Shown here in pieces: positions 1 to 64,000 of a DNA stretch of 64,000 nucleotides. The DNA is from Firmicutes bacterium HGW-Firmicutes-15 (GTDB lineage Bacteria > Bacillota > Syntrophomonadia > Syntrophomonadales > Syntrophomonadaceae). The position numbers and the translations under genes were made by a program. The DNA lies in assembly GCA_002840245.1 (NCBI GenBank), contig PHAA01000012.1, positions 1-64,000 of the forward strand, read 5' to 3'. A model generated the notes under the pieces. It saw only the letters and a list, made by a program, of their open reading frames with translations. It was not told where the DNA came from and did no database searches. The number at the start of each line of letters is the position of its first letter. Position 1 is the stretch's first letter.

Positions 1-900
1 AGTTTTGGGGATAAATGCGAGTGTTTAGAGCCGTTACATATCCGCACAGAAATGAAGCGTAGAATACATGATATAGCTACCTTATACGAAAACTAGAACA
101 AGGAGTCTATTCTCATATTCACAATACTTTATGGTCGCTATATTGTGCTATTTCGTTGTTTCCACTAAACGGCAAGCAGGGCAACCGTGGCCACGGTTGC
201 ACGTTTTTGAGATTTTCCCTTGCGGGGCGCTGTTGCTGATGTACCTAAGTTGCTGGCTTTTGCCATACTTGGATTTAACATATCCCTCTTCAAGTTGTCC
301 CTTTTTGGATAGCCCTACTATGGACCTACAAGCTTGATATCGCATTTAACTGTATAAGGGCTTTCATAACCTATATTTTTACTTCCCCCCACTCACACCT
401 TAGGGCATATACATTTCTACATATTCTACGTCTAGGCCAAGGTTATCCGGATATATTGTTCATATTAGGCCGAATTGTTATCATAGCCCTCCCCCAATCC
501 CGTACGAAGTAGGCAATAGTTGAAGGGCAGCTCTGTACCCCGAAATAGTAAAAAAGACAATGTTTCAGATATGCAAAAATCCTGAATTTGTAGGATGATT
601 ATGAAGAATCCCATTATTACGGGATTTACAAGGGCCATGCCATTATGATTTAATGAGTGAAGGGTTATTTTAAATAAATTGAAAATGATGTAGTTGTCCG
701 AATAAAGAAAAAACAACCAAGTAGGTGGTAGAGTCTAAATCGCCCACCGGCAGGCGGTATAACCCCGGGGCGTTTCCTAACTAAAGGAAAGTTGCGTTCG
801 TTGAATTTTGAACGGTCTAGTCCCCCGGAGGCGAGAACGTCAGGGTAGAGCCGAGCCCAGTAGGAACTGTTTTTCCCTTTTGAAAGAAGGTTAATTGATT
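1..900. other. Gene-poor left edge with palindromes
   Basis: I find no convincing gene in this stretch. A perfect 20-bp palindrome (GCAACCGTGGCCACGGTTGC) lies at 181-200 and is followed by a short T-run on the plus strand. The part from about 721 to 880 is noticeably GC-richer than its surroundings. It contains several potential small stems (TTTCCT...AGGAAA near 772-791, CGTTC...GAACG near 797-823) just before the small gene at 901, so it could be a structured leader. I cannot assign it to a known RNA family. Open frames here have no ribosome binding site and no recognisable protein features. Confidence 0.4.
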
Positions 901-1071
901 TTGAAAGACACTAAATCGGAGATATTAAAAGCCATACGTACTGCAGCTACCAAGATGGAAGGTCCCTTTGATTATAATGAGACTGCTAAATATTTGGATG
1001 AAATCGCTGCTAAATCCAAAGCTCGTTACGATACTCCGGCAAAAGAACAACTTGAGAAAGACAAAGAGTGA
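901..1071 (+). CDS. Small uncharacterised protein, copy A (56 aa)
   Basis: This 56-residue charged protein starts LKDTKSEILKAI and continues with a GPFDYNET segment and a Lys/Glu-rich tail. It is clearly homologous over its full length to the 57-residue product at 23639-23812. Both share DTKSEI.KA, KM.GPFDY, LD.IAA.S and PAKE..EK. The nucleotides around the start also align, which is why the TTG at 901 is preferred over the TTG at 895. A GAAAGAAGG Shine-Dalgarno ends 10 bases upstream. I see no signal peptide, membrane segment or cysteine motif. Conservation at the protein level between diverged copies argues that it is translated. No function can be assigned. Confidence 0.7.
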   Translation: MKDTKSEILKAIRTAATKMEGPFDYNETAKYLDEIAAKSKARYDTPAKEQLEKDKE

Positions 1072-1105
1072 AGGTTTTCAGCTAATAGAATTGGGGGAGG
1101 GATAT

Positions 1106-1567
1106 ATGCGAGATGTAATCGTCCTGCCACCGAGTTTCAGAATCAGCGACCACGCAGCGCAAAGATTTCTGGAGCGGATTGTAGTAAAAGAGTTTTACTC
1201 CCAAGACGAGAAAACAATATCGTTTGAAATTATACAAAACATTTTAACGAGCAGAGCGATTAAACAGCTAAAAATTGACAAGAATAGAGTACAGTTACGA
1301 TACTTAAACGCGGTGTTCATTTATGATGTAAAGACAGCATTTATAGTAACAGTTTACCCGGACGCCAGTGAAAAAGAAAAGGTTGAATGGAGATACAAAT
1401 TCCCTGCGCCACTGCATTTTGCAGGGGAAATAGAACCAAAATGCAAAGTAAAACTAATCAATGAAGGCTTTGTACCAATGAACAAAGATGGCAGATGTAT
1501 TGTAGGCCAGGCAGGAGAGCACACGTACAAATATGATCCCAAATACAATGTAATCTGCCCGCTTTAA
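1106..1567 (+). CDS. Uncharacterised protein with SDHAxxRFLER motif (153 aa)
   Basis: The ATG at 1106 follows a strong GGGGGAGG site and removes an upstream extension that would overlap the small gene at 901-1071. The N-terminal half contains RISDHAAQRFLERI, a His/Arg/Glu pattern reminiscent of DUF4258- or BrnT-like small RNase-fold proteins. The C-terminal third ends in a GEHTYKYDPKYN segment and carries only two cysteines. The gene lies 34 bp after copy A of the small protein, so the two are probably co-transcribed, but copy B at 23.6 kb has no such partner. The toxin-like resemblance is weak and no antitoxin is recognisable beside it, so treat it as a hypothetical protein. Confidence 0.65.
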   Translation: MRDVIVLPPSFRISDHAAQRFLERIVVKEFYSQDEKTISFEIIQNILTSRAIKQLKIDKNRVQLRYLNAVFIYDVKTAFIVTVYPDASEKEKVEWRYKFPAPLHFAGEIEPKCKVKLINEGFVPMNKDGRCIVGQAGEHTYKYDPKYNVICPL

Positions 1568-2062
1568 AAGTGCCATGGGGAATTTTAAATTTTAAGTATA
1601 GATAAATGTATAGGCGGAGCATTTTCGAGCCGTGACAGGAGCGTAGCGAGCACTGGAGGTTTCCTTACGAGGTTTTATACTGCAATTTTAATAATTATTA
1701 GTTTTGAGTTAACCAATATATAGGGTGCAATAGGCCATTTAAATAATGTAACACAATACAAAAGTGTTACATTAATGCGAAAACCCATTTGGAACTCTTA
1801 AAAGTGGTGGAAATACACCATGTCTCTATTTTAAAATGTCAGTAAAAGATCTGGAAATGCGTTTGCTAAGATCTATAGGCAGCCAATAATATTGAACGGG
1901 TGGGCCGTTTCTTAGGCTCAGTTGTGAGCATAGGCAATGTTAATGAGGAAATCACCACTGACACCTCCGTTCATGGGCCAATGACTTAATTATCATATGC
2001 TTTCCAATTTATCGTCTGTTTACATATACAATCTTTTGTTGATGTGATAATCGTGAGTAATA
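1568..2062. other. Intergenic region with hairpin and shared element
   Basis: No intact gene is visible. Positions 1744-1774 form an 11-bp perfect inverted repeat (TAATGTAACAC / GTGTTACATTA) with a 9-base loop, a possible operator or hairpin. Positions about 1610-1705 resemble 24280-24345: both contain a GCGTAG stretch, GGAGGT, then TTTATACTGCA followed by an A/T-rich TTAAT tail. The rest looks like decayed coding sequence that I could not identify. Confidence 0.4.
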
Positions 2063-2150
2063 CTAAAAAACTTGATTAGCAATGCTTTCCTCAATCCATG
2101 CTTTGATCTCGTCGCGAACTCGTTCGAATTGGGCCAGAATCACTTGATCA
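2063..2150 (-). pseudogene. Fragment of an ArsC-like arsenate reductase (C-terminus)
   Basis: Reading the minus strand from about 2150 to the stop at 2063 gives ...AQFERVRDEIKAWIEESI.... This matches the C-terminal helix of thioredoxin-coupled ArsC/low-molecular-weight phosphatase-family arsenate reductases (FRRVRDEI..RIEE). A stop codon inside the adjoining inverted repeat cuts off everything upstream, so the phosphatase loop and catalytic cysteines are missing. It lies head to head with an ArsB-like fragment, which supports an arsenic-resistance origin. The match is short. Confidence 0.45.
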
Positions 2151-2188
2151 CAGTTTCAGTAACCGCAGCTGGGTCACTGAAACTGTGA
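2146..2188. repeat. 14-bp perfect inverted repeat
   Basis: ATCACAGTTTCAGT and ACTGAAACTGTGAT flank a 15-base spacer, between the arsC-like and arsB-like remnants. There is no T-run, so it is not an obvious terminator. It may be an operator or the scar of a rearrangement that removed the bodies of both genes. Confidence 0.6.
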
Positions 2189-2259
2189 TGGAGAAGAACT
2201 TTCGCACTGGGGAAATAGGGGCAGGTTTCTAGACCTTCAGCCATCTGTGAACGGGCTGA

Positions 2260-2466
2260 GTTCTGGGTGGCAATGGTTCTCTTATCGGCGCCTTAGCCAA
2301 TATAATCGTTGCCGGTATTGCCGAGAGAAATGGGATACCGATAAAATTTATCGAATTTTTAATAATTGGCTTCCCATTAATGCTGCTATCTATTTTAATA
2401 TCCATGGGCTATTTGTGCTGCGGTTTTGGTTGTAGCTCCATTAAAATTCAATGCCTGGGCGCTTAA
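2260..2466 (+). pseudogene. C-terminal fragment of an ArsB/NhaD-type (SLC13-like) permease
   Basis: The frame gives GGNGSLIGALANIIVAGIAERNGIPI, then a membrane segment FIIGFPLMLLSILISMGYL and a stop at 2464-2466. The GGNG(T/S)LIGA.AN..VAGIAE..G pattern and the following hydrophobic helix are typical of the last two segments of ArsB/CitM/NhaD ion transporters. An in-frame stop sits immediately upstream, so about 85-90 percent of the gene is lost. It is a remnant and not functional. Confidence 0.7.
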
Positions 2467-4661
2467 TTCTCAAGATCAAGGTTGGCAAGTGCTCGACGCG
2501 TGAACACCTCTAATAATTTCCATTGCGCGATGGGGATGCTGTCAATTAGGTCGATCGGTATCCGGTAAACTTGGCAGGGTACCTTGGCCCGCGCAGTAAA
2601 CATCAAATCACCCTTGTTAAATAACCGTTCCTCTCCCACAAAATCCCCGATTTGCATGCATTCGACCTCTTGGTTGCCGGCATAGATAGCAATTTCGCCA
2701 TCGTAGAGCAGAAAAATACCGCCAATTGCTGACTCCGGCAAAAGCTCCCCCTGATCGTAGGTTTCCAGCTGCATGGCTTGAGTGATTCTGCTTTTTATAG
2801 GGCAGGAAATTCTTTCGCCGAATAGCCAAGTCTTTTCCAGAAGCGATCTTTTGCCAATCTCATTTCGGGTATATTCCAGCAGATTGTTGCGGCATAAAAA
2901 CTCAATATACAGACGGCTGGGGATTCGCAGGGCCTTCACATAAGTAACCGCCCGGTAGGTTCCGTCCACAGTCACATCCTTCAGGCAGGACAATTCTCCA
3001 ATCATCGAGCCTGCCACCATTTGTCTTTTAATCCCGCTTTCCGGAGCAATATACTCCAATAATCCATTCACAATGCAAAACACATACGAGCTTTTATTAC
3101 CTTTTCTAAGCAGAATGGTGCCAGGATTATATGAAACCAGCGGGCAGTTTAAAATCATTTCCAGCTCGTAAGCTGGCACCCCAGGGAAGAACGACCGCAA
3201 ATGCTGAAAGGCCAAGGGTTTCGCATAATCACGATCTGCAGCTATCAAAACATCTACCGCCCCAAACGAGGCCGTATCTCCGATGGATTTTTGCAAGTCA
3301 CTAAGTGGAGTCGCGGTGTGGCTGAGTAATATTTTGCCGGAAGTATCATCGGTAAAATCATCGGCATTACCATGAATCAACCCTCCGCCAATATCGATTT
3401 TTTTAAGTTTAAACGGGGTAAGATAGACTGTTTTGATCCGATCATAGTAATCCTGCGTTATCCCGCTTTGGGCTTGGTCATCCGTTATCATTCCCCTTAA
3501 TACTTCCAGCGAGGCGATATCTGCCAAATGGGCATAGGCCTCGTAGCCATCATCCCACAGGGTACGAAAGAAGATAACACAGGTCTCTACCGGATGGGGT
3601 GAATACACCGGCTTGATTTCAAGCCCTTCGATATTGTTCCAGGTGTCAGCCTGCAGATCATGTATTTCAAAGTATTTTGCAAATAGCGATTCATCCATTC
3701 CTGTTAAAGCGGCTAGTTTCTTCATAACCGAGGCCCGCACCAGCGGAGTTGAATAATACTTGATACGGTGGTCGGAGCGAATCAGGCTCGTAAGGCCGTT
3801 GAAGTGGTCATCATGGGCATGGGTCTGAAAAACGCCTTCAATTTCACTCACACCTATTCCCAGAGCCTGCAGGCTGCTGAGCAGGTTAGGTCCAGCATCA
3901 ACCAGGTATATTTTCCCCTGAAAAGTAATTATGCTGGCCATACAGGGCCGGTTAACATCCCATCCATCACCTTCTCCAGTATGAATAACGGAGAAATATT
4001 CCCGGTTAAAATGATGATATCCAAGGTAATAGGGAATTTCATATTCCTCTTCGAGCGCTAGATTAAGATCCACAGGTATGTGCTCTCCCTGGTAGATGAA
4101 TTCATATTGATTGAGACCCTGGCGCTGGATAAATACGCCGTTTCTAAGCTCCGTAGGTTCCCGTCCTACAATTCTGGTTTCCAGCAGTTCCTCGGTCAGA
4201 CGAATTCTATTAAAAGCAAATTTCAGCTTAATCCGCATCATCTCCCGGGCCTGTTCAATGGAAATACCTGTCTCCACAATCTCCTCTAGAGATGTCAACC
4301 CGTAGTTACCCCGATATATGTATTCCGCCTGCGCCTGGACTTCATTCTCAATTCCTATGAGAAGAGGCTTGATCCCCTTGTTGTTGGGATGATTCGGCAG
4401 AATCATGCCCTGACGGTACAGCATTTGCAGGACCGGGAATTCTGCTAGATTGGCAAAACGCTCTTTCTGCATCGGTATATCGGAAAGCAGAATTGCATTA
4501 GGACCGGTTTCAAACCGCACCCCATCCCTTTCTTCGGTGGTAATCAAGCCCATTTTCATCAGATGCTTTACACTATCCGCAGGACAGCCACATAAAACTG
4601 CCAGATTCGCCTCGGGAAATTCCACCCAGAATATGCCGGCTGCTACTCTGATTTTTCGCAA
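2463..4661 (-). CDS. Metallo-beta-lactamase-fold protein with two cyclic-nucleotide-binding domains (732 aa)
   Basis: The N-terminal segment (about 1-220) contains a FWVEFPEANLAVLCGCPAD motif of unknown role. The middle (about 240-470) is a metallo-beta-lactamase fold with the HAHDDH metal signature. The C-terminal third has two Crp-like cyclic-nucleotide-binding beta-barrels, the first with GSMIGELSCL and the second with IGDFVGEERLF. No DNA-binding domain follows, so it is probably a regulated hydrolase and not a transcription factor. A TTG at 4661 preceded by GGAGGG is preferred over the ATG 24 bases upstream, which has no binding site. The substrate is unknown. It stands alone between metal-resistance remnants, and its stop overlaps the end of the converging arsB-like fragment. 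Confidence 0.8.
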   Translation of the reverse strand: MRKIRVAAGIFWVEFPEANLAVLCGCPADSVKHLMKMGLITTEERDGVRFETGPNAILLSDIPMQKERFANLAEFPVLQMLYRQGMILPNHPNNKGIKPLLIGIENEVQAQAEYIYRGNYGLTSLEEIVETGISIEQAREMMRIKLKFAFNRIRLTEELLETRIVGREPTELRNGVFIQRQGLNQYEFIYQGEHIPVDLNLALEEEYEIPYYLGYHHFNREYFSVIHTGEGDGWDVNRPCMASIITFQGKIYLVDAGPNLLSSLQALGIGVSEIEGVFQTHAHDDHFNGLTSLIRSDHRIKYYSTPLVRASVMKKLAALTGMDESLFAKYFEIHDLQADTWNNIEGLEIKPVYSPHPVETCVIFFRTLWDDGYEAYAHLADIASLEVLRGMITDDQAQSGITQDYYDRIKTVYLTPFKLKKIDIGGGLIHGNADDFTDDTSGKILLSHTATPLSDLQKSIGDTASFGAVDVLIAADRDYAKPLAFQHLRSFFPGVPAYELEMILNCPLVSYNPGTILLRKGNKSSYVFCIVNGLLEYIAPESGIKRQMVAGSMIGELSCLKDVTVDGTYRAVTYVKALRIPSRLYIEFLCRNNLLEYTRNEIGKRSLLEKTWLFGERISCPIKSRITQAMQLETYDQGELLPESAIGGIFLLYDGEIAIYAGNQEVECMQIGDFVGEERLFNKGDLMFTARAKVPCQVYRIPIDLIDSIPIAQWKLLEVFTRRALANLDLEN

Positions 4662-4892
4662 TTCTATCCCTCCAATTCTCCCCAATTGTAAATACTGTCC
4701 AGTTTACAAAAAGTGTTATTTAATTAATTAGGGTCTTCTGAACAAATGTGTTTCTCTCTAATCGTCGATGGAAAATACCAGAACAATTCTGTTCGGAAGA
4801 ACCTAATTGGGCGTTAGAAGCATTCTGTTATTTGTTGTTTTTTAAATACCATGTTGTCCTTTAGCAATCACCGATTGCACCGCAGGAGCACA

Positions 4893-5306
4893 TCACTTCC
4901 CAGTTGGGTTTCTAGTTAGGCACTCTTTGCCTGTATTAGCTCCGGTATGGTTTTGTATGTCCTCAATGCTTGTGCAACATTTTCTCTTTGAGACATGCTC
5001 GAGAATATCTTCATCCCTTATATTTTTGCAGTAGCAGATGGGTACTGGTGATTGTTCTTTAAACCAGATTGGAACAGTAATAGCATCATTATCAAAATAA
5101 CTTCCTTCTTTGGTGTAATAGGAGGTTCTGCAATCAGGTGACATACAGATGAAGCATTGTAGTTCCGCGACGTAATATGCCATTGCTTCATTGATTAAGC
5201 TACGCACAGTTTTTATGTTTACTTGTTGCCCTGGGTTATTACAGTTGGGGCAAGGAGGAATAATGCTGAAAGTATCCATTTTTCCGTTTGCATTCACTAT
5301 GATCAC
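4893..5306 (-). CDS. CopZ-type zinc/[2Fe-2S] domain protein (137 aa)
   Basis: The sequence carries the cysteine pattern of the N-terminal domain of Archaeoglobus-type CopZ: PPCPNCNN near the start, CFICMSPDCRTSYYT in the middle, then VPICYCKNI and KRKCC. That domain holds a mononuclear zinc and a [2Fe-2S] cluster. The usual C-terminal heavy-metal-associated copper domain is absent and the tail is poorly conserved, so this may be a shortened version. It directly follows a merB-like fragment, consistent with a dismantled metal-resistance locus. Start choice (GTG at 5306 or the GTG three codons later) is uncertain. Confidence 0.65.
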   Translation of the reverse strand: MIIVNANGKMDTFSIIPPCPNCNNPGQQVNIKTVRSLINEAMAYYVAELQCFICMSPDCRTSYYTKEGSYFDNDAITVPIWFKEQSPVPICYCKNIRDEDILEHVSKRKCCTSIEDIQNHTGANTGKECLTRNPTGK

Positions 5307-5308
5307 CT

Positions 5309-5467
5309 TTAACCATTGTTAAAACATTTAGAGCCAATTTTGGCGTCAACTCGGAGAGCAGAAGGTATTCCAATGGCATCAATTGCACACCAAGTAAATA
5401 GGTCATGCTCATTAATGCATAGTTCATGCTCTGTTGGATAATAGATAGACCGTGTGCCCACTACAGC
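5309..5467 (-). pseudogene. Fragment of MerB-like organomercurial lyase
   Basis: One minus-strand frame reads AVVGTRSIYYPTEHELCINE and then DLFTWCAIDAIGIPSALRVDAKIGS before a stop. The LFTWCA.DA...P.L...A.I.S.C pattern matches the catalytic cysteine region of alkylmercury lyases (MerB). Upstream a TAG interrupts the frame and the remainder is missing. The adjacent CopZ-like gene and the arsenic gene fragments nearby make a metal-resistance island the likely source. It is not functional. Confidence 0.55.
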
Positions 5468-5532
5468 CTATCTATGTTTGGAGAAGTTATGGCATTAGTA
5501 CCAGCATTAATCAATATACATAAACCACAATT

Positions 5533-6609
5533 TTAAGATGCTAAGACTACCCGATTTCTGCCAGTTCTTTTTGCTTGGTATAGTGCCTCATCAGCTTTCT
5601 CGATTATCATATTAATATCATTTACGGTTTCTGGATAGATTGCAACACCAATTGATACAGTAATATTTATCTCTTGACCGTCAATTATAGGAAATTTATG
5701 CTCTTGAACTGTTTTCCTTATTCTCTCAGCTACTTCTAATACTTTATCTCGTGGACAATCCATCATTAATACTGAAAATTCTTCTCCTCCAATTCGAGAT
5801 ACAATATCGGAATAACTACTAGAGTTTAATATAATTTTGCCTATCTCCTCAAGTATTTTGTCTCCATTTTGATGCCCATAAGTGTCATTGACCTCTTTGA
5901 AAAAGTCGATATCAATATAAATCATTGTAATTATGCTTTTTTCGGTCAATCCCTTAATTATTTTATTCAATTCGATTTCAAATTTTCTAACATTATTTAG
6001 GCCAGTACGATAGTCTACCGAGGAATCAAGTTGATATTTTCTGTATGCATCTTGAGATATATTAATATATTTCAAATAAAAGAAAACAAGGGTTGAAATA
6101 ATAGACGTACCAATACAGTATGTAATGAGTGATTCTATCAATATAGTTTGATTATTAATCAACATATACAATGCTATGCTAGGAAGCATTAAAATCATCA
6201 AACTCATATATACCCATTGTTTCGTTTTACTTATAATTAGTCTAATAATTAAACCACTACCAATACCTATAGTTAGTGTGGTTATTGCCGCCACTATTGA
6301 TGGGTATGTTAAACCTGCATAAAGCAAGCGAAATACTGCAATTATTATAGCAGTAATAATTGCAGGCCCCATACCACAATAAGTTGCAGATGAAATTATT
6401 GCAATATTTCTGAAATCAATAATTACACCTGGAAATACTTGCACACTGTTAACCATTAATAAGATGCCTAATAGCCCCAACATCGAACTTAAGAATAATC
6501 TATATTTCAGTGATGCTGAAGGTGTTATGTCCTTATTAATAAGAATTTGGTTTGCGAAGCCTATAATTGCTATTAAAATGCAAGCGTTCACGAAAAGATC
6601 ATTTATCAT
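5533..6609 (-). CDS. Membrane diguanylate cyclase (5TM-LytS-like sensor plus GGDEF, 358 aa)
   Basis: About 190 N-terminal residues form five to six hydrophobic helices in the arrangement of the LytS/YhcK 5TM sensor. Residues about 200-358 are a GGDEF domain with a good active site (SRIGGEEF, GGEEF at about 274-278), so it should make cyclic di-GMP at the inner membrane. The RxxD product-inhibition site is missing: Ser stands where Arg is expected. Upstream on the same strand lies a broken PAS domain overlapping its start, so the sensor region may once have been longer. No specific target is evident nearby. Confidence 0.85.
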   Translation of the reverse strand: MINDLFVNACILIAIIGFANQILINKDITPSASLKYRLFLSSMLGLLGILLMVNSVQVFPGVIIDFRNIAIISSATYCGMGPAIITAIIIAVFRLLYAGLTYPSIVAAITTLTIGIGSGLIIRLIISKTKQWVYMSLMILMLPSIALYMLINNQTILIESLITYCIGTSIISTLVFFYLKYINISQDAYRKYQLDSSVDYRTGLNNVRKFEIELNKIIKGLTEKSIITMIYIDIDFFKEVNDTYGHQNGDKILEEIGKIILNSSSYSDIVSRIGGEEFSVLMMDCPRDKVLEVAERIRKTVQEHKFPIIDGQEINITVSIGVAIYPETVNDINMIIEKADEALYQAKRTGRNRVVLAS

Positions 6610-6818
6610 GAATACAACTCCAACTCGAAGAATTGAGACCCCTCAAGGATTGTAGCTTCGAGCATTTTCTGTGCTTTTTCTGTAGACGAACTGCCGTCAG
6701 GGTGAAAGTCCGGAGCCACATCCCACGGTTTAAGCGAAATAAACTCGGACTCGTCTTTCGCCCCAAATAACATTAGTGTCGCCGGATTTAGAGCTTTCCA
6801 TTTCCCCAGGATAATCAA
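6606..6818 (-). pseudogene. Isolated PAS-domain fragment
   Basis: The 70-residue frame contains NPATLMLFGAKDESEF followed by LKPWDVAPDFHPDG and a predicted helix ending in FFELEL. This is the first two thirds of a PAS sensor domain of the kind found in front of GGDEF or kinase modules. It overlaps the start of the diguanylate cyclase by four bases and has no output domain of its own. It is probably the remnant of a larger signalling gene that broke here. Confidence 0.55.
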
Positions 6819-7236
6819 TATTACACCTCCTGCTCCTAAAGCAAAAATAACTACATATTGACAATGTTCGCCAAATACCTGATAAATCCTCTTAATTAGC
6901 AGTAAATATGTGCTGAAATTCCTGGGTTAGCAGGGGACGTTTGTCATGTGCATAAGGTTGAGCGAGCTTGAAGAGCAGGAATAAATCAGGGACTTAAGTA
7001 ACGATTAGAAGGTCTAGAGAAAAAACCTGAATCTGGTGAATATTTCGGTGTGGCGGAGCCACCAATACGACGGCTCAATCGATGGCTCTCGTGGAGCATA
7101 TTATTAATCTGAAGTGGACCTGAGAGATATACGGTGGTCAGGGAAATGAGTAAATCTCTTATTAATCAGGTGGCGGAGGAAGCCGAACCATTCAATAACT
7201 GAAAAACTCACTTTAACCTCTAACGAACACCTTAAA
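6819..7236. other. Intergenic region without a recognisable gene
   Basis: I see no intact gene in this stretch. There are two GTGGCGGAG motifs (one inside the small hairpin GTGGC-GGA-GCCAC near 7051) and an 18-codon open frame at about 7146, neither of which I can interpret. The sequence probably contains decayed coding material. Confidence 0.3.
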
Positions 7237-7264
7237 CACCCGACTGCCAAAAGGCAACCGGGTG
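7237..7264 (-). terminator. Terminator of RNase J gene
   Basis: CACCCG-ACTGCC / GGCAACC-GGGTG form a hairpin just downstream of the rnj stop codon. On the minus strand it is followed by TTTAAGGTGTT, a modest U-tract, consistent with Rho-independent termination. Confidence 0.65.
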
Positions 7265-7278
7265 AACAGTGGTACCGT

Positions 7279-8934
7279 TTATATCTCCATAATAATAGGC
7301 ATTATCATAGGTCTGCGACCTGTCTTTTCATATAAATGTTTCCCTAACTTATCACGAATCTGCGATTTAATAGATGCCCATTCGGTAATATGCTTCTTCG
7401 AACAGTGTTCCAAGGCTTCATTAACTTTGGCTTTAGCATTTTCAATCAATTGTTCCGACTCCCGCACATAAACAAACCCCCGGCTAACAATATCCGGACC
7501 GGATACCACAAGGCCATTGCTAAGGGTTACCACTACTATTATGATACCATCCTGGGACAGTTGCCGGCGGTCTCTAATCACAATATTGCCCACATCACCT
7601 ACACCCAGTCCATCTATCAGCACTCTGCCGGCAGCAACCTTACCAGCCACATGAATCTTCTTCTCGCTAATCTCAATAATATTACCGTTTTCAGCCACGC
7701 ATATATGCTCCCGAGGTATCCCTAGACTTTCTGCCAATTGGGCATGTTTCACCTGATGGCGATATTCTCCATGTACCGGTATAAAATACTTGGGCTTTAT
7801 GATGTTTAGAAGGAGCCTCAGTTCATCCTGCGAAGCATGCCCGGAAACATGTACCCCAACTTCTCTATCGTAAATGACGTTTGCACCCTGTTTGAAAAGC
7901 AAATCGATAGTCTTGGAAACTAGTTTCTCATTGCCTGGGATAGGGGTGGCCGATATAATGACCGTATCCCCCGGTTTAATCCCTACCCACCGGTGGTCGG
8001 CGGTGGCCATTCTGGTCAGAGCGGACATCGGTTCTCCCTGGGAGCCGGTCGTTGCAATAACGATTTTTTCGGGCGGGTACTTATTAATATCTTCCATTTC
8101 AATAAGAATATCCTCAGGTATATTGAGATAACCCAGTTGACCAGATATCTTAACATTGTTAACCATACTGCGACCTACAACGGCAACCTTACGGCCATAT
8201 TTCTCAGCCGTGTTTATGGCCTGCTGAACCCGGTGCACATTAGAGGCAAAGGTAGTAACAATGATACGTCCCTCGCATTTACCGAAGAGCTCATCAAAGG
8301 TCTTTCCTACAACGCTTTCAGACTTAGTAAATCCGGGTCTCTCAGCATTGGTGCTGTCACCCAACATAACCAGTACGCCTTTTTCGCCCAGCTCTGCCAT
8401 TTTACGAAAATCAACTTTCTGTCCATCTACTGGAGTCTGATCAAGCTTAATATCTCCCGTATGCAAAATAATTCCCACAGGGGTATGGATCGCTATGCCA
8501 AAACAATCTGGAATGCTATGACATACCCGAAAGAACTCAATTTCAAACGGCCCAATTTTAATCATGTCCCGCGGACGCATGATATTCAATTCTACGTTCT
8601 TAAGATTATGTTCCTTAAGTTTTCCTTCCACAATTCCTAAGGCTAATTTACTGCCGTAAATCGGCGGGTTAATTTCTCTCAAAACATAGGGCAGTGCACC
8701 TACATGATCTTCATGACCATGAGTCAAAAGAATGGCCTTTACTTTATCTTGGTTTTCAACCAAAAATGATATATCAGGAATGACTAAATCGATCCCCAGC
8801 AGTTCGTCTTCAGGAAAGGCGAGCCCGGAATCTATGACTACAATAGTATCTTCATACTTAATTACCGTCATGTTCTTGCCAATTTCCCCCAATCCGCCCA
8901 GGGGAATAATCTGTAGCTTTGCTTGGTTTGACAA
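7279..8934 (-). CDS. rnj: Ribonuclease J
   Basis: This is a 551-residue metallo-beta-lactamase/beta-CASP ribonuclease with combined 5'-3' exonuclease and endonuclease activity in mRNA decay and rRNA maturation. The metal-binding THGHEDH sits at residues 71-77. The beta-CASP insertion and the SGHASQDE and PVHGEYRH motifs follow, and the C-terminal domain is full length. A GAGGAGGTG site precedes the start. The gene stands alone. Its 5' region carries two TATAGRAATCCGCTCAAT direct repeats 30 bp apart. A fragment of its 3' half is duplicated at 22022-22140 and its leader is duplicated near 17.6 kb. Confidence 0.95.
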   Translation of the reverse strand: MSNQAKLQIIPLGGLGEIGKNMTVIKYEDTIVVIDSGLAFPEDELLGIDLVIPDISFLVENQDKVKAILLTHGHEDHVGALPYVLREINPPIYGSKLALGIVEGKLKEHNLKNVELNIMRPRDMIKIGPFEIEFFRVCHSIPDCFGIAIHTPVGIILHTGDIKLDQTPVDGQKVDFRKMAELGEKGVLVMLGDSTNAERPGFTKSESVVGKTFDELFGKCEGRIIVTTFASNVHRVQQAINTAEKYGRKVAVVGRSMVNNVKISGQLGYLNIPEDILIEMEDINKYPPEKIVIATTGSQGEPMSALTRMATADHRWVGIKPGDTVIISATPIPGNEKLVSKTIDLLFKQGANVIYDREVGVHVSGHASQDELRLLLNIIKPKYFIPVHGEYRHQVKHAQLAESLGIPREHICVAENGNIIEISEKKIHVAGKVAAGRVLIDGLGVGDVGNIVIRDRRQLSQDGIIIVVVTLSNGLVVSGPDIVSRGFVYVRESEQLIENAKAKVNEALEHCSKKHITEWASIKSQIRDKLGKHLYEKTGRRPMIMPIIMEI

Positions 8935-8966
8935 CCAAACACCTCCTCTTTATTCAATTTTAATGT

Positions 8967-9014
8967 TATAGAAATCCGCTCAATCAGTTTTATTACTATA
9001 GGAATCCGCTCAAT
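8967..9014. repeat. Direct repeat in the RNase J leader
   Basis: TATAGAAATCCGCTCAAT (8967-8984) and TATAGGAATCCGCTCAAT (8997-9014) are 30 bp apart with one mismatch, upstream of rnj. A further copy, GGAATCCGCTCA, occurs at 17642-17653. The position suggests a promoter or regulatory site, but it could be a by-product of the segment duplication. Confidence 0.6.
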
Positions 9015-9081
9015 ACCTCTTGGCTTATTGTATCTTAAAAGCCTCCGCTATACAAATTAGCTTATGGTTTAACTTACCTAG

Positions 9082-9348
9082 CTGTCCCGAGAAGCAGCAG
9101 CTGAGTTTTCATTCTTTTTGGCCATACCCACACTCCTGGGCGCTTCTGTTTTTACCTTAACCAAGTCTGGAATGGGTTTTAGCTACTATGAATGGCTGCT
9201 ATTACTGGTGGGCACTATCGTTTCCTTTGTGGTAGCACTATTAGTAATTGCATTTTTTATGAATTACCTCAGAACCAAAAAGCTTGCCCCCTTCGCCTAT
9301 TATCTGATAGCCCTAGGTATAACTATACTTTTCCTGCTCCGTTGGTAA
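9082..9348 (+). pseudogene. C-terminal fragment of undecaprenyl-diphosphatase UppP (BacA)
   Basis: The frame begins LSREAAAEFSFFLAIPTLLGAS, the conserved SRE/P-loop-like motif of UppP, and continues through two hydrophobic helices to LGITILFLLRW and a stop. UppP recycles the lipid carrier for cell-wall synthesis. The usual 260-280 residues are reduced to 88, an in-frame TAG precedes the fragment, and there is no start signal. It is therefore a 5'-deleted pseudogene. Parts of this sequence recur at 11963-12004 and 17608-17808. Confidence 0.8.
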
Positions 9349-9386
9349 TTACGTTAATAGTCCGCTAATTACTATGTAGAGTAAAC

Positions 9387-9418
9387 GTCCCCCTTGTGTC
9401 TGTTGACAAGCGGGGACA
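9387..9418. terminator. Hairpin between converging genes
   Basis: GTCCCC-CTTGT pairs with ACAAG-CGGGGAC around an 8-base loop, one base bulged. It lies between the uppP fragment and the converging glycosyltransferase, ending next to its stop, so it may terminate either direction. No long T-run is present. Confidence 0.45.
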
Positions 9419-10659
9419 TTACAGCGTAAAGTGTTCCATAATTTTTGCCCAAATACGTTGTGTTTCAAGGAATTCACGATGATGCTTTGCGACATTTCTA
9501 TGGTATTTCTCTAATTCAGCTAAGACCTTCATAAAGTCCGGCTGTCCGAAATAAGCACAGATTTTAGGCAATGTTTCGTTAAGTTTTTCCCGCATTTCTT
9601 TAATCTTTTCCTCATAAAGATCTGGCTGTGTGATATAGAGCAGTAAGGGTTTGTAACGAATCCAACCTATACAGGCCTTGTAAAAGCGAGTGGTATCTTT
9701 TCGGTATCAGCTTTAATGAACTTCAATCGGATTGGGAGAACACCTTCCAAAAGGTGATTATAGGTAGAAAACCCGTCATGGAATGTGTAGCAGGGCACGC
9801 GCAAAACTGTTCGTTCGCTCAGGCAGGTACTTAAAAAAGTATCCTCTCCTCTAGCTCCCGGTGGATTGTAAAACGGAAAAATGCGGCGAGGATCGGCCAG
9901 GTTAATACACAGATTAGCGCCTGATATAAATTTGGCATGGCTTGTTTCCTGCACATCTATAGCATCATCGCTAGTCAAAATCTTTGTATCCGCATAGGTT
10001 ACCCCGCCTTTTTCCATAACAGTTTTGACGGTTTCCCAGTTGACAATATCATTGCTGATAGCTTCAATGAAAGAACGGAAATCCGCTTCGGTCATAGTGT
10101 CGTTAAATTCCATATAGGGAATAGGCGATATATAGCCACAGTGATGTCCGTTGGTGATGTCCGCTTCAGTGATATATTTAAGATGGTTTAACAGAACATG
10201 CTGACCTCCCCAAATTACATTATCACGCGAATTGGTCACTGCTATCGGGTATTCGTCGTCATCCAGAAAAATTAGAAAATCCATATTGTGCTTTATGGCG
10301 TTATATAGGACAGCGTTACGCTTGCCAGCATACCCCTTGCCAAAAATCATGCGAGCTTCATTAATATTGATGACGTTTTCTTGAATTAAATAGTCAATTT
10401 CTTCTTTTCTAGCGATGCTTCCAATAAATTTGCTACTATCAATCTGCTCAACTAGTTCTGGGTGTACATTGGTGTAATCCGTTATTTGAGTTTTATGATA
10501 ATCAAGATCATATGCGACAAAAAGATTTAAGCTGATCCTTTTGTTTTCCACCAAACCGGATTCCATCCAGTTGTATATGTTAGTTCTCAGCACCTTTTGA
10601 AAACTCTTTCTTCCAGTCGCGAAACCAATTCCAACTTTAATGTTTTTGCCCTTCTGCAT
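9419..10659 (-). pseudogene. GT-A glycosyltransferase gene broken by one frameshift
   Basis: The ATG at 10659 follows GGGAGGG and opens a GT-A-like glycosyltransferase with a FLIFLDDDEYP metal-binding motif (about residues 124-134) and GYAGKRNAVL just before it. The continuous frame stops at 9667 after 330 residues. The next frame continues without a gap as RFYKACIGWIRYKPLLLYIT... for about 85 more residues to a stop at 9419, with a helical C-terminus. The switch point falls in an AAAA run near 9701. One missing base there would restore a protein of about 415 residues. It is therefore a recent frameshift mutation or a homopolymer sequencing error. The acceptor is unknown. Confidence 0.8.
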
Positions 10660-10951
10660 TTAATCCCTCCCTTTCAATTATTACTTTGGGGTAGTTTTAG
10701 ATTAGTATTAACACCGCTATTCCTATTTCTACAACTGGAAATACGAGCGTACCGGTAATGTTTTTCAAAATAGTTTCTAAAGTGCAACCGTTAAAGACGA
10801 TGCCTACTTGAAAACCGTTATTTACTACATCTCCGTTTTAGCGCCGTGAGCTTTAACATACTCAAAAGCGCATATTGACACAGTAAAAACGTCAGGCAGT
10901 GTGATAACTATTTTGCGGTTTTCAGTCGCTCCACTTGTGACCGGATTAATA
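10660..10951. other. Intergenic region, possible coding remnant
   Basis: The minus strand has a frame reading SGATENRKIVITLPDV...AFEYVKAHGAKTEM that ends at 10825 and looks protein-like, but it runs into the glpX 3' end and has no start signal. I could not identify the family. It may be the tail of a lost gene. Confidence 0.3.
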
Positions 10952-11920
10952 CTATTTATAGGTATCCTTAAATAAAGGCTTCTTTTCGAGAAGATGACTA
11001 GCTTCAATGAAATGTATGGTTACGGAAGTACTTCTCATCACTATCGTCTGAGTGATAGCGCGCCCCTTGGCATACCTGACTCCTTTTAGCAGAAATGAAT
11101 CCGAAATACCTGTAGCTGAAAATATTACGTCATCAGACCTAACCAGTTCGTCAATAGTAAAAAGTTGGTTGGTATCCTTGATGTTCATCTCATGGCAGCG
11201 TTTAATTTCTTCCTCATTCTCGGGACATAAGCGTGCCTGGAAATCTCCACCTAAACATTTGAGAGCAGCCGCTGTAATTACGCCTTCTGGCGCTCCCCCA
11301 ATTCCCATCATAATATCCACACCCGAATCCTCATATACAGTAGCCACTGCCGTAAATATATCACTATCACTTATTAGCCTAATACGTGCGCCTATGCTTC
11401 TAACCTCTTCAATAATCTGCTGATGTCGTTCACGATCCAATATTACCACAGTAACTTCGTGAAGGGATTTATCCAAAGCTTTGGCAACTTGACGTAAATT
11501 TTCTTTGACCGGCGCATCCAAAAAAACGCGACCTTTACATTCCGCTCCTACAGCAATTTTATCCATGTACATATCAGGGGCGTGTAGCAAAGTACCTCGT
11601 GGGGCAGAAGCCAATACGGCGATGGCGCCATAAAGGCCTTGCGCAACAATATGAGTTCCTTCCAGGGGATCAACTGCAATGTCTACCTGGGGTTGTACCC
11701 CTAATCCATCTCTTTCCCCTATATATAGCATGGCCTCGTCCAGTTTTCCCTCGCCAATTACTACCACGCCGTCAATTGAAACGGTATCAAACATTACTCG
11801 CATAGCCGTAACAGCTGCAACATCAGCAGCGTCTTTATTACCCAGCCCTACCCAATGAGCAGCTGATAACGCTGCTGCTTCCGTTACTCGAGCGAATTCA
11901 AAAGCAAGCTCTCTCTCCAA
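10952..11920 (-). CDS. glpX: Class II fructose-1,6-bisphosphatase
   Basis: This 322-residue enzyme dephosphorylates fructose-1,6-bisphosphate in gluconeogenesis. GlpX hallmarks are visible: ELAFEFARVTEAAALSA at the N-terminus, GEGKLDEAMLYIGE at about 57-70, DPLEGTHI (metal and phosphate binding) near 84, and the GIGGAPEGVITAAALKCLGG loop near 188. The length is normal. Translation starts at a TTG behind AGGAGGGG. A 42-bp copy of the uppP 3' end lies just upstream, between it and prfC. Confidence 0.95.
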   Translation of the reverse strand: MERELAFEFARVTEAAALSAAHWVGLGNKDAADVAAVTAMRVMFDTVSIDGVVVIGEGKLDEAMLYIGERDGLGVQPQVDIAVDPLEGTHIVAQGLYGAIAVLASAPRGTLLHAPDMYMDKIAVGAECKGRVFLDAPVKENLRQVAKALDKSLHEVTVVILDRERHQQIIEEVRSIGARIRLISDSDIFTAVATVYEDSGVDIMMGIGGAPEGVITAAALKCLGGDFQARLCPENEEEIKRCHEMNIKDTNQLFTIDELVRSDDVIFSATGISDSFLLKGVRYAKGRAITQTIVMRSTSVTIHFIEASHLLEKKPLFKDTYK

Positions 11921-11962
11921 AACAACCCCTCCTGTCTCAGTAAATTATTTTAACTCCTATAC

Positions 11963-12004
11963 ATAGCTATACTTTTCCTGCTCCGTTGGTAATTACGTTA
12001 ATAG
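11963..12004. repeat. 42-bp copy of the uppP 3' end
   Basis: This stretch matches 9319-9360 (the last codons and stop of the uppP fragment) at 41 of 42 positions. It sits alone between glpX and prfC. The high identity implies a recent copying event or strong gene conversion. Confidence 0.8.
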
Positions 12005-12033
12005 GGCTTTCAACTGGTGGAAAACATAGAAGT

Positions 12034-13659
12034 TTATGTTGCGTTGGACAATTCATGATGATCATCTAGCTCGTAAGCACTTGCATAAAATGTAAGATCG
12101 GCATTCTTTTCTACCAACCATCTTAGGGCAAATTCACTTTCGCAAAGAACCACGATTCGATCATCCTGGTCTGTAACACACAAACTGCTCAGGTTGCTAA
12201 GCTTACTAACTTCAATCCGATTCTCAGCAGCTACCCACCGTGCCAGTTGGTAGGGTAGACGTTGCAACCTAATATCTGCCCCGTATTCTGCTTTGAGCCG
12301 ATAGCTAAACACTTCAAATTGTAATTCCCCAACCACGCCTAAGATTAAGTCTGCTGTCCTGTCTGTGGTACGAAAAGCCTGGACAGTTCCTTCTTCAACC
12401 AATTGATTTTCTCCCTTTTGAAATTGCTTTGATTTCATCGCATTCAGATTTATCACTCGGGCAAAATGTTCGGGTGGAAATTGGGGAAGACGTTCAAACT
12501 TAAAGCTACCTTCAGCACACAGTGTATCGCCGATGCGAAAATTACCTGCATCATGTAAGCCGATAATATCACCAGGGTAGGCCTCATCCACAATATCCCG
12601 ATCTTGGGCTAGGAACTGCTGTGGTTGAGCCAGTTTTATCTTTTTTCCACTTCTCACATGGTTGACTGCCATGCCTCTTTCAAATTTACCCGAGCACACC
12701 CTTAAAAACGCAATCCGATCGCGGTGGGCCGGGTTCATGTTAGCCTGGATCTTAAATATGAATCCAGAAAAGGCTGTCTTGACGGTATCAACTGGCCCGA
12801 TGCTGCTCATGTGTGCATGGGGAGCAGGAGCTAGTTGTAAAAATTCGTCCAGAAAGGTCTGGACTCCAAATTTGCTGATGGCACTGCCAAAATAAACTGG
12901 AGTGAGTTTTCCCTGGCTGATTTTTTCTTGGTCAAATGGGTCGCCAGCAATGTCCAGAAGGGCAATATCTTCACAGAGCTTATTATAGAGCGAATCACCT
13001 ATGACATCTCGAATGGACGGATCTTCTACCCCACGTTGATCTGGATATATAAAATCCCTCTGCCCATCCTGCCGGTACATTTCAATCCGATGGTTTTGCC
13101 GGTCATAGATACCACAAAATTCATCACCCATACCAATGGGCCAATTCATTGGACAGGAACGAATCCCTAGTACTAGTTCCAACTCTTCCAATAAATCCAA
13201 AGGCTCTTTGCCGTAACGGTCCATCTTATTAATAAACGTAAAAATAGGAATGCCACGTTGGCTACAAACCTTAAATAATTTAATGGTCTGCGTTTCTACA
13301 CCCTTGGCCGCGTCAAGTAACATCACTGCACTGTCAGCTGCAGTCAAAGTGCGGTATGTGTCTTCACTAAAATCCTGATGTCCAGGTGTGTCCAGGATGT
13401 TTATGTGTTGCCCCTGGTATTTGAACTGCATGGCACTAGAGGTAACTGATATTCCACGTTCTTTTTCGATCTGCATCCAATCCGATGTGGCAAATTTTTT
13501 GGCTTTACGCGATTTCACCTCACCAGCCATACGGATGGCGCCGCCAAAAAGAAGCAGCTTCTCAGTAAGGGTAGTTTTGCCTGCATCAGGATGAGAAATA
13601 ATTGCGAAAGTACGTCGCTTTTCTACCTGCGAATGAATTTCTTCATATATTGTTGCCAT
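12034..13659 (-). CDS. prfC: Peptide chain release factor 3
   Basis: RF3 is a translational GTPase that removes RF1/RF2 from the ribosome after termination. The 541-residue product has the P-loop SHPDAGKTTL (22-31), the switch regions (KERGISVTSSAMQF, LDTPGHQDFSEDT), the guanine-specificity motif NKMD, and domains II and III to the end. The length is typical. A GAAAGGA site precedes the ATG. The C-terminal piece SLCVTDQDDRIVVL has a close relative encoded at 17157-17375 on the other strand. Confidence 0.95.
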   Translation of the reverse strand: MATIYEEIHSQVEKRRTFAIISHPDAGKTTLTEKLLLFGGAIRMAGEVKSRKAKKFATSDWMQIEKERGISVTSSAMQFKYQGQHINILDTPGHQDFSEDTYRTLTAADSAVMLLDAAKGVETQTIKLFKVCSQRGIPIFTFINKMDRYGKEPLDLLEELELVLGIRSCPMNWPIGMGDEFCGIYDRQNHRIEMYRQDGQRDFIYPDQRGVEDPSIRDVIGDSLYNKLCEDIALLDIAGDPFDQEKISQGKLTPVYFGSAISKFGVQTFLDEFLQLAPAPHAHMSSIGPVDTVKTAFSGFIFKIQANMNPAHRDRIAFLRVCSGKFERGMAVNHVRSGKKIKLAQPQQFLAQDRDIVDEAYPGDIIGLHDAGNFRIGDTLCAEGSFKFERLPQFPPEHFARVINLNAMKSKQFQKGENQLVEEGTVQAFRTTDRTADLILGVVGELQFEVFSYRLKAEYGADIRLQRLPYQLARWVAAENRIEVSKLSNLSSLCVTDQDDRIVVLCESEFALRWLVEKNADLTFYASAYELDDHHELSNAT

Positions 13660-13681
13660 GGTTAACTGTCCTTTCTCATGT

Positions 13682-13929
13682 TGTGAAGTTATAGAACACT
13701 TACAGCGAGGGAAGAATTCATAAGGCTAAAAGAGATACTGAATCCAGGCGGGGTCCTTTACTGTATGACCGAGCTCTACCATGTGGGCATAGATTTTGAA
13801 CAATGGCGCTATAAGAATGATCCTACTCATGTTTTTTTCTATCATGAAAAGGCTTTGGCATGGATCGTGACCCATATGTCGTTTAGCAAACTGGATATCA
13901 ACCAGCGCCTAATAAGACTGTCGCTATAA
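13682..13929 (+). pseudogene. Methyltransferase C-terminal fragment
   Basis: Two frames joined by a shift near 13711 read CEVIEHLQRGK then EFIRLKEILNPGGVLYCMTELY and RYKNDPTHVFFYHEKALAWI. This aligns throughout with the C-terminal half of the intact methyltransferase at 21376-22020 (CCEVIEHF..., LKPGGVLYCMTELY, YKNDPTHVFFYHKDAFEWI). The N-terminal zinc ribbon and the SAM-binding glycine loop are absent. It lies upstream of prfC, reading away from it. It is a truncated, frameshifted paralogue. Confidence 0.85.
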
Positions 13930-13956
13930 AGGCTTCCCCATTCTGCTTTATCCCCT

Positions 13957-15693
13957 TTATAAATCCTTTATCAGGTTCTCCATGTAATTAATAGACTCAA
14001 TCAGAATCCCCCTTACCTCTTGCCAACTGTTTCCTTTAATTCCCCCATATATTTTAAGCTTAGGCTCTGTACCGGAAGGTCTCAGACACATCCAGCCGTC
14101 ATTTTCTAAAATAAATTTCACTACATTTGCTTTAGGCAGTTCTATCTTTTCAACATCTTTAGAATGATTCATATAAACTCTTTGTTGGGATTTATAATCT
14201 TCAAAACATACTACCTTATTATCTGCTATAGACATTGGAGGTCTGTTTCTAAACTGCTCCATTATTACATATATTTTCTCCAAGCCTTCCTTGCCTTGAA
14301 CGGTTATAGACTTTAAATCCTCCGCAAAATATCCATATCTGTCGTATAGCTCTAGTAAGGCTTCGTAAAGAGTCATCCCCTTTGAATAATAATAGGCTGC
14401 CATTTCGCATATCAACATGGACGCAACTACTGCATCCTTATCTCTTGCATAAGTCCCAGCTAAATACCCATAGCTTTCCTCGTATCCTAATATAAATTGT
14501 CTATCCCCCGTCTCTTCAAATTCCTTGATCTTTTCCCCAATGTATTTAAATCCCGTAAGGACGTTGACCATATTAATTCCGTAATTCTCAGCTATTCTCG
14601 TTCCCAATTCACTGGTCACTATGGTTTTAACAATTACGCCGTTTTCAGGTAATCTTTTATTTTCCTTCAGTGAACTTAAAACATATTCTACTAATAGTGC
14701 TCCCGTTTGATTTCCGGTAAGGATTATGTACTCTCCAGTCTTATCTTTTACAACAGCACCAACCCTGTCACAATCTGGGTCAGTGCCAAGAATTAAATGA
14801 GCATCTATTTTCTTAGCCAAATCTATAGCCAATTCAAAAGCCTTTTTATCCTCCGGATTCGGATAAACTACAGTTGAAAATTCCGGATCCGGCAATTCCT
14901 GTTCAGGAACTACAAATACATTATTAAATCCTATTTCCCTTAAAACCCTTCTTACTGGTACATTTCCAGTACCGTGTAACGGTGTGTAGACTACTTTAAA
15001 TTCGTCCGCGACCTTTTTTACAACATCTCCCCGTAATGATTGTTTCTTTACTTCTTCTATATATTTATCATCCACAGCTTCATCTAAATAAACTAATAGT
15101 CCTTTATTTATAGCATCTTCCCTGTTTACTAACAATATATCCAGATAAGCATTAACTTTATCTATAGATTCCGTAATAGCCTGGGCTAGATTTGTAGTGA
15201 TTTGACCCCCATCCTCCCAATATACTTTATATCCGTTATATTCAGCAGGATTATGGCTGGCTGTAATAACAATTCCTGCTATGCAATTCAAATATCTGAT
15301 TGCAAATGAAAGCTGCGGAGTAGCTCTCAAATCATTAAACAAATACGCCTTTATGGCATTAGCTCCTAAGACTAAAGCAGCCTCTTCACTAAACTCCCTT
15401 GACATTCTCCTGGAATCATAGGCTATAACTACACCCCTATTTTTACCTTCTGATCCTTTACTTGCAATATAGTCTGCCAAGCCCTGAGTAGCTCTGCGAA
15501 CTGTGTATTTGTTCATTCGATTGGTCCCAGCTCCAATAATCCCCCTGAAACCTCCAGTACCAAATTCCAGATCTTTATAAAATCTTTCTTCTATTTCTCC
15601 AGTGTTATTTTGGATTTGTCTTAATTCTTCCTTTGTCTCTTCATCTATTTGCGAATTATTAAGCCAGGTAAGGTAATTATCAATATGAGACAT
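13957..15693 (-). CDS. Alpha-D-phosphohexomutase (phosphoglucomutase/phosphomannomutase)
   Basis: This 578-residue enzyme interconverts hexose 1- and 6-phosphates. The catalytic phosphoserine loop TASHNPAEYNGYKVYW is at about 139-154, the metal loop DPDCDRVG at about 305-312, the sugar-binding GYEESYG at about 411-417 and the phosphate-binding RPSGTEPKLKIY near the C-terminus. All four active-site segments are intact. Length and the GFRG(I/L)-containing N-terminus match the PgcA/YbbT group of Firmicutes. A GAGGAG site precedes the ATG. The product probably feeds UDP-glucose and exopolysaccharide synthesis. Confidence 0.93.
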   Translation of the reverse strand: MSHIDNYLTWLNNSQIDEETKEELRQIQNNTGEIEERFYKDLEFGTGGFRGIIGAGTNRMNKYTVRRATQGLADYIASKGSEGKNRGVVIAYDSRRMSREFSEEAALVLGANAIKAYLFNDLRATPQLSFAIRYLNCIAGIVITASHNPAEYNGYKVYWEDGGQITTNLAQAITESIDKVNAYLDILLVNREDAINKGLLVYLDEAVDDKYIEEVKKQSLRGDVVKKVADEFKVVYTPLHGTGNVPVRRVLREIGFNNVFVVPEQELPDPEFSTVVYPNPEDKKAFELAIDLAKKIDAHLILGTDPDCDRVGAVVKDKTGEYIILTGNQTGALLVEYVLSSLKENKRLPENGVIVKTIVTSELGTRIAENYGINMVNVLTGFKYIGEKIKEFEETGDRQFILGYEESYGYLAGTYARDKDAVVASMLICEMAAYYYSKGMTLYEALLELYDRYGYFAEDLKSITVQGKEGLEKIYVIMEQFRNRPPMSIADNKVVCFEDYKSQQRVYMNHSKDVEKIELPKANVVKFILENDGWMCLRPSGTEPKLKIYGGIKGNSWQEVRGILIESINYMENLIKDL

Positions 15694-15730
15694 GGTATCA
15701 CTCCTCTATTTATTTCAGGTATTGTCTTAA

Positions 15731-15760
15731 AAAACACCTTCCAAAAAAGAAGGTGTTTTT
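15731..15760 (-). terminator. Rho-independent terminator
   Basis: AAAACACCTT and AAGGTGTTTT enclose a 9-base loop, with T or A runs on both sides. It lies downstream of the GGDEF gene pair and upstream of the phosphohexomutase, so on the minus strand it ends the GGDEF transcript. Confidence 0.8.
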
Positions 15761-15890
15761 CAGTTTAATTATACCCAAATTCCAGAATTATACTGATGTA
15801 AATCCACTATTTTCCTTCTAAAATATATTTCGTGCACATTTAAGGCACAGGAGGTCAATATATTGCCGTCCAGCTTCATTTCACAGTTTT

Positions 15891-16559
15891 TCATAGTGAT
15901 GGCCACGTGGTTTTAATTTTATTGCTAGATATGGCTGACATTTTATTATTATAAAGATCCAGATCGGAAGCTTCAATAAAACGAACGGGGTCTATTTTCT
16001 TGTTTGTCGATGCTGTTCCTATGCTGATAGAAATCTGTCCATGGAAATGATCAAAAACAATTTGGTTGAATTTTTGGATAAAATTATTTGCTTGTAACAA
16101 GGTAATACCCGGCAAGAGCACGGCAAATTCATCACCGCCCCATCGGGCAATTGTTATCTTTGGATCAGTAAAAGTGGATTTTAGGAGGGAGGCAGTTTCC
16201 CAAAGGACCTTATCAGCATAGACATGGCCAAAAGTATCGTTTAACTCTTTAAAGCTGTCAATATCAAGAAATAATAGCGTTAATTCTCGGCTGTTCCTTG
16301 ATAATTTGTTCATTTCCAAAGCAAGTCTATGGCTGAAGTATCTTTTGTTATATAATCCGGTAGCAAAATCCGTGTTACTATCTATTAACAGCTTGCGAAG
16401 AAAAAAACCTAGGATAACTCCTATAGCCGATAGAATGAATATATTTAACTGGCAAAGCTGTATGAAGGATAAATAATTGTCCATAAACAGATACGCCACT
16501 GAAAAAGCCGTTCCGGTTAACCCTGTTACCAGTGGCAAAAACCGGTATCTCCTATACAT
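15891..16559 (-). CDS. Membrane-anchored diguanylate cyclase (222 aa)
   Basis: Two hydrophobic helices near residues 8-25 and 32-50 anchor the protein, and the rest is a GGDEF domain with an intact RWGGDEF signature at about 139-145. Metal and nucleotide residues look functional, so cyclic di-GMP synthesis is expected. The RxxD inhibition site is not apparent. It starts one base after the stop of the gene upstream (16561-16884), so the two are translationally linked. The short N-terminus leaves no room for its own sensor domain, so the upstream protein might supply one. Confidence 0.85.
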   Translation of the reverse strand: MYRRYRFLPLVTGLTGTAFSVAYLFMDNYLSFIQLCQLNIFILSAIGVILGFFLRKLLIDSNTDFATGLYNKRYFSHRLALEMNKLSRNSRELTLLFLDIDSFKELNDTFGHVYADKVLWETASLLKSTFTDPKITIARWGGDEFAVLLPGITLLQANNFIQKFNQIVFDHFHGQISISIGTASTNKKIDPVRFIEASDLDLYNNKMSAISSNKIKTTWPSL

Positions 16560-16560
16560 T

Positions 16561-16884
16561 TTAGTAACCCTTGGTTAATATTTGCCAGTTGACCGCACTT
16601 AAATCTGGATAATGTTCAGAGATGAAACCTCTTGAAAAGGAAAAATTGTTTTCCTGTAGCATTTGGTTGAATATTTTGATTCCAACCTCCAACAATAAAA
16701 CTGATGGACTGAATTCATATTTTTCGGCGATATTCTCATAAATGGCTACATCAAACATAATGAAAGGTTCTAAATTTTTGGTTACAATAAAATTGCGAAA
16801 ATGCATCTTATTTTCGACATTATAATTAGATAGAACCTGATATTTATCATCCAGGAAATAGAAATCTTTTTTTAGCAAGTCCAT
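16561..16884 (-). CDS. Uncharacterised 107-residue partner of the GGDEF protein
   Basis: I do not recognise a family. The product starts MDLLKKDFYFLDD, has no cysteines, signal peptide or membrane segment, and ends close to the start of the diguanylate cyclase with one base between the genes. The mixed alpha/beta pattern with many aromatic residues would fit a small sensory or adaptor domain. The tight coupling suggests its function is tied to the cyclase. Confidence 0.6.
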   Translation of the reverse strand: MDLLKKDFYFLDDKYQVLSNYNVENKMHFRNFIVTKNLEPFIMFDVAIYENIAEKYEFSPSVLLLEVGIKIFNQMLQENNFSFSRGFISEHYPDLSAVNWQILTKGY

Positions 16885-17156
16885 ATTGACCCCCCAGCAC
16901 GTATTAAGAATTTAAATAAGCTAAAATCATTTTTTTCAAGGGGGTGTAATAACCATCGAAATTTCTCCTCATTTTGTTTTATTATATTATAGCAGAATAA
17001 AGTATATTAATATATATTATACTCAATTATACTCAATTATATTTAATTATATATAGTTGGTTTCAAAATATCTTATTTATCAATTGTATATCTCACTTTA
17101 AATGGTTAAACTATCAAAAGGCTTGAATCAGGCTGCTAAAACGATTAACATTTTCA
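16885..17156. other. AT-rich intergenic region with short tandem repeats
   Basis: Positions 17010-17056 are nearly pure A/T and contain ATACTCAATT repeated in tandem with variants. Divergent genes lie on either side, so promoters for both are expected here. I could not assign a definite pair of -35 and -10 boxes. Confidence 0.4.
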
Positions 17157-17171
17157 TTGGGACCATCAGAG

Positions 17172-17375
17172 AAAATACATAACAATGCACATATGGGGTA
17201 TTATCCTAATTTCTTAATCAGCGCTGTAAATCCAGACGACCTGCGGGGAATTAAAAACCTCTGTGTCAAAGATCAGGATGACGGAATCGTTATTCTTATG
17301 AAAGATGAGTTTTATTTAAACAGGTTAAAAGACAAATACCCGGAAATAACATTTACGACTGCTTCGAATGAATAG
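17172..17375 (+). pseudogene. C-terminal fragment resembling RF3
   Basis: The translation ...IKNLCVKDQDDGIVILMKDEF...DKYPEITF resembles the last 50 residues of the window's own RF3 (SSLCVTDQDDRIVVLCESEF...KNADLTFYAS). The GTPase and the rest of domain III are missing and no good ribosome site precedes it. The divergence is too large for a recent copy, so it is the remnant of a second, older prfC-like gene. The downstream HTH gene follows after 18 bases. Confidence 0.6.
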
Positions 17376-17393
17376 AAAGGTGCAAGGTGAATT

Positions 17394-17585
17394 ATGTTGA
17401 ATTCAGATGACCAAATTATGACGGTAAGCCAAGTTGCTGATTACTTACAAATCAGCGAAATAACGACCTACAAGCTCATTCAGGAAGAAAAGCTCCCTGC
17501 TTTTAAAGTAGGCCGCCACTGGCGGGTCGTTAAAGCTGATTTAAAAGATTTTATTGAAAAGCAAAAAAAGGGAGAGCGTTTTTAA
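17394..17585 (+). CDS. Excisionase-type helix-turn-helix DNA-binding protein (63 aa)
   Basis: The whole protein is one MerR/excisionase-family winged helix: MTVSQVADYLQISEITTYKLI, then LPAFKVGRHWRV with the typical basic wing, then a short helix. Such proteins act as recombination directionality factors or small transcription regulators. An AGGTG site precedes the ATG. No integrase or attachment site is visible nearby, so a regulatory role or a leftover of a lost element are both possible. Confidence 0.8.
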   Translation: MLNSDDQIMTVSQVADYLQISEITTYKLIQEEKLPAFKVGRHWRVVKADLKDFIEKQKKGERF

Positions 17586-17607
17586 TCTGGTAACTGTTAT
17601 ATCATGT

Positions 17608-17808
17608 AAAACCTCCATCTTGTTCAATATTTAATATAGTAGGAATCCGCTCATTATCTATTTGTTCATTAGAGCCCAAGGGGCTAAGGCATACAAATAG
17701 CTTATTTACTCACCCTTCGCCTAATATCGGATAGCCCTAGGAATAACTATACTTTCTCTGATTCGTTGATGATTATAAATATTCGTTAATTACTGTGTCG
17801 CGTAAAAT
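17608..17808. repeat. Degenerate copy of the RNase J leader and uppP tail
   Basis: This stretch aligns in two blocks with 8938-9080 (AACCTCC, GTTCAAT, GGAATCCGCTCA, ATACAAATAGCTTAT) and with 9290-9390 (CTTCGCCTA, ATAGCCCTAGG, AACTATACTTT, CGTTAATTACT), with the roughly 210 bp between them deleted. It contains no functional gene. Confidence 0.75.
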
Positions 17809-17816
17809 GTTTGGTT

Positions 17817-20129
17817 TTATAAAATTGCGGAATACAAGTCGTCATTCTTACCCTCCAAGCAGGAGAGCGTCGAAGCGCAGCATATGATATCAAGGCTATG
17901 GAGCGCTCTGGTCATCGCGACATAGAGAAGTTTCAGGTCTAGTTCTTTTACAGGGTAGTCTTCTTCTAGCGTTGCAATGATCACGGCATCGAACTCCAAG
18001 CCTTTGGCATGGTAGGCGGATACAATCACGATCCCGCCTTCGTAGCTCAAATCATCTGCACTCAGCTGTTTGACAACGAAGCTGCCTCGCTTGTCCAGCA
18101 TTTTCTTTAGCAAGGCACATTCACTGGCAGTCTTACAAATGATTGCGATGGTATCATAATGCTTGGCTCGTAGTTGCTGCACCCTTTTCTCCAGCACATT
18201 CAACATCTCTTCTGGGGTAGCTAACTTATAAATTCTCGGCTTATCCCCGTGACGCACTACCGGTTTGGCCAGCACCATATCGGGAAGCTCGCTCATTTTT
18301 ATTACGGCATTAGCCACATCCATAATCTCTATGGTTGTGCGATAGCTCTGCTCCAAGGTCAGATACCTGCAATTACCGTTTATAAAAACCTTTTTCATGA
18401 CCTCATTCCAGTCATTGATTCCTCGATAGGAATGAATGCCCTGGGCCAGATCACCTAACATGGTGAACATTTCGGTATTCAATATCTCTTTAAGGGTATT
18501 GATCTGGAAAATGCTAAAATCCTGCGCTTCATCGATCACCACATATTTGATCTTCATTTCCTTCTTCAAGCCGAAAATCTTGTGCTGTAAATATAAGATT
18601 CCGGTAAGATCTTCAAACTCGATGCGGTTTTTATTTAACAGCTCTGTATTATGATTACAAAAGTAGGCTAGAAATTTTCCATCCAGCAAATTGTTTCCAA
18701 AGTGCTGCAGGTGCTCAGGAGTGCTTACCAGATCCGTGTAATGGTGCATGACATCATGCTTGGGAAAAAGAGACATATATTTTGCTACAGCAGTTTTTGC
18801 ACCTCTCTTCAGGGAATCGATCTTCTGCTGCCTTTCCTCCATCAGTTCACCCAGGATTTCTCTCTTCTCCTCGGCGGGCAATGCAGTTATCCTCAGTTTC
18901 TTAATCAAGGTTTCATAATGGTCTTCCACTTCCTCCACAATCGACACCAGTTCTTTTTTTAATCGGGTGGAGAGTAGTTTCTTAATGCTTGGAATCCTAC
19001 TGTACAGTGGCAAGTAATATAGATCATTTAACAACAAATTGCGAACTTCATCCGCATTCATAATGGTATAGTTCTCTAATTTGAAGTCCTGGTTAGGCGT
19101 AAAGGATTGTTCCACAGACGCCCCATATTGATCAATTAAATCTCGAAAATCCAGGGAGCCTTTGAATGCTGATACCTGCCGCAATAACGAGTTATGCTGT
19201 TCATCTGCAGTAGGGTCCAATAGCTTCAGTAGCTTTTCATCATGACTTACCAGCTTGTATTTTATCCCCGCAAGATCCTGCACCAAATCAATAAAGGTGG
19301 TCTGTTTAACCTTCTCAACCCCTAGTTCCGGTAAAACCTCAGAAATATAATTTAAAAACAGCTGATTGGGTGCAATAATCAAGAAATTATCGGGACGAAA
19401 GCTGATTTCATAGGTATAAATAAGATATGCAATCCGGTGCAAGGCGATCGTGGTCTTCCCACTGCCGGCAGCCCCCTGGACAATCAGAGGACATTCGATA
19501 GCCGCGCGGATAATGTCGTTCTGCTCTGCCTGAATCGTAGATACGATGTCCTTTAAGCGATTGTCCTTATTCTCTTCCAACGCCGCCTGTAAGAAGGTAT
19601 CCGAAGCAGTAAAATCTACATCCATTATATTTTCTAGCTTACTGTTATTAATGGTGTACTGCCTTTTAAGGTGCAGTTCGCCCTCCTGGATTCCGGAGGG
19701 AGTGTTATAGCTAACATGACCCAGTTTACCATCATAGTAAACACTGGCAATCGGCGAACGCCAATCTACGATCAGTGGACTTTCACCCTCTTCAACCCGA
19801 GGCAGGGCTGTTTTCCCGATATACAGTTTAAGCGGCTGCTGCGTTCCATCCACCGTAAGATCAATTCTACAAAAATACGGCTTCGTCTGCGCCCTCACAA
19901 GACCGTCATAGCTATTTTCTAACTTTTCTAAAAATTTAGAATTCATCATGATCCGAACATAACTTAGACTGCTGTCCAGGAAATCGAAATCGATGTATGC
20001 CTGGCGCATTTCTTCATTATATTCACTACGCTTAGTCTCCATCGCCAATATCACATTAGTAACATATTCAATGGTATAATCGAGTCTTTGTAGTTCTTCG
20101 TGGTAGTCTGGGTGATTATTTAATGACAT
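17817..20129 (-). CDS. helD: HelD-type RNA polymerase-recycling ATPase
   Basis: HelD is a UvrD-like SF1 ATPase that inserts into stalled RNA polymerase and releases nucleic acid. The 770-residue product has an N-terminal coiled-coil arm (about 1-90), the VDWRSPIASVYYD segment that is typical of the family, Walker A GAAGSGKT at 219-226, and the motif II sequence VIDEAQDFS near 520. C-terminal motifs QSYRTT and SAYHAKGLEFD follow, then AMTRALHSL. The length is in the normal range. An AGGAAGG site precedes the ATG. The leader region resembles sequence at 21237-21300. Confidence 0.92.
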   Translation of the reverse strand: MSLNNHPDYHEELQRLDYTIEYVTNVILAMETKRSEYNEEMRQAYIDFDFLDSSLSYVRIMMNSKFLEKLENSYDGLVRAQTKPYFCRIDLTVDGTQQPLKLYIGKTALPRVEEGESPLIVDWRSPIASVYYDGKLGHVSYNTPSGIQEGELHLKRQYTINNSKLENIMDVDFTASDTFLQAALEENKDNRLKDIVSTIQAEQNDIIRAAIECPLIVQGAAGSGKTTIALHRIAYLIYTYEISFRPDNFLIIAPNQLFLNYISEVLPELGVEKVKQTTFIDLVQDLAGIKYKLVSHDEKLLKLLDPTADEQHNSLLRQVSAFKGSLDFRDLIDQYGASVEQSFTPNQDFKLENYTIMNADEVRNLLLNDLYYLPLYSRIPSIKKLLSTRLKKELVSIVEEVEDHYETLIKKLRITALPAEEKREILGELMEERQQKIDSLKRGAKTAVAKYMSLFPKHDVMHHYTDLVSTPEHLQHFGNNLLDGKFLAYFCNHNTELLNKNRIEFEDLTGILYLQHKIFGLKKEMKIKYVVIDEAQDFSIFQINTLKEILNTEMFTMLGDLAQGIHSYRGINDWNEVMKKVFINGNCRYLTLEQSYRTTIEIMDVANAVIKMSELPDMVLAKPVVRHGDKPRIYKLATPEEMLNVLEKRVQQLRAKHYDTIAIICKTASECALLKKMLDKRGSFVVKQLSADDLSYEGGIVIVSAYHAKGLEFDAVIIATLEEDYPVKELDLKLLYVAMTRALHSLDIICCASTLSCLEGKNDDLYSAIL

Positions 20130-20268
20130 TCAATGGTTACCTTCCTAATTTTCATTGGGATTACTTCGTCCGCCAATTGTATATTATTTTCGTTAAAATA
20201 TTATTACACAAATTTATTCAGTACCAATGGCACCCCCGTTGGAATGAGCTCTGTTTTGATGCCATAAG

Positions 20269-21048
20269 TTACTCAGTAACTTCAAACACATGGGGATTTT
20301 TCGCAAAGCTCAAGGCTACGGCTTCTTCCATAGTGTAGATACCCTTATCTTTCCCCACCAACCATTTGGCAGCATAAATTGCTCCTTGTCCAAAAGCTGC
20401 CCGATTAAGTGATTCATGTACTATCCGTATAGTCTGATTAGGAAGTCCAAAAACCACTTCATGTTTACCGATTATCCCCCCCACGCGGATGGAATTCACA
20501 TGTTGTTTTATATCAAGACCCAAATCTTCCGCAATTCTTAACGCTGTTCCAGAAACATTGCTTTTACCACGAAAATGTTCTTCGATGATTTCAATATCAG
20601 CGTGGGGAGCGATCCTTTGCAGTACTTTAGATGCCTCGATTAAGAAATTAATGCCCAGCGTGATGTTGGGAGAATATAATACCGCCGTTTGCTTACTCAG
20701 ATCCTTCAACTGGTCCAGATGGACTCTATCATATTTTGAGATGGCTGACACGATGCGAGTTCCATACTGGACCGCTTTTTCATAATTCTCAGTCGCGTTG
20801 GCAGATGAAAAGTCAATGATTACATCCACATAATTATCTTCATAAAAAGTATCTAGATCAATGTTTTCGACAGAATATATCTTGCCTTCATCGTGATCAA
20901 GGCCTAACAAGCGACTTGCGTATTCGCCTTCCTTAGTCGTTGATTTTCTCAATACCCATCTTAATTCACATATTTCATCTTTTATAATCTCTTCAGCCAC
21001 TACAGACCCCGTCTTGCCAAAGCCGAACATTCCAATCGTAATTTTCAC
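20269..21048 (-). CDS. DapB-like dihydrodipicolinate reductase family protein
   Basis: The protein has the DapB layout: an N-terminal Rossmann fold with GMFGFGKTGS, the VIIDFSS strand, and a C-terminal tetramerisation domain. The active-site segment is altered. The DapB pattern HHxxKxDxPSGT appears as HFRGKSNVSGT, so the second His is Phe, Asp is Asn, and Pro is lost with one residue. The first His and the Lys are kept. This points to a related NAD(P)H reductase with a different substrate or to a relaxed paralogue. The GTG at 21048 lies nine bases from AAGGAGG and is preferred over the GTG at 21057. Confidence 0.75.
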   Translation of the reverse strand: MKITIGMFGFGKTGSVVAEEIIKDEICELRWVLRKSTTKEGEYASRLLGLDHDEGKIYSVENIDLDTFYEDNYVDVIIDFSSANATENYEKAVQYGTRIVSAISKYDRVHLDQLKDLSKQTAVLYSPNITLGINFLIEASKVLQRIAPHADIEIIEEHFRGKSNVSGTALRIAEDLGLDIKQHVNSIRVGGIIGKHEVVFGLPNQTIRIVHESLNRAAFGQGAIYAAKWLVGKDKGIYTMEEAVALSFAKNPHVFEVTE

Positions 21049-21129
21049 GTGACACACCCTCCTTTATTCTGCTTCATAATAAAGTAATTGATCGCGCCTC
21101 TTAACCCGTACTCGCAACAAGATTATAAA

Positions 21130-21172
21130 ATAAAAGGTGGATAACCTTATAAAAGGCTACCCACCCCAGTAT
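21130..21172 (-). terminator. Terminator-like hairpin upstream of the DapB-like gene
   Basis: GGTGGATAACCTT pairs with AAGGCTACCCACC with two mismatches around a short loop. On the minus strand it is followed by TTTTATTTTAT, so it would act as a Rho-independent terminator. It precedes the reductase gene with no minus-strand gene behind it. It may be an attenuator in the leader, or the end of a small transcript starting near 21290. A 12-codon frame starting GTG with AGGAGA upstream sits in that leader (about 21190-21230). Confidence 0.5.
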
Positions 21173-21236
21173 GCCGACTTCTCATGAATAAAATACCCTA
21201 TCCATTACCCATAGAACTTAGGTATTTGATCCCCAC

Positions 21237-21300
21237 TCTCCTAATTTTCATTAGAATCACTTTGACCGTATTGAATATTCATTTATTTAAGTATACTATA
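21237..21300. repeat. Sequence resembling the helD leader
   Basis: CTAATTTTCATTAGAATCAC and the following 45 bases resemble 20144-20205, upstream of helD, at roughly 70 percent by eye. Both lie in the same orientation upstream of minus-strand genes, so this may be a duplicated promoter region. Confidence 0.45.
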
Positions 21301-21375
21301 TATGTTCATGAAATTCAATTTGAGTGGGAAGCTTGACTAAAGGTTATATTTATACCATATACGAGAAAGGAAACT

Positions 21376-22020
21376 TTGTCATTTATGCTGAAACCATATT
21401 GCACATTATGTAATGACCAGACCGATTTCTTCTACGAATCTAATCAGAGGCATTACTATCAATGTAAGAACTGTTCATCCATCATGCTAGCCCCAAAACA
21501 CTTTATTTCTTTAGAAGAGGAAAGAAAGCGTTATAGAAAACATAATAACTGTGTAGACGATCCTAGATATCAGAAGTTTGTATCCCCAATAGCCGATGAG
21601 ATAAAACGCGATTTTACACCGGAGCATACAGGTTTAGATTTTGGGGCAGGCCCTGGTCCGGTGATTACGAAGCTTCTGCAAGATGCAGGTTATAACATCG
21701 ATTTATATGACCCCTTCTTTTGGAATCGACCCGAAGTTCTGAGATTAAAATATGATTATATCGCCTGCTGCGAGGTAATCGAACATTTTAACGATCCCCT
21801 CAAGGATTTTCTGCTCTTACAATCGCTGTTAAAGCCAGGTGGGGTTTTATATTGTATGACTGAACTCTATTCGGACCAAGTGGATTTTAAAAACTGGCAC
21901 TACAAAAATGATCCGACTCATGTTTTTTTCTATCATAAAGATGCTTTCGAATGGATTAAAGGCAATCTGCATTTTCATAAGTTACACATAAGCAATCGTT
22001 TAATTAAGCTTACCATGTAA
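21376..22020 (+). CDS. Class I SAM-dependent methyltransferase with zinc ribbon (214 aa)
   Basis: The N-terminus has a CTLC...CKNC four-cysteine zinc ribbon. Residues about 83-100 give the SAM-binding motif GLDFGAGPGP, and later motifs YIACCEVIEHF and LLKPGGVLYCMTELY complete the Rossmann methyltransferase. The product ends DPTHVFFYHKDAFEWI..., as in methyltransferase-23 family proteins. The substrate is unknown. The TTG at 21376 lies five bases from AGAAAGGA, and ATG at 21385 is an alternative. A broken paralogue of its C-terminal half lies at 13682-13929. Confidence 0.85.
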   Translation: MSFMLKPYCTLCNDQTDFFYESNQRHYYQCKNCSSIMLAPKHFISLEEERKRYRKHNNCVDDPRYQKFVSPIADEIKRDFTPEHTGLDFGAGPGPVITKLLQDAGYNIDLYDPFFWNRPEVLRLKYDYIACCEVIEHFNDPLKDFLLLQSLLKPGGVLYCMTELYSDQVDFKNWHYKNDPTHVFFYHKDAFEWIKGNLHFHKLHISNRLIKLTM

Positions 22021-22021
22021 C

Positions 22022-22140
22022 AATTTAGCCCACATCACCTACACCCAGTCCATCTATCATCACTCTGCCGGCAGCAACCTTACCTTTCACATGAATTCTT
22101 CTCGCTAATCTCAATTATACTTCCGTTTTCAGCCACGCAA
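22022..22140 (-). pseudogene. Fragment duplicated from RNase J
   Basis: About 118 bases match 7587-7705 inside rnj at roughly 90 percent, with several small gaps that destroy the reading frame. Shared blocks include CCCACATCACCTACACCCAG and GTTTTCAGCCACGCA. It begins right after the methyltransferase stop. It is a non-functional partial copy. Confidence 0.9.
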
Positions 22141-22417
22141 TGGGTTAACTGCCGCGAGTAGCTGTGGGTATTATAAAGACTATTCTTATTGGCGTAAAAA
22201 GACAATTAGCCTAATATCTAGTCATTATAACAAAAAGGCACAGTTCAGGGGGGCTGCTAAAAGAACATAGTTTTACTTAATGCTTCCTTAGTGTTATCTG
22301 AGGTGTACCCTCTAGTGTTGGTTTTGTAGACGAAATAAGCTATTTTGGGGATCACGAATAAATTGCTGGTAAAGACTAGAAGCTAAGTATTAATAAGCTT
22401 GGAAAGGAGTGGCGTTT
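22141..22417. other. Intergenic region without recognisable genes
   Basis: No gene or clear terminator is visible between the RNase J fragment and the ku remnant. The stretch presumably holds the former ku promoter. Confidence 0.3.
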
Positions 22418-22525
22418 TTGAAAACACTTTGGAAGGGTGCAGTGAGTTTTGGCCTGGTAAATATCCCGGTAACCCCATATTTGCTACAACATAGTGGGTT
22501 CACAGGGGGGAGCCTTTTCCGCTAG
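22418..22525 (+). pseudogene. Truncated ku gene (N-terminal 24 codons)
   Basis: A TTG start behind AAAGGAGT gives LKTLWKGAVSFGLVNIPVTP, the nearly invariant N-terminus of bacterial Ku, the DNA end-binding protein of non-homologous end joining. The similarity ends after about 24 residues and the frame stops at 22525. Nothing resembling the Ku core or a LigD gene follows. The start and ribosome site are intact, so a short peptide may still be made, but end-joining function is lost. Confidence 0.8.
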
Positions 22526-22661
22526 CGCGGCTCTGGAAATATTTTTTTTGAGGCTATAGGGTCCTGGTAAAAACTTAAGTTGTAGCTAAAATCTGACATA
22601 TTGTCAAACATCTGATAAATTGTTTAGGACTTATATACAATTTGCGGAACGACGGCAGTAG
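22526..22661. other. Sequence between ku remnant and terminator
   Basis: The sequence is non-coding as far as I can see. It lies between the broken ku frame and the terminator at 22662. Confidence 0.3.
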
Positions 22662-22686
22662 CCGCCCTAAACACAGGGCGGTTTTT
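22662..22686 (+). terminator. Rho-independent terminator
   Basis: CCGCCCT and AGGGCGG enclose a 6-base loop and are followed by TTTTT. On the plus strand it probably ended the former ku transcript. Confidence 0.85.
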
Positions 22687-22910
22687 ATACATCATATTAC
22701 ATCAGTTTGCAACAACTAAATAACAAATATTTAGGTTAAATAATTGCCAGCAAGTCCTCCCATATAATTAAAGATTAACCATTTATTAATGAGGAAAAGG
22801 AATAAAATAACATAAATGTAAACACATCAGGCAATAAAAGAGAAATAAAAAAATATAACAAGGGCTTGTACTTTGCTAAAAGTTTACTGCTATTTCCCAG
22901 AAAAATGGAA
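22687..22910. other. AT-rich non-coding stretch
   Basis: The sequence is low in GC with many stop codons in all frames. I see no gene or structured element. Confidence 0.3.
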
Positions 22911-22915
22911 GCCCG

Positions 22916-23048
22916 AAGTGGTCAAAATGGCCTTAAAAAAGTGGTCAAAATCGAAGGGCTGCTTTCGTCAAATTGACTAGCAGTCAAAATGCCAGTGGAG
23001 CCATGCGGAATGGACTTATAAAGCAGAGCTAAAAGTAGTCAAAAGTGG
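22916..23048. repeat. Four AGTGGTCAAAA-like repeats, possible IS21-family end
   Basis: AAGTGGTCAAAATGG (22916), AAGTGGTCAAAATCG (22939), TAGCAGTCAAAATGCC (22978) and AAGTAGTCAAAAGTGG (23033) are imperfect direct repeats. Multiple terminal repeats containing AGTGGTCA are characteristic of IS21-family (istA/istB) elements. No transposase gene remains in the window, so this would be a solo or decayed end. Confidence 0.4.
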
Positions 23049-23105
23049 TTGGTAGAGACTATCGTCTCGCGCCTATGGGCAAAATCAAATGTAGAAAAAG
23101 AGTGC

Positions 23106-23150
23106 ACAGCGCCAAAGCGACCCGGCATTGGCAGGGAGTTTTGGCGCTGT
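23106..23150. repeat. 11-bp inverted repeat hairpin
   Basis: ACAGCGCCAAA and TTTGGCGCTGT are perfect complements around a 23-base spacer. No T-run follows, so its role is unclear. Confidence 0.6.
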
Positions 23151-23187
23151 ATTTATGCCTATTTTTGCGGCCGAAAATTGGAAGTTA

Positions 23188-23263
23188 TTTCGCGCTGGCA
23201 TGCTAGTGCCGAGCGGGGTAGGTGCTTTTTTATGCGCGCCGGCACGCTAGTGGCAAGCGCTTA
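23188..23263. repeat. Pair of 24-bp imperfect palindromic repeats
   Basis: GCGCTGGCATGCTAGTGCCG (starting near 23190) and GCGCCGGCACGCTAGTGGCA (starting near 23235) are direct copies with a handful of differences. Each is itself close to palindromic around GC(T/C)AG. Together they form a GC-rich island in AT-rich surroundings. Confidence 0.55.
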
Positions 23264-23624
23264 GTTCTACTTGCAAATATAAAGTATTCTTAAATTAATT
23301 ATTAAATATATGCACCAATACCTTTTGCAATATATTCTGCTATATATTTAGCAATACATTTACAAGCGCAATTGTATAGTGCATTTAACAATACATTAAT
23401 ATGTTGCTGCTAATTGTTATTTATATTCTTATTTTGCTTGCGTAGGTACGCGATTTTAATTCGCCTACCCGGGGCCTTTCACCTGAAAATTATGGGGGGG
23501 GGCACGAGAGGGGAGTCAAGGCTTTTAGGCTGTTATATTAACTGGTATAATTGTGTCATAGGAGCTGACGGGAGGATAGCGCCGGGCCAGTTTAGAATTA
23601 TCGTCAGCTTAAAATTAAGCTCTT
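23264..23624. other. AT-rich non-coding leader of small gene B
   Basis: Positions 23310-23410 contain loosely repeated (G)CAATA(C/T)ATT motifs. A run of nine G follows near 23492. I see no gene. The last part presumably carries the promoter of the gene at 23639. Confidence 0.35.
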
Positions 23625-23638
23625 AAGGAGGTTGCCTT

Positions 23639-23812
23639 GTGGGTGATACTAAATCGGAGATATCAAAGGCTGTTGGGACTGCTGCTGCCAAAATGAAAGG
23701 ACCATTTGACTATGAAGATACGTCCAAGTGTTTAGACAAAATCGCGGCTGAATCAAGAGATTGCTTCGATCCTGTGGCAAAAGAGCACCGTGAGAAAGAA
23801 GATAAGCATTAA
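23639..23812 (+). CDS. Small uncharacterised protein, copy B (57 aa)
   Basis: A GTG start seven bases after a perfect AAGGAGG opens a product beginning MGDTKSEISKAVGTAAAKMK, with GPFDYEDTSKCLDKIAAESR and an acidic/basic tail. It is a full-length homologue of copy A at 901-1071, with substitutions scattered along its length and the same phase, as expected under protein-level selection. No known family, signal or motif is evident. It is followed by a strong stem-loop at 23837. The protein is probably soluble and helical. Confidence 0.75.
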   Translation: MGDTKSEISKAVGTAAAKMKGPFDYEDTSKCLDKIAAESRDCFDPVAKEHREKEDKH

Positions 23813-23836
23813 TACTAATATTATGTTTAAATAGCA

Positions 23837-23870
23837 CAAGACCGCCCTGCTACCAAACATGGCGGTCTTG
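23837..23870 (+). terminator. Strong stem-loop after small gene B
   Basis: CAAGACCGCC and GGCGGTCTTG pair perfectly around a 14-base loop, 25 bases after the stop of copy B. A U-tract is lacking, so it may be a 3'-end processing or stabilising structure and not a classical terminator. Confidence 0.55.
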
Positions 23871-24070
23871 GCTGTGGACCGGACTTTGAGACTTACCGCC
23901 TGCAAAAAAAGCGGCAAATCTAATAAAAGCATATCCTCTCAGCACATTTCAGTCAAATTAAAAAAACTATGACCCTGCTAAATATTCTGAGAGAGAAGTT
24001 TTTTGACTAACATTAAATGGAAACAGAACAAAACCGCATGGCCTCTTGTATTGCAAAAGCATGCCAGACA

Positions 24071-24112
24071 CGTAACAGAGACGTCTGCAAAATTACAGAC
24101 GTCTCTGTTACG
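24071..24112. repeat. 17-bp perfect inverted repeat
   Basis: Two perfect 17-bp arms (each starting or ending at CGTAACAGAGACGTCTG or its complement) enclose an 8-base loop. No T-run follows and no gene is adjacent. It is the longest perfect hairpin in the window and could be a regulatory RNA structure, a protein-binding site or part of a mobile element. Confidence 0.75.
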
Positions 24113-24279
24113 GACTGCCAAATAAGGCGGTCTAAGTAAATCCCAGACTAGATAGATAATATCACGTTAGATCCTAAGGGGTCAATTTCCTTTTAAAAAG
24201 ATTTTTTACATAGGTTTGCCAGAGGCCTTTTATTTTTCAGATAGGTAAATGGGTTGCCTGGACATTACGTGGCGTGGCG

Positions 24280-24345
24280 GAGGCGTAGATTATGTTGGAG
24301 GTGGTTGCTACCGGGGTTTATACTGCAGTTAATTATATTATGCAA
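24280..24345 (+). repeat. Element shared with the left-edge locus
   Basis: Contains GGCGTAG, GGAGGT and GGTTTATACTGCAGTTAAT and resembles about 1610-1705. In both places it lies a few hundred bases downstream of a copy of the same small gene and on the same strand. It directly precedes the candidate structured RNA at 24371-24482. Confidence 0.45.
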
Positions 24346-24370
24346 GACCTGACTGACTATATATAGAAGT

Positions 24371-24482
24371 AAGTCGTGAGCGGAAGCGCTGCGACTGGGA
24401 CGCGCGGGAGATGGTGCTAGGTGAGGGCCGAGAGGCCCGAACCGGCACTTCTTGTAAATACCTCAAAATGAGGGGTTTTTTT
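24371..24482 (+). ncRNA. Candidate structured RNA with terminator
   Basis: Three consecutive stems can be drawn. First, AGTCG-AGCG / CGCT-CGACT at 24372-24396. Second, GTGC-GGT-GA-GGGCC / GGCCC-GA-ACC-GCAC at 24414-24448, closed by a GAGA loop and containing a symmetric tandem GA/GA internal loop. Third, CCTC-AAAAT-GAGG followed by a seven-T run at 24461-24482. GC content is far above the flanks. The 5' end is undefined and could reach back to about 24250. I cannot match it to a known RNA family. Confidence 0.5.
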
Positions 24483-24582
24483 GCATAAAAATAAAATTCT
24501 TCTGTCTTTTATCATCTATTTATTATTGTTCTGCACAATCTAATGGTAAAATTGTGCGGAAGTTAAGAAGTAATAGGTAGAA

Positions 24583-24630
24583 ACATAATAGATGTCCTCA
24601 GTTTTGGGGGCATCTATTATGTATGTTTTT
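24583..24630 (+). terminator. 12-bp stem-loop with T-run
   Basis: ACATAATAGATG and CATCTATTATGT pair perfectly around a 16-base loop, followed by ATGTTTTT. It is a good Rho-independent terminator on the plus strand, possibly for a small transcript from 24500-24580. Confidence 0.65.
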
Positions 24631-24695
24631 GTAAGTATGCTTACAAGCTTTAATAATTTTAGAGCTTACCCAAAACAAATAAATTTACTTTTTAC

Positions 24696-25085
24696 ATAAA
24701 AAAATGACGGTTCTGGGTTTTTGCCAAAATTGGTGTAAACCCTATATTACGGGGCTGACTTTTTCATAAACTTATGATAAACCCTAAATGGCGGGCTTTG
24801 ACTTTTTAACAAATTTATTAAAAACCCTATATTGCGACTTTAGCTGACTTTCCGATAAATTTATCGAAAAGCCTAGATGGCGGTTCTAGGTTTTCGCCCA
24901 ACCATCATAAATTTATGATGGTTAGAGGTTTCCGGATAAACCCGATATACCTTTCTCCCGGTTTTGGGAGAAACCCTAAAGGACGCGCGTCCTCCGGTTA
25001 TATGTTATATGCAGAAAAAAATGACGGTTCTGTCGTTTGCTTAAAATTCACATTTCATAATTTTATGAAACGTGAAAAACCCCAA
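24696..25085. repeat. Array of nested hairpin repeats
   Basis: Six to seven units of about 45-65 bp follow one another. Each has a T-rich arm (TGACTTTTT or GGTTTT), a central palindrome and a complementary A-rich arm with AAACCCTA, then (A/T)ATGGCG or similar. The palindromes differ but pair perfectly or nearly so: CATAAACTTATG, CGATAAATTTATCG (24853-24866), a 24-bp perfect palindrome at 24900-24923, TTTCTCCC/GGGAGAAA, and TTTCATAA/TTATGAAA at 25053-25070. Most share an ATAAATTTAT core. The first and last units both open with AAAAAAATGACGGTTCTG. It is not CRISPR-like, because the variable parts are palindromic. No coding potential is apparent. Confidence 0.75.
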
Positions 25086-25159
25086 GGGAAATATTGAATA
25101 GCTATTGAGCAGATGATAGACTAATATTTAGAGATATTTAGCTTAAGAGGGTGTTAACT

Positions 25160-25279
25160 TTGGCAGATAAAAAAGAAGTGCCGATAACAACAGCAACAGC
25201 AAAAGATTCAGAGGTAGTTAAGGCTATAGCAGATTCTAACAAAAAGCATAGTGAAATGATGAATAAGCTAGCAAAATAG
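25160..25279 (+). CDS. Possible 39-residue protein
   Basis: TTG at 25160 follows AAGAGGG by eight bases and opens MADKKEVPITTATAKDSEVV followed by KAIADSNKKHSEMMNKLAK. The composition is strongly hydrophilic and helix-prone and looks protein-like. No homologue is recognised. It lies immediately after the hairpin array and converges on the gene at 25284. Confidence 0.45.
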   Translation: MADKKEVPITTATAKDSEVVKAIADSNKKHSEMMNKLAK

Positions 25280-25283
25280 CCGT

Positions 25284-25667
25284 TTAAATCCGATCCTGAA
25301 AATACTGTGTTACCAATTCTAGCGCAAAATCTCCTTTTTGGCGGCGGTTATCTTCCCCGGGACATATGAGGTCTAAATTATATTCCGCGCAGAGCCTGTT
25401 TACAACATTTATCTTAACAATTAGGCTGTCATGAATTTTCGTGCGGCTTGCATCAATCCCAGCCAGCATCTCTTTAGTTTCCCTATCGACTTGCCCCTCT
25501 AACATCTGAATCTGAACCCCTTGCTCTACCACCTTCGTGATGTACTGTGCTGCACTCTGCATCAATTGCAGTACATATGCCTTCTTCCGCTTTTTCAATT
25601 CCGCAGGAATATCCGTATCTCGATCGATTTCACAAATTAATTTCTGCAGTATAGTCATTTCGTCCAA
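25284..25667 (-). CDS. Uncharacterised protein, DUF3232-like (127 aa)
   Basis: This is a soluble, largely helical protein with many charged residues, starting MDEMTILQKLICEIDRDTDI and containing a LICPGEDNRRQKGDF segment. It resembles small Firmicute proteins grouped as DUF3232, an assignment from memory that needs a profile search. No catalytic motif is visible. It is a single-gene unit between the repeat region and hicAB. Confidence 0.55.
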   Translation of the reverse strand: MDEMTILQKLICEIDRDTDIPAELKKRKKAYVLQLMQSAAQYITKVVEQGVQIQMLEGQVDRETKEMLAGIDASRTKIHDSLIVKINVVNRLCAEYNLDLICPGEDNRRQKGDFALELVTQYFQDRI

Positions 25668-25865
25668 AAAAAATACACCTTCATCTTTTTTACTATAGAA
25701 TTACTTAAAATATCGATGTCGTCATATCTATTTTACAGCCAAATTTTGGGTATGAAGCTTTAACTGTGTAATGTAAAATATTGGCCTTTGATAATTTAAT
25801 ACCTGTCAATATAACTTTAAGTGTGGAATGTACTAATTGCAATGCTGGCATGATAAAGAACATAA
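25668..25865. other. Intergenic region
   Basis: AT-rich, with two loosely similar segments (AACTGTGTAATGTA and AAGTGTGGAATGTA) near 25762 and 25823. I see no gene. Confidence 0.3.
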
Positions 25866-25889
25866 GAACTGGGGTTAATTGCCCAGTTC
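25866..25889 (-). terminator. Hairpin after hicB
   Basis: GAACTGGG and CCCAGTTC pair around an 8-base loop, 15 bases beyond the hicB stop. No strong U-tract follows, but the position suits a terminator of hicAB. Confidence 0.55.
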
Positions 25890-25903
25890 ATCAACTTGTA
25901 GAG

Positions 25904-26311
25904 TTATCTGTCTTGAATGTTCAATTTTGTTTTTAAAGCTTCCTGTAAAACCTGCGAGAAGTTGACACCGGCGTGTTCGCCGAGATCGTTTAGCCAGCTT
26001 GGTAGAGTAAGATTTTTTCTAATTGAGCGGCTATCATGAGCCCGACGATAAGCATCAATATCGATATCAACAAACGCCAAGGTGCTCCCAGAAGGGACTG
26101 CTATATTATCCATGTTGCTAGGTTGTGAAACCTTTCGACCTTCGTCAATTTCAAAGCAAGCCCACATACCAATAGCATCACGGGCCATTGATATAGCTTC
26201 GGCAATATTTTCCCCCTGGGTATCAATATCTAAATCGGGGACATTGACAGCATAACCAGAAAAATGTTTTTCAGATACTTCTGTTAAGATAATCGGATAT
26301 GCTAATTTCAT
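25904..26311 (-). CDS. hicB: HicB-family antitoxin
   Basis: The product of about 135 residues has the HicB partial RNase H-like fold (YPIILTEVSEKHFSGYAVNVPDL..DTQGENIAEAISMARDAIG) and a C-terminal ribbon-helix-helix segment (NLTLPSWLNDLGEHAGVNFSQVLQEALK) for operator binding. It neutralises HicA by direct contact. The ATG at 26311 follows AAAGGAGG, so an upstream in-frame extension to 26365 is rejected. The toxin gene lies 55 bp upstream, the usual hicA-hicB order. Confidence 0.9.
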   Translation of the reverse strand: MKLAYPIILTEVSEKHFSGYAVNVPDLDIDTQGENIAEAISMARDAIGMWACFEIDEGRKVSQPSNMDNIAVPSGSTLAFVDIDIDAYRRAHDSRSIRKNLTLPSWLNDLGEHAGVNFSQVLQEALKTKLNIQDR

Positions 26312-26366
26312 AGGGATATTCCTCCTTTGTAGTTTATGTATATTCATCCCTGTTTGGAGCCACACT

Positions 26367-26540
26367 TTATTTTAGCCCCGCCCTTTTCAGTATCTTGTCT
26401 GCTGTGATTTCGTTGATTTCTTTATGCCTTGGAATCGGTTCTGATCTTATTCCGTTCGTGTAGATGTCGTGATCGCCTCCGCTTCTGGCTTTATACCAAC
26501 CATTGGCTTCTAGCTTTTTAAGCAGATCTCTACGTTTCAT
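26367..26540 (-). CDS. hicA: HicA-family mRNA interferase toxin
   Basis: The 57-residue product reads MKRRDLLKKLEANGWYKARS, then GGDHDIYTNG with the catalytic His of the double-stranded-RNA-binding-like HicA fold, and ends KILKRAGLK. HicA cleaves mRNAs when not held by HicB. Both length and motif order are normal. A GAGG site precedes the ATG at 26540. The GGDHDIY loop corresponds to the G-(S/D)-H-x-x-(F/Y) toxin signature, so the toxin should be active. Confidence 0.88.
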   Translation of the reverse strand: MKRRDLLKKLEANGWYKARSGGDHDIYTNGIRSEPIPRHKEINEITADKILKRAGLK

Positions 26541-26731
26541 CTCCTCACCTCTTGATATTATTATATGTATTTAATGCGCATGAGTCAAAGAACATTTGTT
26601 AATTGCAGAAACAATTCCACAATTACTTGCACTTATGGAGCACAATAATTTGTAGTCATTGCTCTCCTGATTTACATACTTAAAGTTATACCCAAATTAT
26701 TTAACAGTTCAGTCTTTTTAAAGCTGCTGAT
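26541..26731. other. Upstream region of hicAB
   Basis: Non-coding, presumably carrying the hicAB promoter and operator. No tRNA or gene is recognised. Confidence 0.35.
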
Positions 26732-26782
26732 ACCGGTGGTAGCGAACTCCACACCTGAACCATTTCTTGAACCACTTCTTAA
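26732..26782 (+). pseudogene. Possible 5S rRNA fragment
   Basis: GGTGGTAGCGAACTCCACAC followed by CTGAACCATTTCTTGAACCA and CTTCTTAA resembles the central part of bacterial 5S rRNA (GGTGG..AGCGAA...CACACC.GTTCCCAT..CGAACAC.GAAGTTAAG) with several changes. Both ends of 5S are missing. Proximity to the tRNA cluster fits the remnant of an rRNA operon tail. This is a by-eye match. Confidence 0.35.
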
Positions 26783-26850
26783 AATTTATAGGGATTAAAA
26801 GGCGTTAATCAACGTAGAATTTGACCATAAGACACATAAATTAATGCAGT

Positions 26851-26879
26851 AAAAAATCCCCCGGAAGCCCGGAGGATTA
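26851..26879 (-). terminator. Terminator of tRNA cluster
   Basis: On the minus strand AATCCTCCGG and CCGGGGGATT enclose a short loop and are followed by TTTTTT, 11 bases beyond the tRNA-Lys gene. Confidence 0.85.
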
Positions 26880-26889
26880 GTCTTTGTAA

Positions 26890-26965
26890 TGGTGAGCCAT
26901 CCGCGACTCGAACGCGGGACGCCCTGATTAAAAGTCAGGTGCTCTACCAACTGAGCTAATGGCCC
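26890..26965 (-). tRNA. tRNA-Lys(TTT)
   Basis: Cloverleaf with GGGCCAT/ATGGCTC acceptor, TTT anticodon in a CTTTTAA loop, GTTCGAGTC T-loop and encoded CCA. It is the last gene of a five-tRNA cluster. Confidence 0.97.
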
Positions 26966-26982
26966 TCGAAAATGTATTAAAT

Positions 26983-27057
26983 TGGCTGGGGTGGATGGAT
27001 TCGAACCACCGGATGACGGAGTCAAAGTCCGTTGCCTTACCGCTTGGCGACACCCCA
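26983..27057 (-). tRNA. tRNA-Gln(TTG)
   Basis: TGGGGTG acceptor, GCCAAGCGGTAAGGC D-arm, CTTTGAC anticodon loop giving TTG, GGTTCGAATCC T-arm and encoded CCA. It is the fourth gene of the cluster. Confidence 0.97.
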
Positions 27058-27104
27058 ACGCTACTGAGTATACTAGGATAGTCGTGCGGCTGTCAAGGTT
27101 AATA

Positions 27105-27182
27105 TGGGGTGGATGATGGGACTCGAACCCACGGCCCCCAGAGCCACAATCTGGTGCTCTAACCAGCTGAGCTACACCCACC
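27105..27182 (-). tRNA. tRNA-His(GTG)
   Basis: GTG anticodon in a TTGTGGC loop, extra 5' G (G-1) opposite the discriminator C as expected for tRNA-His, and encoded CCA. It is the third gene of the cluster. Confidence 0.96.
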
Positions 27183-27205
27183 ACGTGAGGCTTGACTGAA
27201 TTAAA

Positions 27206-27282
<77 letters not shown>

Positions 27283-27289
27283 AAAAAAA

Positions 27290-27363
27290 TGGAGCGGGTA
27301 GCGGGAATCGAACCCGCGCAACCAGCTTGGAAGGCTGGGGCTCTACCATTGAGCTACACCCGC
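27290..27363 (-). tRNA. tRNA-Gly(TCC)
   Basis: GCGGGTG/TACCCGC acceptor, CTTCCAA anticodon loop giving TCC, encoded CCA. It is the first gene of the cluster, so the promoter lies to its right in 27364-27594, a stretch with no other visible feature. Confidence 0.97.
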
Positions 27364-27594
27364 CGGCAAAAAACATTATACTTCTTTTAACTAAGCATTT
27401 CAAGAAAAAGTTGAATTTTAACGACATTTACTATATTTATTAGTTGAAGATAAGGTTTTGAATATGCTATTAACGTGGTTAGAATGGCGATTATACTTGC
27501 TATATGACTTATAAAGGAAGTAGATGAAATTAGTAACCTTCTTTAAACTGGACTCATAAGATAAAAGGAAATAAGTTTAAAGGAGGTTATTATA

Positions 27595-28296
27595 TTGGCT
27601 TTTAATTACTTCGGAGGTCGTGTGTTGAAACTCGGTAGCACCGGAGACGATGTAACGGTACTGCAGACGCTCCTGAATAAGCTGCCCTCTTCTATAGCTA
27701 TACCAGTTACAGTGGACGGAGTATTTGGTTCGTCAACGCAAGCTTCGGTTAAGAAATTTCAGGGCTATTTTGGCTTGACAGTTGATGGAATTGTGGGGAA
27801 AAATACGTTCTTGTATTTTGGCGAAGTAACCGGATCCAATGCGTTTGGTGCACGAACCCTCCAAAAAGGGTCGTCCGGTAATGATGTAACTATATTGCAA
27901 AACCGCATGGCTGGTGATCTCAAGAAATATGCAACTGCACTAGGGATGCCAGCTGACGGTCAGTTTGGTTCCAAAACCCAGGCAGCTGTCAAGTTGTTCC
28001 AAGCTGATAATGGTTTGACAGTTGATGGTATTGTAGGCCGCAACACTTTTAACAAACTCTATGTTAAGACCAATTACGGGGGCCGCTTGCTCCAAAAGGA
28101 TCGCTCTGACCGTAACCAGGGGTTTGATGTATTTTTCTTGCAAGAACGACTAAAGGCTTTGGGTTATTATTCTGGCGCTTTGGACGGTAAATTTGGTTCG
28201 GCGACCGAGACGGCAGTAAAAGCTTTACAAACTGCGTCTGGGATAACTGCGGATGGCGTGGTTGGGCCTAAGACTTATTACCATCTAGGTATATAA
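27595..28296 (+). CDS. Triple peptidoglycan-binding (PGB_1) repeat protein (233 aa)
   Basis: Three copies of the PG_binding_1 fold make up the whole protein (about 8-80, 84-157 and 161-233). Each has the pattern GDDVT.LQ..L, VDG.FGS.T..AVK.FQ and GL.VDGIVG..T. It starts at a TTG 10 bases after AAAGGAGG. There is no signal peptide, membrane segment or catalytic domain, which is unusual for a wall-binding protein. In spore-formers, similar proteins can be spore-associated. Secretion by another route or a cortex-binding role are inferences. Confidence 0.85.
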   Translation: MAFNYFGGRVLKLGSTGDDVTVLQTLLNKLPSSIAIPVTVDGVFGSSTQASVKKFQGYFGLTVDGIVGKNTFLYFGEVTGSNAFGARTLQKGSSGNDVTILQNRMAGDLKKYATALGMPADGQFGSKTQAAVKLFQADNGLTVDGIVGRNTFNKLYVKTNYGGRLLQKDRSDRNQGFDVFFLQERLKALGYYSGALDGKFGSATETAVKALQTASGITADGVVGPKTYYHLGI

Positions 28297-28325
28297 TAGT
28301 AAATATACTGAAAAACATCTGATTA

Positions 28326-28349
28326 AAGCCGGAGCTTGAGCTCCGGCTT
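28326..28349 (+). terminator. Terminator after the PGB protein
   Basis: AAGCCGGAGCT and AGCTCCGGCTT form an 11-bp perfect stem with a 2-base loop, followed by AATTATT. The hairpin is very stable but the T-tract is weak. Confidence 0.75.
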
Positions 28350-28363
28350 AATTATTGGCAATT

Positions 28364-28548
28364 ATTAGGGACTGTCAAGGAATAAAAAGGCACAATACTC
28401 CGAGGATTAACGAAGTATAGTGGGAAAAAGACCGGAGTAAATGGTCGCTCTTTGCCATCCATGGCAACGCTGCACTAGTCCTTCCGTGGACGTCGCGACA
28501 TTAGTCCATCCTTGGACTTCACTGGTTCATTTCTTGATAGTCCCTAAT
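28364..28548. mobile_element. MITE-like element with terminal inverted repeats
   Basis: ATTAGGGACTGTCAAGGAA at the left end and its near-complement ending TTCTTGATAGTCCCTAAT at the right (about 17 of 19 matching) bracket 185 bp. Inside are a TACTCCG/CGGAGTA pair, TGCCAT-CC-ATGGCA, and two related stems AGTCC-TTCCGT-GGAC and AGTCCA-TCCT-TGGACT. No open frame is present. It could be a non-autonomous transposable element, or a large leader structure of the aroF operon. Confidence 0.5.
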
Positions 28549-28658
28549 ATGTCAGATGATTAGTAATTGAAGCTTGGGGCAGGTTATGCTATTATAATAA
28601 CTGTAGTATGGTAGATTCTAAAAATGAGTGGTTTTATTAAAAAGGTAGGGCGGCAGGA

Positions 28659-28700
28659 TGGGAGAGGTTTTTTTGCTTTCTCTAACACCAGGGGCTTAGC
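28659..28700 (+). CDS. Possible leader peptide upstream of aroF
   Basis: An ATG preceded by GGGCGGCAGG opens [13 protein letters not shown] and stops inside the following terminator hairpin. The placement is that of an attenuator peptide, but only one aromatic codon (Phe) is present, so amino-acid-sensing attenuation is not well supported. Confidence 0.25.
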
Positions 28701-28715
28701 TCGTGGTGTTTTCTG
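28684..28715 (+). terminator. Terminator/attenuator upstream of aroF
   Basis: AACACCA and TGGTGTT enclose a 13-base loop and are followed by TTCTGTTTT. The stem lies about 40 bases before the aroF start, so read-through control of aroF-tyrA is possible. Confidence 0.6.
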
Positions 28716-28753
28716 TTTTCAGTCACCCTACAAAAATGAGGAGGTTAGGCAGG

Positions 28754-29776
28754 ATGGTAGTAGTAATGAAAAAAGGGGCAACTCCTGAGCAGATCAATGC
28801 TGTGAATCAACGCCTTTTGGCGGCAGGTTTCAACGTGCATCTGTCGGAAGGGGTAAATAGAACTATCTTGGGGGCAGTGGGAGATCGCCAGCGTCTGGAG
28901 GCCTGTTCCCTAGAAGCGCTTCCAGGCGTGGAAAACGTAGTGGCAATTTTGAAACCTTTTAAGATGGCATCGCGTGAGTTTAAGGTCACTAACACGGTCG
29001 TAAAGGTTGGGAATGCCTGCTTCGGGGATGGCAGTATGCCGGTGATTGCTGGTCCCTGTGCAGTCGAGGGTAGGGAACTATTCCTGGAAACGGCGCTGGA
29101 GGTTAAGGCAAGGGGAGCTAGTCTCTTGCGCGGAGGGGCTTTTAAACCCCGTACTTCACCCTACTCATTCCAGGGTCTGGGTGAAGAAGGTTTGAAGATT
29201 ATGGCCGAAGCTCGTGATATCACAGGCCTTCCTATCGTAACTGAGGTGATGGATCAGAAATCTGTTTCCCTAGTCGCTGATTATGTAGATATAATCCAAG
29301 TTGGAGCGCGTAATATGCAGAACTTCTTCCTTTTGAAGGAAGTCGGTAAAATCAATAAACCCGTGCTTTTGAAACGGGGGCTGGCAGCTACCATTGAAGA
29401 ATGGCTGATGGCTGCCGAATATATACTGGACAGCGGGAATGAACAGGTAATTTTATGTGAAAGGGGCATTCGCACCTTTGAGACATACACCCGCAATACC
29501 TTGGATTTAAGTGCGGTTCCGCTGGTCAAGCAGCTATCCCACTTGCCGGTTATTGTTGATCCCAGCCATGGAACCGGGAAAAGAGAATTAATTACTCCCA
29601 TGTCACTGGCTGCGGTTGCCTGTGGCTGTGATGGTCTCATTATTGAGGTGCACACCAATCCAGCGGAAGCTTGGTCTGATGGGCCGCAATCCTTAATTCC
29701 TGATGATTTTGGATTGCTGATGGAACAGGTGCGTGCTGTGAAAATGGCACTTAGCGCTGATAGGCGTGAGGATTAG
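28754..29776 (+). CDS. aroF: 3-deoxy-7-phosphoheptulonate synthase (DAHP synthase, AroF type)
   Basis: This enzyme condenses phosphoenolpyruvate and erythrose-4-phosphate in the first step of aromatic amino acid synthesis. Residues about 1-75 form the ferredoxin-like regulatory domain of type I-beta enzymes ([17 protein letters not shown]...). The TIM barrel shows [48 protein letters not shown] and [11 protein letters not shown]. Length is normal. The ATG at 28754 lies nine bases from GAGGAGG, which excludes an upstream extension. tyrA follows after five bases, so the two form a tyrosine/phenylalanine operon. Confidence 0.95.
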
Positions 29777-29781
29777 ATGGC

Positions 29782-30855
29782 ATGAAGAGAATCGCTATCA
29801 TTGGCTTAGGTGTAATTGGAGCCTCATTGGGTATGGCTCTGCAGAGTGCCCGGCCTGATCTTGAGGTGCTGGGGACTGATATTGACCCTGCAACTATGCA
29901 AAAAGCAATGGAAATGGCTGCGATAAGCCGCCCATTGCTTAATGAAGATATAAGTGCCTGTGATGTGGTATTTATTGCTACGCCATTGCGAATTATTCCC
30001 CAAATACTAATGCAGATTTCCGAAGAGCTTAGTCCGGGAACGATAGTAAGCGATGTGGGAAGCGTCAAGTCGTGGGTAATGAAGCAGTATGAAAAATATT
30101 TGCCCCCTGGGGTTAGCGCTATTGGGGGGCACCCCCTGGCCGGTTCTGATCGGAGCGGTATAACTGGGGCCGATAAATATCTGCTGCAAAATGCAATCTA
30201 TGTATTAACGCCCTTGGCAACGACGGCCAGTGAAAAAATAGAGAGTTTGAAGGATTTGCTGGCGGAAACGGGGGCGAGGGTGGTAATTCTATCACCTGAT
30301 GAGCATGATAAGATGGTGAGTAAAGTCAGCCATTTGCCTCATATCGTAGCAGCTAGTTTAATGAATAAGCTGGAGCAGCACCAGGGGGCTTTACGTTTAG
30401 CTGCGGGAGGTTTGCGCGATACTACCAGAATAGCAGCTTCTAATCCCGAGCTGTGGGAGGATATCCTGCTTCTTAATGGAATAGCGGTAGTAGAAGAAAT
30501 ACGTGATTTGATTTCCCAATTAAACCTTTACCAGCAGGCTATCGAAAATAATGATAGGACGAGTCTATGCCAATACCTAGCGACTGCCCAACGAATGCGA
30601 AAAAATATGCCGCTTTCCCGTAGCAGCTTGGAGTATTCTGCCGACATTGTGGCCATTATTCCTGATAAGCCAGGAATTATTGGGGTTTTAGGGACCTTGT
30701 TAGGTGAGGCGGGTATAAATATTAATGATATTCAAATAATGGGAGTAAGGGACGAAAATGAGGGTTCAATTCGTATGGGAGTACCCCAGTCTCAGGTTCA
30801 GGTGGCTCTTCAGTTACTTAGGGATAAAGGTATAAGAGCATGGATAAGGGACTAA
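29782..30855 (+). CDS. tyrA: Prephenate dehydrogenase with C-terminal ACT domain
   Basis: TyrA oxidatively decarboxylates prephenate to 4-hydroxyphenylpyruvate. The Rossmann motif GLGVIGASLG is at about 8-17. SDVGSVK, GGHPLAGSDRSG (substrate binding) and the SHLPHIVAASL segment follow. Residues about 287-357 are an ACT domain (VAIIPDKPGIIGVLGTLLGE) that probably binds tyrosine for feedback control. The 357-residue length is typical. Coupling to aroF five bases upstream supports joint regulation of the pathway. Confidence 0.95.
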   Translation: MKRIAIIGLGVIGASLGMALQSARPDLEVLGTDIDPATMQKAMEMAAISRPLLNEDISACDVVFIATPLRIIPQILMQISEELSPGTIVSDVGSVKSWVMKQYEKYLPPGVSAIGGHPLAGSDRSGITGADKYLLQNAIYVLTPLATTASEKIESLKDLLAETGARVVILSPDEHDKMVSKVSHLPHIVAASLMNKLEQHQGALRLAAGGLRDTTRIAASNPELWEDILLLNGIAVVEEIRDLISQLNLYQQAIENNDRTSLCQYLATAQRMRKNMPLSRSSLEYSADIVAIIPDKPGIIGVLGTLLGEAGININDIQIMGVRDENEGSIRMGVPQSQVQVALQLLRDKGIRAWIRD

Positions 30856-30969
30856 GAAGTACTTAGGGAAATATAAGACATATTTAGGTATATAGATGGC
30901 CTGACAATGGATAAATATTGATAAATAGCTTATAATATGAAAAACATATCGAAAGAGAGGCGAATAATT

Positions 30970-31296
30970 ATGGCGGAAATTAACGATTTTGATCTTGGTT
31001 CGCACGTTAAGATCGATTATTATGGAGAAATCAAGGATGGAAAACCTCATGGTTTGGGTAAGGCCTACTTTCGGAATGGCAGTATGTATGATGGTGAGTG
31101 GAAAGATGGAAAACAGCATGGCAAGGCTAAAGAGTTTTATACAGATGGTACTCTCCAATACGAAGGTGATTATAAAGATGGTCGCAGGGATGGTTTCGGT
31201 AAGGTTTATGCCAATAATGGCAGTTTAACCTACGAAGGCGAATGGAAGAATGGTGAGAAAGTGGGCGGCCCGAGCACACGAAACAACTGGGCATAG
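30970..31296 (+). CDS. MORN-repeat protein (108 aa)
   Basis: Four to five MORN repeats (YYGEIKDGKPHGLGKAYF, YDGEWKDGKQHGKAKEFY, YEGDYKDGRRDGFGKVY, YEGEWKNGEK) make up nearly all of the protein. The ATG at 30970 follows GAGAGG and trims an 11-codon upstream extension. MORN repeats mediate protein or membrane contacts. No enzymatic domain is present and the function is unknown. It is monocistronic, closed by the terminator at 31313. Confidence 0.85.
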   Translation: MAEINDFDLGSHVKIDYYGEIKDGKPHGLGKAYFRNGSMYDGEWKDGKQHGKAKEFYTDGTLQYEGDYKDGRRDGFGKVYANNGSLTYEGEWKNGEKVGGPSTRNNWA

Positions 31297-31312
31297 CCGA
31301 TGTAAGTCTATT

Positions 31313-31342
31313 AGAGTCTGACTTTTAGTCAGACTCTTTCTC
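31313..31342 (+). terminator. Rho-independent terminator
   Basis: AGAGTCTGACT and AGTCAGACTCT pair perfectly around a TTT loop, followed by TTCTCTTTG. It closes the MORN gene. Confidence 0.85.
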
Positions 31343-31498
31343 TTTGTAAATTGCTATTATTTGAGGATGGTGTTTGTACAAATAGAGACGTTGATCTTTG
31401 GACGTTCATGATGAGGTGAAGGTTGCCAAGGCTTGAATTGACAGGTAGAATACAAACAGAATACAAACAGGTCTGAATATGCAAGGCAGGCGATTGAG

Positions 31499-32578
31499 AT
31501 GAAGTCTTTTAAATATGTTTTGGGATATTTGCTGCTAATACAACTGACGATGCCATATCTAATTCCTTTAGATATGGTTTTTAGGGATCGTATGGATTAC
31601 AGTCTGGTAAAGGATAACCTATATAGCATAGATGTTATTCTGGACCAAATTGATTTACAAATAAAAAGAGAAAAATTGACTGACTATATTATCATTCTCG
31701 GAGACTCCATTGCTTATAGCGGGCCTGGGAATGCCAAGCAATCGATCGGATTTTACATGCAGCAATTGGCCAGGGAGTCTTCGCCTGCCCATCCATGCCA
31801 GATTTTCAACCTGTCCTTGCCAGCCATGCAGACAGGTGATATTTATACCATGCTCTTGAAGTTGGATCAGCATCATATATCTACCGACAATGTTATTATT
31901 AATGTTAACTATAGTGGTTTTGTAGATCGTGAGCCAAGTCCCCCCAGCGTGTTCTGGTTGAAAAACGATCTTAAATACTTGGATAAAGACAGTTTTAATA
32001 GGGTACTGGCGAATTTGAAGGCCAATAACTATAAAGATCAGAAGGACCTGGAGTTCAAAGTGCATCAAATGGTGTTGGATAATGTGGAAATGGACAGATA
32101 CAGCGCTTTTATAAAGAAAGCGCTGTATAGTCGTTTGCGGGAACTGATCGGTGCAAGTCCACTGGATGATGCGCTGGGTGATGCCCGTCCGTGGTTTGAA
32201 AAAGAAGGATTGAGGCAAATTCTTCAGCAACCTGAGTATCTACCGGGATTCTCTAGCAAAGCGTTTGATATGAGTATCAATAACCCGCAGATATATTTTT
32301 TAGATAAAATAATTGCCCATCAACAAAAGAAGCATACCTTGATATTCCTGGCAGCTGCTAACGAAACTTTGATGCGTGACGAAGTTATGGCTCCAGGCTA
32401 TATTCGTAACCTTCAGCAGATAGATCATTACTTTCAGATGCAAGAGGTTACCTACCTAAATCTGCAAGGGAAAATTGATTCCAATCTTTTTTCTGATCAT
32501 TTGCATCTGACTGCTGGTGGATACCAGGGACTAGCACAATTATTATGGAATAATTTTGAAGGAGGAGCTAAATCCTGA
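31499..32578 (+). CDS. Membrane-anchored SGNH/GDSL-like hydrolase (359 aa)
   Basis: One N-terminal hydrophobic segment (about 5-23) anchors the protein outside the membrane. IIILGDSIAYSG provides the block I serine of an SGNH fold, and DHLHLTAGGY near the C-terminus the Asp-His pair. Such proteins partner with MBOAT O-acyltransferases in AlgX/AlgJ-, PatB- and DltD-like systems. The stop overlaps the MBOAT start (TGATG), so translation is coupled. The pair probably acetylates or acylates a surface polymer. The target is not identifiable from the context. Confidence 0.8.
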   Translation: MKSFKYVLGYLLLIQLTMPYLIPLDMVFRDRMDYSLVKDNLYSIDVILDQIDLQIKREKLTDYIIILGDSIAYSGPGNAKQSIGFYMQQLARESSPAHPCQIFNLSLPAMQTGDIYTMLLKLDQHHISTDNVIINVNYSGFVDREPSPPSVFWLKNDLKYLDKDSFNRVLANLKANNYKDQKDLEFKVHQMVLDNVEMDRYSAFIKKALYSRLRELIGASPLDDALGDARPWFEKEGLRQILQQPEYLPGFSSKAFDMSINNPQIYFLDKIIAHQQKKHTLIFLAAANETLMRDEVMAPGYIRNLQQIDHYFQMQEVTYLNLQGKIDSNLFSDHLHLTAGGYQGLAQLLWNNFEGGAKS

Positions 32579-33999
32579 TGCTCTTTCACACACCTGAGTT
32601 TATGGTATTAATGGTTATTTCACTAGGATTGTATTATTTTCTGCCCAAGCTGAGGCTATACATCCTGGCACTAGCCGATATGATGTTTTATGCGGTAGGG
32701 GGAGTCGGTTATCTAGGCTTATTTCTTTTCATTACTACCTGCACCTATTTTTTGGCCTTGCAATTGAAAGGTCAGAGGCGGCAATTATATTTATGGTTGG
32801 CGATTGCTCTGAATGTTGGTAATCTAGTTTTTTTTAAGTACACTTTTTTTATTCTAACCAACTTGGAAAACTTGACGTCAGTGCCATTATTGAACCAATA
32901 CCCTCTGTTTTTACACCTAATTCTTCCGATCGGTATTTCTTTTTATACTTTTGAGTTAATCGCTTATTTGGTGGATGTCTACCAAGGTAAGATACCCTCT
33001 ACTCGCTCCTGGTTGATATTCTGGGTATTCATTTCCTTCTTCCCTCATCGTGTGGCTGGTCCTATTATGCGGGGCAAGGATTTGATTCCCCAGCTAGGCA
33101 ATTTAAAAAACCTTGATGTATCGGCCACTGTGAAAGTAGGACTGGCTTATCTGGCTATGGGCTTATTCAAAAAGATTATAATAGCCGATTATATTGCCAC
33201 TACCGCCAACAACTTCTTTGCCCAGGGAGGGAATTTGAATAGCACAGGAGCGTGGATAGCAGCTTATTTATACACCTTTCAAATTTATTATGATTTTTCT
33301 GCTTACAGTGAGATGGCAGTGGGCATCGGGTATCTATTCGGCATAAAGTTGGACTTAAACTTTAAAACGCCGTACCTTAGTTCGAATGCCACTGAATTCT
33401 GGAAAAGGTGGCATATAACCCTGTCCAACTGGATAAGGGACTACCTTTATATACCATTGGGTGGCTCTTGGCATGGACCAACTCGAAAATATTTAAATCT
33501 CTTCATTGCTATGGCTATTTCGGGCCTCTGGCACGGCGCTGCCTGGACTTTTATAGCTTGGGGAATGTATCATGGAATACTTTTAATAGCACATAACATT
33601 TGGGCGAAGTGGAGGAAACCTTCTCTGTTGCAGAAGTTCACCAGCACCCGCCTATATCACGGTATAGCAGTTATGGTGTTTTTTCACCTCACCTGTCTGG
33701 GTTGGGTTTTCTTCCGGGTAGAGGGGATTCACAACGCCTTACGGATGGTTTTGAAAATGCTGACAATTAACCCGTTTAATCTTGACACCACCCTGGCAGG
33801 CTACTTTGGCTGGGTGGTATTTCTATATTTCCTGCACCTGGCAGAACGCTGGGCCCGGCAAAACTACCTGCAAATATACGCATTCTGGCAAAATCATTTT
33901 CCCGCCCAGCTAAGAGCACTGGTCTATACCATCTTCATTTTAATATTAGTAATCTTCACCCAAACCCAGCAGAGCAACTTTATCTATTTCAAATTTTAA
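32578..33999 (+). CDS. MBOAT-family membrane O-acyltransferase (AlgI/PatA-like)
   Basis: The 473-residue integral membrane protein has about eleven hydrophobic helices and the MBOAT core: FWKRWHITLSNWIRDYLYIPLGGSW (about 278-302), then ISGLWHGAAWTFIAWGMYHG with the catalytic His near 318. It would move acyl groups across the membrane for transfer by the SGNH partner encoded just upstream. Length and order of motifs match AlgI/PatA. There is no dltA/dltC or alginate gene nearby, so the acceptor could be peptidoglycan or a secondary wall polymer. Confidence 0.92.
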   Translation: MLFHTPEFMVLMVISLGLYYFLPKLRLYILALADMMFYAVGGVGYLGLFLFITTCTYFLALQLKGQRRQLYLWLAIALNVGNLVFFKYTFFILTNLENLTSVPLLNQYPLFLHLILPIGISFYTFELIAYLVDVYQGKIPSTRSWLIFWVFISFFPHRVAGPIMRGKDLIPQLGNLKNLDVSATVKVGLAYLAMGLFKKIIIADYIATTANNFFAQGGNLNSTGAWIAAYLYTFQIYYDFSAYSEMAVGIGYLFGIKLDLNFKTPYLSSNATEFWKRWHITLSNWIRDYLYIPLGGSWHGPTRKYLNLFIAMAISGLWHGAAWTFIAWGMYHGILLIAHNIWAKWRKPSLLQKFTSTRLYHGIAVMVFFHLTCLGWVFFRVEGIHNALRMVLKMLTINPFNLDTTLAGYFGWVVFLYFLHLAERWARQNYLQIYAFWQNHFPAQLRALVYTIFILILVIFTQTQQSNFIYFKF

Positions 34000-34115
34000 A
34001 TCCCCAATGTGGGTATTACGTACTATGTATAGTGGTGTTGGGTAAGAAATAATTATTCAGAGATTTATTTCGCAGTGGACGGTAAAGATATGTAAATAAG
34101 CAGGAGGTGAATGGG

Positions 34116-34328
34116 ATGATTAAAGCTGTCATTGACCGGTTTGAAGGAGAATATGCAGTTGTAGAAGTTAAAGGTGATATAAAAATAATTAGGCGTGTTG
34201 ATATTTCCAATGAAGCTCGAGAGGGAGATGTGGTGGTTTTTAAAAACAATCAGTGGATTATTGACAGGAAATATACTGGGAAACTTAGAAAGGAAATCGA
34301 GGAAATGACAGACAAGTTGTGGGAATGA
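34116..34328 (+). CDS. DUF3006 family protein (70 aa)
   Basis: A small beta-rich protein, IKAVIDRFEGEYAVVEVKGD, with a charged C-terminal helix. It matches the DUF3006 pattern (DR.E...AV.E......I....L). Translation starts at ATG 34116, eight bases after AGGAGG. DUF3006 proteins often accompany ComEC-like metallo-beta-lactamase hydrolases, but here the gene stands alone before tRNA-Pro. Confidence 0.75.
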   Translation: MIKAVIDRFEGEYAVVEVKGDIKIIRRVDISNEAREGDVVVFKNNQWIIDRKYTGKLRKEIEEMTDKLWE

Positions 34329-34350
34329 TACTTATGTTTATTAGAAAAAC

Positions 34351-34427
34351 TGGTCGGGGCGACAGGATTCGAACCTGCGACTTTCTGGTCCCAAACCAGA
34401 CGCGCTACCAAGCTGCGCCACGCCCCG
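34351..34427 (-). tRNA. tRNA-Pro(TGG)
   Basis: CGGGGCG/CGCCCCG acceptor, TTTGGGA anticodon loop giving TGG, GGTTCGAATCC T-arm and encoded CCA. It is a single tRNA gene on the minus strand, just upstream (in transcription) of nothing obvious until the L,D-transpeptidase. Confidence 0.97.
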
Positions 34428-34482
34428 AACTCATCAATAATAACACTTATAGCCGAAAGATGTCAATTTCAAAAGTTAGTTT

Positions 34483-35340
34483 TTACGGATCAGTGTCGTC
34501 TGTTGCTAGATCATGAGCTATCTGTAAAGCTTTATATGTCTTTTTCCCGGCGATTCCGTCAGGGGTTAATCCATTTGCCTTTTGGAAACGGATAACCGCC
34601 AGACGGGTCTTGTTTCCATAATATCCATCAATGGCATAGGGGTAGTAGCCCAAATCAGAGAGCATCTGCTGAACCTCCCTCACATCCTCTCCGTGGAAGC
34701 CTTTTCTCAGGTTGCGAATTTTTCTAACCGTGCCAGTGATGCTAACCGGAGTTCCGACCCATACTCGGTCATATAGTTCAATCACATTTTCATTATATAG
34801 CCGGATACATCCATGGCTAACTGCTTTGCCAATTGAGCTGGGATTGTTGGTACCATGGATGCCATAGCTTCCCCAGGGCACACTTAATCTCATCCATCTG
34901 GCTCCGAATGGACCACCAGGGTCTACTGACTTGTAGACAATGGTCCATTCTCCTACTGGCGAGGGGGTAGATAGTTTACCAACGGCTACGGGATAAGTTG
35001 TAATAGTACCGTTTGAGGTCAAGGTTAGGATGCGGGTATCCACATGAACATGAATTTTGGGACTGCTTGATGAGACAGAAGATTTCGGTTTTTTAAGAGG
35101 ATGGAAAGCGCGCTGGTCTTTGTTAAGTTCTTTCCAGGTATCCGGCCCTACTAAACCATCCATTTTTAGACCTCGGAAATCTTGGAATCGTCGTACGGCT
35201 TGGCGGGTAGCTTCTGTATATACCCCATTCGGAGTTCCTGGTTTATAGCCTAGCTTGGTCAGTTTTTCCTGAACTTCCAGTATATCAGGACCACACATTA
35301 AATTTGGAGTTATCCTAATCAATCTGCTCGCAGAAAGCAT
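34483..35340 (-). CDS. L,D-transpeptidase (YkuD) flanked by two peptidoglycan-binding domains
   Basis: Residues about 15-75 and 220-280 are PG_binding_1 domains, and about 95-205 a YkuD domain with the catalytic HGTNNPSSIGKAVSHGCIRLYN (His and Cys present). The enzyme forms 3-3 crosslinks in peptidoglycan or attaches proteins to it. An N-terminal signal peptide is not evident, as in spore-cortex L,D-transpeptidases of Bacillus, which suggests a sporulation role (inference). TAGGAG precedes the ATG by eight bases. Its binding repeats resemble those of the 233-residue protein at 27595. Confidence 0.9.
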   Translation of the reverse strand: MLSASRLIRITPNLMCGPDILEVQEKLTKLGYKPGTPNGVYTEATRQAVRRFQDFRGLKMDGLVGPDTWKELNKDQRAFHPLKKPKSSVSSSSPKIHVHVDTRILTLTSNGTITTYPVAVGKLSTPSPVGEWTIVYKSVDPGGPFGARWMRLSVPWGSYGIHGTNNPSSIGKAVSHGCIRLYNENVIELYDRVWVGTPVSITGTVRKIRNLRKGFHGEDVREVQQMLSDLGYYPYAIDGYYGNKTRLAVIRFQKANGLTPDGIAGKKTYKALQIAHDLATDDTDP

Positions 35341-35534
35341 ATATATACTCCTACTTTCATTTTTTTCTTTGATAATATTCTATTTTTTATCTGCCAAAAG
35401 GTTACTTTTAGAGATAAAATTGAAACCTATGGTTTATAATTAGAATAAGACCGTTAACCTGAGCTATCCATCAAAGTTTAAGACTGGCTTTGTAGTGAAG
35501 CATTAACGATTAACTGTAATGGGAGTGGGTATTA

Positions 35535-36167
35535 ATGCTTAAGAAAGCACCGGGTATAATTCTTATAACTTTTTTGCTAATGATGACTGGGGGATGTGTA
35601 TCCTCTAGAAATGTGGGGTTGGAGCAACCGCAGGTAACGATCGATCCAGCAGTTACTAAACCCTTGGAAAATTTCAATCAGTTAACTGAGGCAGCGCAGA
35701 AGGCCGCGAGCGAGGATGGGGCCAAGAAAAGTGGTGAGTCGAACCCGAACAAGGAAGACTTGGAAATGAAGCACTGGAAATACAATAGGGATAACGCTCA
35801 AGCTAATACTCAGGCTAACACTCAGTCAAATGCTCAGGCTAACGCCAATAATGTGAGCGCATCTCAGAGCAGTTCGGGAGGTACCCAGGGAGCTAAAGTA
35901 AACCAGAGCGGGATTAAGAATTACAGTGCCGATAATGGTGATGGACTTCCGGCTACAATCCAGCTTTTGACAGAGGAAGACTTGCAGATGGCTGTAAATC
36001 AACTGGTAAAACTGGGTTACCTTTCAGGAAATAAAGTTACAGAAAATGATTTTAATGAGGCTTTGATTCAATTTCAAAACGCTCAAAAATTGAGCCCATC
36101 CGGATTTCTGGATAAGGAGACCCTTAAAATTTTAAGCAGCTCGGTGGAACTTGTTAACCCTAAATAA
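35535..36167 (+). CDS. Lipoprotein with NAQ-rich linker and peptidoglycan-binding-like C-terminus
   Basis: A signal peptide ends in the lipobox MTGGC (Cys about 22), so the mature protein is a membrane lipoprotein. A low-complexity linker of Asn-Ala-Gln-Thr repeats follows at about 90-112. The last 65 residues (LQMAVNQLVKLGYLSGNKVTENDF...ALIQFQNAQKLSPSGFLDKETLKIL) look like a divergent PG_binding_1 domain. It probably tethers the membrane to the wall. It is divergently transcribed from the L,D-transpeptidase, with promoters for both in 35341-35534. Confidence 0.75.
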   Translation: MLKKAPGIILITFLLMMTGGCVSSRNVGLEQPQVTIDPAVTKPLENFNQLTEAAQKAASEDGAKKSGESNPNKEDLEMKHWKYNRDNAQANTQANTQSNAQANANNVSASQSSSGGTQGAKVNQSGIKNYSADNGDGLPATIQLLTEEDLQMAVNQLVKLGYLSGNKVTENDFNEALIQFQNAQKLSPSGFLDKETLKILSSSVELVNPK

Positions 36168-36261
36168 TATAGAAATTATAAAAATATGAAATTTATGTGC
36201 TTAATTACTTGACTTAACAGGGTAATATTATTTATTCTTTTATAGTAGAAGAAAAACGATT

Positions 36262-36336
36262 GCGGAAGTGGCTCAGTGGTAGAGCATCGCCTTGCCAAGG
36301 CGAGGGTCGCGAGTTCGAATCTCGTCTTCCGCTCCA
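36262..36336 (+). tRNA. tRNA-Gly(GCC)
   Basis: GCGGAAG/CTTCCGC acceptor, TTGCCAA anticodon loop giving GCC, GAGTTCGAATCTC T-arm, encoded CCA. A terminator follows directly. Confidence 0.97.
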
Positions 36337-36347
36337 TAGAAGTCCAT

Positions 36348-36380
36348 ACCTCGGGTTAGCCCGAGGTCTTGTATTTTTTG
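36348..36380 (+). terminator. Terminator of tRNA-Gly
   Basis: ACCTCGGG and CCCGAGGT pair around TTAG, followed by CTTGTATTTTTT. Confidence 0.85.
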
Positions 36381-36481
36381 TGTTACCCTGTAGATACAAG
36401 GTTATAAGTTGTAATTCAAGTTTATTGCAGCTATTATAGCCAGGAAATTATTAGAATTTTTATTAATAAGGAGGAGCATAA

Positions 36482-37816
36482 ATGGGCGCCAAGTTAGAGA
36501 AGATAGAGAATAGTGAAGCCTATCTAGAAATTGAGATCGATGCAGAAACCCTGGAAGAAGGTCTGGAGAAAGCCTTTCGAAAAGTAGTGAAACAGGTTAG
36601 CATACCGGGTTTTCGTAAGGGAAAAATACCTAGGGAATTTTTGGAAGCGCATTTTGGCAAGGAGATACTATACGAAGATGCACTGGAGTTTGTTATTCCC
36701 GACGCTTATGAGCAGGCATTGGATGATTTGCATATAGACCCGATTGCCCAACCTGAATTTGATATTGGAGAAATAAAGTCAGGTGAGGTTTTGAAATTCA
36801 AAGTAAAGGTGGCCGTTAAGCCAGAAATTGTTCTGGGTGAATTGGAAGGATTAGAAGTTAGCGTACCTTTCCAAAAGGTCACCGAAGCAGATGTGGACCG
36901 CAGAATGGAAGAGATGCGTTCACGTTATGCTCAACTTGTAGATAAGACAGAAACCCCATCTGAATTAGGTGACACACTTACAATTGATTTTGTCGGTTGT
37001 ATTGATGGAGTTCCTTTTGAAGGAGGAACTGGTGAAGACTACCAGCTAGAACTAGGTTCCAATACGTTTATTCCTGGTTTTGAAGAGCAATTAATAGGAC
37101 TGAAGGTGGGAGAATCTAAAGACGTTAAGGTTGTTTTCCCAGAGGCTTACCATGCAGAAGATCTTGCTGGCAAGGATGCGGTTTTCCAGACTACCGTAAG
37201 TAAAATTGAGCATAAGGAGCTTAGGCCTCTAAATGATGAATTTGCGCAGGAAGTAAGCGATTTTGATACCATCGAGGAATTAAAGAACGATGTAAAAGAG
37301 AACCTAGTCAAAGCTAATGAGTATCGCCAGAATGGGGTTACAAAGAAGGAAGTTCTGGCACGGGCCACTGAACAATGTAGCATTGATATAGCACCAGCCG
37401 TTATTGAGATGCAATTTCAGACTATTCTTAGCCAGTTTGAACAGCGGATTGGCAGCCAGGGCATTTCCATGGATCAATATTTTCAGTTGACCAACAGTAA
37501 CCTGCATGAATTTAGACAGGATATGTTACCTGAAGCTGAACGTAATGCTAAAACAAATTTTATGTTAGAAAAAATTATTGAAGAAAAAGGGTTTGAACTT
37601 ACAGATGAAGAAGTAGATAAACAGATCGAGGAAATAGCCGTACAAATGGGCGTGGACTTGGATCAGGCCAGGCAGAATTTAGAAGGTGTTATGGATAAGG
37701 TAAGGTTTAACATGAAGGTTGATAAAGCCATTCAATACTTGGTGGATAATGCGGTAATAACTGAAAAAGAAGTGCCGCCTCAGGATATCGACCAAAATGG
37801 AGACATAGAAGGCTAA
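36482..37816 (+). CDS. tig: Trigger factor
   Basis: This ribosome-bound chaperone and peptidyl-prolyl isomerase has 444 residues. The N-terminal ribosome-binding domain contains GFRKGKIPREFLE (about 41-53), the FKBP domain lies at about 155-240 (LGDTLTIDFVGCIDGVPFEGG), and the long helical C-terminal chaperone domain is full length. AAGGAGGAG precedes the ATG. It heads the protein quality-control cluster tig-clpP-clpX-lonB-lon, and 56 bp separate it from clpP. Confidence 0.96.
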   Translation: MGAKLEKIENSEAYLEIEIDAETLEEGLEKAFRKVVKQVSIPGFRKGKIPREFLEAHFGKEILYEDALEFVIPDAYEQALDDLHIDPIAQPEFDIGEIKSGEVLKFKVKVAVKPEIVLGELEGLEVSVPFQKVTEADVDRRMEEMRSRYAQLVDKTETPSELGDTLTIDFVGCIDGVPFEGGTGEDYQLELGSNTFIPGFEEQLIGLKVGESKDVKVVFPEAYHAEDLAGKDAVFQTTVSKIEHKELRPLNDEFAQEVSDFDTIEELKNDVKENLVKANEYRQNGVTKKEVLARATEQCSIDIAPAVIEMQFQTILSQFEQRIGSQGISMDQYFQLTNSNLHEFRQDMLPEAERNAKTNFMLEKIIEEKGFELTDEEVDKQIEEIAVQMGVDLDQARQNLEGVMDKVRFNMKVDKAIQYLVDNAVITEKEVPPQDIDQNGDIEG

Positions 37817-37872
37817 TTTGAATAATATATAGAGTAGAGCTTGAATACTTTAATGATGAGGAGGGAGTTCCA

Positions 37873-38475
37873 GTGTCATACCTTGTGCCTATGGTAGTAG
37901 AGCAAACCAACCGCGGTGAAAGATCTTATGATATTTATTCGCGACTTTTGAAGGATCGCATCATTTTTCTAGGAAGTGCAATTGATGATAATGTTGCTAA
38001 TCTGGTTATCGCACAGCTTTTGTTCCTAGAAGCAGATAATCCTGACAAAGACATCAACCTATACATTAACAGCCCGGGTGGATCGATAACTTCTGGCATG
38101 GCTATCTATGATACCATGCAATATATCAGGCCGAATGTATCTACGATATGTGTGGGTATGGCCGCTAGTATGGGAGCGTTTTTACTAAGTGCGGGTGAAA
38201 AGGGCAAGCGTTATGCTCTTCCCAATGCTGAAATCATGATTCATCAGCCATCTGGTGGAACTCAAGGGCAGGCTACTGATATTGACATTCACGCCAAAAG
38301 GATACTTCAGATGAGGGAAAACCTGAACCGGATTTTGGCTGAAAGAACTGGCCAAAATATAGAAAAGATTCAAAAAGATACCGAACGAGATTATTTTATG
38401 TCTGCCCTAGAATCCAAAGAATATGGTATTATAGATGAAGTGCTAAGCCAAACTAAGGCTTCGATCAAGAAATAG
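37873..38475 (+). CDS. clpP: ATP-dependent Clp protease proteolytic subunit
   Basis: This is the serine peptidase that forms the ClpP tetradecamer. The 200-residue product has Ser99 in GMAASMGAF, His124 in MIHQP and the Asp of the ERDYFM segment, a complete triad. The GTG start follows GAGGAGGGA. clpX starts 24 bases after the stop, so protease and unfoldase are co-transcribed. Confidence 0.97.
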
Positions 38476-38499
38476 CCTTCCGAAAAGAGAGGTGAAAGA

Positions 38500-39750
38500 A
38501 TGCAAAAATATGGGGACGAAAAAGGTCAATTGAAGTGTTCATTTTGCGGTAAAACCCAGGATCAGGTCAAAAAACTGGTGGCCGGGCCGGGGGTATATAT
38601 TTGCGATGAATGTATTGAGCTGTGTAATGAGATTATTGAAGAAGAACTGGCCGATGATATTGGGTTTGAAATTGGGGATATACCTAAGCCTCAAGAGATA
38701 AGGGAAATATTGGATGAGTATGTTATCGGACAGGATATTGCTAAAAAATCCTTGGCAGTTGCTGTTTATAATCATTATAAGCGTATCAATTTGGTTATGA
38801 AGCTGGATGATGTTGAACTGCAAAAAAGCAATATAATGATGTTAGGACCAACGGGAAGCGGTAAGACTTTACTGGCCCAGACATTGGCGCGTATTTTGAA
38901 TGTTCCCTTTGCAATTGCTGACGCTACTTCATTGACCGAAGCTGGATATGTGGGAGAAGATGTTGAGAATATTCTGCTTAAACTTATTCAAGCTGCCGAT
39001 TATGACATTGAAAAAGCGGAAAAGGGTATCGTTTATATCGATGAAATTGATAAGATTGCCCGTAAGACAGATAACCCCAGCATAACTCGGGACGTTTCCG
39101 GCGAAGGTGTGCAGCAGGCTCTGTTAAAGATTCTTGAAGGAACCGTAGCCAGCGTTCCTCCACAGGGAGGCAGGAAACATCCTCATCAAGAGTTTATACA
39201 AATAGATACTAGTAATATATTGTTCATATGCGGGGGAGCCTTTGAAGGCATTGATAAGATTATCCAAAACCGAGTTGGCGAAAAAGTGATGGGCTTTGGA
39301 GCGGATATTAAGAGCCGGGAAGAAAAGAAAATTGGTGAAATACTGAATATGATTCTACCTCAGGATTTGCTTCGGTATGGTTTGATTCCCGAATTTGTAG
39401 GACGCGTACCAATTATTGTCACCTTGGAGGCATTGGATAAAGATTCCCTGGTAAAGATTCTAACCGAACCTAAGAATGCACTTACCCGGCAGTATAAGAA
39501 GCTGTTTGAATTGGATGGGGTAGATCTGGAATTCATGCCGGATGCATTGCAGGCAATAGCTGAAGAGGCTTTGCACCGCAATACTGGTGCTCGAGGTCTG
39601 CGGGCCATCATTGAAGATGTTATGCTGGAGGTAATGTATGAAGTACCTTCTCGTATCGACATAACCAAGGTATTAATTACCAAGGATGTTATCAGCAAAA
39701 AAGAAAAACCTCTGCTGGTTACGGTAGATGCTAAGCGTAGGGTAAATTAG
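38500..39750 (+). CDS. clpX: ATP-dependent Clp protease ATP-binding subunit ClpX
   Basis: An AAA+ unfoldase that feeds ClpP. The N-terminal zinc-binding domain has CSFCGKTQ and ICDECIELC. Walker A GPTGSGKT is at about 115-122, Walker [10 protein letters not shown], and the [13 protein letters not shown] region contains the ClpP-contacting IGF-like loop (here VMGFG). Length (416) is typical. The operon ends at the terminator just downstream. Confidence 0.97.
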
Positions 39751-39777
39751 CATAAGTAAAATGGATCAATAATATGG

Positions 39778-39806
39778 AAAAAGGTAGCGTAAGCTACCTT
39801 TTTTTC
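39778..39806 (+). terminator. Terminator of tig-clpPX
   Basis: AAGGTAGC and GCTACCTT pair around GTAA, with an upstream A-run and seven T downstream. It is bidirectional in appearance. Confidence 0.9.
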
Positions 39807-39880
39807 TGATTAATTCCTTCATTCAAATTTTTTCCGACGGGAATAATAACTGTGATCAGATCGGGAAAGGAACAAAATTA

Positions 39881-41512
39881 ATGAATGATTTTTTTATGCA
39901 ATATGGAGGAATTTTATATCTCATTCAGCTGCTATTTGGTATCGTAATAGGGATGTATTTCTGGAATCTTCTGAAGGGCCAACAGAGTAGAAAAGCGGTA
40001 ATAACCAAGTTCTCTGAGAAGGAAACAACGAAGTTGAGGCAACTACGCAGCGTGAAATTGAGCGAACCACTTTCCAGCCTGAGCCGTCCCGGTACCTTCA
40101 GTGACATTATAGGACAGGAGGAAGGCATTTCTATCCTGAGATCGGCTCTATGCGGACCTAACCCGCAACATGTAATTATTTATGGACCACCGGGGGTGGG
40201 AAAAACTGCCGCTGCTCGCCTGGTACTTAAGGAAGCCTGTGCCAACTTGATGTCTCCTTTTAAGGAAAATGCTAAATTTGTTGAAGTAGATGCTACGATA
40301 TGTCGCTTTGATGAGCGTAATATAGCTGATCCGCTCTTAGGTTCTGTTCATGATCCCATATACCAGGGTGCTGGCTCCATGGGTGCCGCGGGAATACCTC
40401 AGCCGAAACCTGGTGCCTGTACTCGAGCCCATGGAGGTATACTATTCGTTGATGAAATCGGGGAACTACATCCTATGCAATTGAATAAACTACTCAAGGT
40501 GCTAGAAGATCGGAAGGTTATGCTAGATAGTGCTTACTATACTGAAAATGATAAAAATATTCCCGACCATATCCATGATATTTTTCAAAATGGTTTACCT
40601 GCAGATTTTCGCTTAGTAGGGGCAACTACCAGAATGCCTAATGAACTTCCCCCGGCCTTGAGATCAAGGTGTATGGAGATTTTTTTTAAACCCCTGGATC
40701 ATAAGTCTATCCAGGCTATAACTCGAAATGCGGCTCAGAAAATACTGCTGGTTCTAGAAGAAGAAGCCCTGCAGGAAATCACTCGTCATGCTGGCAATGG
40801 TAGGGAAGCGGTAAATATTGTACAACTAGCTGCGGGAATCGCCCAAGTAGAAAATATAGCGGAGATTAGCCAAGAGGTAGTACAAAAAGTTCTTAATAAT
40901 GGACGTTTTTCGCCCCGACCGGAACCTAAAGTGCAAGATGAACCTCAGGTAGGATTGGTTAATGGCCTGGCAGTCTATGGGGCCAATATCGGGACCTTAA
41001 TTGAGGTAGAAGCCTCAGTAATCTCTGTAGGTGAAGGTCGGGGATCATGGACGGTCACTGGAGTCGTGGAAGAAGAGGAGATCAGCAGTGGAGGCAGAAC
41101 ATCGCGTCGTAAAAGCATGGCACGAGGGGCGGTGGAAAATGTGCTGACCGTCCTTAAAACTAGGTTTGGGATTAAAATACAGGATTTCGATATTCATATA
41201 AATTATCCGGGAGGAACTCCGGTGGATGGTCCTTCTGCTGGGATATCCATGGCTACCGCCGTATATTCAGCTTTAAATAATATAAAGGTTAACAATCTAA
41301 TAGCTATGACGGGAGAAGTTTCAGTTCATGGACAGGTAAAACCGGTGGGGGGAGTTATGAGCAAAGTAGAAGCGGCCCGGAGTGCCGGGATAAAGAAGGT
41401 ATTGATTCCGCAAGAAAACTGGCTTTCTATTTTCGAGAGTTTTACCGATATTGAAGTAGCCCCTGTACGTAACCTTGACGAAGTGCTACAATTTGCTTTA
41501 ATACATGAATAG
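39881..41512 (+). CDS. lonB: ATP-dependent protease LonB
   Basis: LonB is a Lon-family protease of spore-forming Firmicutes, here 543 residues. It starts with a membrane-type hydrophobic segment (about 8-27), then an AAA+ module with GPPGVGKTAAARL and LFVDEIGELHP, and a C-terminal Lon protease domain with catalytic Ser in DGPSAGISMA and Lys in GGVMSKVEAA. In Bacillus LonB acts in the forespore under SigmaF, and a similar role is likely. It has its own GGGAAAGGA site and lies upstream of lon. Confidence 0.95.
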   Translation: MNDFFMQYGGILYLIQLLFGIVIGMYFWNLLKGQQSRKAVITKFSEKETTKLRQLRSVKLSEPLSSLSRPGTFSDIIGQEEGISILRSALCGPNPQHVIIYGPPGVGKTAAARLVLKEACANLMSPFKENAKFVEVDATICRFDERNIADPLLGSVHDPIYQGAGSMGAAGIPQPKPGACTRAHGGILFVDEIGELHPMQLNKLLKVLEDRKVMLDSAYYTENDKNIPDHIHDIFQNGLPADFRLVGATTRMPNELPPALRSRCMEIFFKPLDHKSIQAITRNAAQKILLVLEEEALQEITRHAGNGREAVNIVQLAAGIAQVENIAEISQEVVQKVLNNGRFSPRPEPKVQDEPQVGLVNGLAVYGANIGTLIEVEASVISVGEGRGSWTVTGVVEEEEISSGGRTSRRKSMARGAVENVLTVLKTRFGIKIQDFDIHINYPGGTPVDGPSAGISMATAVYSALNNIKVNNLIAMTGEVSVHGQVKPVGGVMSKVEAARSAGIKKVLIPQENWLSIFESFTDIEVAPVRNLDEVLQFALIHE

Positions 41513-41574
41513 ATTACTGTTCTTGCGCAGTATTGGGCCATATAGTAGAATAAACTTGCTTGGGAGGTGTTTTT

Positions 41575-43914
41575 TTGTCACAAGAAAACGAATTGAATTA
41601 TCGCGAAATTCCTATATTACCCCTTAGAGGTGTGCTGGTTTTTCCTTATACTATTATTCATCTGGATGTGGGACGTAAAAAATCCATTCATGCCATAGAA
41701 GAGGCCATGTTGGGTTCTAAGGAGATTTTTCTGGCTACTCAGAAGGAAGCTCAGACCGATGAGCCCGATGAAGAAGATATTTATGAGGTAGGGACCGTTG
41801 CGGAAATAAGGCAAGTACTTAAGATGCCTGGAGGTACCATGCGCGTTCTGGTAGAAGGATTGTACCGTGCCAGTATAAAAACGTATATCTCCCACGACGC
41901 CTATATGAAGGTAGGTATTGAAGAATACAAAAACGAGACTCTGCTCAAGGATGCGGAGATGGAAGCCCTGATGCGTACGGTGATTTACCAGTTCGAACAG
42001 TATGTGCGAATGAGCAAGAAAATCCCGCCAGAAACCGTGGTCTCCGTGGTAGCGATAGAGGAACCGGGAAGGTTGGCAGACGTAATTGCTTCCCATTTAA
42101 ATCTGCGTATACCGGAAAAACAAAAGGTTCTGGAAGCTAGGGATGTTAACCAACGGCTAAACCACGTATGCGAGATATTGGCCAAAGAGATGGAAGTTCT
42201 CGAACTGGAAAGGAAAATCAATATCCGAGTACGCAAACAGATGGAAAAGACTCAGAAAGAATACTATCTACGTGAGCAAATGAAGGCTATTCAAAAGGAA
42301 TTGGGCGAGAAAGATGAAAGATCCTCGGAAGTTGAAGAGTTGCGGGAACGCATTAAAAACGCCAATCTTCCCAAAGAGGCTTTGGAAAAGATTAACAAGG
42401 AACTGGAGAGGTTGGAAAGAATGCCGTCTGCAGTTGCTGAAGCTGTAGTAGTGAGAAACTACCTGGATTGGGCCTTGTCTTTGCCTTGGTCAACAGAAAC
42501 TCGTGATCGATTGGACTTGGATCTGGCGGAAAAGATATTAGATGAAGATCATTATGGCCTAGAGAAGCCCAAGGAAAGAATACTGGAATACTTGGCCATA
42601 AGAAAACTTGCTAAGAAGATGAAGGGCCCTATTCTATGCCTAGTTGGGCCTCCTGGAGTGGGTAAAACCTCACTAGGAAAATCAGTGGCTAGATCCCTAG
42701 GGCGCAAATTTGTACGTATGTCGCTGGGTGGGGTTAGAGATGAAGCTGAAATAAGGGGTCATAGAAGAACTTATGTTGGTTCTATGCCAGGACGGGTTCT
42801 TAATTCTATGAAGCAGGCCGGTTCTAGGAATCCTGTATTTCTGCTGGATGAAATCGATAAGATGACTACGGATTTCAGGGGCGATCCAGCATCGGCACTC
42901 TTGGAGGTATTGGATCCTGAGCAAAATAACTCTTTCAGCGATCATTACTTAGAGATACCTTTTGATCTCTCCAAGGTAATGTTTATTACAACGGCTAATT
43001 CCATTCATAACATTCCCCGTCCGCTGCTGGACAGGATGGAAGTAATCGAAATATCAGGTTACACTGAAGAAGATAAACTGCACATAGCTTTAGGATACTT
43101 AGTGCCGAAACAGGTAAAAGAACATGGGCTCAAAGATAGCAACATCTCTTTTTCTGAGGCTGCCCTACGCAAGATTATCAGGGAATATACACGGGAAGCC
43201 GGGGTTAGAAGTATGGAGCGACAGATCGCTTCTATATGTAGGAAGGTGGCCCGCCAGGTAGTAAAGGATAAGAATACCTCAGTCAATATAACAGTAAGCA
43301 GTATAAACAAATACCTGGGGACAGAAAAGTTCCGTTTCGGTACTGCGGAAAAGGAAAGCCAAATAGGAGTAACTACCGGTCTGGCTTGGACGGATAGTGG
43401 TGGAGATATTCTCTCCATCGAGGTAGCGCTCATTAAAGGCAAAGGCAGGTTAACTCTTACTGGTAAACTGGGGGATGTAATGAAAGAATCAGCGCAGGCC
43501 GGCTTGACCTATGTCAGGTCGAAAGCTGAGGAACTAGGAATCAGCCCCGAAACTTTGGAAGGATATGATATACACATCCATGTTCCCGAGGGAGCTATAC
43601 CTAAGGATGGACCATCGGCGGGTATTACCATGGCTACCTCGCTTGCTTCAGCTATGTCGGGGAGGCCGGTTAGGAATGATGTTGCCATGACTGGTGAGAT
43701 AACCTTGCGGGGCAATGTTTTGCCTATCGGCGGCCTGAAAGAGAAGGCTTTAGCAGCCCACCGGGCGGGTATTGATACCATTATACTGCCTATGGAAAAC
43801 AAGAGGGATTTAGAAGAAGTGCCAGCTAACATAAAACGAAAAATGAAATTTATACTAGTCAGCCACATGGATGAGGTTATTGCTGCTGCCCTGGAAAAAC
43901 CGGTGCTTGCTTAA
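41575..43914 (+). CDS. lon: ATP-dependent protease La (Lon)
   Basis: A cytosolic AAA+ protease that degrades damaged and regulatory proteins. It has the N-terminal LAN domain (EIPILPLRGVLVFPYTI), coiled coil, Walker A GPPGVGKTSLGKS (about 352-364), Walker B FLLDEIDKM, and protease dyad Ser in PKDGPSAGITMA and Lys in GGLKEKALAA. The TTG at 41575 follows GGGAGGTG by six bases and is preferred over a TTG 15 bases upstream that overlaps the site. The stop overlaps the ysxC start by one base. Confidence 0.97.
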   Translation: MSQENELNYREIPILPLRGVLVFPYTIIHLDVGRKKSIHAIEEAMLGSKEIFLATQKEAQTDEPDEEDIYEVGTVAEIRQVLKMPGGTMRVLVEGLYRASIKTYISHDAYMKVGIEEYKNETLLKDAEMEALMRTVIYQFEQYVRMSKKIPPETVVSVVAIEEPGRLADVIASHLNLRIPEKQKVLEARDVNQRLNHVCEILAKEMEVLELERKINIRVRKQMEKTQKEYYLREQMKAIQKELGEKDERSSEVEELRERIKNANLPKEALEKINKELERLERMPSAVAEAVVVRNYLDWALSLPWSTETRDRLDLDLAEKILDEDHYGLEKPKERILEYLAIRKLAKKMKGPILCLVGPPGVGKTSLGKSVARSLGRKFVRMSLGGVRDEAEIRGHRRTYVGSMPGRVLNSMKQAGSRNPVFLLDEIDKMTTDFRGDPASALLEVLDPEQNNSFSDHYLEIPFDLSKVMFITTANSIHNIPRPLLDRMEVIEISGYTEEDKLHIALGYLVPKQVKEHGLKDSNISFSEAALRKIIREYTREAGVRSMERQIASICRKVARQVVKDKNTSVNITVSSINKYLGTEKFRFGTAEKESQIGVTTGLAWTDSGGDILSIEVALIKGKGRLTLTGKLGDVMKESAQAGLTYVRSKAEELGISPETLEGYDIHIHVPEGAIPKDGPSAGITMATSLASAMSGRPVRNDVAMTGEITLRGNVLPIGGLKEKALAAHRAGIDTIILPMENKRDLEEVPANIKRKMKFILVSHMDEVIAAALEKPVLA

Positions 43915-44510
43915 TGATCTTGCAGATAAAGCGAGCAGAATATAGCGGCACCTTTGTTGATATCGGGCAATTACCGGAGGGAGATCTTCCTGAAATTGCT
44001 TTGGTGGGACGTTCCAACGTGGGCAAGTCTTCCTTAATTAATAAGTTGGTAAATCGTAAAAAGCTGGCCAAATCCAGTTCTACGCCTGGCAAAACCCGTA
44101 CCATTAATTATTATCTCATCAATGAAGAGTGGTATTTGGTAGATTTGCCCGGTTATGGCTTTGCCAAGGTTTCTAAGGTGGAGCGAGAAAAATGGGGCAA
44201 GATGATTGAGAACTACTTGCAGAATCGTTCCCAAGTCCAAGGGGTTATCCAACTACTAGATATCAGGCACACCCCCAATGAGAATGATATTTTAATGAAA
44301 AACTGGCTGCAGCATTGCGATATTCCTATTCTGATGGTAGCTACTAAAGCGGATAAAGTCTCTCGCGGAGGGAGACAGAAGAATTTAAATATCATTAAAA
44401 AGACCCTGGGGCTGATAGAAACACCCTTATTTTTCTCAGCCGAAACCGGCGAGGGATTAGCCGAACTGACGGCGGCTATTGCCGAGATAATAACCCCGGT
44501 TAACGAATGA
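43914..44510 (+). CDS. ysxC: Ribosome biogenesis GTP-binding protein YsxC/EngB
   Basis: A TrmE-Era-like GTPase needed for large-subunit assembly. Motifs: G1 GRSNVGKSS (about 32-40), G2 region SSTPGKTRT, G3 DLPGYGFA, G4 TKAD and SAETGEG. Length 198 is normal. It overlaps lon by one base, the standard lon-ysxC arrangement in Firmicutes. Confidence 0.96.
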   Translation: MILQIKRAEYSGTFVDIGQLPEGDLPEIALVGRSNVGKSSLINKLVNRKKLAKSSSTPGKTRTINYYLINEEWYLVDLPGYGFAKVSKVEREKWGKMIENYLQNRSQVQGVIQLLDIRHTPNENDILMKNWLQHCDIPILMVATKADKVSRGGRQKNLNIIKKTLGLIETPLFFSAETGEGLAELTAAIAEIITPVNE

Positions 44511-44518
44511 AGCAATTG

Positions 44519-44550
44519 ACGTCCCCGAAGCAAGGGGACGTTTACTTTTA
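44519..44550 (+). terminator. Terminator of lon-ysxC
   Basis: ACGTCCCC and GGGGACGT pair around a 7-base loop, followed by TTACTTTTACTT. Confidence 0.8.
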
Positions 44551-44565
44551 CTTCTAGATTAATCC

Positions 44566-44611
44566 AACACCCTGATAATATTACATGAGGATACAGGGTG
44601 TGTTTTTTTAA
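44566..44611 (+). terminator. Second terminator before the MutS-like gene
   Basis: ACACCCTG and CAGGGTGT enclose a 19-base loop and are followed by GTTTTTTT. It ends only about 23 bases before the next start, so attenuation of that gene is possible. Confidence 0.7.
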
Positions 44612-44633
44612 GCTTATAACCCGGAGGAGTCTA

Positions 44634-46436
44634 ATGGATACACATAAATTCTTTTCTAAACGTTTGGAAGAATATATAGCAAAAAAAACTAAGCTGGACA
44701 GTAAATCTGAATTATTCAGCAGTATGAGGTTTTTCAGCTTTTTAATTGGTGCAGTGCTAACAATACTGGTTTTTATGTACTATGAAAAAATATATGGATA
44801 TTCGATATTAATAACCTCCTTAACTCTGTTTGCAATTTTAGTAGTTCGACATGATAAAGTAATAAATAAAGCCAATCTATACAGCAATATGGTAGAAATA
44901 AATGAGAAATATATATTCAGGATGCAAGATAAATGGGCGGAATTTAGAGATGCTGGTGAAGAGTATATTGATTACTCGCATCCCTATGCCAATGATCTGG
45001 ATATTTTCGGCCATGCTTCTGTGTTTCAATGGATGAATGTAACAAATACCTACAATGGGAGAGAACAATTAAGAAAACTGCTCGAAAATCCCATAAAAGA
45101 TATTAAGAGTATTCGGCAAAGGCAGGATGCCGTTAAGGAGCTGGCCTCCAAATTAGACTTTTGCCAAGGTTTGCAATGCGAAGGTATGGGAACTCCTAAG
45201 TTAACTAAGAATCCAGAAGACATACTTATGTTTACCGAAAAAGAGGATAAGCTTTTTGGCAATAAAGGGTCGAGGGTTATGCTTTACCTGTTGCCATTTA
45301 TAACCGTGTTATCATTTGCTATTTGGTACTTTAGCAAAGTTATTCCTTTTTATATTCCTTTTACTCTGGTATTAATTCAGGCTATTATTAACCTTTTTAG
45401 CTTCCGGAAAGTCAGTAATATTTTAGAGACTATTTATGCATACAAAAATAAAGTTGAAGTATATCAACGCTTATTGGAAACAATTGAAAAAGAACATTTT
45501 AATGATACTTATTTATCAAAAGTGAAATCAGAACTATTTAACATCAATGAATCAGCTTCTAAACAAATTAAACGCCTTGATAGTATAGTTGGTGCAGTCG
45601 GATTTAGATATAACCCAATAGTACATTTGCCACTTAATACTATTCTGTTTTGGGACCTTCATTGCGTATTCGCATTAGAAAAGTGGAAACAAATTTCAGG
45701 GGCATCGCTGCGCAAATGGCTTAATACTGTAGGTGTGTTCGAAGCATTATCATGTTTAGCCTTAGTCTCGCAACTAAATCCAAGCTGGGAATTTGCAGAG
45801 TTCAAGGAGAATGAAGTCTATTTTACAGCAGAGGATCTAGGACATCCACTAATAAATCATACTAAAAGAGTTACAAATAATTTTACCATTAATAATGAGA
45901 TCGGTATTATAACTGGATCTAATATGTCAGGAAAAACCACGCTGCTTAGAACTGTTGGGGTTAACCTTGTTTTAGCGTATGCTGGTGCTCCTGTATGCGC
46001 TAAAAGTTTAACATGCTCAATTATGGATATTTTTACATCCATGAGAATTAGCGATGATTTAACTAGTGGAATATCTACTTTTTACTCTGAATTATTGCGG
46101 ATTAAAATGATTATTGATTTTTCCAGGCAGGAAAGATTAATGATATTTTTGATTGATGAAGTATTTAGAGGTACTAACTCCAATGACAGGATAGTAGGGG
46201 CAAAAAATGTTCTCATGAACCTAAATGAACGCTGGATTATAGGTCTCATATCCACTCATGATTTTGAACTTTGCAATGCTGAAGAGGGCAGCAGTGGTAG
46301 GGTAAAAAATTATAATTTTATAGAAACCTATAAAGATAATCTAATAAACTTTGACTACAAAATAAGGCCGGGACGCTGTACAACTACCAATGCCCAATTC
46401 TTAATGAAAATAGTTGGCATAGATATAAAAGATTGA
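44634..46436 (+). CDS. Membrane-associated MutS-family ATPase (600 aa)
   Basis: Two hydrophobic helices near the N-terminus (about 30-70) and another pair near 210-250 flank a core/lever region (GREQLRKLLENP, IRQRQDAVKEL). The C-terminal MutS ATPase domain follows, with Walker A GSNMSGKTTLLRT (about 432-444), DDLTSGISTFYSEL and Walker B IFLIDEVFRGTN. The mismatch-recognition domain is absent, as in the MutS-related group with membrane helices, so canonical mismatch repair is unlikely. The ATG at 44634 follows GGAGGAG. No MutL is nearby. Confidence 0.82.
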   Translation: MDTHKFFSKRLEEYIAKKTKLDSKSELFSSMRFFSFLIGAVLTILVFMYYEKIYGYSILITSLTLFAILVVRHDKVINKANLYSNMVEINEKYIFRMQDKWAEFRDAGEEYIDYSHPYANDLDIFGHASVFQWMNVTNTYNGREQLRKLLENPIKDIKSIRQRQDAVKELASKLDFCQGLQCEGMGTPKLTKNPEDILMFTEKEDKLFGNKGSRVMLYLLPFITVLSFAIWYFSKVIPFYIPFTLVLIQAIINLFSFRKVSNILETIYAYKNKVEVYQRLLETIEKEHFNDTYLSKVKSELFNINESASKQIKRLDSIVGAVGFRYNPIVHLPLNTILFWDLHCVFALEKWKQISGASLRKWLNTVGVFEALSCLALVSQLNPSWEFAEFKENEVYFTAEDLGHPLINHTKRVTNNFTINNEIGIITGSNMSGKTTLLRTVGVNLVLAYAGAPVCAKSLTCSIMDIFTSMRISDDLTSGISTFYSELLRIKMIIDFSRQERLMIFLIDEVFRGTNSNDRIVGAKNVLMNLNERWIIGLISTHDFELCNAEEGSSGRVKNYNFIETYKDNLINFDYKIRPGRCTTTNAQFLMKIVGIDIKD

Positions 46437-46535
46437 AGCCTAAGAAAGCAATGTGGACGTTCTTTTTGCTTCCATCAGGCTTTGAATATTTGTTTTGGAA
46501 CGACAAAATAAATAATATGGGATTTTTAATAGATA

Positions 46536-47900
46536 ATGAGAGGAATGAATTTTTTTATTATGGAAGGCCCTTTATCGTTTAACTTTTTTGTTTTAGTAAA
46601 GTTAGCCCTAGCCCTGATCCTCGTTTTGTTAAATGGTATGTTTGTAGCGGCTGAGTTTGCTTATGTAAAAGCTAGACCAACCCGCATATACCAGCTAGCA
46701 TTAGAAGGAGACACTAAGGCCAAAATGGCTCAATTTGGGCTGGATCACCTTGATGCCTATCTTTCCGTTTGTCAGCTTGGAATAACCTTAGCCAGCTTGG
46801 GTTTAGGCTGGTTAGGTGAAGCTACGATTGTATCTCTACTTTTGCCCCTATTTAAGCTTCTGGGCATCGGCTCACTAACTTTGATTCATACGATAGCTGT
46901 AATCATCTCCTTTGGGTTGATAACATTTCTTCATGTAGTTTTTGGAGAACTAGCTCCGAAATCAATTGCAATTCAAAAAGCCGAATCAGTAGCATTAGCA
47001 ATGGCCTATCCAATGAGAGGCTTTTATTCTTTGTTCTACCCTGGTGTAGTTTTATTTAATGGTACTGCCAACCGAATCTTAAAAATGATAAAAATTGAGC
47101 CTGCTAGTGAAGCTGAAAAAACCCACACCCAGGAAGAACTCCAAATGCTTATTTCTCAATCTTACCGGGGTGGACATATGGGAGAAAATGAACAGAAGCT
47201 TTTGCAGAATGTTTTTGATTTTGAGAACCTAGTTGCACGTGATGTAATGGTTTCTCGTTTGGATACCGTTTTTTTGTTTAAACAGCAAAGCCTAAAGCAA
47301 AATTTGTTAATTGCCAGAGAGTCAGGTCACACCCGTTATCCGCTCTGCGATGAGACGCCAGACAAAGTAATTGGCTTGATTCATATTAAAGACCTTTTGT
47401 ATATGGAAGAAGGAAGTAGCATTGATGGCATTTTAAGGAATATGATGTTTATTCCTGAATACTTTCCTCTTGATAAACTTCTTAATGAATTCCAAAAAGA
47501 AAAACAACAGATGGCAGTTGTTGTTGATGAATATGGAATTAACGTAGGAATCGTTACCATGGAAGATGTGCTTGAAGAGCTGGTAGGCGATATACAAGAT
47601 GAGTTTGATGAGGAAGAGCCTGACTTTGTACAACAAACGGATGGGAGCTTTCTAGTGGCCGGTAGAATGACTTTAGATGAACTTCAGGAGCTTATTGATT
47701 TAGCATATATTGAAAATGACCATGAATATAATACGGTAGCGGGATATGTTATAAACCAATTCGGGAAAATACCTAAAGAAGGCGACTGCATCTTTACAGA
47801 TTCAATGGCTTTCGAAGTAATTGAAATGGACGGATTACGGATTGATCTTATCAAGATTACTAAAAAACCAATAAGTGAATCAAATGAGGATAATCAATGA
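46536..47900 (+). CDS. CorC/HlyC-type transporter-associated protein (DUF21-CBS-CorC)
   Basis: Residues about 15-200 form the CNNM/DUF21 membrane domain (LVLLNGMFVAAEFAYVKARPTRI, FGELAPKSIAIQKAE). A CBS pair (VMVSRLDTVFLF..., VIGLIHIKDLL) and the C-terminal CorC_HlyC domain (DGSFLVAGRMTLDEL, YNTVAGYVI) follow. The family is implicated in magnesium or other cation efflux. The start is uncertain, since ATGs at 46536, 46545 and 46560 all lie near a GAGAGGA site. Length is normal. Confidence 0.9.
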   Translation: MRGMNFFIMEGPLSFNFFVLVKLALALILVLLNGMFVAAEFAYVKARPTRIYQLALEGDTKAKMAQFGLDHLDAYLSVCQLGITLASLGLGWLGEATIVSLLLPLFKLLGIGSLTLIHTIAVIISFGLITFLHVVFGELAPKSIAIQKAESVALAMAYPMRGFYSLFYPGVVLFNGTANRILKMIKIEPASEAEKTHTQEELQMLISQSYRGGHMGENEQKLLQNVFDFENLVARDVMVSRLDTVFLFKQQSLKQNLLIARESGHTRYPLCDETPDKVIGLIHIKDLLYMEEGSSIDGILRNMMFIPEYFPLDKLLNEFQKEKQQMAVVVDEYGINVGIVTMEDVLEELVGDIQDEFDEEEPDFVQQTDGSFLVAGRMTLDELQELIDLAYIENDHEYNTVAGYVINQFGKIPKEGDCIFTDSMAFEVIEMDGLRIDLIKITKKPISESNEDNQ

Positions 47901-48104
47901 AAAAACAACAGCTTATACCAATGATACAGGCTATTCCAGCAGCGACTTTATTTGGGGCAGTGCACCCATAGCCAAGCTGTTGCTTGGGGAAATACACCCG
48001 ATTCCATTAGCGGTTTTTTATATCTTAGCAGCGGATTAGGCTTGTTTTCTGGCGGGGTATTACTCCAGATATTCACCATAGGCATAGTTATTAGTTTTCA
48101 TTAA
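47897..48104 (+). pseudogene. N-terminal remnant of an EamA/DMT-family permease
   Basis: Three frames joined by two shifts give MKKQQLIPMIQAIPAATLFG, then GSAPIAKLLLGEIHPIPLAV, then LSSGLGLFSGG. This is the typical first segment of an EamA drug/metabolite transporter. The rest of the ten-helix protein is missing. It overlaps the end of the CorC gene by four bases, so translation starts but ends quickly. Confidence 0.7.
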
Positions 48105-48184
48105 TAAAAAACGGCCCAGATCGTACTAAAAGCAACCCCGGCCGGCTATTTTACCGTGTTCAATTTGGCATTTAACCTCTTATT

Positions 48185-49417
48185 TTACTTAATTCTGAGA
48201 CGCATATAGTTTAATAAATCTGTACTATACTCATTGCCAGATGCTTGGGATGCAAACGAATCAAGCATAACGAAGAGACGTTCCCGTCCATTTTCTTCTT
48301 CCATCACGTCTAGTGGAGTTTTGTCGTCCAGCTCCCGGTGCGGAGTATGAAGCCAGCGTTCTGTTTCCTGATCTTTGACTACGCTGTACCAGATATGATC
48401 AAGTTTGGGCGTTGGTGGCTGGAACAGGAAGAGACTATGCACAACCTCCCAATTCTCTTGAGGGATGAATTCCTTTAACAAGCCTTGCATAAGCAGGATA
48501 TCATCAAGTATATCAGCATAGCTTATTACATACTCGCTATTGACTCCAATGCGGGTATTACCTAAGTTTTCTCGAAGTTCGTACCATCGTATTCCTCCGG
48601 TTTCATGTGCTAAATTGCAAGCATGGGCATGATCTAACGCTTCGATTAAATCCGGTATATTGTTTTCCAGATGCATAACTCGAATATCATTCAAGCTTAT
48701 AAGTGCCTTGTGATTAGCATGTTCAAAAAGGGCAAAGAGGATTTCGCCATTATTCTTAAGGATAGCGGAAAAGTCTTTTCCTTTTTGAAGGTCATGTAAA
48801 TAATCTATATGTTTACTAATGAATTTTCCCTGGCCATCATCATTTTTAAGCATCAGAACCATTCCGGAGAAAACATTACCAAGAGGCAGACCAACCAGGC
48901 GACCCAGAAGCAAAGGCCGATTTGCTCCGATTTCCATATCCAGAGTTTCTTTTAATATAACCTGTTCTTCTTTACCGGTAAAAAAATCCCTTACCCGCAA
49001 GCAATTGCTTTCAATTCCTACAGGTTCATACAGCGAAAGGTAGGAGTTATTTAGAGCTTGCAGGCATTCTCGTAAGGGTTCTTCCATAAAATTTCCGTTT
49101 TCCCGCAGGTACTCGTTACTAAATGTTTCACCCTCACTATCGGTCATATCAAACCAGAGCCAATCAGAGAAAAAAGATGCCTGTTCTTCGGGAAGATAGT
49201 GGGTGGTGCACAGGCGTAGGAATCGATCCTGAAGAGATTTCCGCAGTTTTTTTATTTGGGATTGGTAGTTCTGGTCGAGCTTGACTTTGATAGTCGAAAT
49301 TAACTGGCTATAGAGGTCAAAGGGCTTTTCATTCATTTCTACTATACCCTTTAAGCCCAGGCAACAGTTTTTGTATTTTTTTCCGCTGCCGCACGGGCAG
49401 GGATCGTTTCTACCCAA
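48185..49417 (-). CDS. SEC-C motif protein of the TIR cluster (410 aa)
   Basis: Residues 2-19 are a SEC-C zinc motif ([18 protein letters not shown]), which in other proteins contributes to protein or RNA contacts. The remaining 390 residues are mixed helical/beta without a motif I recognise and end near residue 410. It is the last of four minus-strand genes, 108 bp after the TIR gene. The TTG start is not well supported by a binding site. A role in the neighbouring signalling cluster is inferred from position only. Confidence 0.75.
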
Positions 49418-49525
49418 CTTGGTTTTTATAATAATAACCTCCCATATTCACAGGACATAAAATATTTCCAATAAAATTATTGCTTATTATCATATTTGAA
49501 AATGCGTGTATACGAATCATAATAA

Positions 49526-51205
49526 TTAATTATGGGGAATTAATACAGGCATTGCCTGAGCGTTAATAGTAATATCTTTAAGCCGGTTACCGCGGCAGAT
49601 ATTTTCCCGGGCAACTCCCTGAGCATAATCAAAGTAGGCGATACCAGCTTCCCGGTTTTCGCTGCACCGGTTTGCTTCCAGTTCCGGTTGGGCTCTGTCT
49701 TTTACTAAGATGCCGTGTAAGTCATTATTGCTGCATACATTACTATGGGCTATACCTTCAGCGGAGTCCAAATAGGCTATGCCCGTCAATTTATTGCGAC
49801 TACATTGGTTACCTTCTAAAAGTGGCTGGGCTTTAAAACTAACTTGAATACCATGGCTTCTATTGCGGCTAATATCGTTATTCCTAGCGGTTCCTCCTTC
49901 ATGACCATTATATAGGATGCCAGCTTCCCGGTTTTCGCTGCATTGGTTGTTTTCTAACGTTGGTTGGCCATGGTCAGTTATCAAAATTCCATTAATATTC
50001 TTTTTGCAAATATTTTTTATAGCTTTGCCAGCACCATTTTTAAAATAACTAATACCATTTTCCTTGTTTGAATTACAGTCATTTTCCTGCAGAATTGGTT
50101 GGGCATTGTCTGTTGCAATTATGCCGGTGTTGTTACTTTTGCATTCGTTTTTAATAGCTTTTCCTGATGTTTCTTCGGTAAAAAGAATTGCACAGGTGTT
50201 GCTGCTGCAACGGTTTTCACTGAGTAATGGGGATGCGGTACCGTATACAGCTATACCATTTATGTTGCGCTCCACCAAGTTATTGGTAATTACCGGTTTA
50301 CCGCTGAGTATCATTATACCGGTATACCCACCTGAGATCCGACAGTTCTTCAAGCTAACTGAGGATTTAATCAAGCACACTGCACCGTTATCCTTGAAAC
50401 CGCTTTGAGTGAAGGAGAAGCCTGTAATTTCACTGCCTGCAGATGTATTTGTTTCCAAAACGCTACCTGTGTCATAAGATACCTTAACTGTATCCATTCC
50501 GTCCCCGAAGAGCTTCACGGGTTTTCCTGTAAGTAATATCTGTTCTCTATAGGTTCCGGATTTTACCATGATTTTCTGGTTGGGACGGGCTGCATCTATA
50601 GCTTCATTAATTTTACGGTAGTTTCCTGAACCCCTGGCATCCACAATTAACACATCCTCTTCGGTGGAGGGCTCTTCTATGATTTTTGGGACCGGCTTCT
50701 CAGAGTCTGCAATTTCTTGTTGAACACGAACCTTGAAGCTTGTAATATCATGAAGACGATTAGATTCCACGGATTCCATCATACTAGCTTTTTTGCCAGA
50801 CAGTTCTAATAGTAGTTTTTCTACTGTTAGGGCCAGATTATGAATGTGTTTAGATAAGGGAGGAGTAATAGCATTTAACCAGTGGTCAGTGGAAAGGTAA
50901 TATTCCATAGATTTAGAAAGAGTTACCTCTTCAATAATGAATGATAGTATGGGTATTCCTTTGCTAGCAGCCTTATTAATTTCTCTCAGAACATGAGGGG
51001 ATGCAGCTGAGCTTACCGACAGTATTAATACAAAAACTCGGCAGTCATTAATAGCATCAATAATTGCCTCTGCAAAATCTTTGCCGGGCAGGATATCTCT
51101 GGGTGCCATCCAGCAGCTTATCTTATTTGATTCTAGAGTTACGCATACAGTATTGGCAATAAGGTTGTTAACTGACGCATAACTGAGGAAAACTTCATGA
51201 GCCAC
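49526..51205 (-). CDS. TIR domain fused to a parallel beta-helix (559 aa)
   Basis: Residues about 3-120 are a TIR domain: VFLSYASVNNLIANTV, CWMAPRDILPGKDFAEAI, VFVLILSVSSAAS and HVLREINKAA, whose Glu fits the NADase catalytic position. A short charged linker follows. From about 185 to 559 at least a dozen 22-24-residue coils of a NosD-like right-handed beta-helix run to the C-terminus (repeating NGI...A.P.LE.N.CS.N). Many TIR proteins cleave NAD or make signalling nucleotides. The beta-helix might bind a polymer or another protein. A GTG start follows AGGAGG. Neighbours are an RyR-domain protein and a nucleotide cyclase. Confidence 0.85.
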   Translation of the reverse strand: MAHEVFLSYASVNNLIANTVCVTLESNKISCWMAPRDILPGKDFAEAIIDAINDCRVFVLILSVSSAASPHVLREINKAASKGIPILSFIIEEVTLSKSMEYYLSTDHWLNAITPPLSKHIHNLALTVEKLLLELSGKKASMMESVESNRLHDITSFKVRVQQEIADSEKPVPKIIEEPSTEEDVLIVDARGSGNYRKINEAIDAARPNQKIMVKSGTYREQILLTGKPVKLFGDGMDTVKVSYDTGSVLETNTSAGSEITGFSFTQSGFKDNGAVCLIKSSVSLKNCRISGGYTGIMILSGKPVITNNLVERNINGIAVYGTASPLLSENRCSSNTCAILFTEETSGKAIKNECKSNNTGIIATDNAQPILQENDCNSNKENGISYFKNGAGKAIKNICKKNINGILITDHGQPTLENNQCSENREAGILYNGHEGGTARNNDISRNRSHGIQVSFKAQPLLEGNQCSRNKLTGIAYLDSAEGIAHSNVCSNNDLHGILVKDRAQPELEANRCSENREAGIAYFDYAQGVARENICRGNRLKDITINAQAMPVLIPHN

Positions 51206-51291
51206 TAAAAAACCTCCTGAAAAAATAGAATTTATACTTAAATATATGGTGCAATCAGTATTATCAAAAAGGTTATTTTGTAATAATATAG

Positions 51292-51579
51292 TTAGCGCTT
51301 CTTTTCGATACTGTAACCGAGAGCCATTATGGTCTTCAGAGTTTCCAATGCAGTTTTTCGATCATATTCCTTCTCTGCTTCTGGTAGATCTTCGTATGGT
51401 ACCAGTACTGGCGTTTCTTTGCGTAAGTCGCTTCTTTCAGCTCCGTAAGTCCACCCCTCGGCGAGACGCCTCGAAGCCCAGTGTGCATGAACATTCATGG
51501 CCAGCAACTCAGTCAGCTCAAGTATATCATCACTTAGCTCAACCCCTGATGTGTCCATGGTTGTCGCTTCATAGGACAT
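51292..51579 (-). CDS. Free-standing RyR-domain protein (95 aa)
   Basis: The protein is a single RyR domain: DTSGVELSDDILELTELLAM, NVHAHWASRRLAEGWTYG, ERSDLRKETPVLVPYEDLPE and EKEYDRKTALETLKTIMALG. These are the hallmark residues, including the W..GW.YG core and LVPY..L...EK.YDR. In bacteria RyR domains are found in predicted nucleotide-signalling conflict systems, where they are proposed to bind a nucleotide ligand. AAGGAGG precedes the ATG by ten bases. It sits between the cyclase and TIR genes on the same strand. Confidence 0.88.
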   Translation of the reverse strand: MSYEATTMDTSGVELSDDILELTELLAMNVHAHWASRRLAEGWTYGAERSDLRKETPVLVPYEDLPEAEKEYDRKTALETLKTIMALGYSIEKKR

Positions 51580-51731
51580 CGGTCATAATACCTCCTTAAT
51601 AATTATAGTTCATATTCTGAATTCAGAATCAATTTTGCGATAACGATAATGCTTTTTAAGTCATATTATTTATTTTATAGTCGAAAATGTTTTATATAAG
51701 CTCGGTTGATTTCGTGTAAAAGATATTTCAA

Positions 51732-53144
51732 TTATTCCGCCGACAGCAATTCAATTATTCCTGCCATTTCAGTTTCCTTACGGCTTAATATGGCGTAGGT
51801 GTTAATTTGGGTTATTGTTGCTGAGCGTTCGAAAGAATCGGGATGGTGTCGGTCCAATGCTTTTGCAAAGGTTACTTCGGCCTTAGTAAGGAAATCCTGC
51901 AAGATTTGAGATTCGGCCAGAGTACTGTCCAGCCACCAATTCTCACCTTCGCGGTTTTGCCAGGAATCCATAACATAGCGGGCCAGTTTTACGCCGTTAT
52001 CACTTTCGCTTCCTCCCAGAAATCTATATAGATAGGCTGCGTTTATAGCCGGATAATAGTCTTCAATATTACGACGGAAAGCTTCCAGGTATAAGTCTTT
52101 GGCTTTTAGTAGTAATTCACGGTTGACTATATCTATGGAAATGGTGTCGTCCGGTCCTACCAAAGCTCTGCGTTTATACTGGGCAGCCAGCATTGATAGG
52201 GTATCGGAATCTTTCATTCCCTGTTGCCAGAGGCTGTAGACAATGTCTGAGGCTTCTTGGTATTGCCCCAGGCGGGTCAGGCAATTTGCTTTAAGTTTTA
52301 ATACATCCTGCCGGTGTTTATAAGGAAACATTTTCAGTCCGGCTGTTTCAATAAAGTTATTTTCGATGTTATGTACAAAACTGATAGCTTCACTATATAG
52401 ACCAAAGTTTTTGCAGATTAGTGCAAGTCGAAAATAGAATTCACCACTTCTATCCTGTATTTTATCACTACCTAGGAAAGTTGTGAAGTTTGTATCATTG
52501 CAGGAAGCATAGTGATCTATAAGTTTCAGTTCTTCCGAAGTGAGATCAGGGGATGGAGGGAGGGCTCCTGAGAGATCCATTGCATATATTTTATCAATTA
52601 CCTGAGGATTTTCAGAATCATAGCGGAGACGGAACAGCTCTCTTTCACCAAAGCTTTTTGCTAGTTCTACAAATCCCAGTTCGTCAAAACTAATATAATC
52701 GAACGGCATAGCCAACTGCCCAATTGCTTCTTTAAATTGTCTGGTTACAAATATCTCCCCAGCTCGAGTAACAGGTTCAATGCGAGCTGCGGTATTGACA
52801 TTGCTCCCATACATGTTCATTCTTCCCAAGATTTCATCGCGAAAAGTAAAAAGCTCTCCATAGTGGCCGCCTATCCGGGGCATTAAGCAGGTCATTCCAA
52901 GACCATCAAAGTCGAAGTTGTTAAAAAAATCTCGGTAGTTTAACATCAGATCAATTGCATCTTTTCCATCAGAAAAGGCAGCTATCACCGCATCACCCCA
53001 AGTATTAAAGGCCTCAGCTCGGGCAAGGTATGGTTTTATCTGGATGGACAGAGCGGGGTTCAATTCAGTAAAAAAAAGTCCTGCTTCATTTTCAGAAAGC
53101 TTAGAGTATCCTTTTAAATCGGTGAAAATGATGAAACCTTTCAC
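51732..53144 (-). CDS. Class III nucleotide cyclase with helical-repeat C-terminus (470 aa)
   Basis: Residues 1-170 are an adenylyl/guanylyl cyclase catalytic domain: metal-binding Asp9 (FTDLKGYSK) and Asp51 (FNTWGDAVIAAF), and transition-state Asn117 and Arg121 (NVNTAARIE). The two base-specifying positions, usually Lys and Asp in adenylyl cyclases, are Asn47 and Asn110. The C-terminal 280 residues are TPR-like helices resembling the TRAFs-binding/TPR-S type. GTG at 53144 has a GGAAAGG ten bases upstream and is preferred. ATG 53153 is an alternative. First gene of the TIR-RyR cluster, with the promoter in 53145-53460. Confidence 0.82.
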   Translation of the reverse strand: MKGFIIFTDLKGYSKLSENEAGLFFTELNPALSIQIKPYLARAEAFNTWGDAVIAAFSDGKDAIDLMLNYRDFFNNFDFDGLGMTCLMPRIGGHYGELFTFRDEILGRMNMYGSNVNTAARIEPVTRAGEIFVTRQFKEAIGQLAMPFDYISFDELGFVELAKSFGERELFRLRYDSENPQVIDKIYAMDLSGALPPSPDLTSEELKLIDHYASCNDTNFTTFLGSDKIQDRSGEFYFRLALICKNFGLYSEAISFVHNIENNFIETAGLKMFPYKHRQDVLKLKANCLTRLGQYQEASDIVYSLWQQGMKDSDTLSMLAAQYKRRALVGPDDTISIDIVNRELLLKAKDLYLEAFRRNIEDYYPAINAAYLYRFLGGSESDNGVKLARYVMDSWQNREGENWWLDSTLAESQILQDFLTKAEVTFAKALDRHHPDSFERSATITQINTYAILSRKETEMAGIIELLSAE

Positions 53145-53177
53145 GGAAATCATGCCTTTCCGACAAATTTGGAGCAA

Positions 53178-53460
53178 TTATCTATATTTATTGTAAGCCA
53201 TTATGGTAAAAACATTCAATAGCATGCTTTAATTTGCTTCATTAATTATGTACATGGGTGGTTAATCCATAGGCAATTCAAATGCTATTTATATAGTACA
53301 TGTTTTATGCAAATTAACTCCGCTATTGTTCATGCTTTTTTAACTATGACTTGCGCAGAGCGCTACTTTTTAAGTAGAATTAGGCAAGTTGATCTATTGG
53401 ATCTGGTAGCGTTAGTAACAGCATAATAGCTTATAGGCTCTTAATAAGGAGGTCAATTGG
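53178..53460. other. Divergent promoter region of cyclase cluster and valS
   Basis: No gene is visible. I looked for a valine T-box upstream of valS and found no GGGTGGNACCGCG-like box or terminator. A GCGCAGAGCGC near 53354 is a short palindrome. AAGGAGG for valS is at 53447. Confidence 0.5.
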
Positions 53461-56115
53461 ATGTCAATCGGAACGAGTTTAGCCAGTGTATATGATCCCG
53501 AAAAGGTAGAGGGCAAGTGGTATGAGTATTGGAAAAGCCAGAACTACTTTGCCCCGAGCGATGACTTTAGCAAAAAACACTTTTCCATCGTAATGCCGCC
53601 GCCTAATGTAACCGGGCATCTACATCTTGGACATGCTCTGGATAATACCCTGCAGGATATACTAGCTCGCTGGCGCAGGATGCAAGGCTATAATACTTTG
53701 TGGCTTCCTGGTACTGATCATGCAGGAATTGCTACCCAGGCTCGGGTAGAGGAGAATCTGGCCAGTGAAGGTTTGAAACGGCAGGATTTGGGCCGGGAGA
53801 AGTTTTTGGAACGGGTATGGGAATGGAAACGATTATATGGAGATAGAATTACCCAACAACTTAGTTTGTTAGGTTCTTCCTGCGATTGGAGCAGGGAGAG
53901 ATTTACTATGGATGAGGGCTGTTCCCAGGCAGTACGGGAGGTATTTGTCAACCTTTATGAGAAGGGTCTTATCTATCGGGGTAACTATATTATCAACTGG
54001 TGCCCGAAATGTATTACCGCCATTTCTGACATTGAGGTAGAGCATGCCGACAGTGATGGTCATCTCTGGCATATCAAATATCCCATTGAAAATTCGGATG
54101 AATTTGTGGTAGTAGCGACGACCAGACCGGAAACCATGCTGGGTGATACGGGTGTGGCAGTACACCCTGGAGATGAACGGTACAGCCATCTGATCGGCAA
54201 AAATGTGGTGCTCCCGCTGATGGGGCGAAAAATACCTGTATTTGAGGATCATTATGTCGATCGGGAATTTGGTACAGGAGCGGTAAAGGTTACTCCTGCG
54301 CATGATCCCAACGATTTTGAGATGGGGATGCGCCATGATTTAGAACAAATCGTGGTTATGACCCCAGATGCCTGCATGAATGAAAATGCGGGATCTTATG
54401 CGGGTCTTGATCGGCAGGAATGCCGCAAGCAGGTGGTGAAGGATTTGGAGGCCGGAGGCTACCTGGTGAAGATTGAGGAACATCAGCATGCAGTGGGACA
54501 TTGCCAGCGATGCGATACGGTCATCGAACCTATGGTTTCCTTGCAGTGGTTTGTGAAAATGAAGCCTTTGGCTGAGCCAGCCATACAAAAGGTAGTTGAT
54601 GGAGAAATTAGGTTTATTCCCGAACGTTTCACTAAAACTTATATCAACTGGATGGAAAACATCCGAGATTGGTGCATATCCCGGCAACTATGGTGGGGAC
54701 ACCGTATCCCGGTGTGGTACTGCCAGGACTGTGGGGAAGTTATATGCAGCAGGGAAGATCCCATAGTATGTCCCGCTTGTAGTTCCAGTGAACTGAAGCA
54801 GGATGAAGATGTACTGGACACCTGGTTCTCTAGTGCTTTATGGCCTTTTTCTACCCTGGGATGGCCAAACGAAAGTGCGGACATGCAGCAGTTTTATCCC
54901 ACCAGCGTGCTGGTTACAGGGCGGGATATTATCTTTTTCTGGGTGGCTCGAATGATCTTCTCAGGTATCGAACAAACCGGAAAAGTGCCCTTTCACGAAG
55001 TGAACATCCACGGCCTGATTCTTGACGGCCAGGGTCGTAAGATGAGTAAGTCTTTAGGCAATGGAATTGATCCTATAGAAGTTATTGAGAAATACGGGGC
55101 AGATACTTTGCGTTTCTCTATGATTACTGGAGTTACCCCTGGAAATGATGTACGTTTCCAATGGGACAAGGTGGAGAATACCCGTAATTTCTCTAATAAG
55201 GTGTGGAATGCATCCCGATTTGTCCTGATGAATATGGAAGGATTTGAACCGGTTAAGGTGGAAAAAGATGAACTGACCTTGGCGGATCGCTGGATTATCT
55301 CCCGGCTAAATCTGAAAATTAAGGAAATAACTGAACTTCTGGAACGTTATGAATTGGGCGAAGCCGCCCGAGGTATGTATGATTTTATTTGGGATGATTT
55401 TTGCGATTGGTATATTGAACTGGCCAAACCTAGACTCTTCCGTCCTGCAAACGGACGGGAAAAAGCGGTGGTGCAAACTGTACTGCTGGATGTGCTTATG
55501 GGGATATTGAAATTGCTCCATCCTTTTATGCCATTTATCACCGAAGAGATATATCAATATTTACCCGGACACAATGAGACTATAATGCTTGAATCTTGGC
55601 CGATTAAGGATGAGAGTCTTGTGGAACCGGAAGCTGTCGAGCAGATGCAGGCTATTATGGGGGCAATTCGTGCGATACGTAATATCCGGGCGGAGTTTAA
55701 TTTAAGCCATAGTGCTCCAGTTAAAGTAATTATGCTGTTTAAGGATGAGCACGGGATGCAGTGGTTTGAGGACTACGGAAGCTATATTAAAGACCTGGCT
55801 AAAGTTAGCGAACTACAGTTGGTCCTCACGCTAGCAGAAAAGCCACGTCAGGCAGTTTCTGCACTACTTTCCTTTGCCGAGCTCTATGTACCCCTTGAAG
55901 GAGTTATTGATGTTGATAAAGAAATTGGCCGGCTGGAAAAAGAGCTTAAGATTACAGAAGTGGATATTGATAGAGCTGGGGCAAAGTTGATTAATGAAAA
56001 ATTCCTAGCCAAAGCGCCACCGGAAGTAATCGAAAAGGAAAAAGCTAAGATAGAAGAAGCCGTGCTCAGGAAAGAGGGGCTATTACAACGCTTACAGATA
56101 TTAAGAGGCGCATAG
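53461..56115 (+). CDS. valS: Valyl-tRNA synthetase
   Basis: A class I synthetase that charges tRNA-Val, 884 residues. It shows the HIGH-type motif [17 protein letters not shown] (about 43-59), the editing domain ([17 protein letters not shown]), the zinc-like cysteine pairs [20 protein letters not shown] in [14 protein letters not shown] (about 525), and the C-terminal coiled coil. AAGGAGG precedes the ATG. folC follows within nine bases. Confidence 0.97.
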
Positions 56116-56123
56116 AAGAGCGT

Positions 56124-57395
56124 TTGCAAGAATTGAGCGCATTAGGGAGTAGACCCGGGCTCCAGCGGATAGAGAGCCTACTGGAAGAGATGGGAGATCC
56201 CCAGCAGGGACTTAAATATGTGCATGTTGCCGGAACCAATGGCAAGGGTTCTACATCTCTTATTATTGCTGATGTTTTAATAAAAGCTGGGTACAGGGTG
56301 GGGCGATTTTCATCGCCCCACCTGCATTCATATTTGGAAAGGCTCACCATCAATGGTCAGGAGATAGGTGCAGAGGCGTTTCAATCAATTTTGGATGGTA
56401 TAGAAAAACATATCCTGGTGATGCTAGAAAGAGGTGAGCCCCACCCTACTGAATTCGAAGTCTTAACTGCGGCAGCTTTTCAATATTTCCGGGATGAAGC
56501 GGTAGACGTGGCAGTACTGGAAGTGGGTATGGGGGGAAGCTATGACTCTACTAATGTAATAATTCCGTTGGTGGCAGTTATAACGGGGGTAGATTTTGAC
56601 CATACAGAGTATCTAGGTACTAGTCTGGAAGAGATTGCGTCCAACAAGTCCGGTATAATAAAGGCAGGTGTGCCAGTGGTAGCTGGTCTAATGGAGGAAA
56701 AGGCTTGGCGGGTCGTGAATAAACGAGCCATATGCGTAGGGGCCAAATTACTTAAGGGTTCGCAAACTAAGGTGAGTCGTGTAGGTAATCCCGATTTTCA
56801 ATATCAAGTAATTGATATTGAAGGCATACAACTTGGTTTAAAAGGAGTGAGATTTGCACTTCGAGGCGATTATCAGCTTCAGAATTTGGCGACTGCTCTC
56901 ACTGCTCTTCAAGTTATGAAGGAAAAGGGTTATCGGGTTCAGGAGCAAAGCATCAGAGATTCATTAACCAGTCTGAAGATGCCAGGTAGGATGGAAGTAA
57001 TCCAGCAGAATCCCTTGGTCATAGTTGATGCCGCCCATAATCCCCAGGGTGCTAAGGCTTTAGCAGATTCCCTGGATACCCTTTTGCCTGATCGAAAAAA
57101 AATTCTAGTGCTTGGATTGGTAGATGATAAAGAGCGGAATGGCATAATAAAGTCCCTGGGAAGGAACACCCGGGCTGCAGTGGTAACACGACCACAGGGG
57201 CCAAGGGGAAGCGCTTGGAAAGAGGTGAAAGTAGGGTGGCAGCAAGTTTTCCCCGATATACCAGTAGTTGAAGTAGAAAGTATACCAGAGGCAGCAGCCG
57301 TAGGGCTAGAAATGATGCAGAAGGATGATTATATGGTGATAACAGGCTCATTCTATGTACTCGATCAAGCTCGCCAAATATTTATCATTAATTAA
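56124..57395 (+). CDS. folC: Folylpolyglutamate synthase/dihydrofolate synthase
   Basis: FolC adds glutamates to folates. The 423-residue product has the P-loop GTNGKGSTS (about 39-47), the FSSPHLHSYLERLTINGQEI region, EVGMGGSYDSTNVI and a C-terminal Rossmann-like domain with DAAHNPQGAKAL. The N-terminus at TTG 56124 looks short (RPGLQRIESLL lies only nine residues in) and no Shine-Dalgarno is obvious, so translation may depend on coupling to valS or start at a rarer codon upstream. Confidence 0.93.
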   Translation: MQELSALGSRPGLQRIESLLEEMGDPQQGLKYVHVAGTNGKGSTSLIIADVLIKAGYRVGRFSSPHLHSYLERLTINGQEIGAEAFQSILDGIEKHILVMLERGEPHPTEFEVLTAAAFQYFRDEAVDVAVLEVGMGGSYDSTNVIIPLVAVITGVDFDHTEYLGTSLEEIASNKSGIIKAGVPVVAGLMEEKAWRVVNKRAICVGAKLLKGSQTKVSRVGNPDFQYQVIDIEGIQLGLKGVRFALRGDYQLQNLATALTALQVMKEKGYRVQEQSIRDSLTSLKMPGRMEVIQQNPLVIVDAAHNPQGAKALADSLDTLLPDRKKILVLGLVDDKERNGIIKSLGRNTRAAVVTRPQGPRGSAWKEVKVGWQQVFPDIPVVEVESIPEAAAVGLEMMQKDDYMVITGSFYVLDQARQIFIIN

Positions 57396-57476
57396 CAGAT
57401 ACTTAACAATGCTTATCAAGAGTATTGTTATAATTAAGATAATTGTATAGAAACAAATATTTAGGGAGGTATTGAT

Positions 57477-58109
57477 TTGGGTTTTAAGTTAAAGCCCCAA
57501 GATGATCGTTTTTTTCATTTTTTTGAAGAGGCTTCCGAGGCTATAAATGAAGCTACCCAGATATTAAAGGGATACTTTGTAGATCGAAGTGATCCGAACG
57601 CCAATTTGGAGAGAATTAATGAGGTTGAGCATCGGGGTGACCGAATATTTCGTGATGTTATGGAACAAATAAATCATTCCTTTGTTACCCCGTTCGACCG
57701 GGAAGATATTCTGGCCTTGGCCCAGTCACTAAACAAGGTGCTGGATCACATTCAGGGGACCATGGAAAAAATGGTTATTTATAAGTGTGAACAACCTAAA
57801 GAAAGATATATCCCTGCGTTGGTGGATGTATTAGAAGAGGCAGCAAAAGAGATAAAAAAAGCAGTATTGAATTTACAGGATGTGAAGGCCAATCATGATA
57901 TGATTATTGTATCCTGTGAAAGAATTCGGGCTCATGAACATGAAGGGGATAACTTATACCGGGCAGGAATAGCCCGTTTGTTTGAGCAAACGGATGATGC
58001 TATTTATATGATTAAATGGAAAGAGATATATGAACACCTGGAGACTACTCTTGATTATTGTGAAGAGGTCAGTAATGTAATCAAGGGAGTAGCGGTTAAA
58101 TATGTTTAG
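57477..58109 (+). CDS. DUF47 (PhoU-like) phosphate transport accessory protein
   Basis: A helical-bundle protein of 210 residues with the DUF47 signatures ATQILKGYF, EHRGDRIFRDV and the REHEHEGDNLYR-like segment (RAHEHEGDNLYRAGI). DUF47 proteins accompany PiT transporters and probably modulate them. It starts at a TTG behind GGGAGG and overlaps the pit gene by eight bases, so the two are co-translated. Confidence 0.93.
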   Translation: MGFKLKPQDDRFFHFFEEASEAINEATQILKGYFVDRSDPNANLERINEVEHRGDRIFRDVMEQINHSFVTPFDREDILALAQSLNKVLDHIQGTMEKMVIYKCEQPKERYIPALVDVLEEAAKEIKKAVLNLQDVKANHDMIIVSCERIRAHEHEGDNLYRAGIARLFEQTDDAIYMIKWKEIYEHLETTLDYCEEVSNVIKGVAVKYV

Positions 58110-59091
58110 TCTAGGATGGGTAATTGTTATAGTATTTTTTGCCCTTATATTTGACTATATTAACGGATTTCACGATACTGCTAATGCCATTGCCACCTCA
58201 GTTTCTACTAAGGCTTTATCGCCTCGGGCAGCTATAGCAGTAGCAGCGACTTTCAATTTTTTGGGGGCCTTGAGTGGTACAGCAGTAGCATCTACCATAG
58301 GCAAAAACATCGTGGCTCCTCATGATGTTGTTCCATTGGTCATTATTGCGGCTCTTTTCGGAGCAATAATCTGGAACCTCTTAACTTGGTATTTTGGCAT
58401 TCCCAGCAGCTCATCCCATGCGCTGATAGGTGGCTTGATAGGTGCCGTGATTGCCAGGAGTGGATCAGCTGCAGTTCTTTGGCAAGGTTTTTTAAAGATT
58501 TTAGTTGGGCTTATTAGCTCCCCCATAATTGGCCTAGTAATGGGCAGTTTGGTTATGACCCTTCTTTTTTGGGTGTTTAAAGGATCTTCACCGGTGAAAA
58601 CCAATCTCAAGTTCAGGAGATTGCAGGTATTATCCGCTTGTATGGCTTCTTTTGCTCATGGCTCGAATGACGCGCAAAAGTCAATGGGGATTATAGGCTT
58701 GAGCCTCTTAAGCGCAGGAATGATAAGTAGTTTTCAGGTACCACTCTGGGTAAAGATCGCCTGTGCACTGGCCATGTCTGCAGGCACTGCGGTCGGAGGG
58801 TGGAGGATCATTAGAACCATGGGGGGCAAAATATTTCGCATAGAGCCTATTAACGGTTTTGCCGCTGATTTTACTTCGTCAGCAGTCATATATGGGGCGA
58901 GTCTGATGGGAATTCCAGTAAGTACCACCCATGTGGTTTCCTCCTCAATCATGGGTGTAGGAGCTGCTAAAAGGCTGAAGGGGGTACGCTGGATTATAGC
59001 TCGGCAAATTGTCATCGCTTGGTTTGTGACCATCCCATCAGCAGCTTTGATGTCAATATTATGCTATCGTTTGTTGATCTTGTTCTTTTAA
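58102..59091 (+). CDS. pit: PiT-family inorganic phosphate transporter
   Basis: A 329-residue membrane protein with about ten helices and the duplicated PiT signatures GFHDTANAIATSV (about 21-33) and ASFAHGSNDAQKSMG (about 185-199). It imports phosphate with a cation. Co-translation with the DUF47 gene upstream supports a phosphate uptake unit. A terminator follows at 59119. Confidence 0.95.
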   Translation: MFSLGWVIVIVFFALIFDYINGFHDTANAIATSVSTKALSPRAAIAVAATFNFLGALSGTAVASTIGKNIVAPHDVVPLVIIAALFGAIIWNLLTWYFGIPSSSSHALIGGLIGAVIARSGSAAVLWQGFLKILVGLISSPIIGLVMGSLVMTLLFWVFKGSSPVKTNLKFRRLQVLSACMASFAHGSNDAQKSMGIIGLSLLSAGMISSFQVPLWVKIACALAMSAGTAVGGWRIIRTMGGKIFRIEPINGFAADFTSSAVIYGASLMGIPVSTTHVVSSSIMGVGAAKRLKGVRWIIARQIVIAWFVTIPSAALMSILCYRLLILFF

Positions 59092-59118
59092 CCAGTTAAC
59101 TGAATATATGAATTTTGC

Positions 59119-59153
59119 AACTCTACCTGTTGATATCGGGAAGAGTTTTTTTG
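59119..59153 (+). terminator. Terminator after pit
   Basis: AACTCT and AGAGTT close a stem with an inner CC/GG pair, followed by TTTTTTTG. Confidence 0.7.
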
Positions 59154-59233
59154 TTTAATGGTAAATCTTATTTGCATATTCTTCGATTACATTACATAAT
59201 GAATATGATGAATAAATCAAAGGGGTTGGGAGT

Positions 59234-59863
59234 TTGAAGGTCTATAAAATACCTGAAGCCACCGTTATGAGATTATCAATTTACTCCCGACATCTTCAGC
59301 ATTTGCGGGTTGAGGGTGTAGAAACGGTTTCATCGGAGGAAATCGCCAATGGGGTAGGAGTAAGTTCGGCTCAGGTGCGCAAAGACTTAGCCTATTTCGG
59401 TGAGTTCGGCACCCGTGGAGTAGGCTATAAGGTCGAAGAATTACTGGGACATTTGATGAAAATACTAGGCTTAGATCAGAAATGGAATGTGATAATGATC
59501 GGAGCCGGGAAATTGGGTTCAGCCTTAGCATTGTACGAAGGTTTCCGTGAAAGAGGCTTTGTAATCTGTGCGATTTTAGACGCTGATGAAAAAAAAGTGG
59601 GCGAAAAACTGACAGATGTGATCATTGAACCTTTGGGGGTATTAGATGCCAGGGTTAAGGAACATAGTATTAACATTGGAATTGTAACCGTACCGGCTGT
59701 AGCTGCCCAAGAAGTTACGGACCGCCTGGTAGCTTCAGGCGTCAAGGCTATTCTTAACTTTTCACCACGAGTGCTTAAGGTGCCAAGTGGTATTGTACTA
59801 AGAAATGTTGATCTATCAGTGAACTTAGAAGTGTTAAGTTTTAACCTGTCCTTTAATAGGTAA
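59234..59863 (+). CDS. rex: Redox-sensing transcriptional repressor Rex
   Basis: Rex binds DNA when NADH is low and controls fermentative and energy genes. The N-terminal winged helix contains RLSIYSRHLQHL, VSSAQVRKDLAYFGEFGTRGVGY (recognition helix and wing), and the Rossmann domain has GAGKLGSAL (about 84-92). The C-terminal swapped helix is present. The TTG start follows GGGGTTGGGAG. I see no clear Rex operator in its own upstream region. Confidence 0.96.
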   Translation: MKVYKIPEATVMRLSIYSRHLQHLRVEGVETVSSEEIANGVGVSSAQVRKDLAYFGEFGTRGVGYKVEELLGHLMKILGLDQKWNVIMIGAGKLGSALALYEGFRERGFVICAILDADEKKVGEKLTDVIIEPLGVLDARVKEHSINIGIVTVPAVAAQEVTDRLVASGVKAILNFSPRVLKVPSGIVLRNVDLSVNLEVLSFNLSFNR

Positions 59864-59973
59864 ATATAGTATTATAAGGAAAGCTTTCGCTAGGGGGCTC
59901 TCTGTTTTAATCGACCTTGTTTTTACCCAATACTAGTGCTAAACTTGAAAAAATGCATGGTGGAGGTCATTCG

Positions 59974-60240
59974 GTGGCAAGCAGGACTCGTACATATCCA
60001 GGTTGGCAATTGTTATTGTTGCTACTGGCCCTAGGGGGAATTATTGGCGGCTGGATCGGGGACGCTATACTTAAAATATGGCCGGTCTTAGGTTTGCTGG
60101 GCAATGTTCAAAGTGTTGGGTTACCCACATTTACGATGGATCTGCATGTATTTTCGCTCAGTTTTGGTTTTATGCTTCATATTAATTTCTTCACTATATT
60201 GGGATTTGTATTAGCTTGGTTTTTTTACCAGAGACTATGA
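59974..60240 (+). CDS. DUF4321 small membrane protein (88 aa)
   Basis: Two hydrophobic helices (LLLLLLALGGIIGGWIGDAI and FFTILGFVLAWFFYQ) flank a short loop with TMDLHVFSLSFGF, as in DUF4321 proteins found near maf/mre genes in Clostridia. The GTG at 59974 lies seven bases after GGTGGAGG and is preferred over longer frames. It precedes maf by ten bases and is probably the first gene of the maf-radC-mre operon. Function unknown. Confidence 0.8.
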   Translation: MASRTRTYPGWQLLLLLLALGGIIGGWIGDAILKIWPVLGLLGNVQSVGLPTFTMDLHVFSLSFGFMLHINFFTILGFVLAWFFYQRL

Positions 60241-60250
60241 GGAATAAGTC

Positions 60251-60835
60251 TTGAAGAAGATTATACTTGCGTCCAGTTCACCCAGAAGACAGCTTTTATT
60301 GCAGCAAATAGGGCTTGATTTTACCGTTTGTCCCGCCAACATAGAAGAAAATCTATCCGCTCCAGCATTACCGATGGAGCTGGCGCAAGCCATTGCATTC
60401 CAAAAGGCCCAGGAAGTTTCCAGGCAGTTGGATGGAGGCATTGTTATTGCCGCCGATACTATTGTAGTCTGGAAAGGAATGATTATGGGAAAGCCGGAGA
60501 ACCGAGATGAGGCTTTTATGATGTTATCACGGCTGAGTGGTCAGCGTCACCAGGTGATTACCGGCATTTGTATTATAGATGTCGAAAATGAGGTTAATGA
60601 CATTGATGGCGAGATTACTGATGTAGTTTTTAGCTCTTTATCCTCGGATGAAATCAATTGTTATTTAGATAGCGGAGAATGGGTGGACAAGGCAGGAGCT
60701 TATGCGATTCAAGGCCAAGGGGCTTTGCTGGTCGACCGTATCGAAGGCTGCTATTTTAACGTGGTGGGTCTTCCCTTGAACAGGCTTAAACTAATGTTGG
60801 CTAAAAAAGGCATTAATCTATTGGGGGTAAATTAA
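60251..60835 (+). CDS. maf: Maf family nucleoside-triphosphate pyrophosphatase
   Basis: Maf proteins hydrolyse dTTP/UTP or modified nucleotides and inhibit septation when overproduced. The motif ASSSPRRQLLLQQIGLDF (about 7-24), the VIAADTIVVW loop and the DEAFMMLSRLSGQRHQVITG segment are present. Length (194) is normal. The TTG start is preceded by GAGGA. It lies in the classical maf-radC-mreBCD order. Confidence 0.94.
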   Translation: MKKIILASSSPRRQLLLQQIGLDFTVCPANIEENLSAPALPMELAQAIAFQKAQEVSRQLDGGIVIAADTIVVWKGMIMGKPENRDEAFMMLSRLSGQRHQVITGICIIDVENEVNDIDGEITDVVFSSLSSDEINCYLDSGEWVDKAGAYAIQGQGALLVDRIEGCYFNVVGLPLNRLKLMLAKKGINLLGVN

Positions 60836-60837
60836 TA

Positions 60838-61521
60838 GTGCAATATACTACTCTCATCAAAGACATGCCTCCCAATATGCGCCCCCGGGAAAAGCTGCTG
60901 GCAGAGGGAGAAACTGCTCTTAATAATCATGAACTACTAGCGATTGTCTTGGGCAATGGAACTAAAGATATAAGTGCACTTGAGCTAGCTAATCGGCTTT
61001 TAGATACCTATAAAGGGTTAAGGCGTTTGCAGGAAGCCAGCCTGGAAGAACTTATTCAGGAAAAGGGGATCGGCCCGGCTAAAGCGGCTAGTATTAAAGC
61101 TGCTCTTGAAATGGGTCGGCGTATAAGCTTGGATGTCGAAATCAGAGATCTGATTAAGTCCCCGAAGGACGTTGAAAAAATGCTAATTCAAGAAATGCGG
61201 GTCTATGACCGGGAGCATTTTATGGTTCTATACCTGGATAGAAAAGGTGGACTTATTGTCAAAGAAGACATATCAGTGGGAGGGCTCCATAGTTCAATTG
61301 TCCACCCTCGCGAGGTTTTTAAAACCGCAGTGAAACGCAGCGCTGCTTCCATTATATTGGCACATAACCATCCCAGCGGTGACCCTTCCCCCAGTCGAGA
61401 AGATATTGATATTACTCGTCGCCTGGTTGAAGCGGGCGGGATTATGGGGATAGAGGTTCTAGATCATGTAGTTATTGGTGAAAACACTTATTGCAGTTTT
61501 AAAGAAAAAGGCTTGATATAA
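60838..61521 (+). CDS. radC: RadC/JAB-domain protein
   Basis: The N-terminal helix-hairpin-helix region (LIQEKGIGPAKAASIKAAL) precedes a JAMM metalloprotease-like domain with the metal motif HNHPSGDPSPSRED. Despite its name, a DNA-repair role is not established. Starts at GTG two bases after maf. Length (227) is normal. Confidence 0.94.
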   Translation: MQYTTLIKDMPPNMRPREKLLAEGETALNNHELLAIVLGNGTKDISALELANRLLDTYKGLRRLQEASLEELIQEKGIGPAKAASIKAALEMGRRISLDVEIRDLIKSPKDVEKMLIQEMRVYDREHFMVLYLDRKGGLIVKEDISVGGLHSSIVHPREVFKTAVKRSAASIILAHNHPSGDPSPSREDIDITRRLVEAGGIMGIEVLDHVVIGENTYCSFKEKGLI

Positions 61522-61542
61522 GCTTAAGGAGGATTCGATACA

Positions 61543-62565
61543 GTGATTTTTGGTAAAGATATGGGTATAGATTTAGGTACGGCGAATACTCTGGTTCACC
61601 TCAAGGGCCAGGGAGTTATACTGACTGAGCCTTCTGTTGTTGCCATTCAGAAAAATACTGGTAAAATTTTGGCGGTTGGGGAAGAGGCCAAGCAGATGAT
61701 AGGACGGACTCCGGGTAATATTGTAGCTATTCGGCCAATGAAGGACGGAGTCATAGCTGATTTTGATGTAACCCAGGCTATGATTAAATATTTTATTAAC
61801 AAAGCGCTGGGAAAGAAGAATCCTTTTAGTAAACCACGGGTGGTAATAAGCATACCGACAGGATGTACCACGGTGGAAGAACGTGCGGTTAAGGAGGCAG
61901 CTCTAGCAGGTGGAGCCAAAGAAGCATATTTATTGGAGGAACCGATGGCTGCCGCAATTGGTGCTGGACTGCCGGTACATGAGCCCACTGGCAATATGAT
62001 TGTGGATATTGGAGGTGGCACCACCGAGGTAGCAGTTATTTCCCTAGGGGGAATTGTTACTGCTAAATCAGTACGAGTAGCCGGAGATAAAATGGATGAA
62101 GCCATCATTCAACATCTGAAGAAAAACTATAATCTACTCATAGGTGAGCGCACAGCCGAGAACATCAAAATTAACATTGGGTCAGCACTTTGGGAAGGAC
62201 CAGAAGACCAGTACGAAGTAAGAGGTCGCGATCTGGTGAGCGGACTGCCTAAGACCCTACAGATTTCATCGTTAGAAATCCAACAGGCTTTGAAAGAAAC
62301 TGTCGAGCAGATCTTGGAGGGAATCAAAGTCTGTTTGGAAAAAACTCCACCCGAGCTAGCTTCGGACATAATGGATCGAGGTATTGTTATGGCAGGCGGA
62401 GGGTCGCTGCTACGTGGATTGGACAAGCTTATAAGCCGGGAAACGGATATGCCGGTCTATGTATGTGAAGAACCTTTACTGGCTGTTGCTCGTGGAACAG
62501 GTAAGGTGCTGGAAAATATAGAGGACTTGAAACGGCTGTTGGTTAATCCTAGAATGAATGGTTAG
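61543..62565 (+). CDS. mreB: Rod shape-determining protein MreB
   Basis: A bacterial actin that organises lateral wall synthesis. Nucleotide-binding motifs are clear: [10 protein letters not shown] (phosphate 1), [18 protein letters not shown] (phosphate 2), and [13 protein letters not shown] (adenosine). Length (340) is typical. A GTG start follows AAGGAGG. mreC and mreD follow directly. Confidence 0.97.
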
Positions 62566-62579
62566 CTAGGTGAGGAATT

Positions 62580-63437
62580 TTGTTTAATTTTTTGCAAAAA
62601 AAAAGCTTTTGGACGATTCTGATTACGGCATTGCTGCTCCTTGTAATTATGAAATTGAGTTCTAGCAATCGCCAAGAAATAACCGTTTTGGAAAAGTTAT
62701 TAAGAGATAGCTATTCACCCCTGCAAACTGGAGTGGACAAACTAAAAATCGGAATTAACCAAATTAGCGTTGGTATGGCCCATAAAAAGGAAATAGAAGA
62801 GCAAATGGTGGCTCTTGAGACGAAGAATAACCTCTTGAGCTTGGAAAACCAGCAGCTTAGAGAAAATAAAGCCGAAGTAGAACGCTTAAGAAGTCTCCTT
62901 GCCTATAAGCAAGCCCAGCAGGACCAATACGATCTGGAAGCCGCTCGGGTTATTGCCCGAAGCCCGAACAACTGGTATAAGATCATAACTATTGACAAAG
63001 GGGCTGAGAACGGAATTGCTGGAGGTATGCCGGTAATAAATCCCGATGGACTAGTAGGCAGGGTAGTAAGTGTGAGTACGAACTCAGCGCAGATATTGCT
63101 TATCACTGACAGGGAGATGGCGGTAGGAGCAATTTTACAAGAAACGCGCGAAACTAGGGGTATTGTTGAGGGCATGGGTGATAGCGGTACGTTGAGAATG
63201 ATTAATATTCCTTATTATTCCCAAGTAAGAGTTGGTGAGAATGTGGTTAGTTCAGGCCTATCAGAAACTTATCCCCCCGGAATTCATATCGGATCCATCC
63301 AAGTCGTTACCAAGGAATCCAATGGCCTAGTGCTATCAGCAACAGTAAGTCCCGCAGTTGATTTTAACCAACTGGAGGAAGTACTAGTAATTAAAAAATA
63401 CCGTCAGGTAGAAGCAAATGGAAACAAAGGGGCGTAA
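62580..63437 (+). CDS. mreC: Rod shape-determining protein MreC
   Basis: A bitopic membrane protein with one N-terminal helix (about 10-25), a coiled coil (about 62-110) and a periplasmic-side beta domain (GMPVINPDGLVGRVVSVSTNSAQILLITD and GTLRMINIPY...VRVGENVVSSGLS). It bridges MreB/RodA to PBP2. TTG start. Length (285) is normal. Confidence 0.95.
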   Translation: MFNFLQKKSFWTILITALLLLVIMKLSSSNRQEITVLEKLLRDSYSPLQTGVDKLKIGINQISVGMAHKKEIEEQMVALETKNNLLSLENQQLRENKAEVERLRSLLAYKQAQQDQYDLEAARVIARSPNNWYKIITIDKGAENGIAGGMPVINPDGLVGRVVSVSTNSAQILLITDREMAVGAILQETRETRGIVEGMGDSGTLRMINIPYYSQVRVGENVVSSGLSETYPPGIHIGSIQVVTKESNGLVLSATVSPAVDFNQLEEVLVIKKYRQVEANGNKGA

Positions 63438-63442
63438 CACGA

Positions 63443-63946
63443 ATGCGCTATTTAATACTGGCATTGTTGCCTTTTCTAGCCCTTTTTTTACAATCAACGA
63501 TTTTCAGAACATTCAACATAAATGGTGCGATACCGGATATGGTACTGGTACTAGTTGTTTTTTATGCTCTCTTAAACGGTGATCGCAAGGGAACAATGTA
63601 TGGCGTGATGTGCGGTCTCTTGGAAGATCTTTATATTGGGCGTTTTATAGGTATTAACTCGATAAGCAAAGGTATTACTGCTTATGTTATAGGCAGGCTA
63701 CAGGGAAATGTTTTTAAAGAAAATATCATTGTAGGTATAATCGGGGTGATCGGAGGTACATTGCTTAATTCAGGCCTGCTTTTTATCCTATCCCTGACCA
63801 GTTTTGAGGTGTTTAACTTAGACCACTCTATTTTTATCGATATGGTATATCAGGGTATTTATAATACTCTAATAGCGATTCCCATGTATGTGTGGTATTA
63901 TCGCTCTTCCAGCCGAGGATTACTCAGGGAAGTAGGAGAGAGGTAA
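63443..63946 (+). CDS. mreD: Rod shape-determining protein MreD
   Basis: A small membrane protein with five to six helices, starting MRYLILALLPFLALFLQSTI and carrying the GLLEDLY(I)G motif typical of MreD. It is the third gene of the mre operon and overlaps the next start by no bases (TAA followed at once by ATG). Confidence 0.92.
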   Translation: MRYLILALLPFLALFLQSTIFRTFNINGAIPDMVLVLVVFYALLNGDRKGTMYGVMCGLLEDLYIGRFIGINSISKGITAYVIGRLQGNVFKENIIVGIIGVIGGTLLNSGLLFILSLTSFEVFNLDHSIFIDMVYQGIYNTLIAIPMYVWYYRSSSRGLLREVGER

Positions 63947-64000
63947 ATGAAACAGCTCGAACTGAAGACTAAGTTAAGAATATATGCTTTCATTATCATC
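63947..64000 (+). CDS. Probable penicillin-binding protein 2, 5' end only
   Basis: ATG immediately after the mreD stop, preceded by AGGAGAGAGG, opens MKQLELKTKLRIYAFIII and runs off the window. A short charged N-terminus leading into a membrane segment, directly after mreD, is what PBP2 (mrdA) would look like. Only 18 codons are visible, so the call rests on gene order. Confidence 0.5.
   Translation, partial: MKQLELKTKLRIYAFIII

Follow-up and report, generated by a model that had tools for sequence, protein, structure and literature searches.

Clusters of palindromes in intergenic DNA are known from the REP/BIME elements (e.g. PMC1525189), whose units have a conserved sequence and occur in many scattered copies. 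CRISPR arrays consist of regularly spaced repeats with variable parts between them, whereas the attC sites of integrons (PMC2727003) combine a palindromic layout and little sequence conservation with conserved outer boxes. Another type of palindrome arises by mutation. Template switching at an imperfect palindrome can create a perfect stem in one multi-base event that mimics compensatory change (PMC8794818), and in E. coli quasipalindrome template switching has been investigated as a source of mutations (PMC7202029). Furthermore, hairpin clusters have been reported to terminate transcription, for which a poly-U trail is unnecessary (PMC8355165).

Here we describe an intergenic palindrome array of about 390 nt, located at 24704-25088 of a 64-kb stretch of DNA (the window) from Firmicutes bacterium HGW-Firmicutes-15. 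It is a row of dyads whose arms are specific for each unit and yet match each other, and it was examined by repeat comparison, a palindrome scan and palindrome density in 0.88 Mb of its genome. Like REP/BIME elements, the array is a palindrome cluster in intergenic DNA; however, it occupies one locus, its stems differ, and the same unit is found at the array locus only instead of being dispersed over the genome. CRISPR arrays resemble it in having regularly spaced repeats with variable parts in between, but here the repeats are far from identical, palindromes of about 14-16 nt make up the variable parts, and the neighbouring genes include no cas gene. An earlier note on this DNA had set the array apart from CRISPR, REP and simple tandem repeats, and the repeat identity of 66-78%, the palindromic variable parts and the single locus bear this out. 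With attC sites the array shares the palindromic layout, the low sequence conservation and conserved outer parts, but it lacks attC boxes in each unit as well as cassette genes between units: a search for GTTRRRY / RYYYAAC gave, strand for strand, one chance box pair and none per unit. No integron integrase was seen among the window genes examined.

Several other candidates were rejected. No Rfam family matched the array at the gathering threshold or in a relaxed search for a known structured RNA. Transposon ends of the ISL3 type were discarded because no ISL3 transposase is present in the genome, although an old relic would still be compatible with this absence. A chromosomal replication origin was discarded since dnaA lies on another contig, though the GC skew flips and genes diverge near 22-24 kb. 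Finally, a cluster of intrinsic terminators is disfavoured, as the hairpins are not close after a stop codon and the T residues lie 5′ of the dyads. The most fitting description of the array is a palindrome cluster that stands out by its conserved linkers and by stems that vary strongly yet remain complementary.

Organisation of the array

In all five units of about 40 nt (four within 24713-24883 and one at 24947-24986) the dyad centre is found at an identical position. The four core units, of 40-41 nt each, follow each other at spacings of 42, 43 and 46 nt and are 66-78% identical to the reference copy. Unit flanks read TGACTTT...AAACCCTAWATKGCGG, and the linkers and the AAATTT-like centres are conserved among the units. 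Each unit has a T tract 5′ and an A tract 3′ of its dyad. We built a covariance model (R1) from the five units, which recovers them at 47-56 bits. All five are on the plus strand: U0 (24713-24752; 48.9 bits) carries GGGTTT..AAACCC arms around the inner TTGCC/GGTGT, while U1 (24755-24794; 55.9 bits), U2 (24798-24837; 52.6 bits) and U3 (24844-24883; 52.3 bits) contain the inner dyads TCATAAACTTATGA, TTTTTAACAAATTTATTAAAAA and CGATAAATTTATCG, respectively, and U5 (24947-24986; 46.8 bits) contains the inner hairpin TTTCTCCCGGTTTTGGGAGAAA.

Between U3 and U5 lies the irregular unit U4 (24884-24946), which carries a small hairpin (24927-24942) and a perfect 24-bp palindrome at 24900-24923, exactly where the earlier note had placed it. 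The end of U5 is overlapped by a GC-rich perfect 14-bp palindrome, AGGACGCGCGTCCT (24980-24993). The outlying unit U6 (25021-25088, plus strand) contains the dyad TTTCATAATTTTATGAAA and begins with the same lead-in as U0, ATGACGGTTCTG, which occurs twice in the window, at 24704 and 25021, both inside the array. An 18-nt palindrome with a 2-nt centre is located at 25053-25070, and several dyads within the array are perfect and loop-less. Six to seven units with shared outer arms had been claimed previously. The positions were right, but only five units are true copies of equal length, and the stretches 24884-24950 and 25021-25088 are irregular. Likewise, the flanks are conserved, but most units pair TTT with AAA only, and the full GGGTTT/AAACCC pairing is found in U0 alone.

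Pairing is retained among units with different stems

When nine named pairs were followed across the five units, 91.1% of the cells were paired and 9 cells were altered on both sides. The covariation score of the five units was 0.578, compared to 0.20 or less when the partners were slid by 1-3 columns. Among the units, the stem arms are 40% (columns 9-13) and 32% (columns 20-24) identical; identity is much higher in the flanks, at 73% (5′) and 78% (3′). The arms form 19 of 25 Watson-Crick pairs, a number reached by the true assignment of 3′ arms only, all 119 other permutations (of 120) giving fewer. Pairing is thus retained despite base change, as had been proposed. The kept pairing had also been put forward as an argument for selection on structure, and this claim is unsupported: all of the covariation is between copies that share a locus in a single genome, and the same pattern is produced by template switching, so that selection on structure does not follow.

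RNA folding, suggested earlier as a check, gave z-scores of −5.0 for the plus and −7.5 for the minus strand of the array. The imperfect pairs, read on the plus strand, comprise four G-T and four A-C; in these small numbers there is no strand preference, and therefore no RNA strand is indicated.

With six palindromes per 390 nt, the array is by a wide margin the densest cluster among 882,572 bases of its genome, where the runner-up has four or three, depending on the setting. Dinucleotide shuffles of the array (n=500) were a weaker control, their maximum of 64 exceeding the observed 61 (mean 10, SD 9.3). In 1.8 Mb of loci chosen for other reasons we found a handful of similarly dense clusters, several of which were terminator-like hairpins or identical repeated palindromes. 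The array is real and unusual for its genome.

The array is confined to a single locus

Within its own genome the array is present as a single copy, and its units are confined to this one locus. A DNA search of 60 relatives returned one 27-bp match only, which is AT-rich (genome G031) and has no array around it. Searching 100 relatives and 62 genomes of the class with R1 gave isolated weak matches only; among the relatives' matches at E 0.01-0.06, four were checked and none lies in a palindrome cluster. Phage and plasmid records contained no DNA match to the array. In viral contigs, four DNA patterns gave isolated chance matches and no array, and searches with neighbouring proteins gave no relative. 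As far as the searches reached, relatives contain no similar array of this sequence family, an outcome that the earlier note had named as counting against its interpretation. The array is a single-locus feature rather than one of a dispersed family.

The relatives' contigs end beside a tRNA cluster, short of the syntenic place. In one genome of the same genus (G002), the tRNA-Arg(TCT) of this cluster has the anticodon TCA (L189:2958-3034) and would read UGA. Either an assembly error or a suppressor tRNA may account for this, and under the standard code the aroF frame next to it stays open.

Among 397 other genomes of the phylum, R1 gave one match of 30 bits, with an E-value of 0.0014 per genome, which means that about half a match is expected by chance in the whole of this search. 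This match sits in a row of palindromes in another Bacillota family (locus L138; genome G392, contig C41, about 4230-4490), with the dyads CTTTTACTCAAATTTGAGTAAAAG, CCCCAACTTTGGGG, ATAATCCAATATTGGATTAT, AACGCAATTTTGCGTT and more. The surroundings of L138 read as a prophage, judging from integrase-like and tape-measure-like genes that were named from their sequence and not by family search. Like the array, the L138 row is made of AT-rich dyads that vary in their stems and have AAATTT- or AAATT-like centres; it contains perfect palindromes (24 bp and 20 bp) and lies between converging genes. In contrast, its stems are different, its linkers are mostly different, and one unit only matches R1. The match to R1 by itself is no better than chance; we treat L138 as a looser analogue and not as a proven relative. 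A gene neighbouring the row in this prophage had one weak relative (L192), at a locus without an array.

Genomic context of the array

The array lies inside a 3.2-kb gene desert between two convergent genes, a methyltransferase gene on the plus strand (21376-22020) and a DUF3232 gene on the minus strand (25284-25667). It is 2.7 kb away from the former and about 200 nt past the latter. Beyond the DUF3232 gene follow a HicAB toxin-antitoxin pair and then the tRNA cluster, for which no attachment-type repeats were found. The nearest relatives of a neighbouring protein are, by their names, Bacillota of the Syntrophomonas / Peptococcaceae kind. A 42-codon ORF (25151-25279) is doubtful as a real gene.

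Within the desert there are fragments of host genes. The stretch 22020-22140 matches part of an RNase J gene at 7580-7701 with 91% identity and positions 1374-1496 of contig C4 with 82%, and 22342-22470, which resembles the start of a Ku protein, is 86% identical to positions 73598-73726 of contig C20. The stretch 23645-23799 is 74% identical to 907-1061 of the window; here, a small protein of about 57 amino acids (23639-23812) has a paralogue at the other window end (900-1070; 74% DNA identity) and no match in Pfam or PHROG. By eye, the DNA near 24300-24340 is similar to that at 1660-1690. At 24355-24488 a GC-rich stretch with a strong fold (z −3.8) and a terminator-like hairpin with seven T at its end resembles a small RNA, though no Rfam family matched. 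Two long hairpins are found near the array, at 24071-24112 (20-nt arms, 95% complementary) and 24583-24622 (18-nt arms, 89%). The palindrome TTGCCATCCATGGCAA is common to 28135-28467 of the window and to L222:14889-15148 (contig C31), and is possibly a shared regulatory site.

Discussion

The origin of the array that we tentatively favour, and to which we give a little under an even chance, is a quasi-palindromic DNA module of about 42 bp that would have been tandemly duplicated in an old, decaying gene desert. The module may be what is left of a cis-acting site that once belonged to a mobile element. The stem of each copy would have been rewritten and re-perfected via intramolecular template switching in replication, the flanks meanwhile diverging at a normal rate, and the array would probably have no present function. 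Template switching is suggested by arms that are near-random and yet complementary, by conserved flanks, by stems that differ as blocks, by several perfect loop-less dyads and by imperfect pairs that show no strand preference. This origin is further favoured by an array that is a singleton in its genome, was not found in the relatives searched and lies in a desert with fragments of host genes. The link to mobile elements comes from the comparable palindrome row in the L138 prophage, a single analogue whose model match is at chance level. At known template-switch sites (PMC8794818, PMC7202029), as in the array, stems stay or become perfect while the sequence changes in blocks. However, the known cases are single stems, whereas the array consists of several tandem dyads with conserved linkers, and its putative block changes are deduced from comparing copies. 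Two points speak against this origin: 5-8 dyads that are kept paired in 390 nt are also expected under selection, and the linkers are better conserved than they should be if the arms decay neutrally, a possible sign of a binding site.

Such a site is the core of a possible, though less probable, explanation, in which the array would be bound as double-stranded DNA by a protein, for instance at operator, partition, packaging or replication-control sites that once belonged to a phage or plasmid. The putative protein would read the linker AAACCCTAWATKGCGG..CTGACTTT every 42-46 bp, the dyads acting as spacers or as half-sites of weak specificity. The conserved linkers and AAATTT-like centres are consistent with this, as are the spacings of 42, 43 and 46, which come to about four turns of the helix in the first units, the loop-less dyads, which fit dimeric proteins, and the location of the analogue in a prophage. 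However, true operators conserve their half-sites, which are the variable part here, the spacing becomes irregular in the later units, no replication gene of a phage or plasmid is found near the array, and the DUF3232 protein has no PHROG, phage or plasmid match. Quite improbable, in our view, is that the array represents an undescribed cis-element of mobile elements with a layout common to distant Bacillota prophages, a row of dyads that would be recognised by its shape and a conserved linker and whose stem sequences would be free to change.

The fold z-scores, the covariation among units and promoter-like sites near the array are also consistent with a structured non-coding RNA, predicted as a row of hairpins whose conserved single-stranded linkers would be the functional part of a sponge or scaffold. 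We consider this unlikely, since a selected RNA should favour G-U on one strand and the wobble pairs, in small numbers, show no such preference; moreover, there were no Rfam matches even at a relaxed threshold and no conservation in the relatives searched. Very unlikely, finally, is a cluster of two-way transcription terminators. The array does have a plus-strand gene (21376-22020) on one side and a minus-strand gene (25284-25667) on the other, the L138 row likewise lies between converging genes, and termination by hairpin clusters without poly-U has been reported (PMC8355165). Yet T tracts before and A tracts after the dyads are the reverse of an intrinsic terminator, and this argues against termination. 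In addition, there is only one weak terminator prediction inside the array, better candidates are found at 24460-24476 and 24583-24622, and the array is 2.7 kb away from the plus-strand gene, whereas 98% of the sites in PMC8355165 are within 80 bases of a stop codon.

If the array is mutational in origin, it would offer a small natural example of covariation between tandem copies that may have come about without selection. Covariation is usually read as proof of RNA structure, and the array would then call for caution in covariation-based RNA discovery. If it is functional, it would be an array-type site that is read by its shape and not by its sequence.
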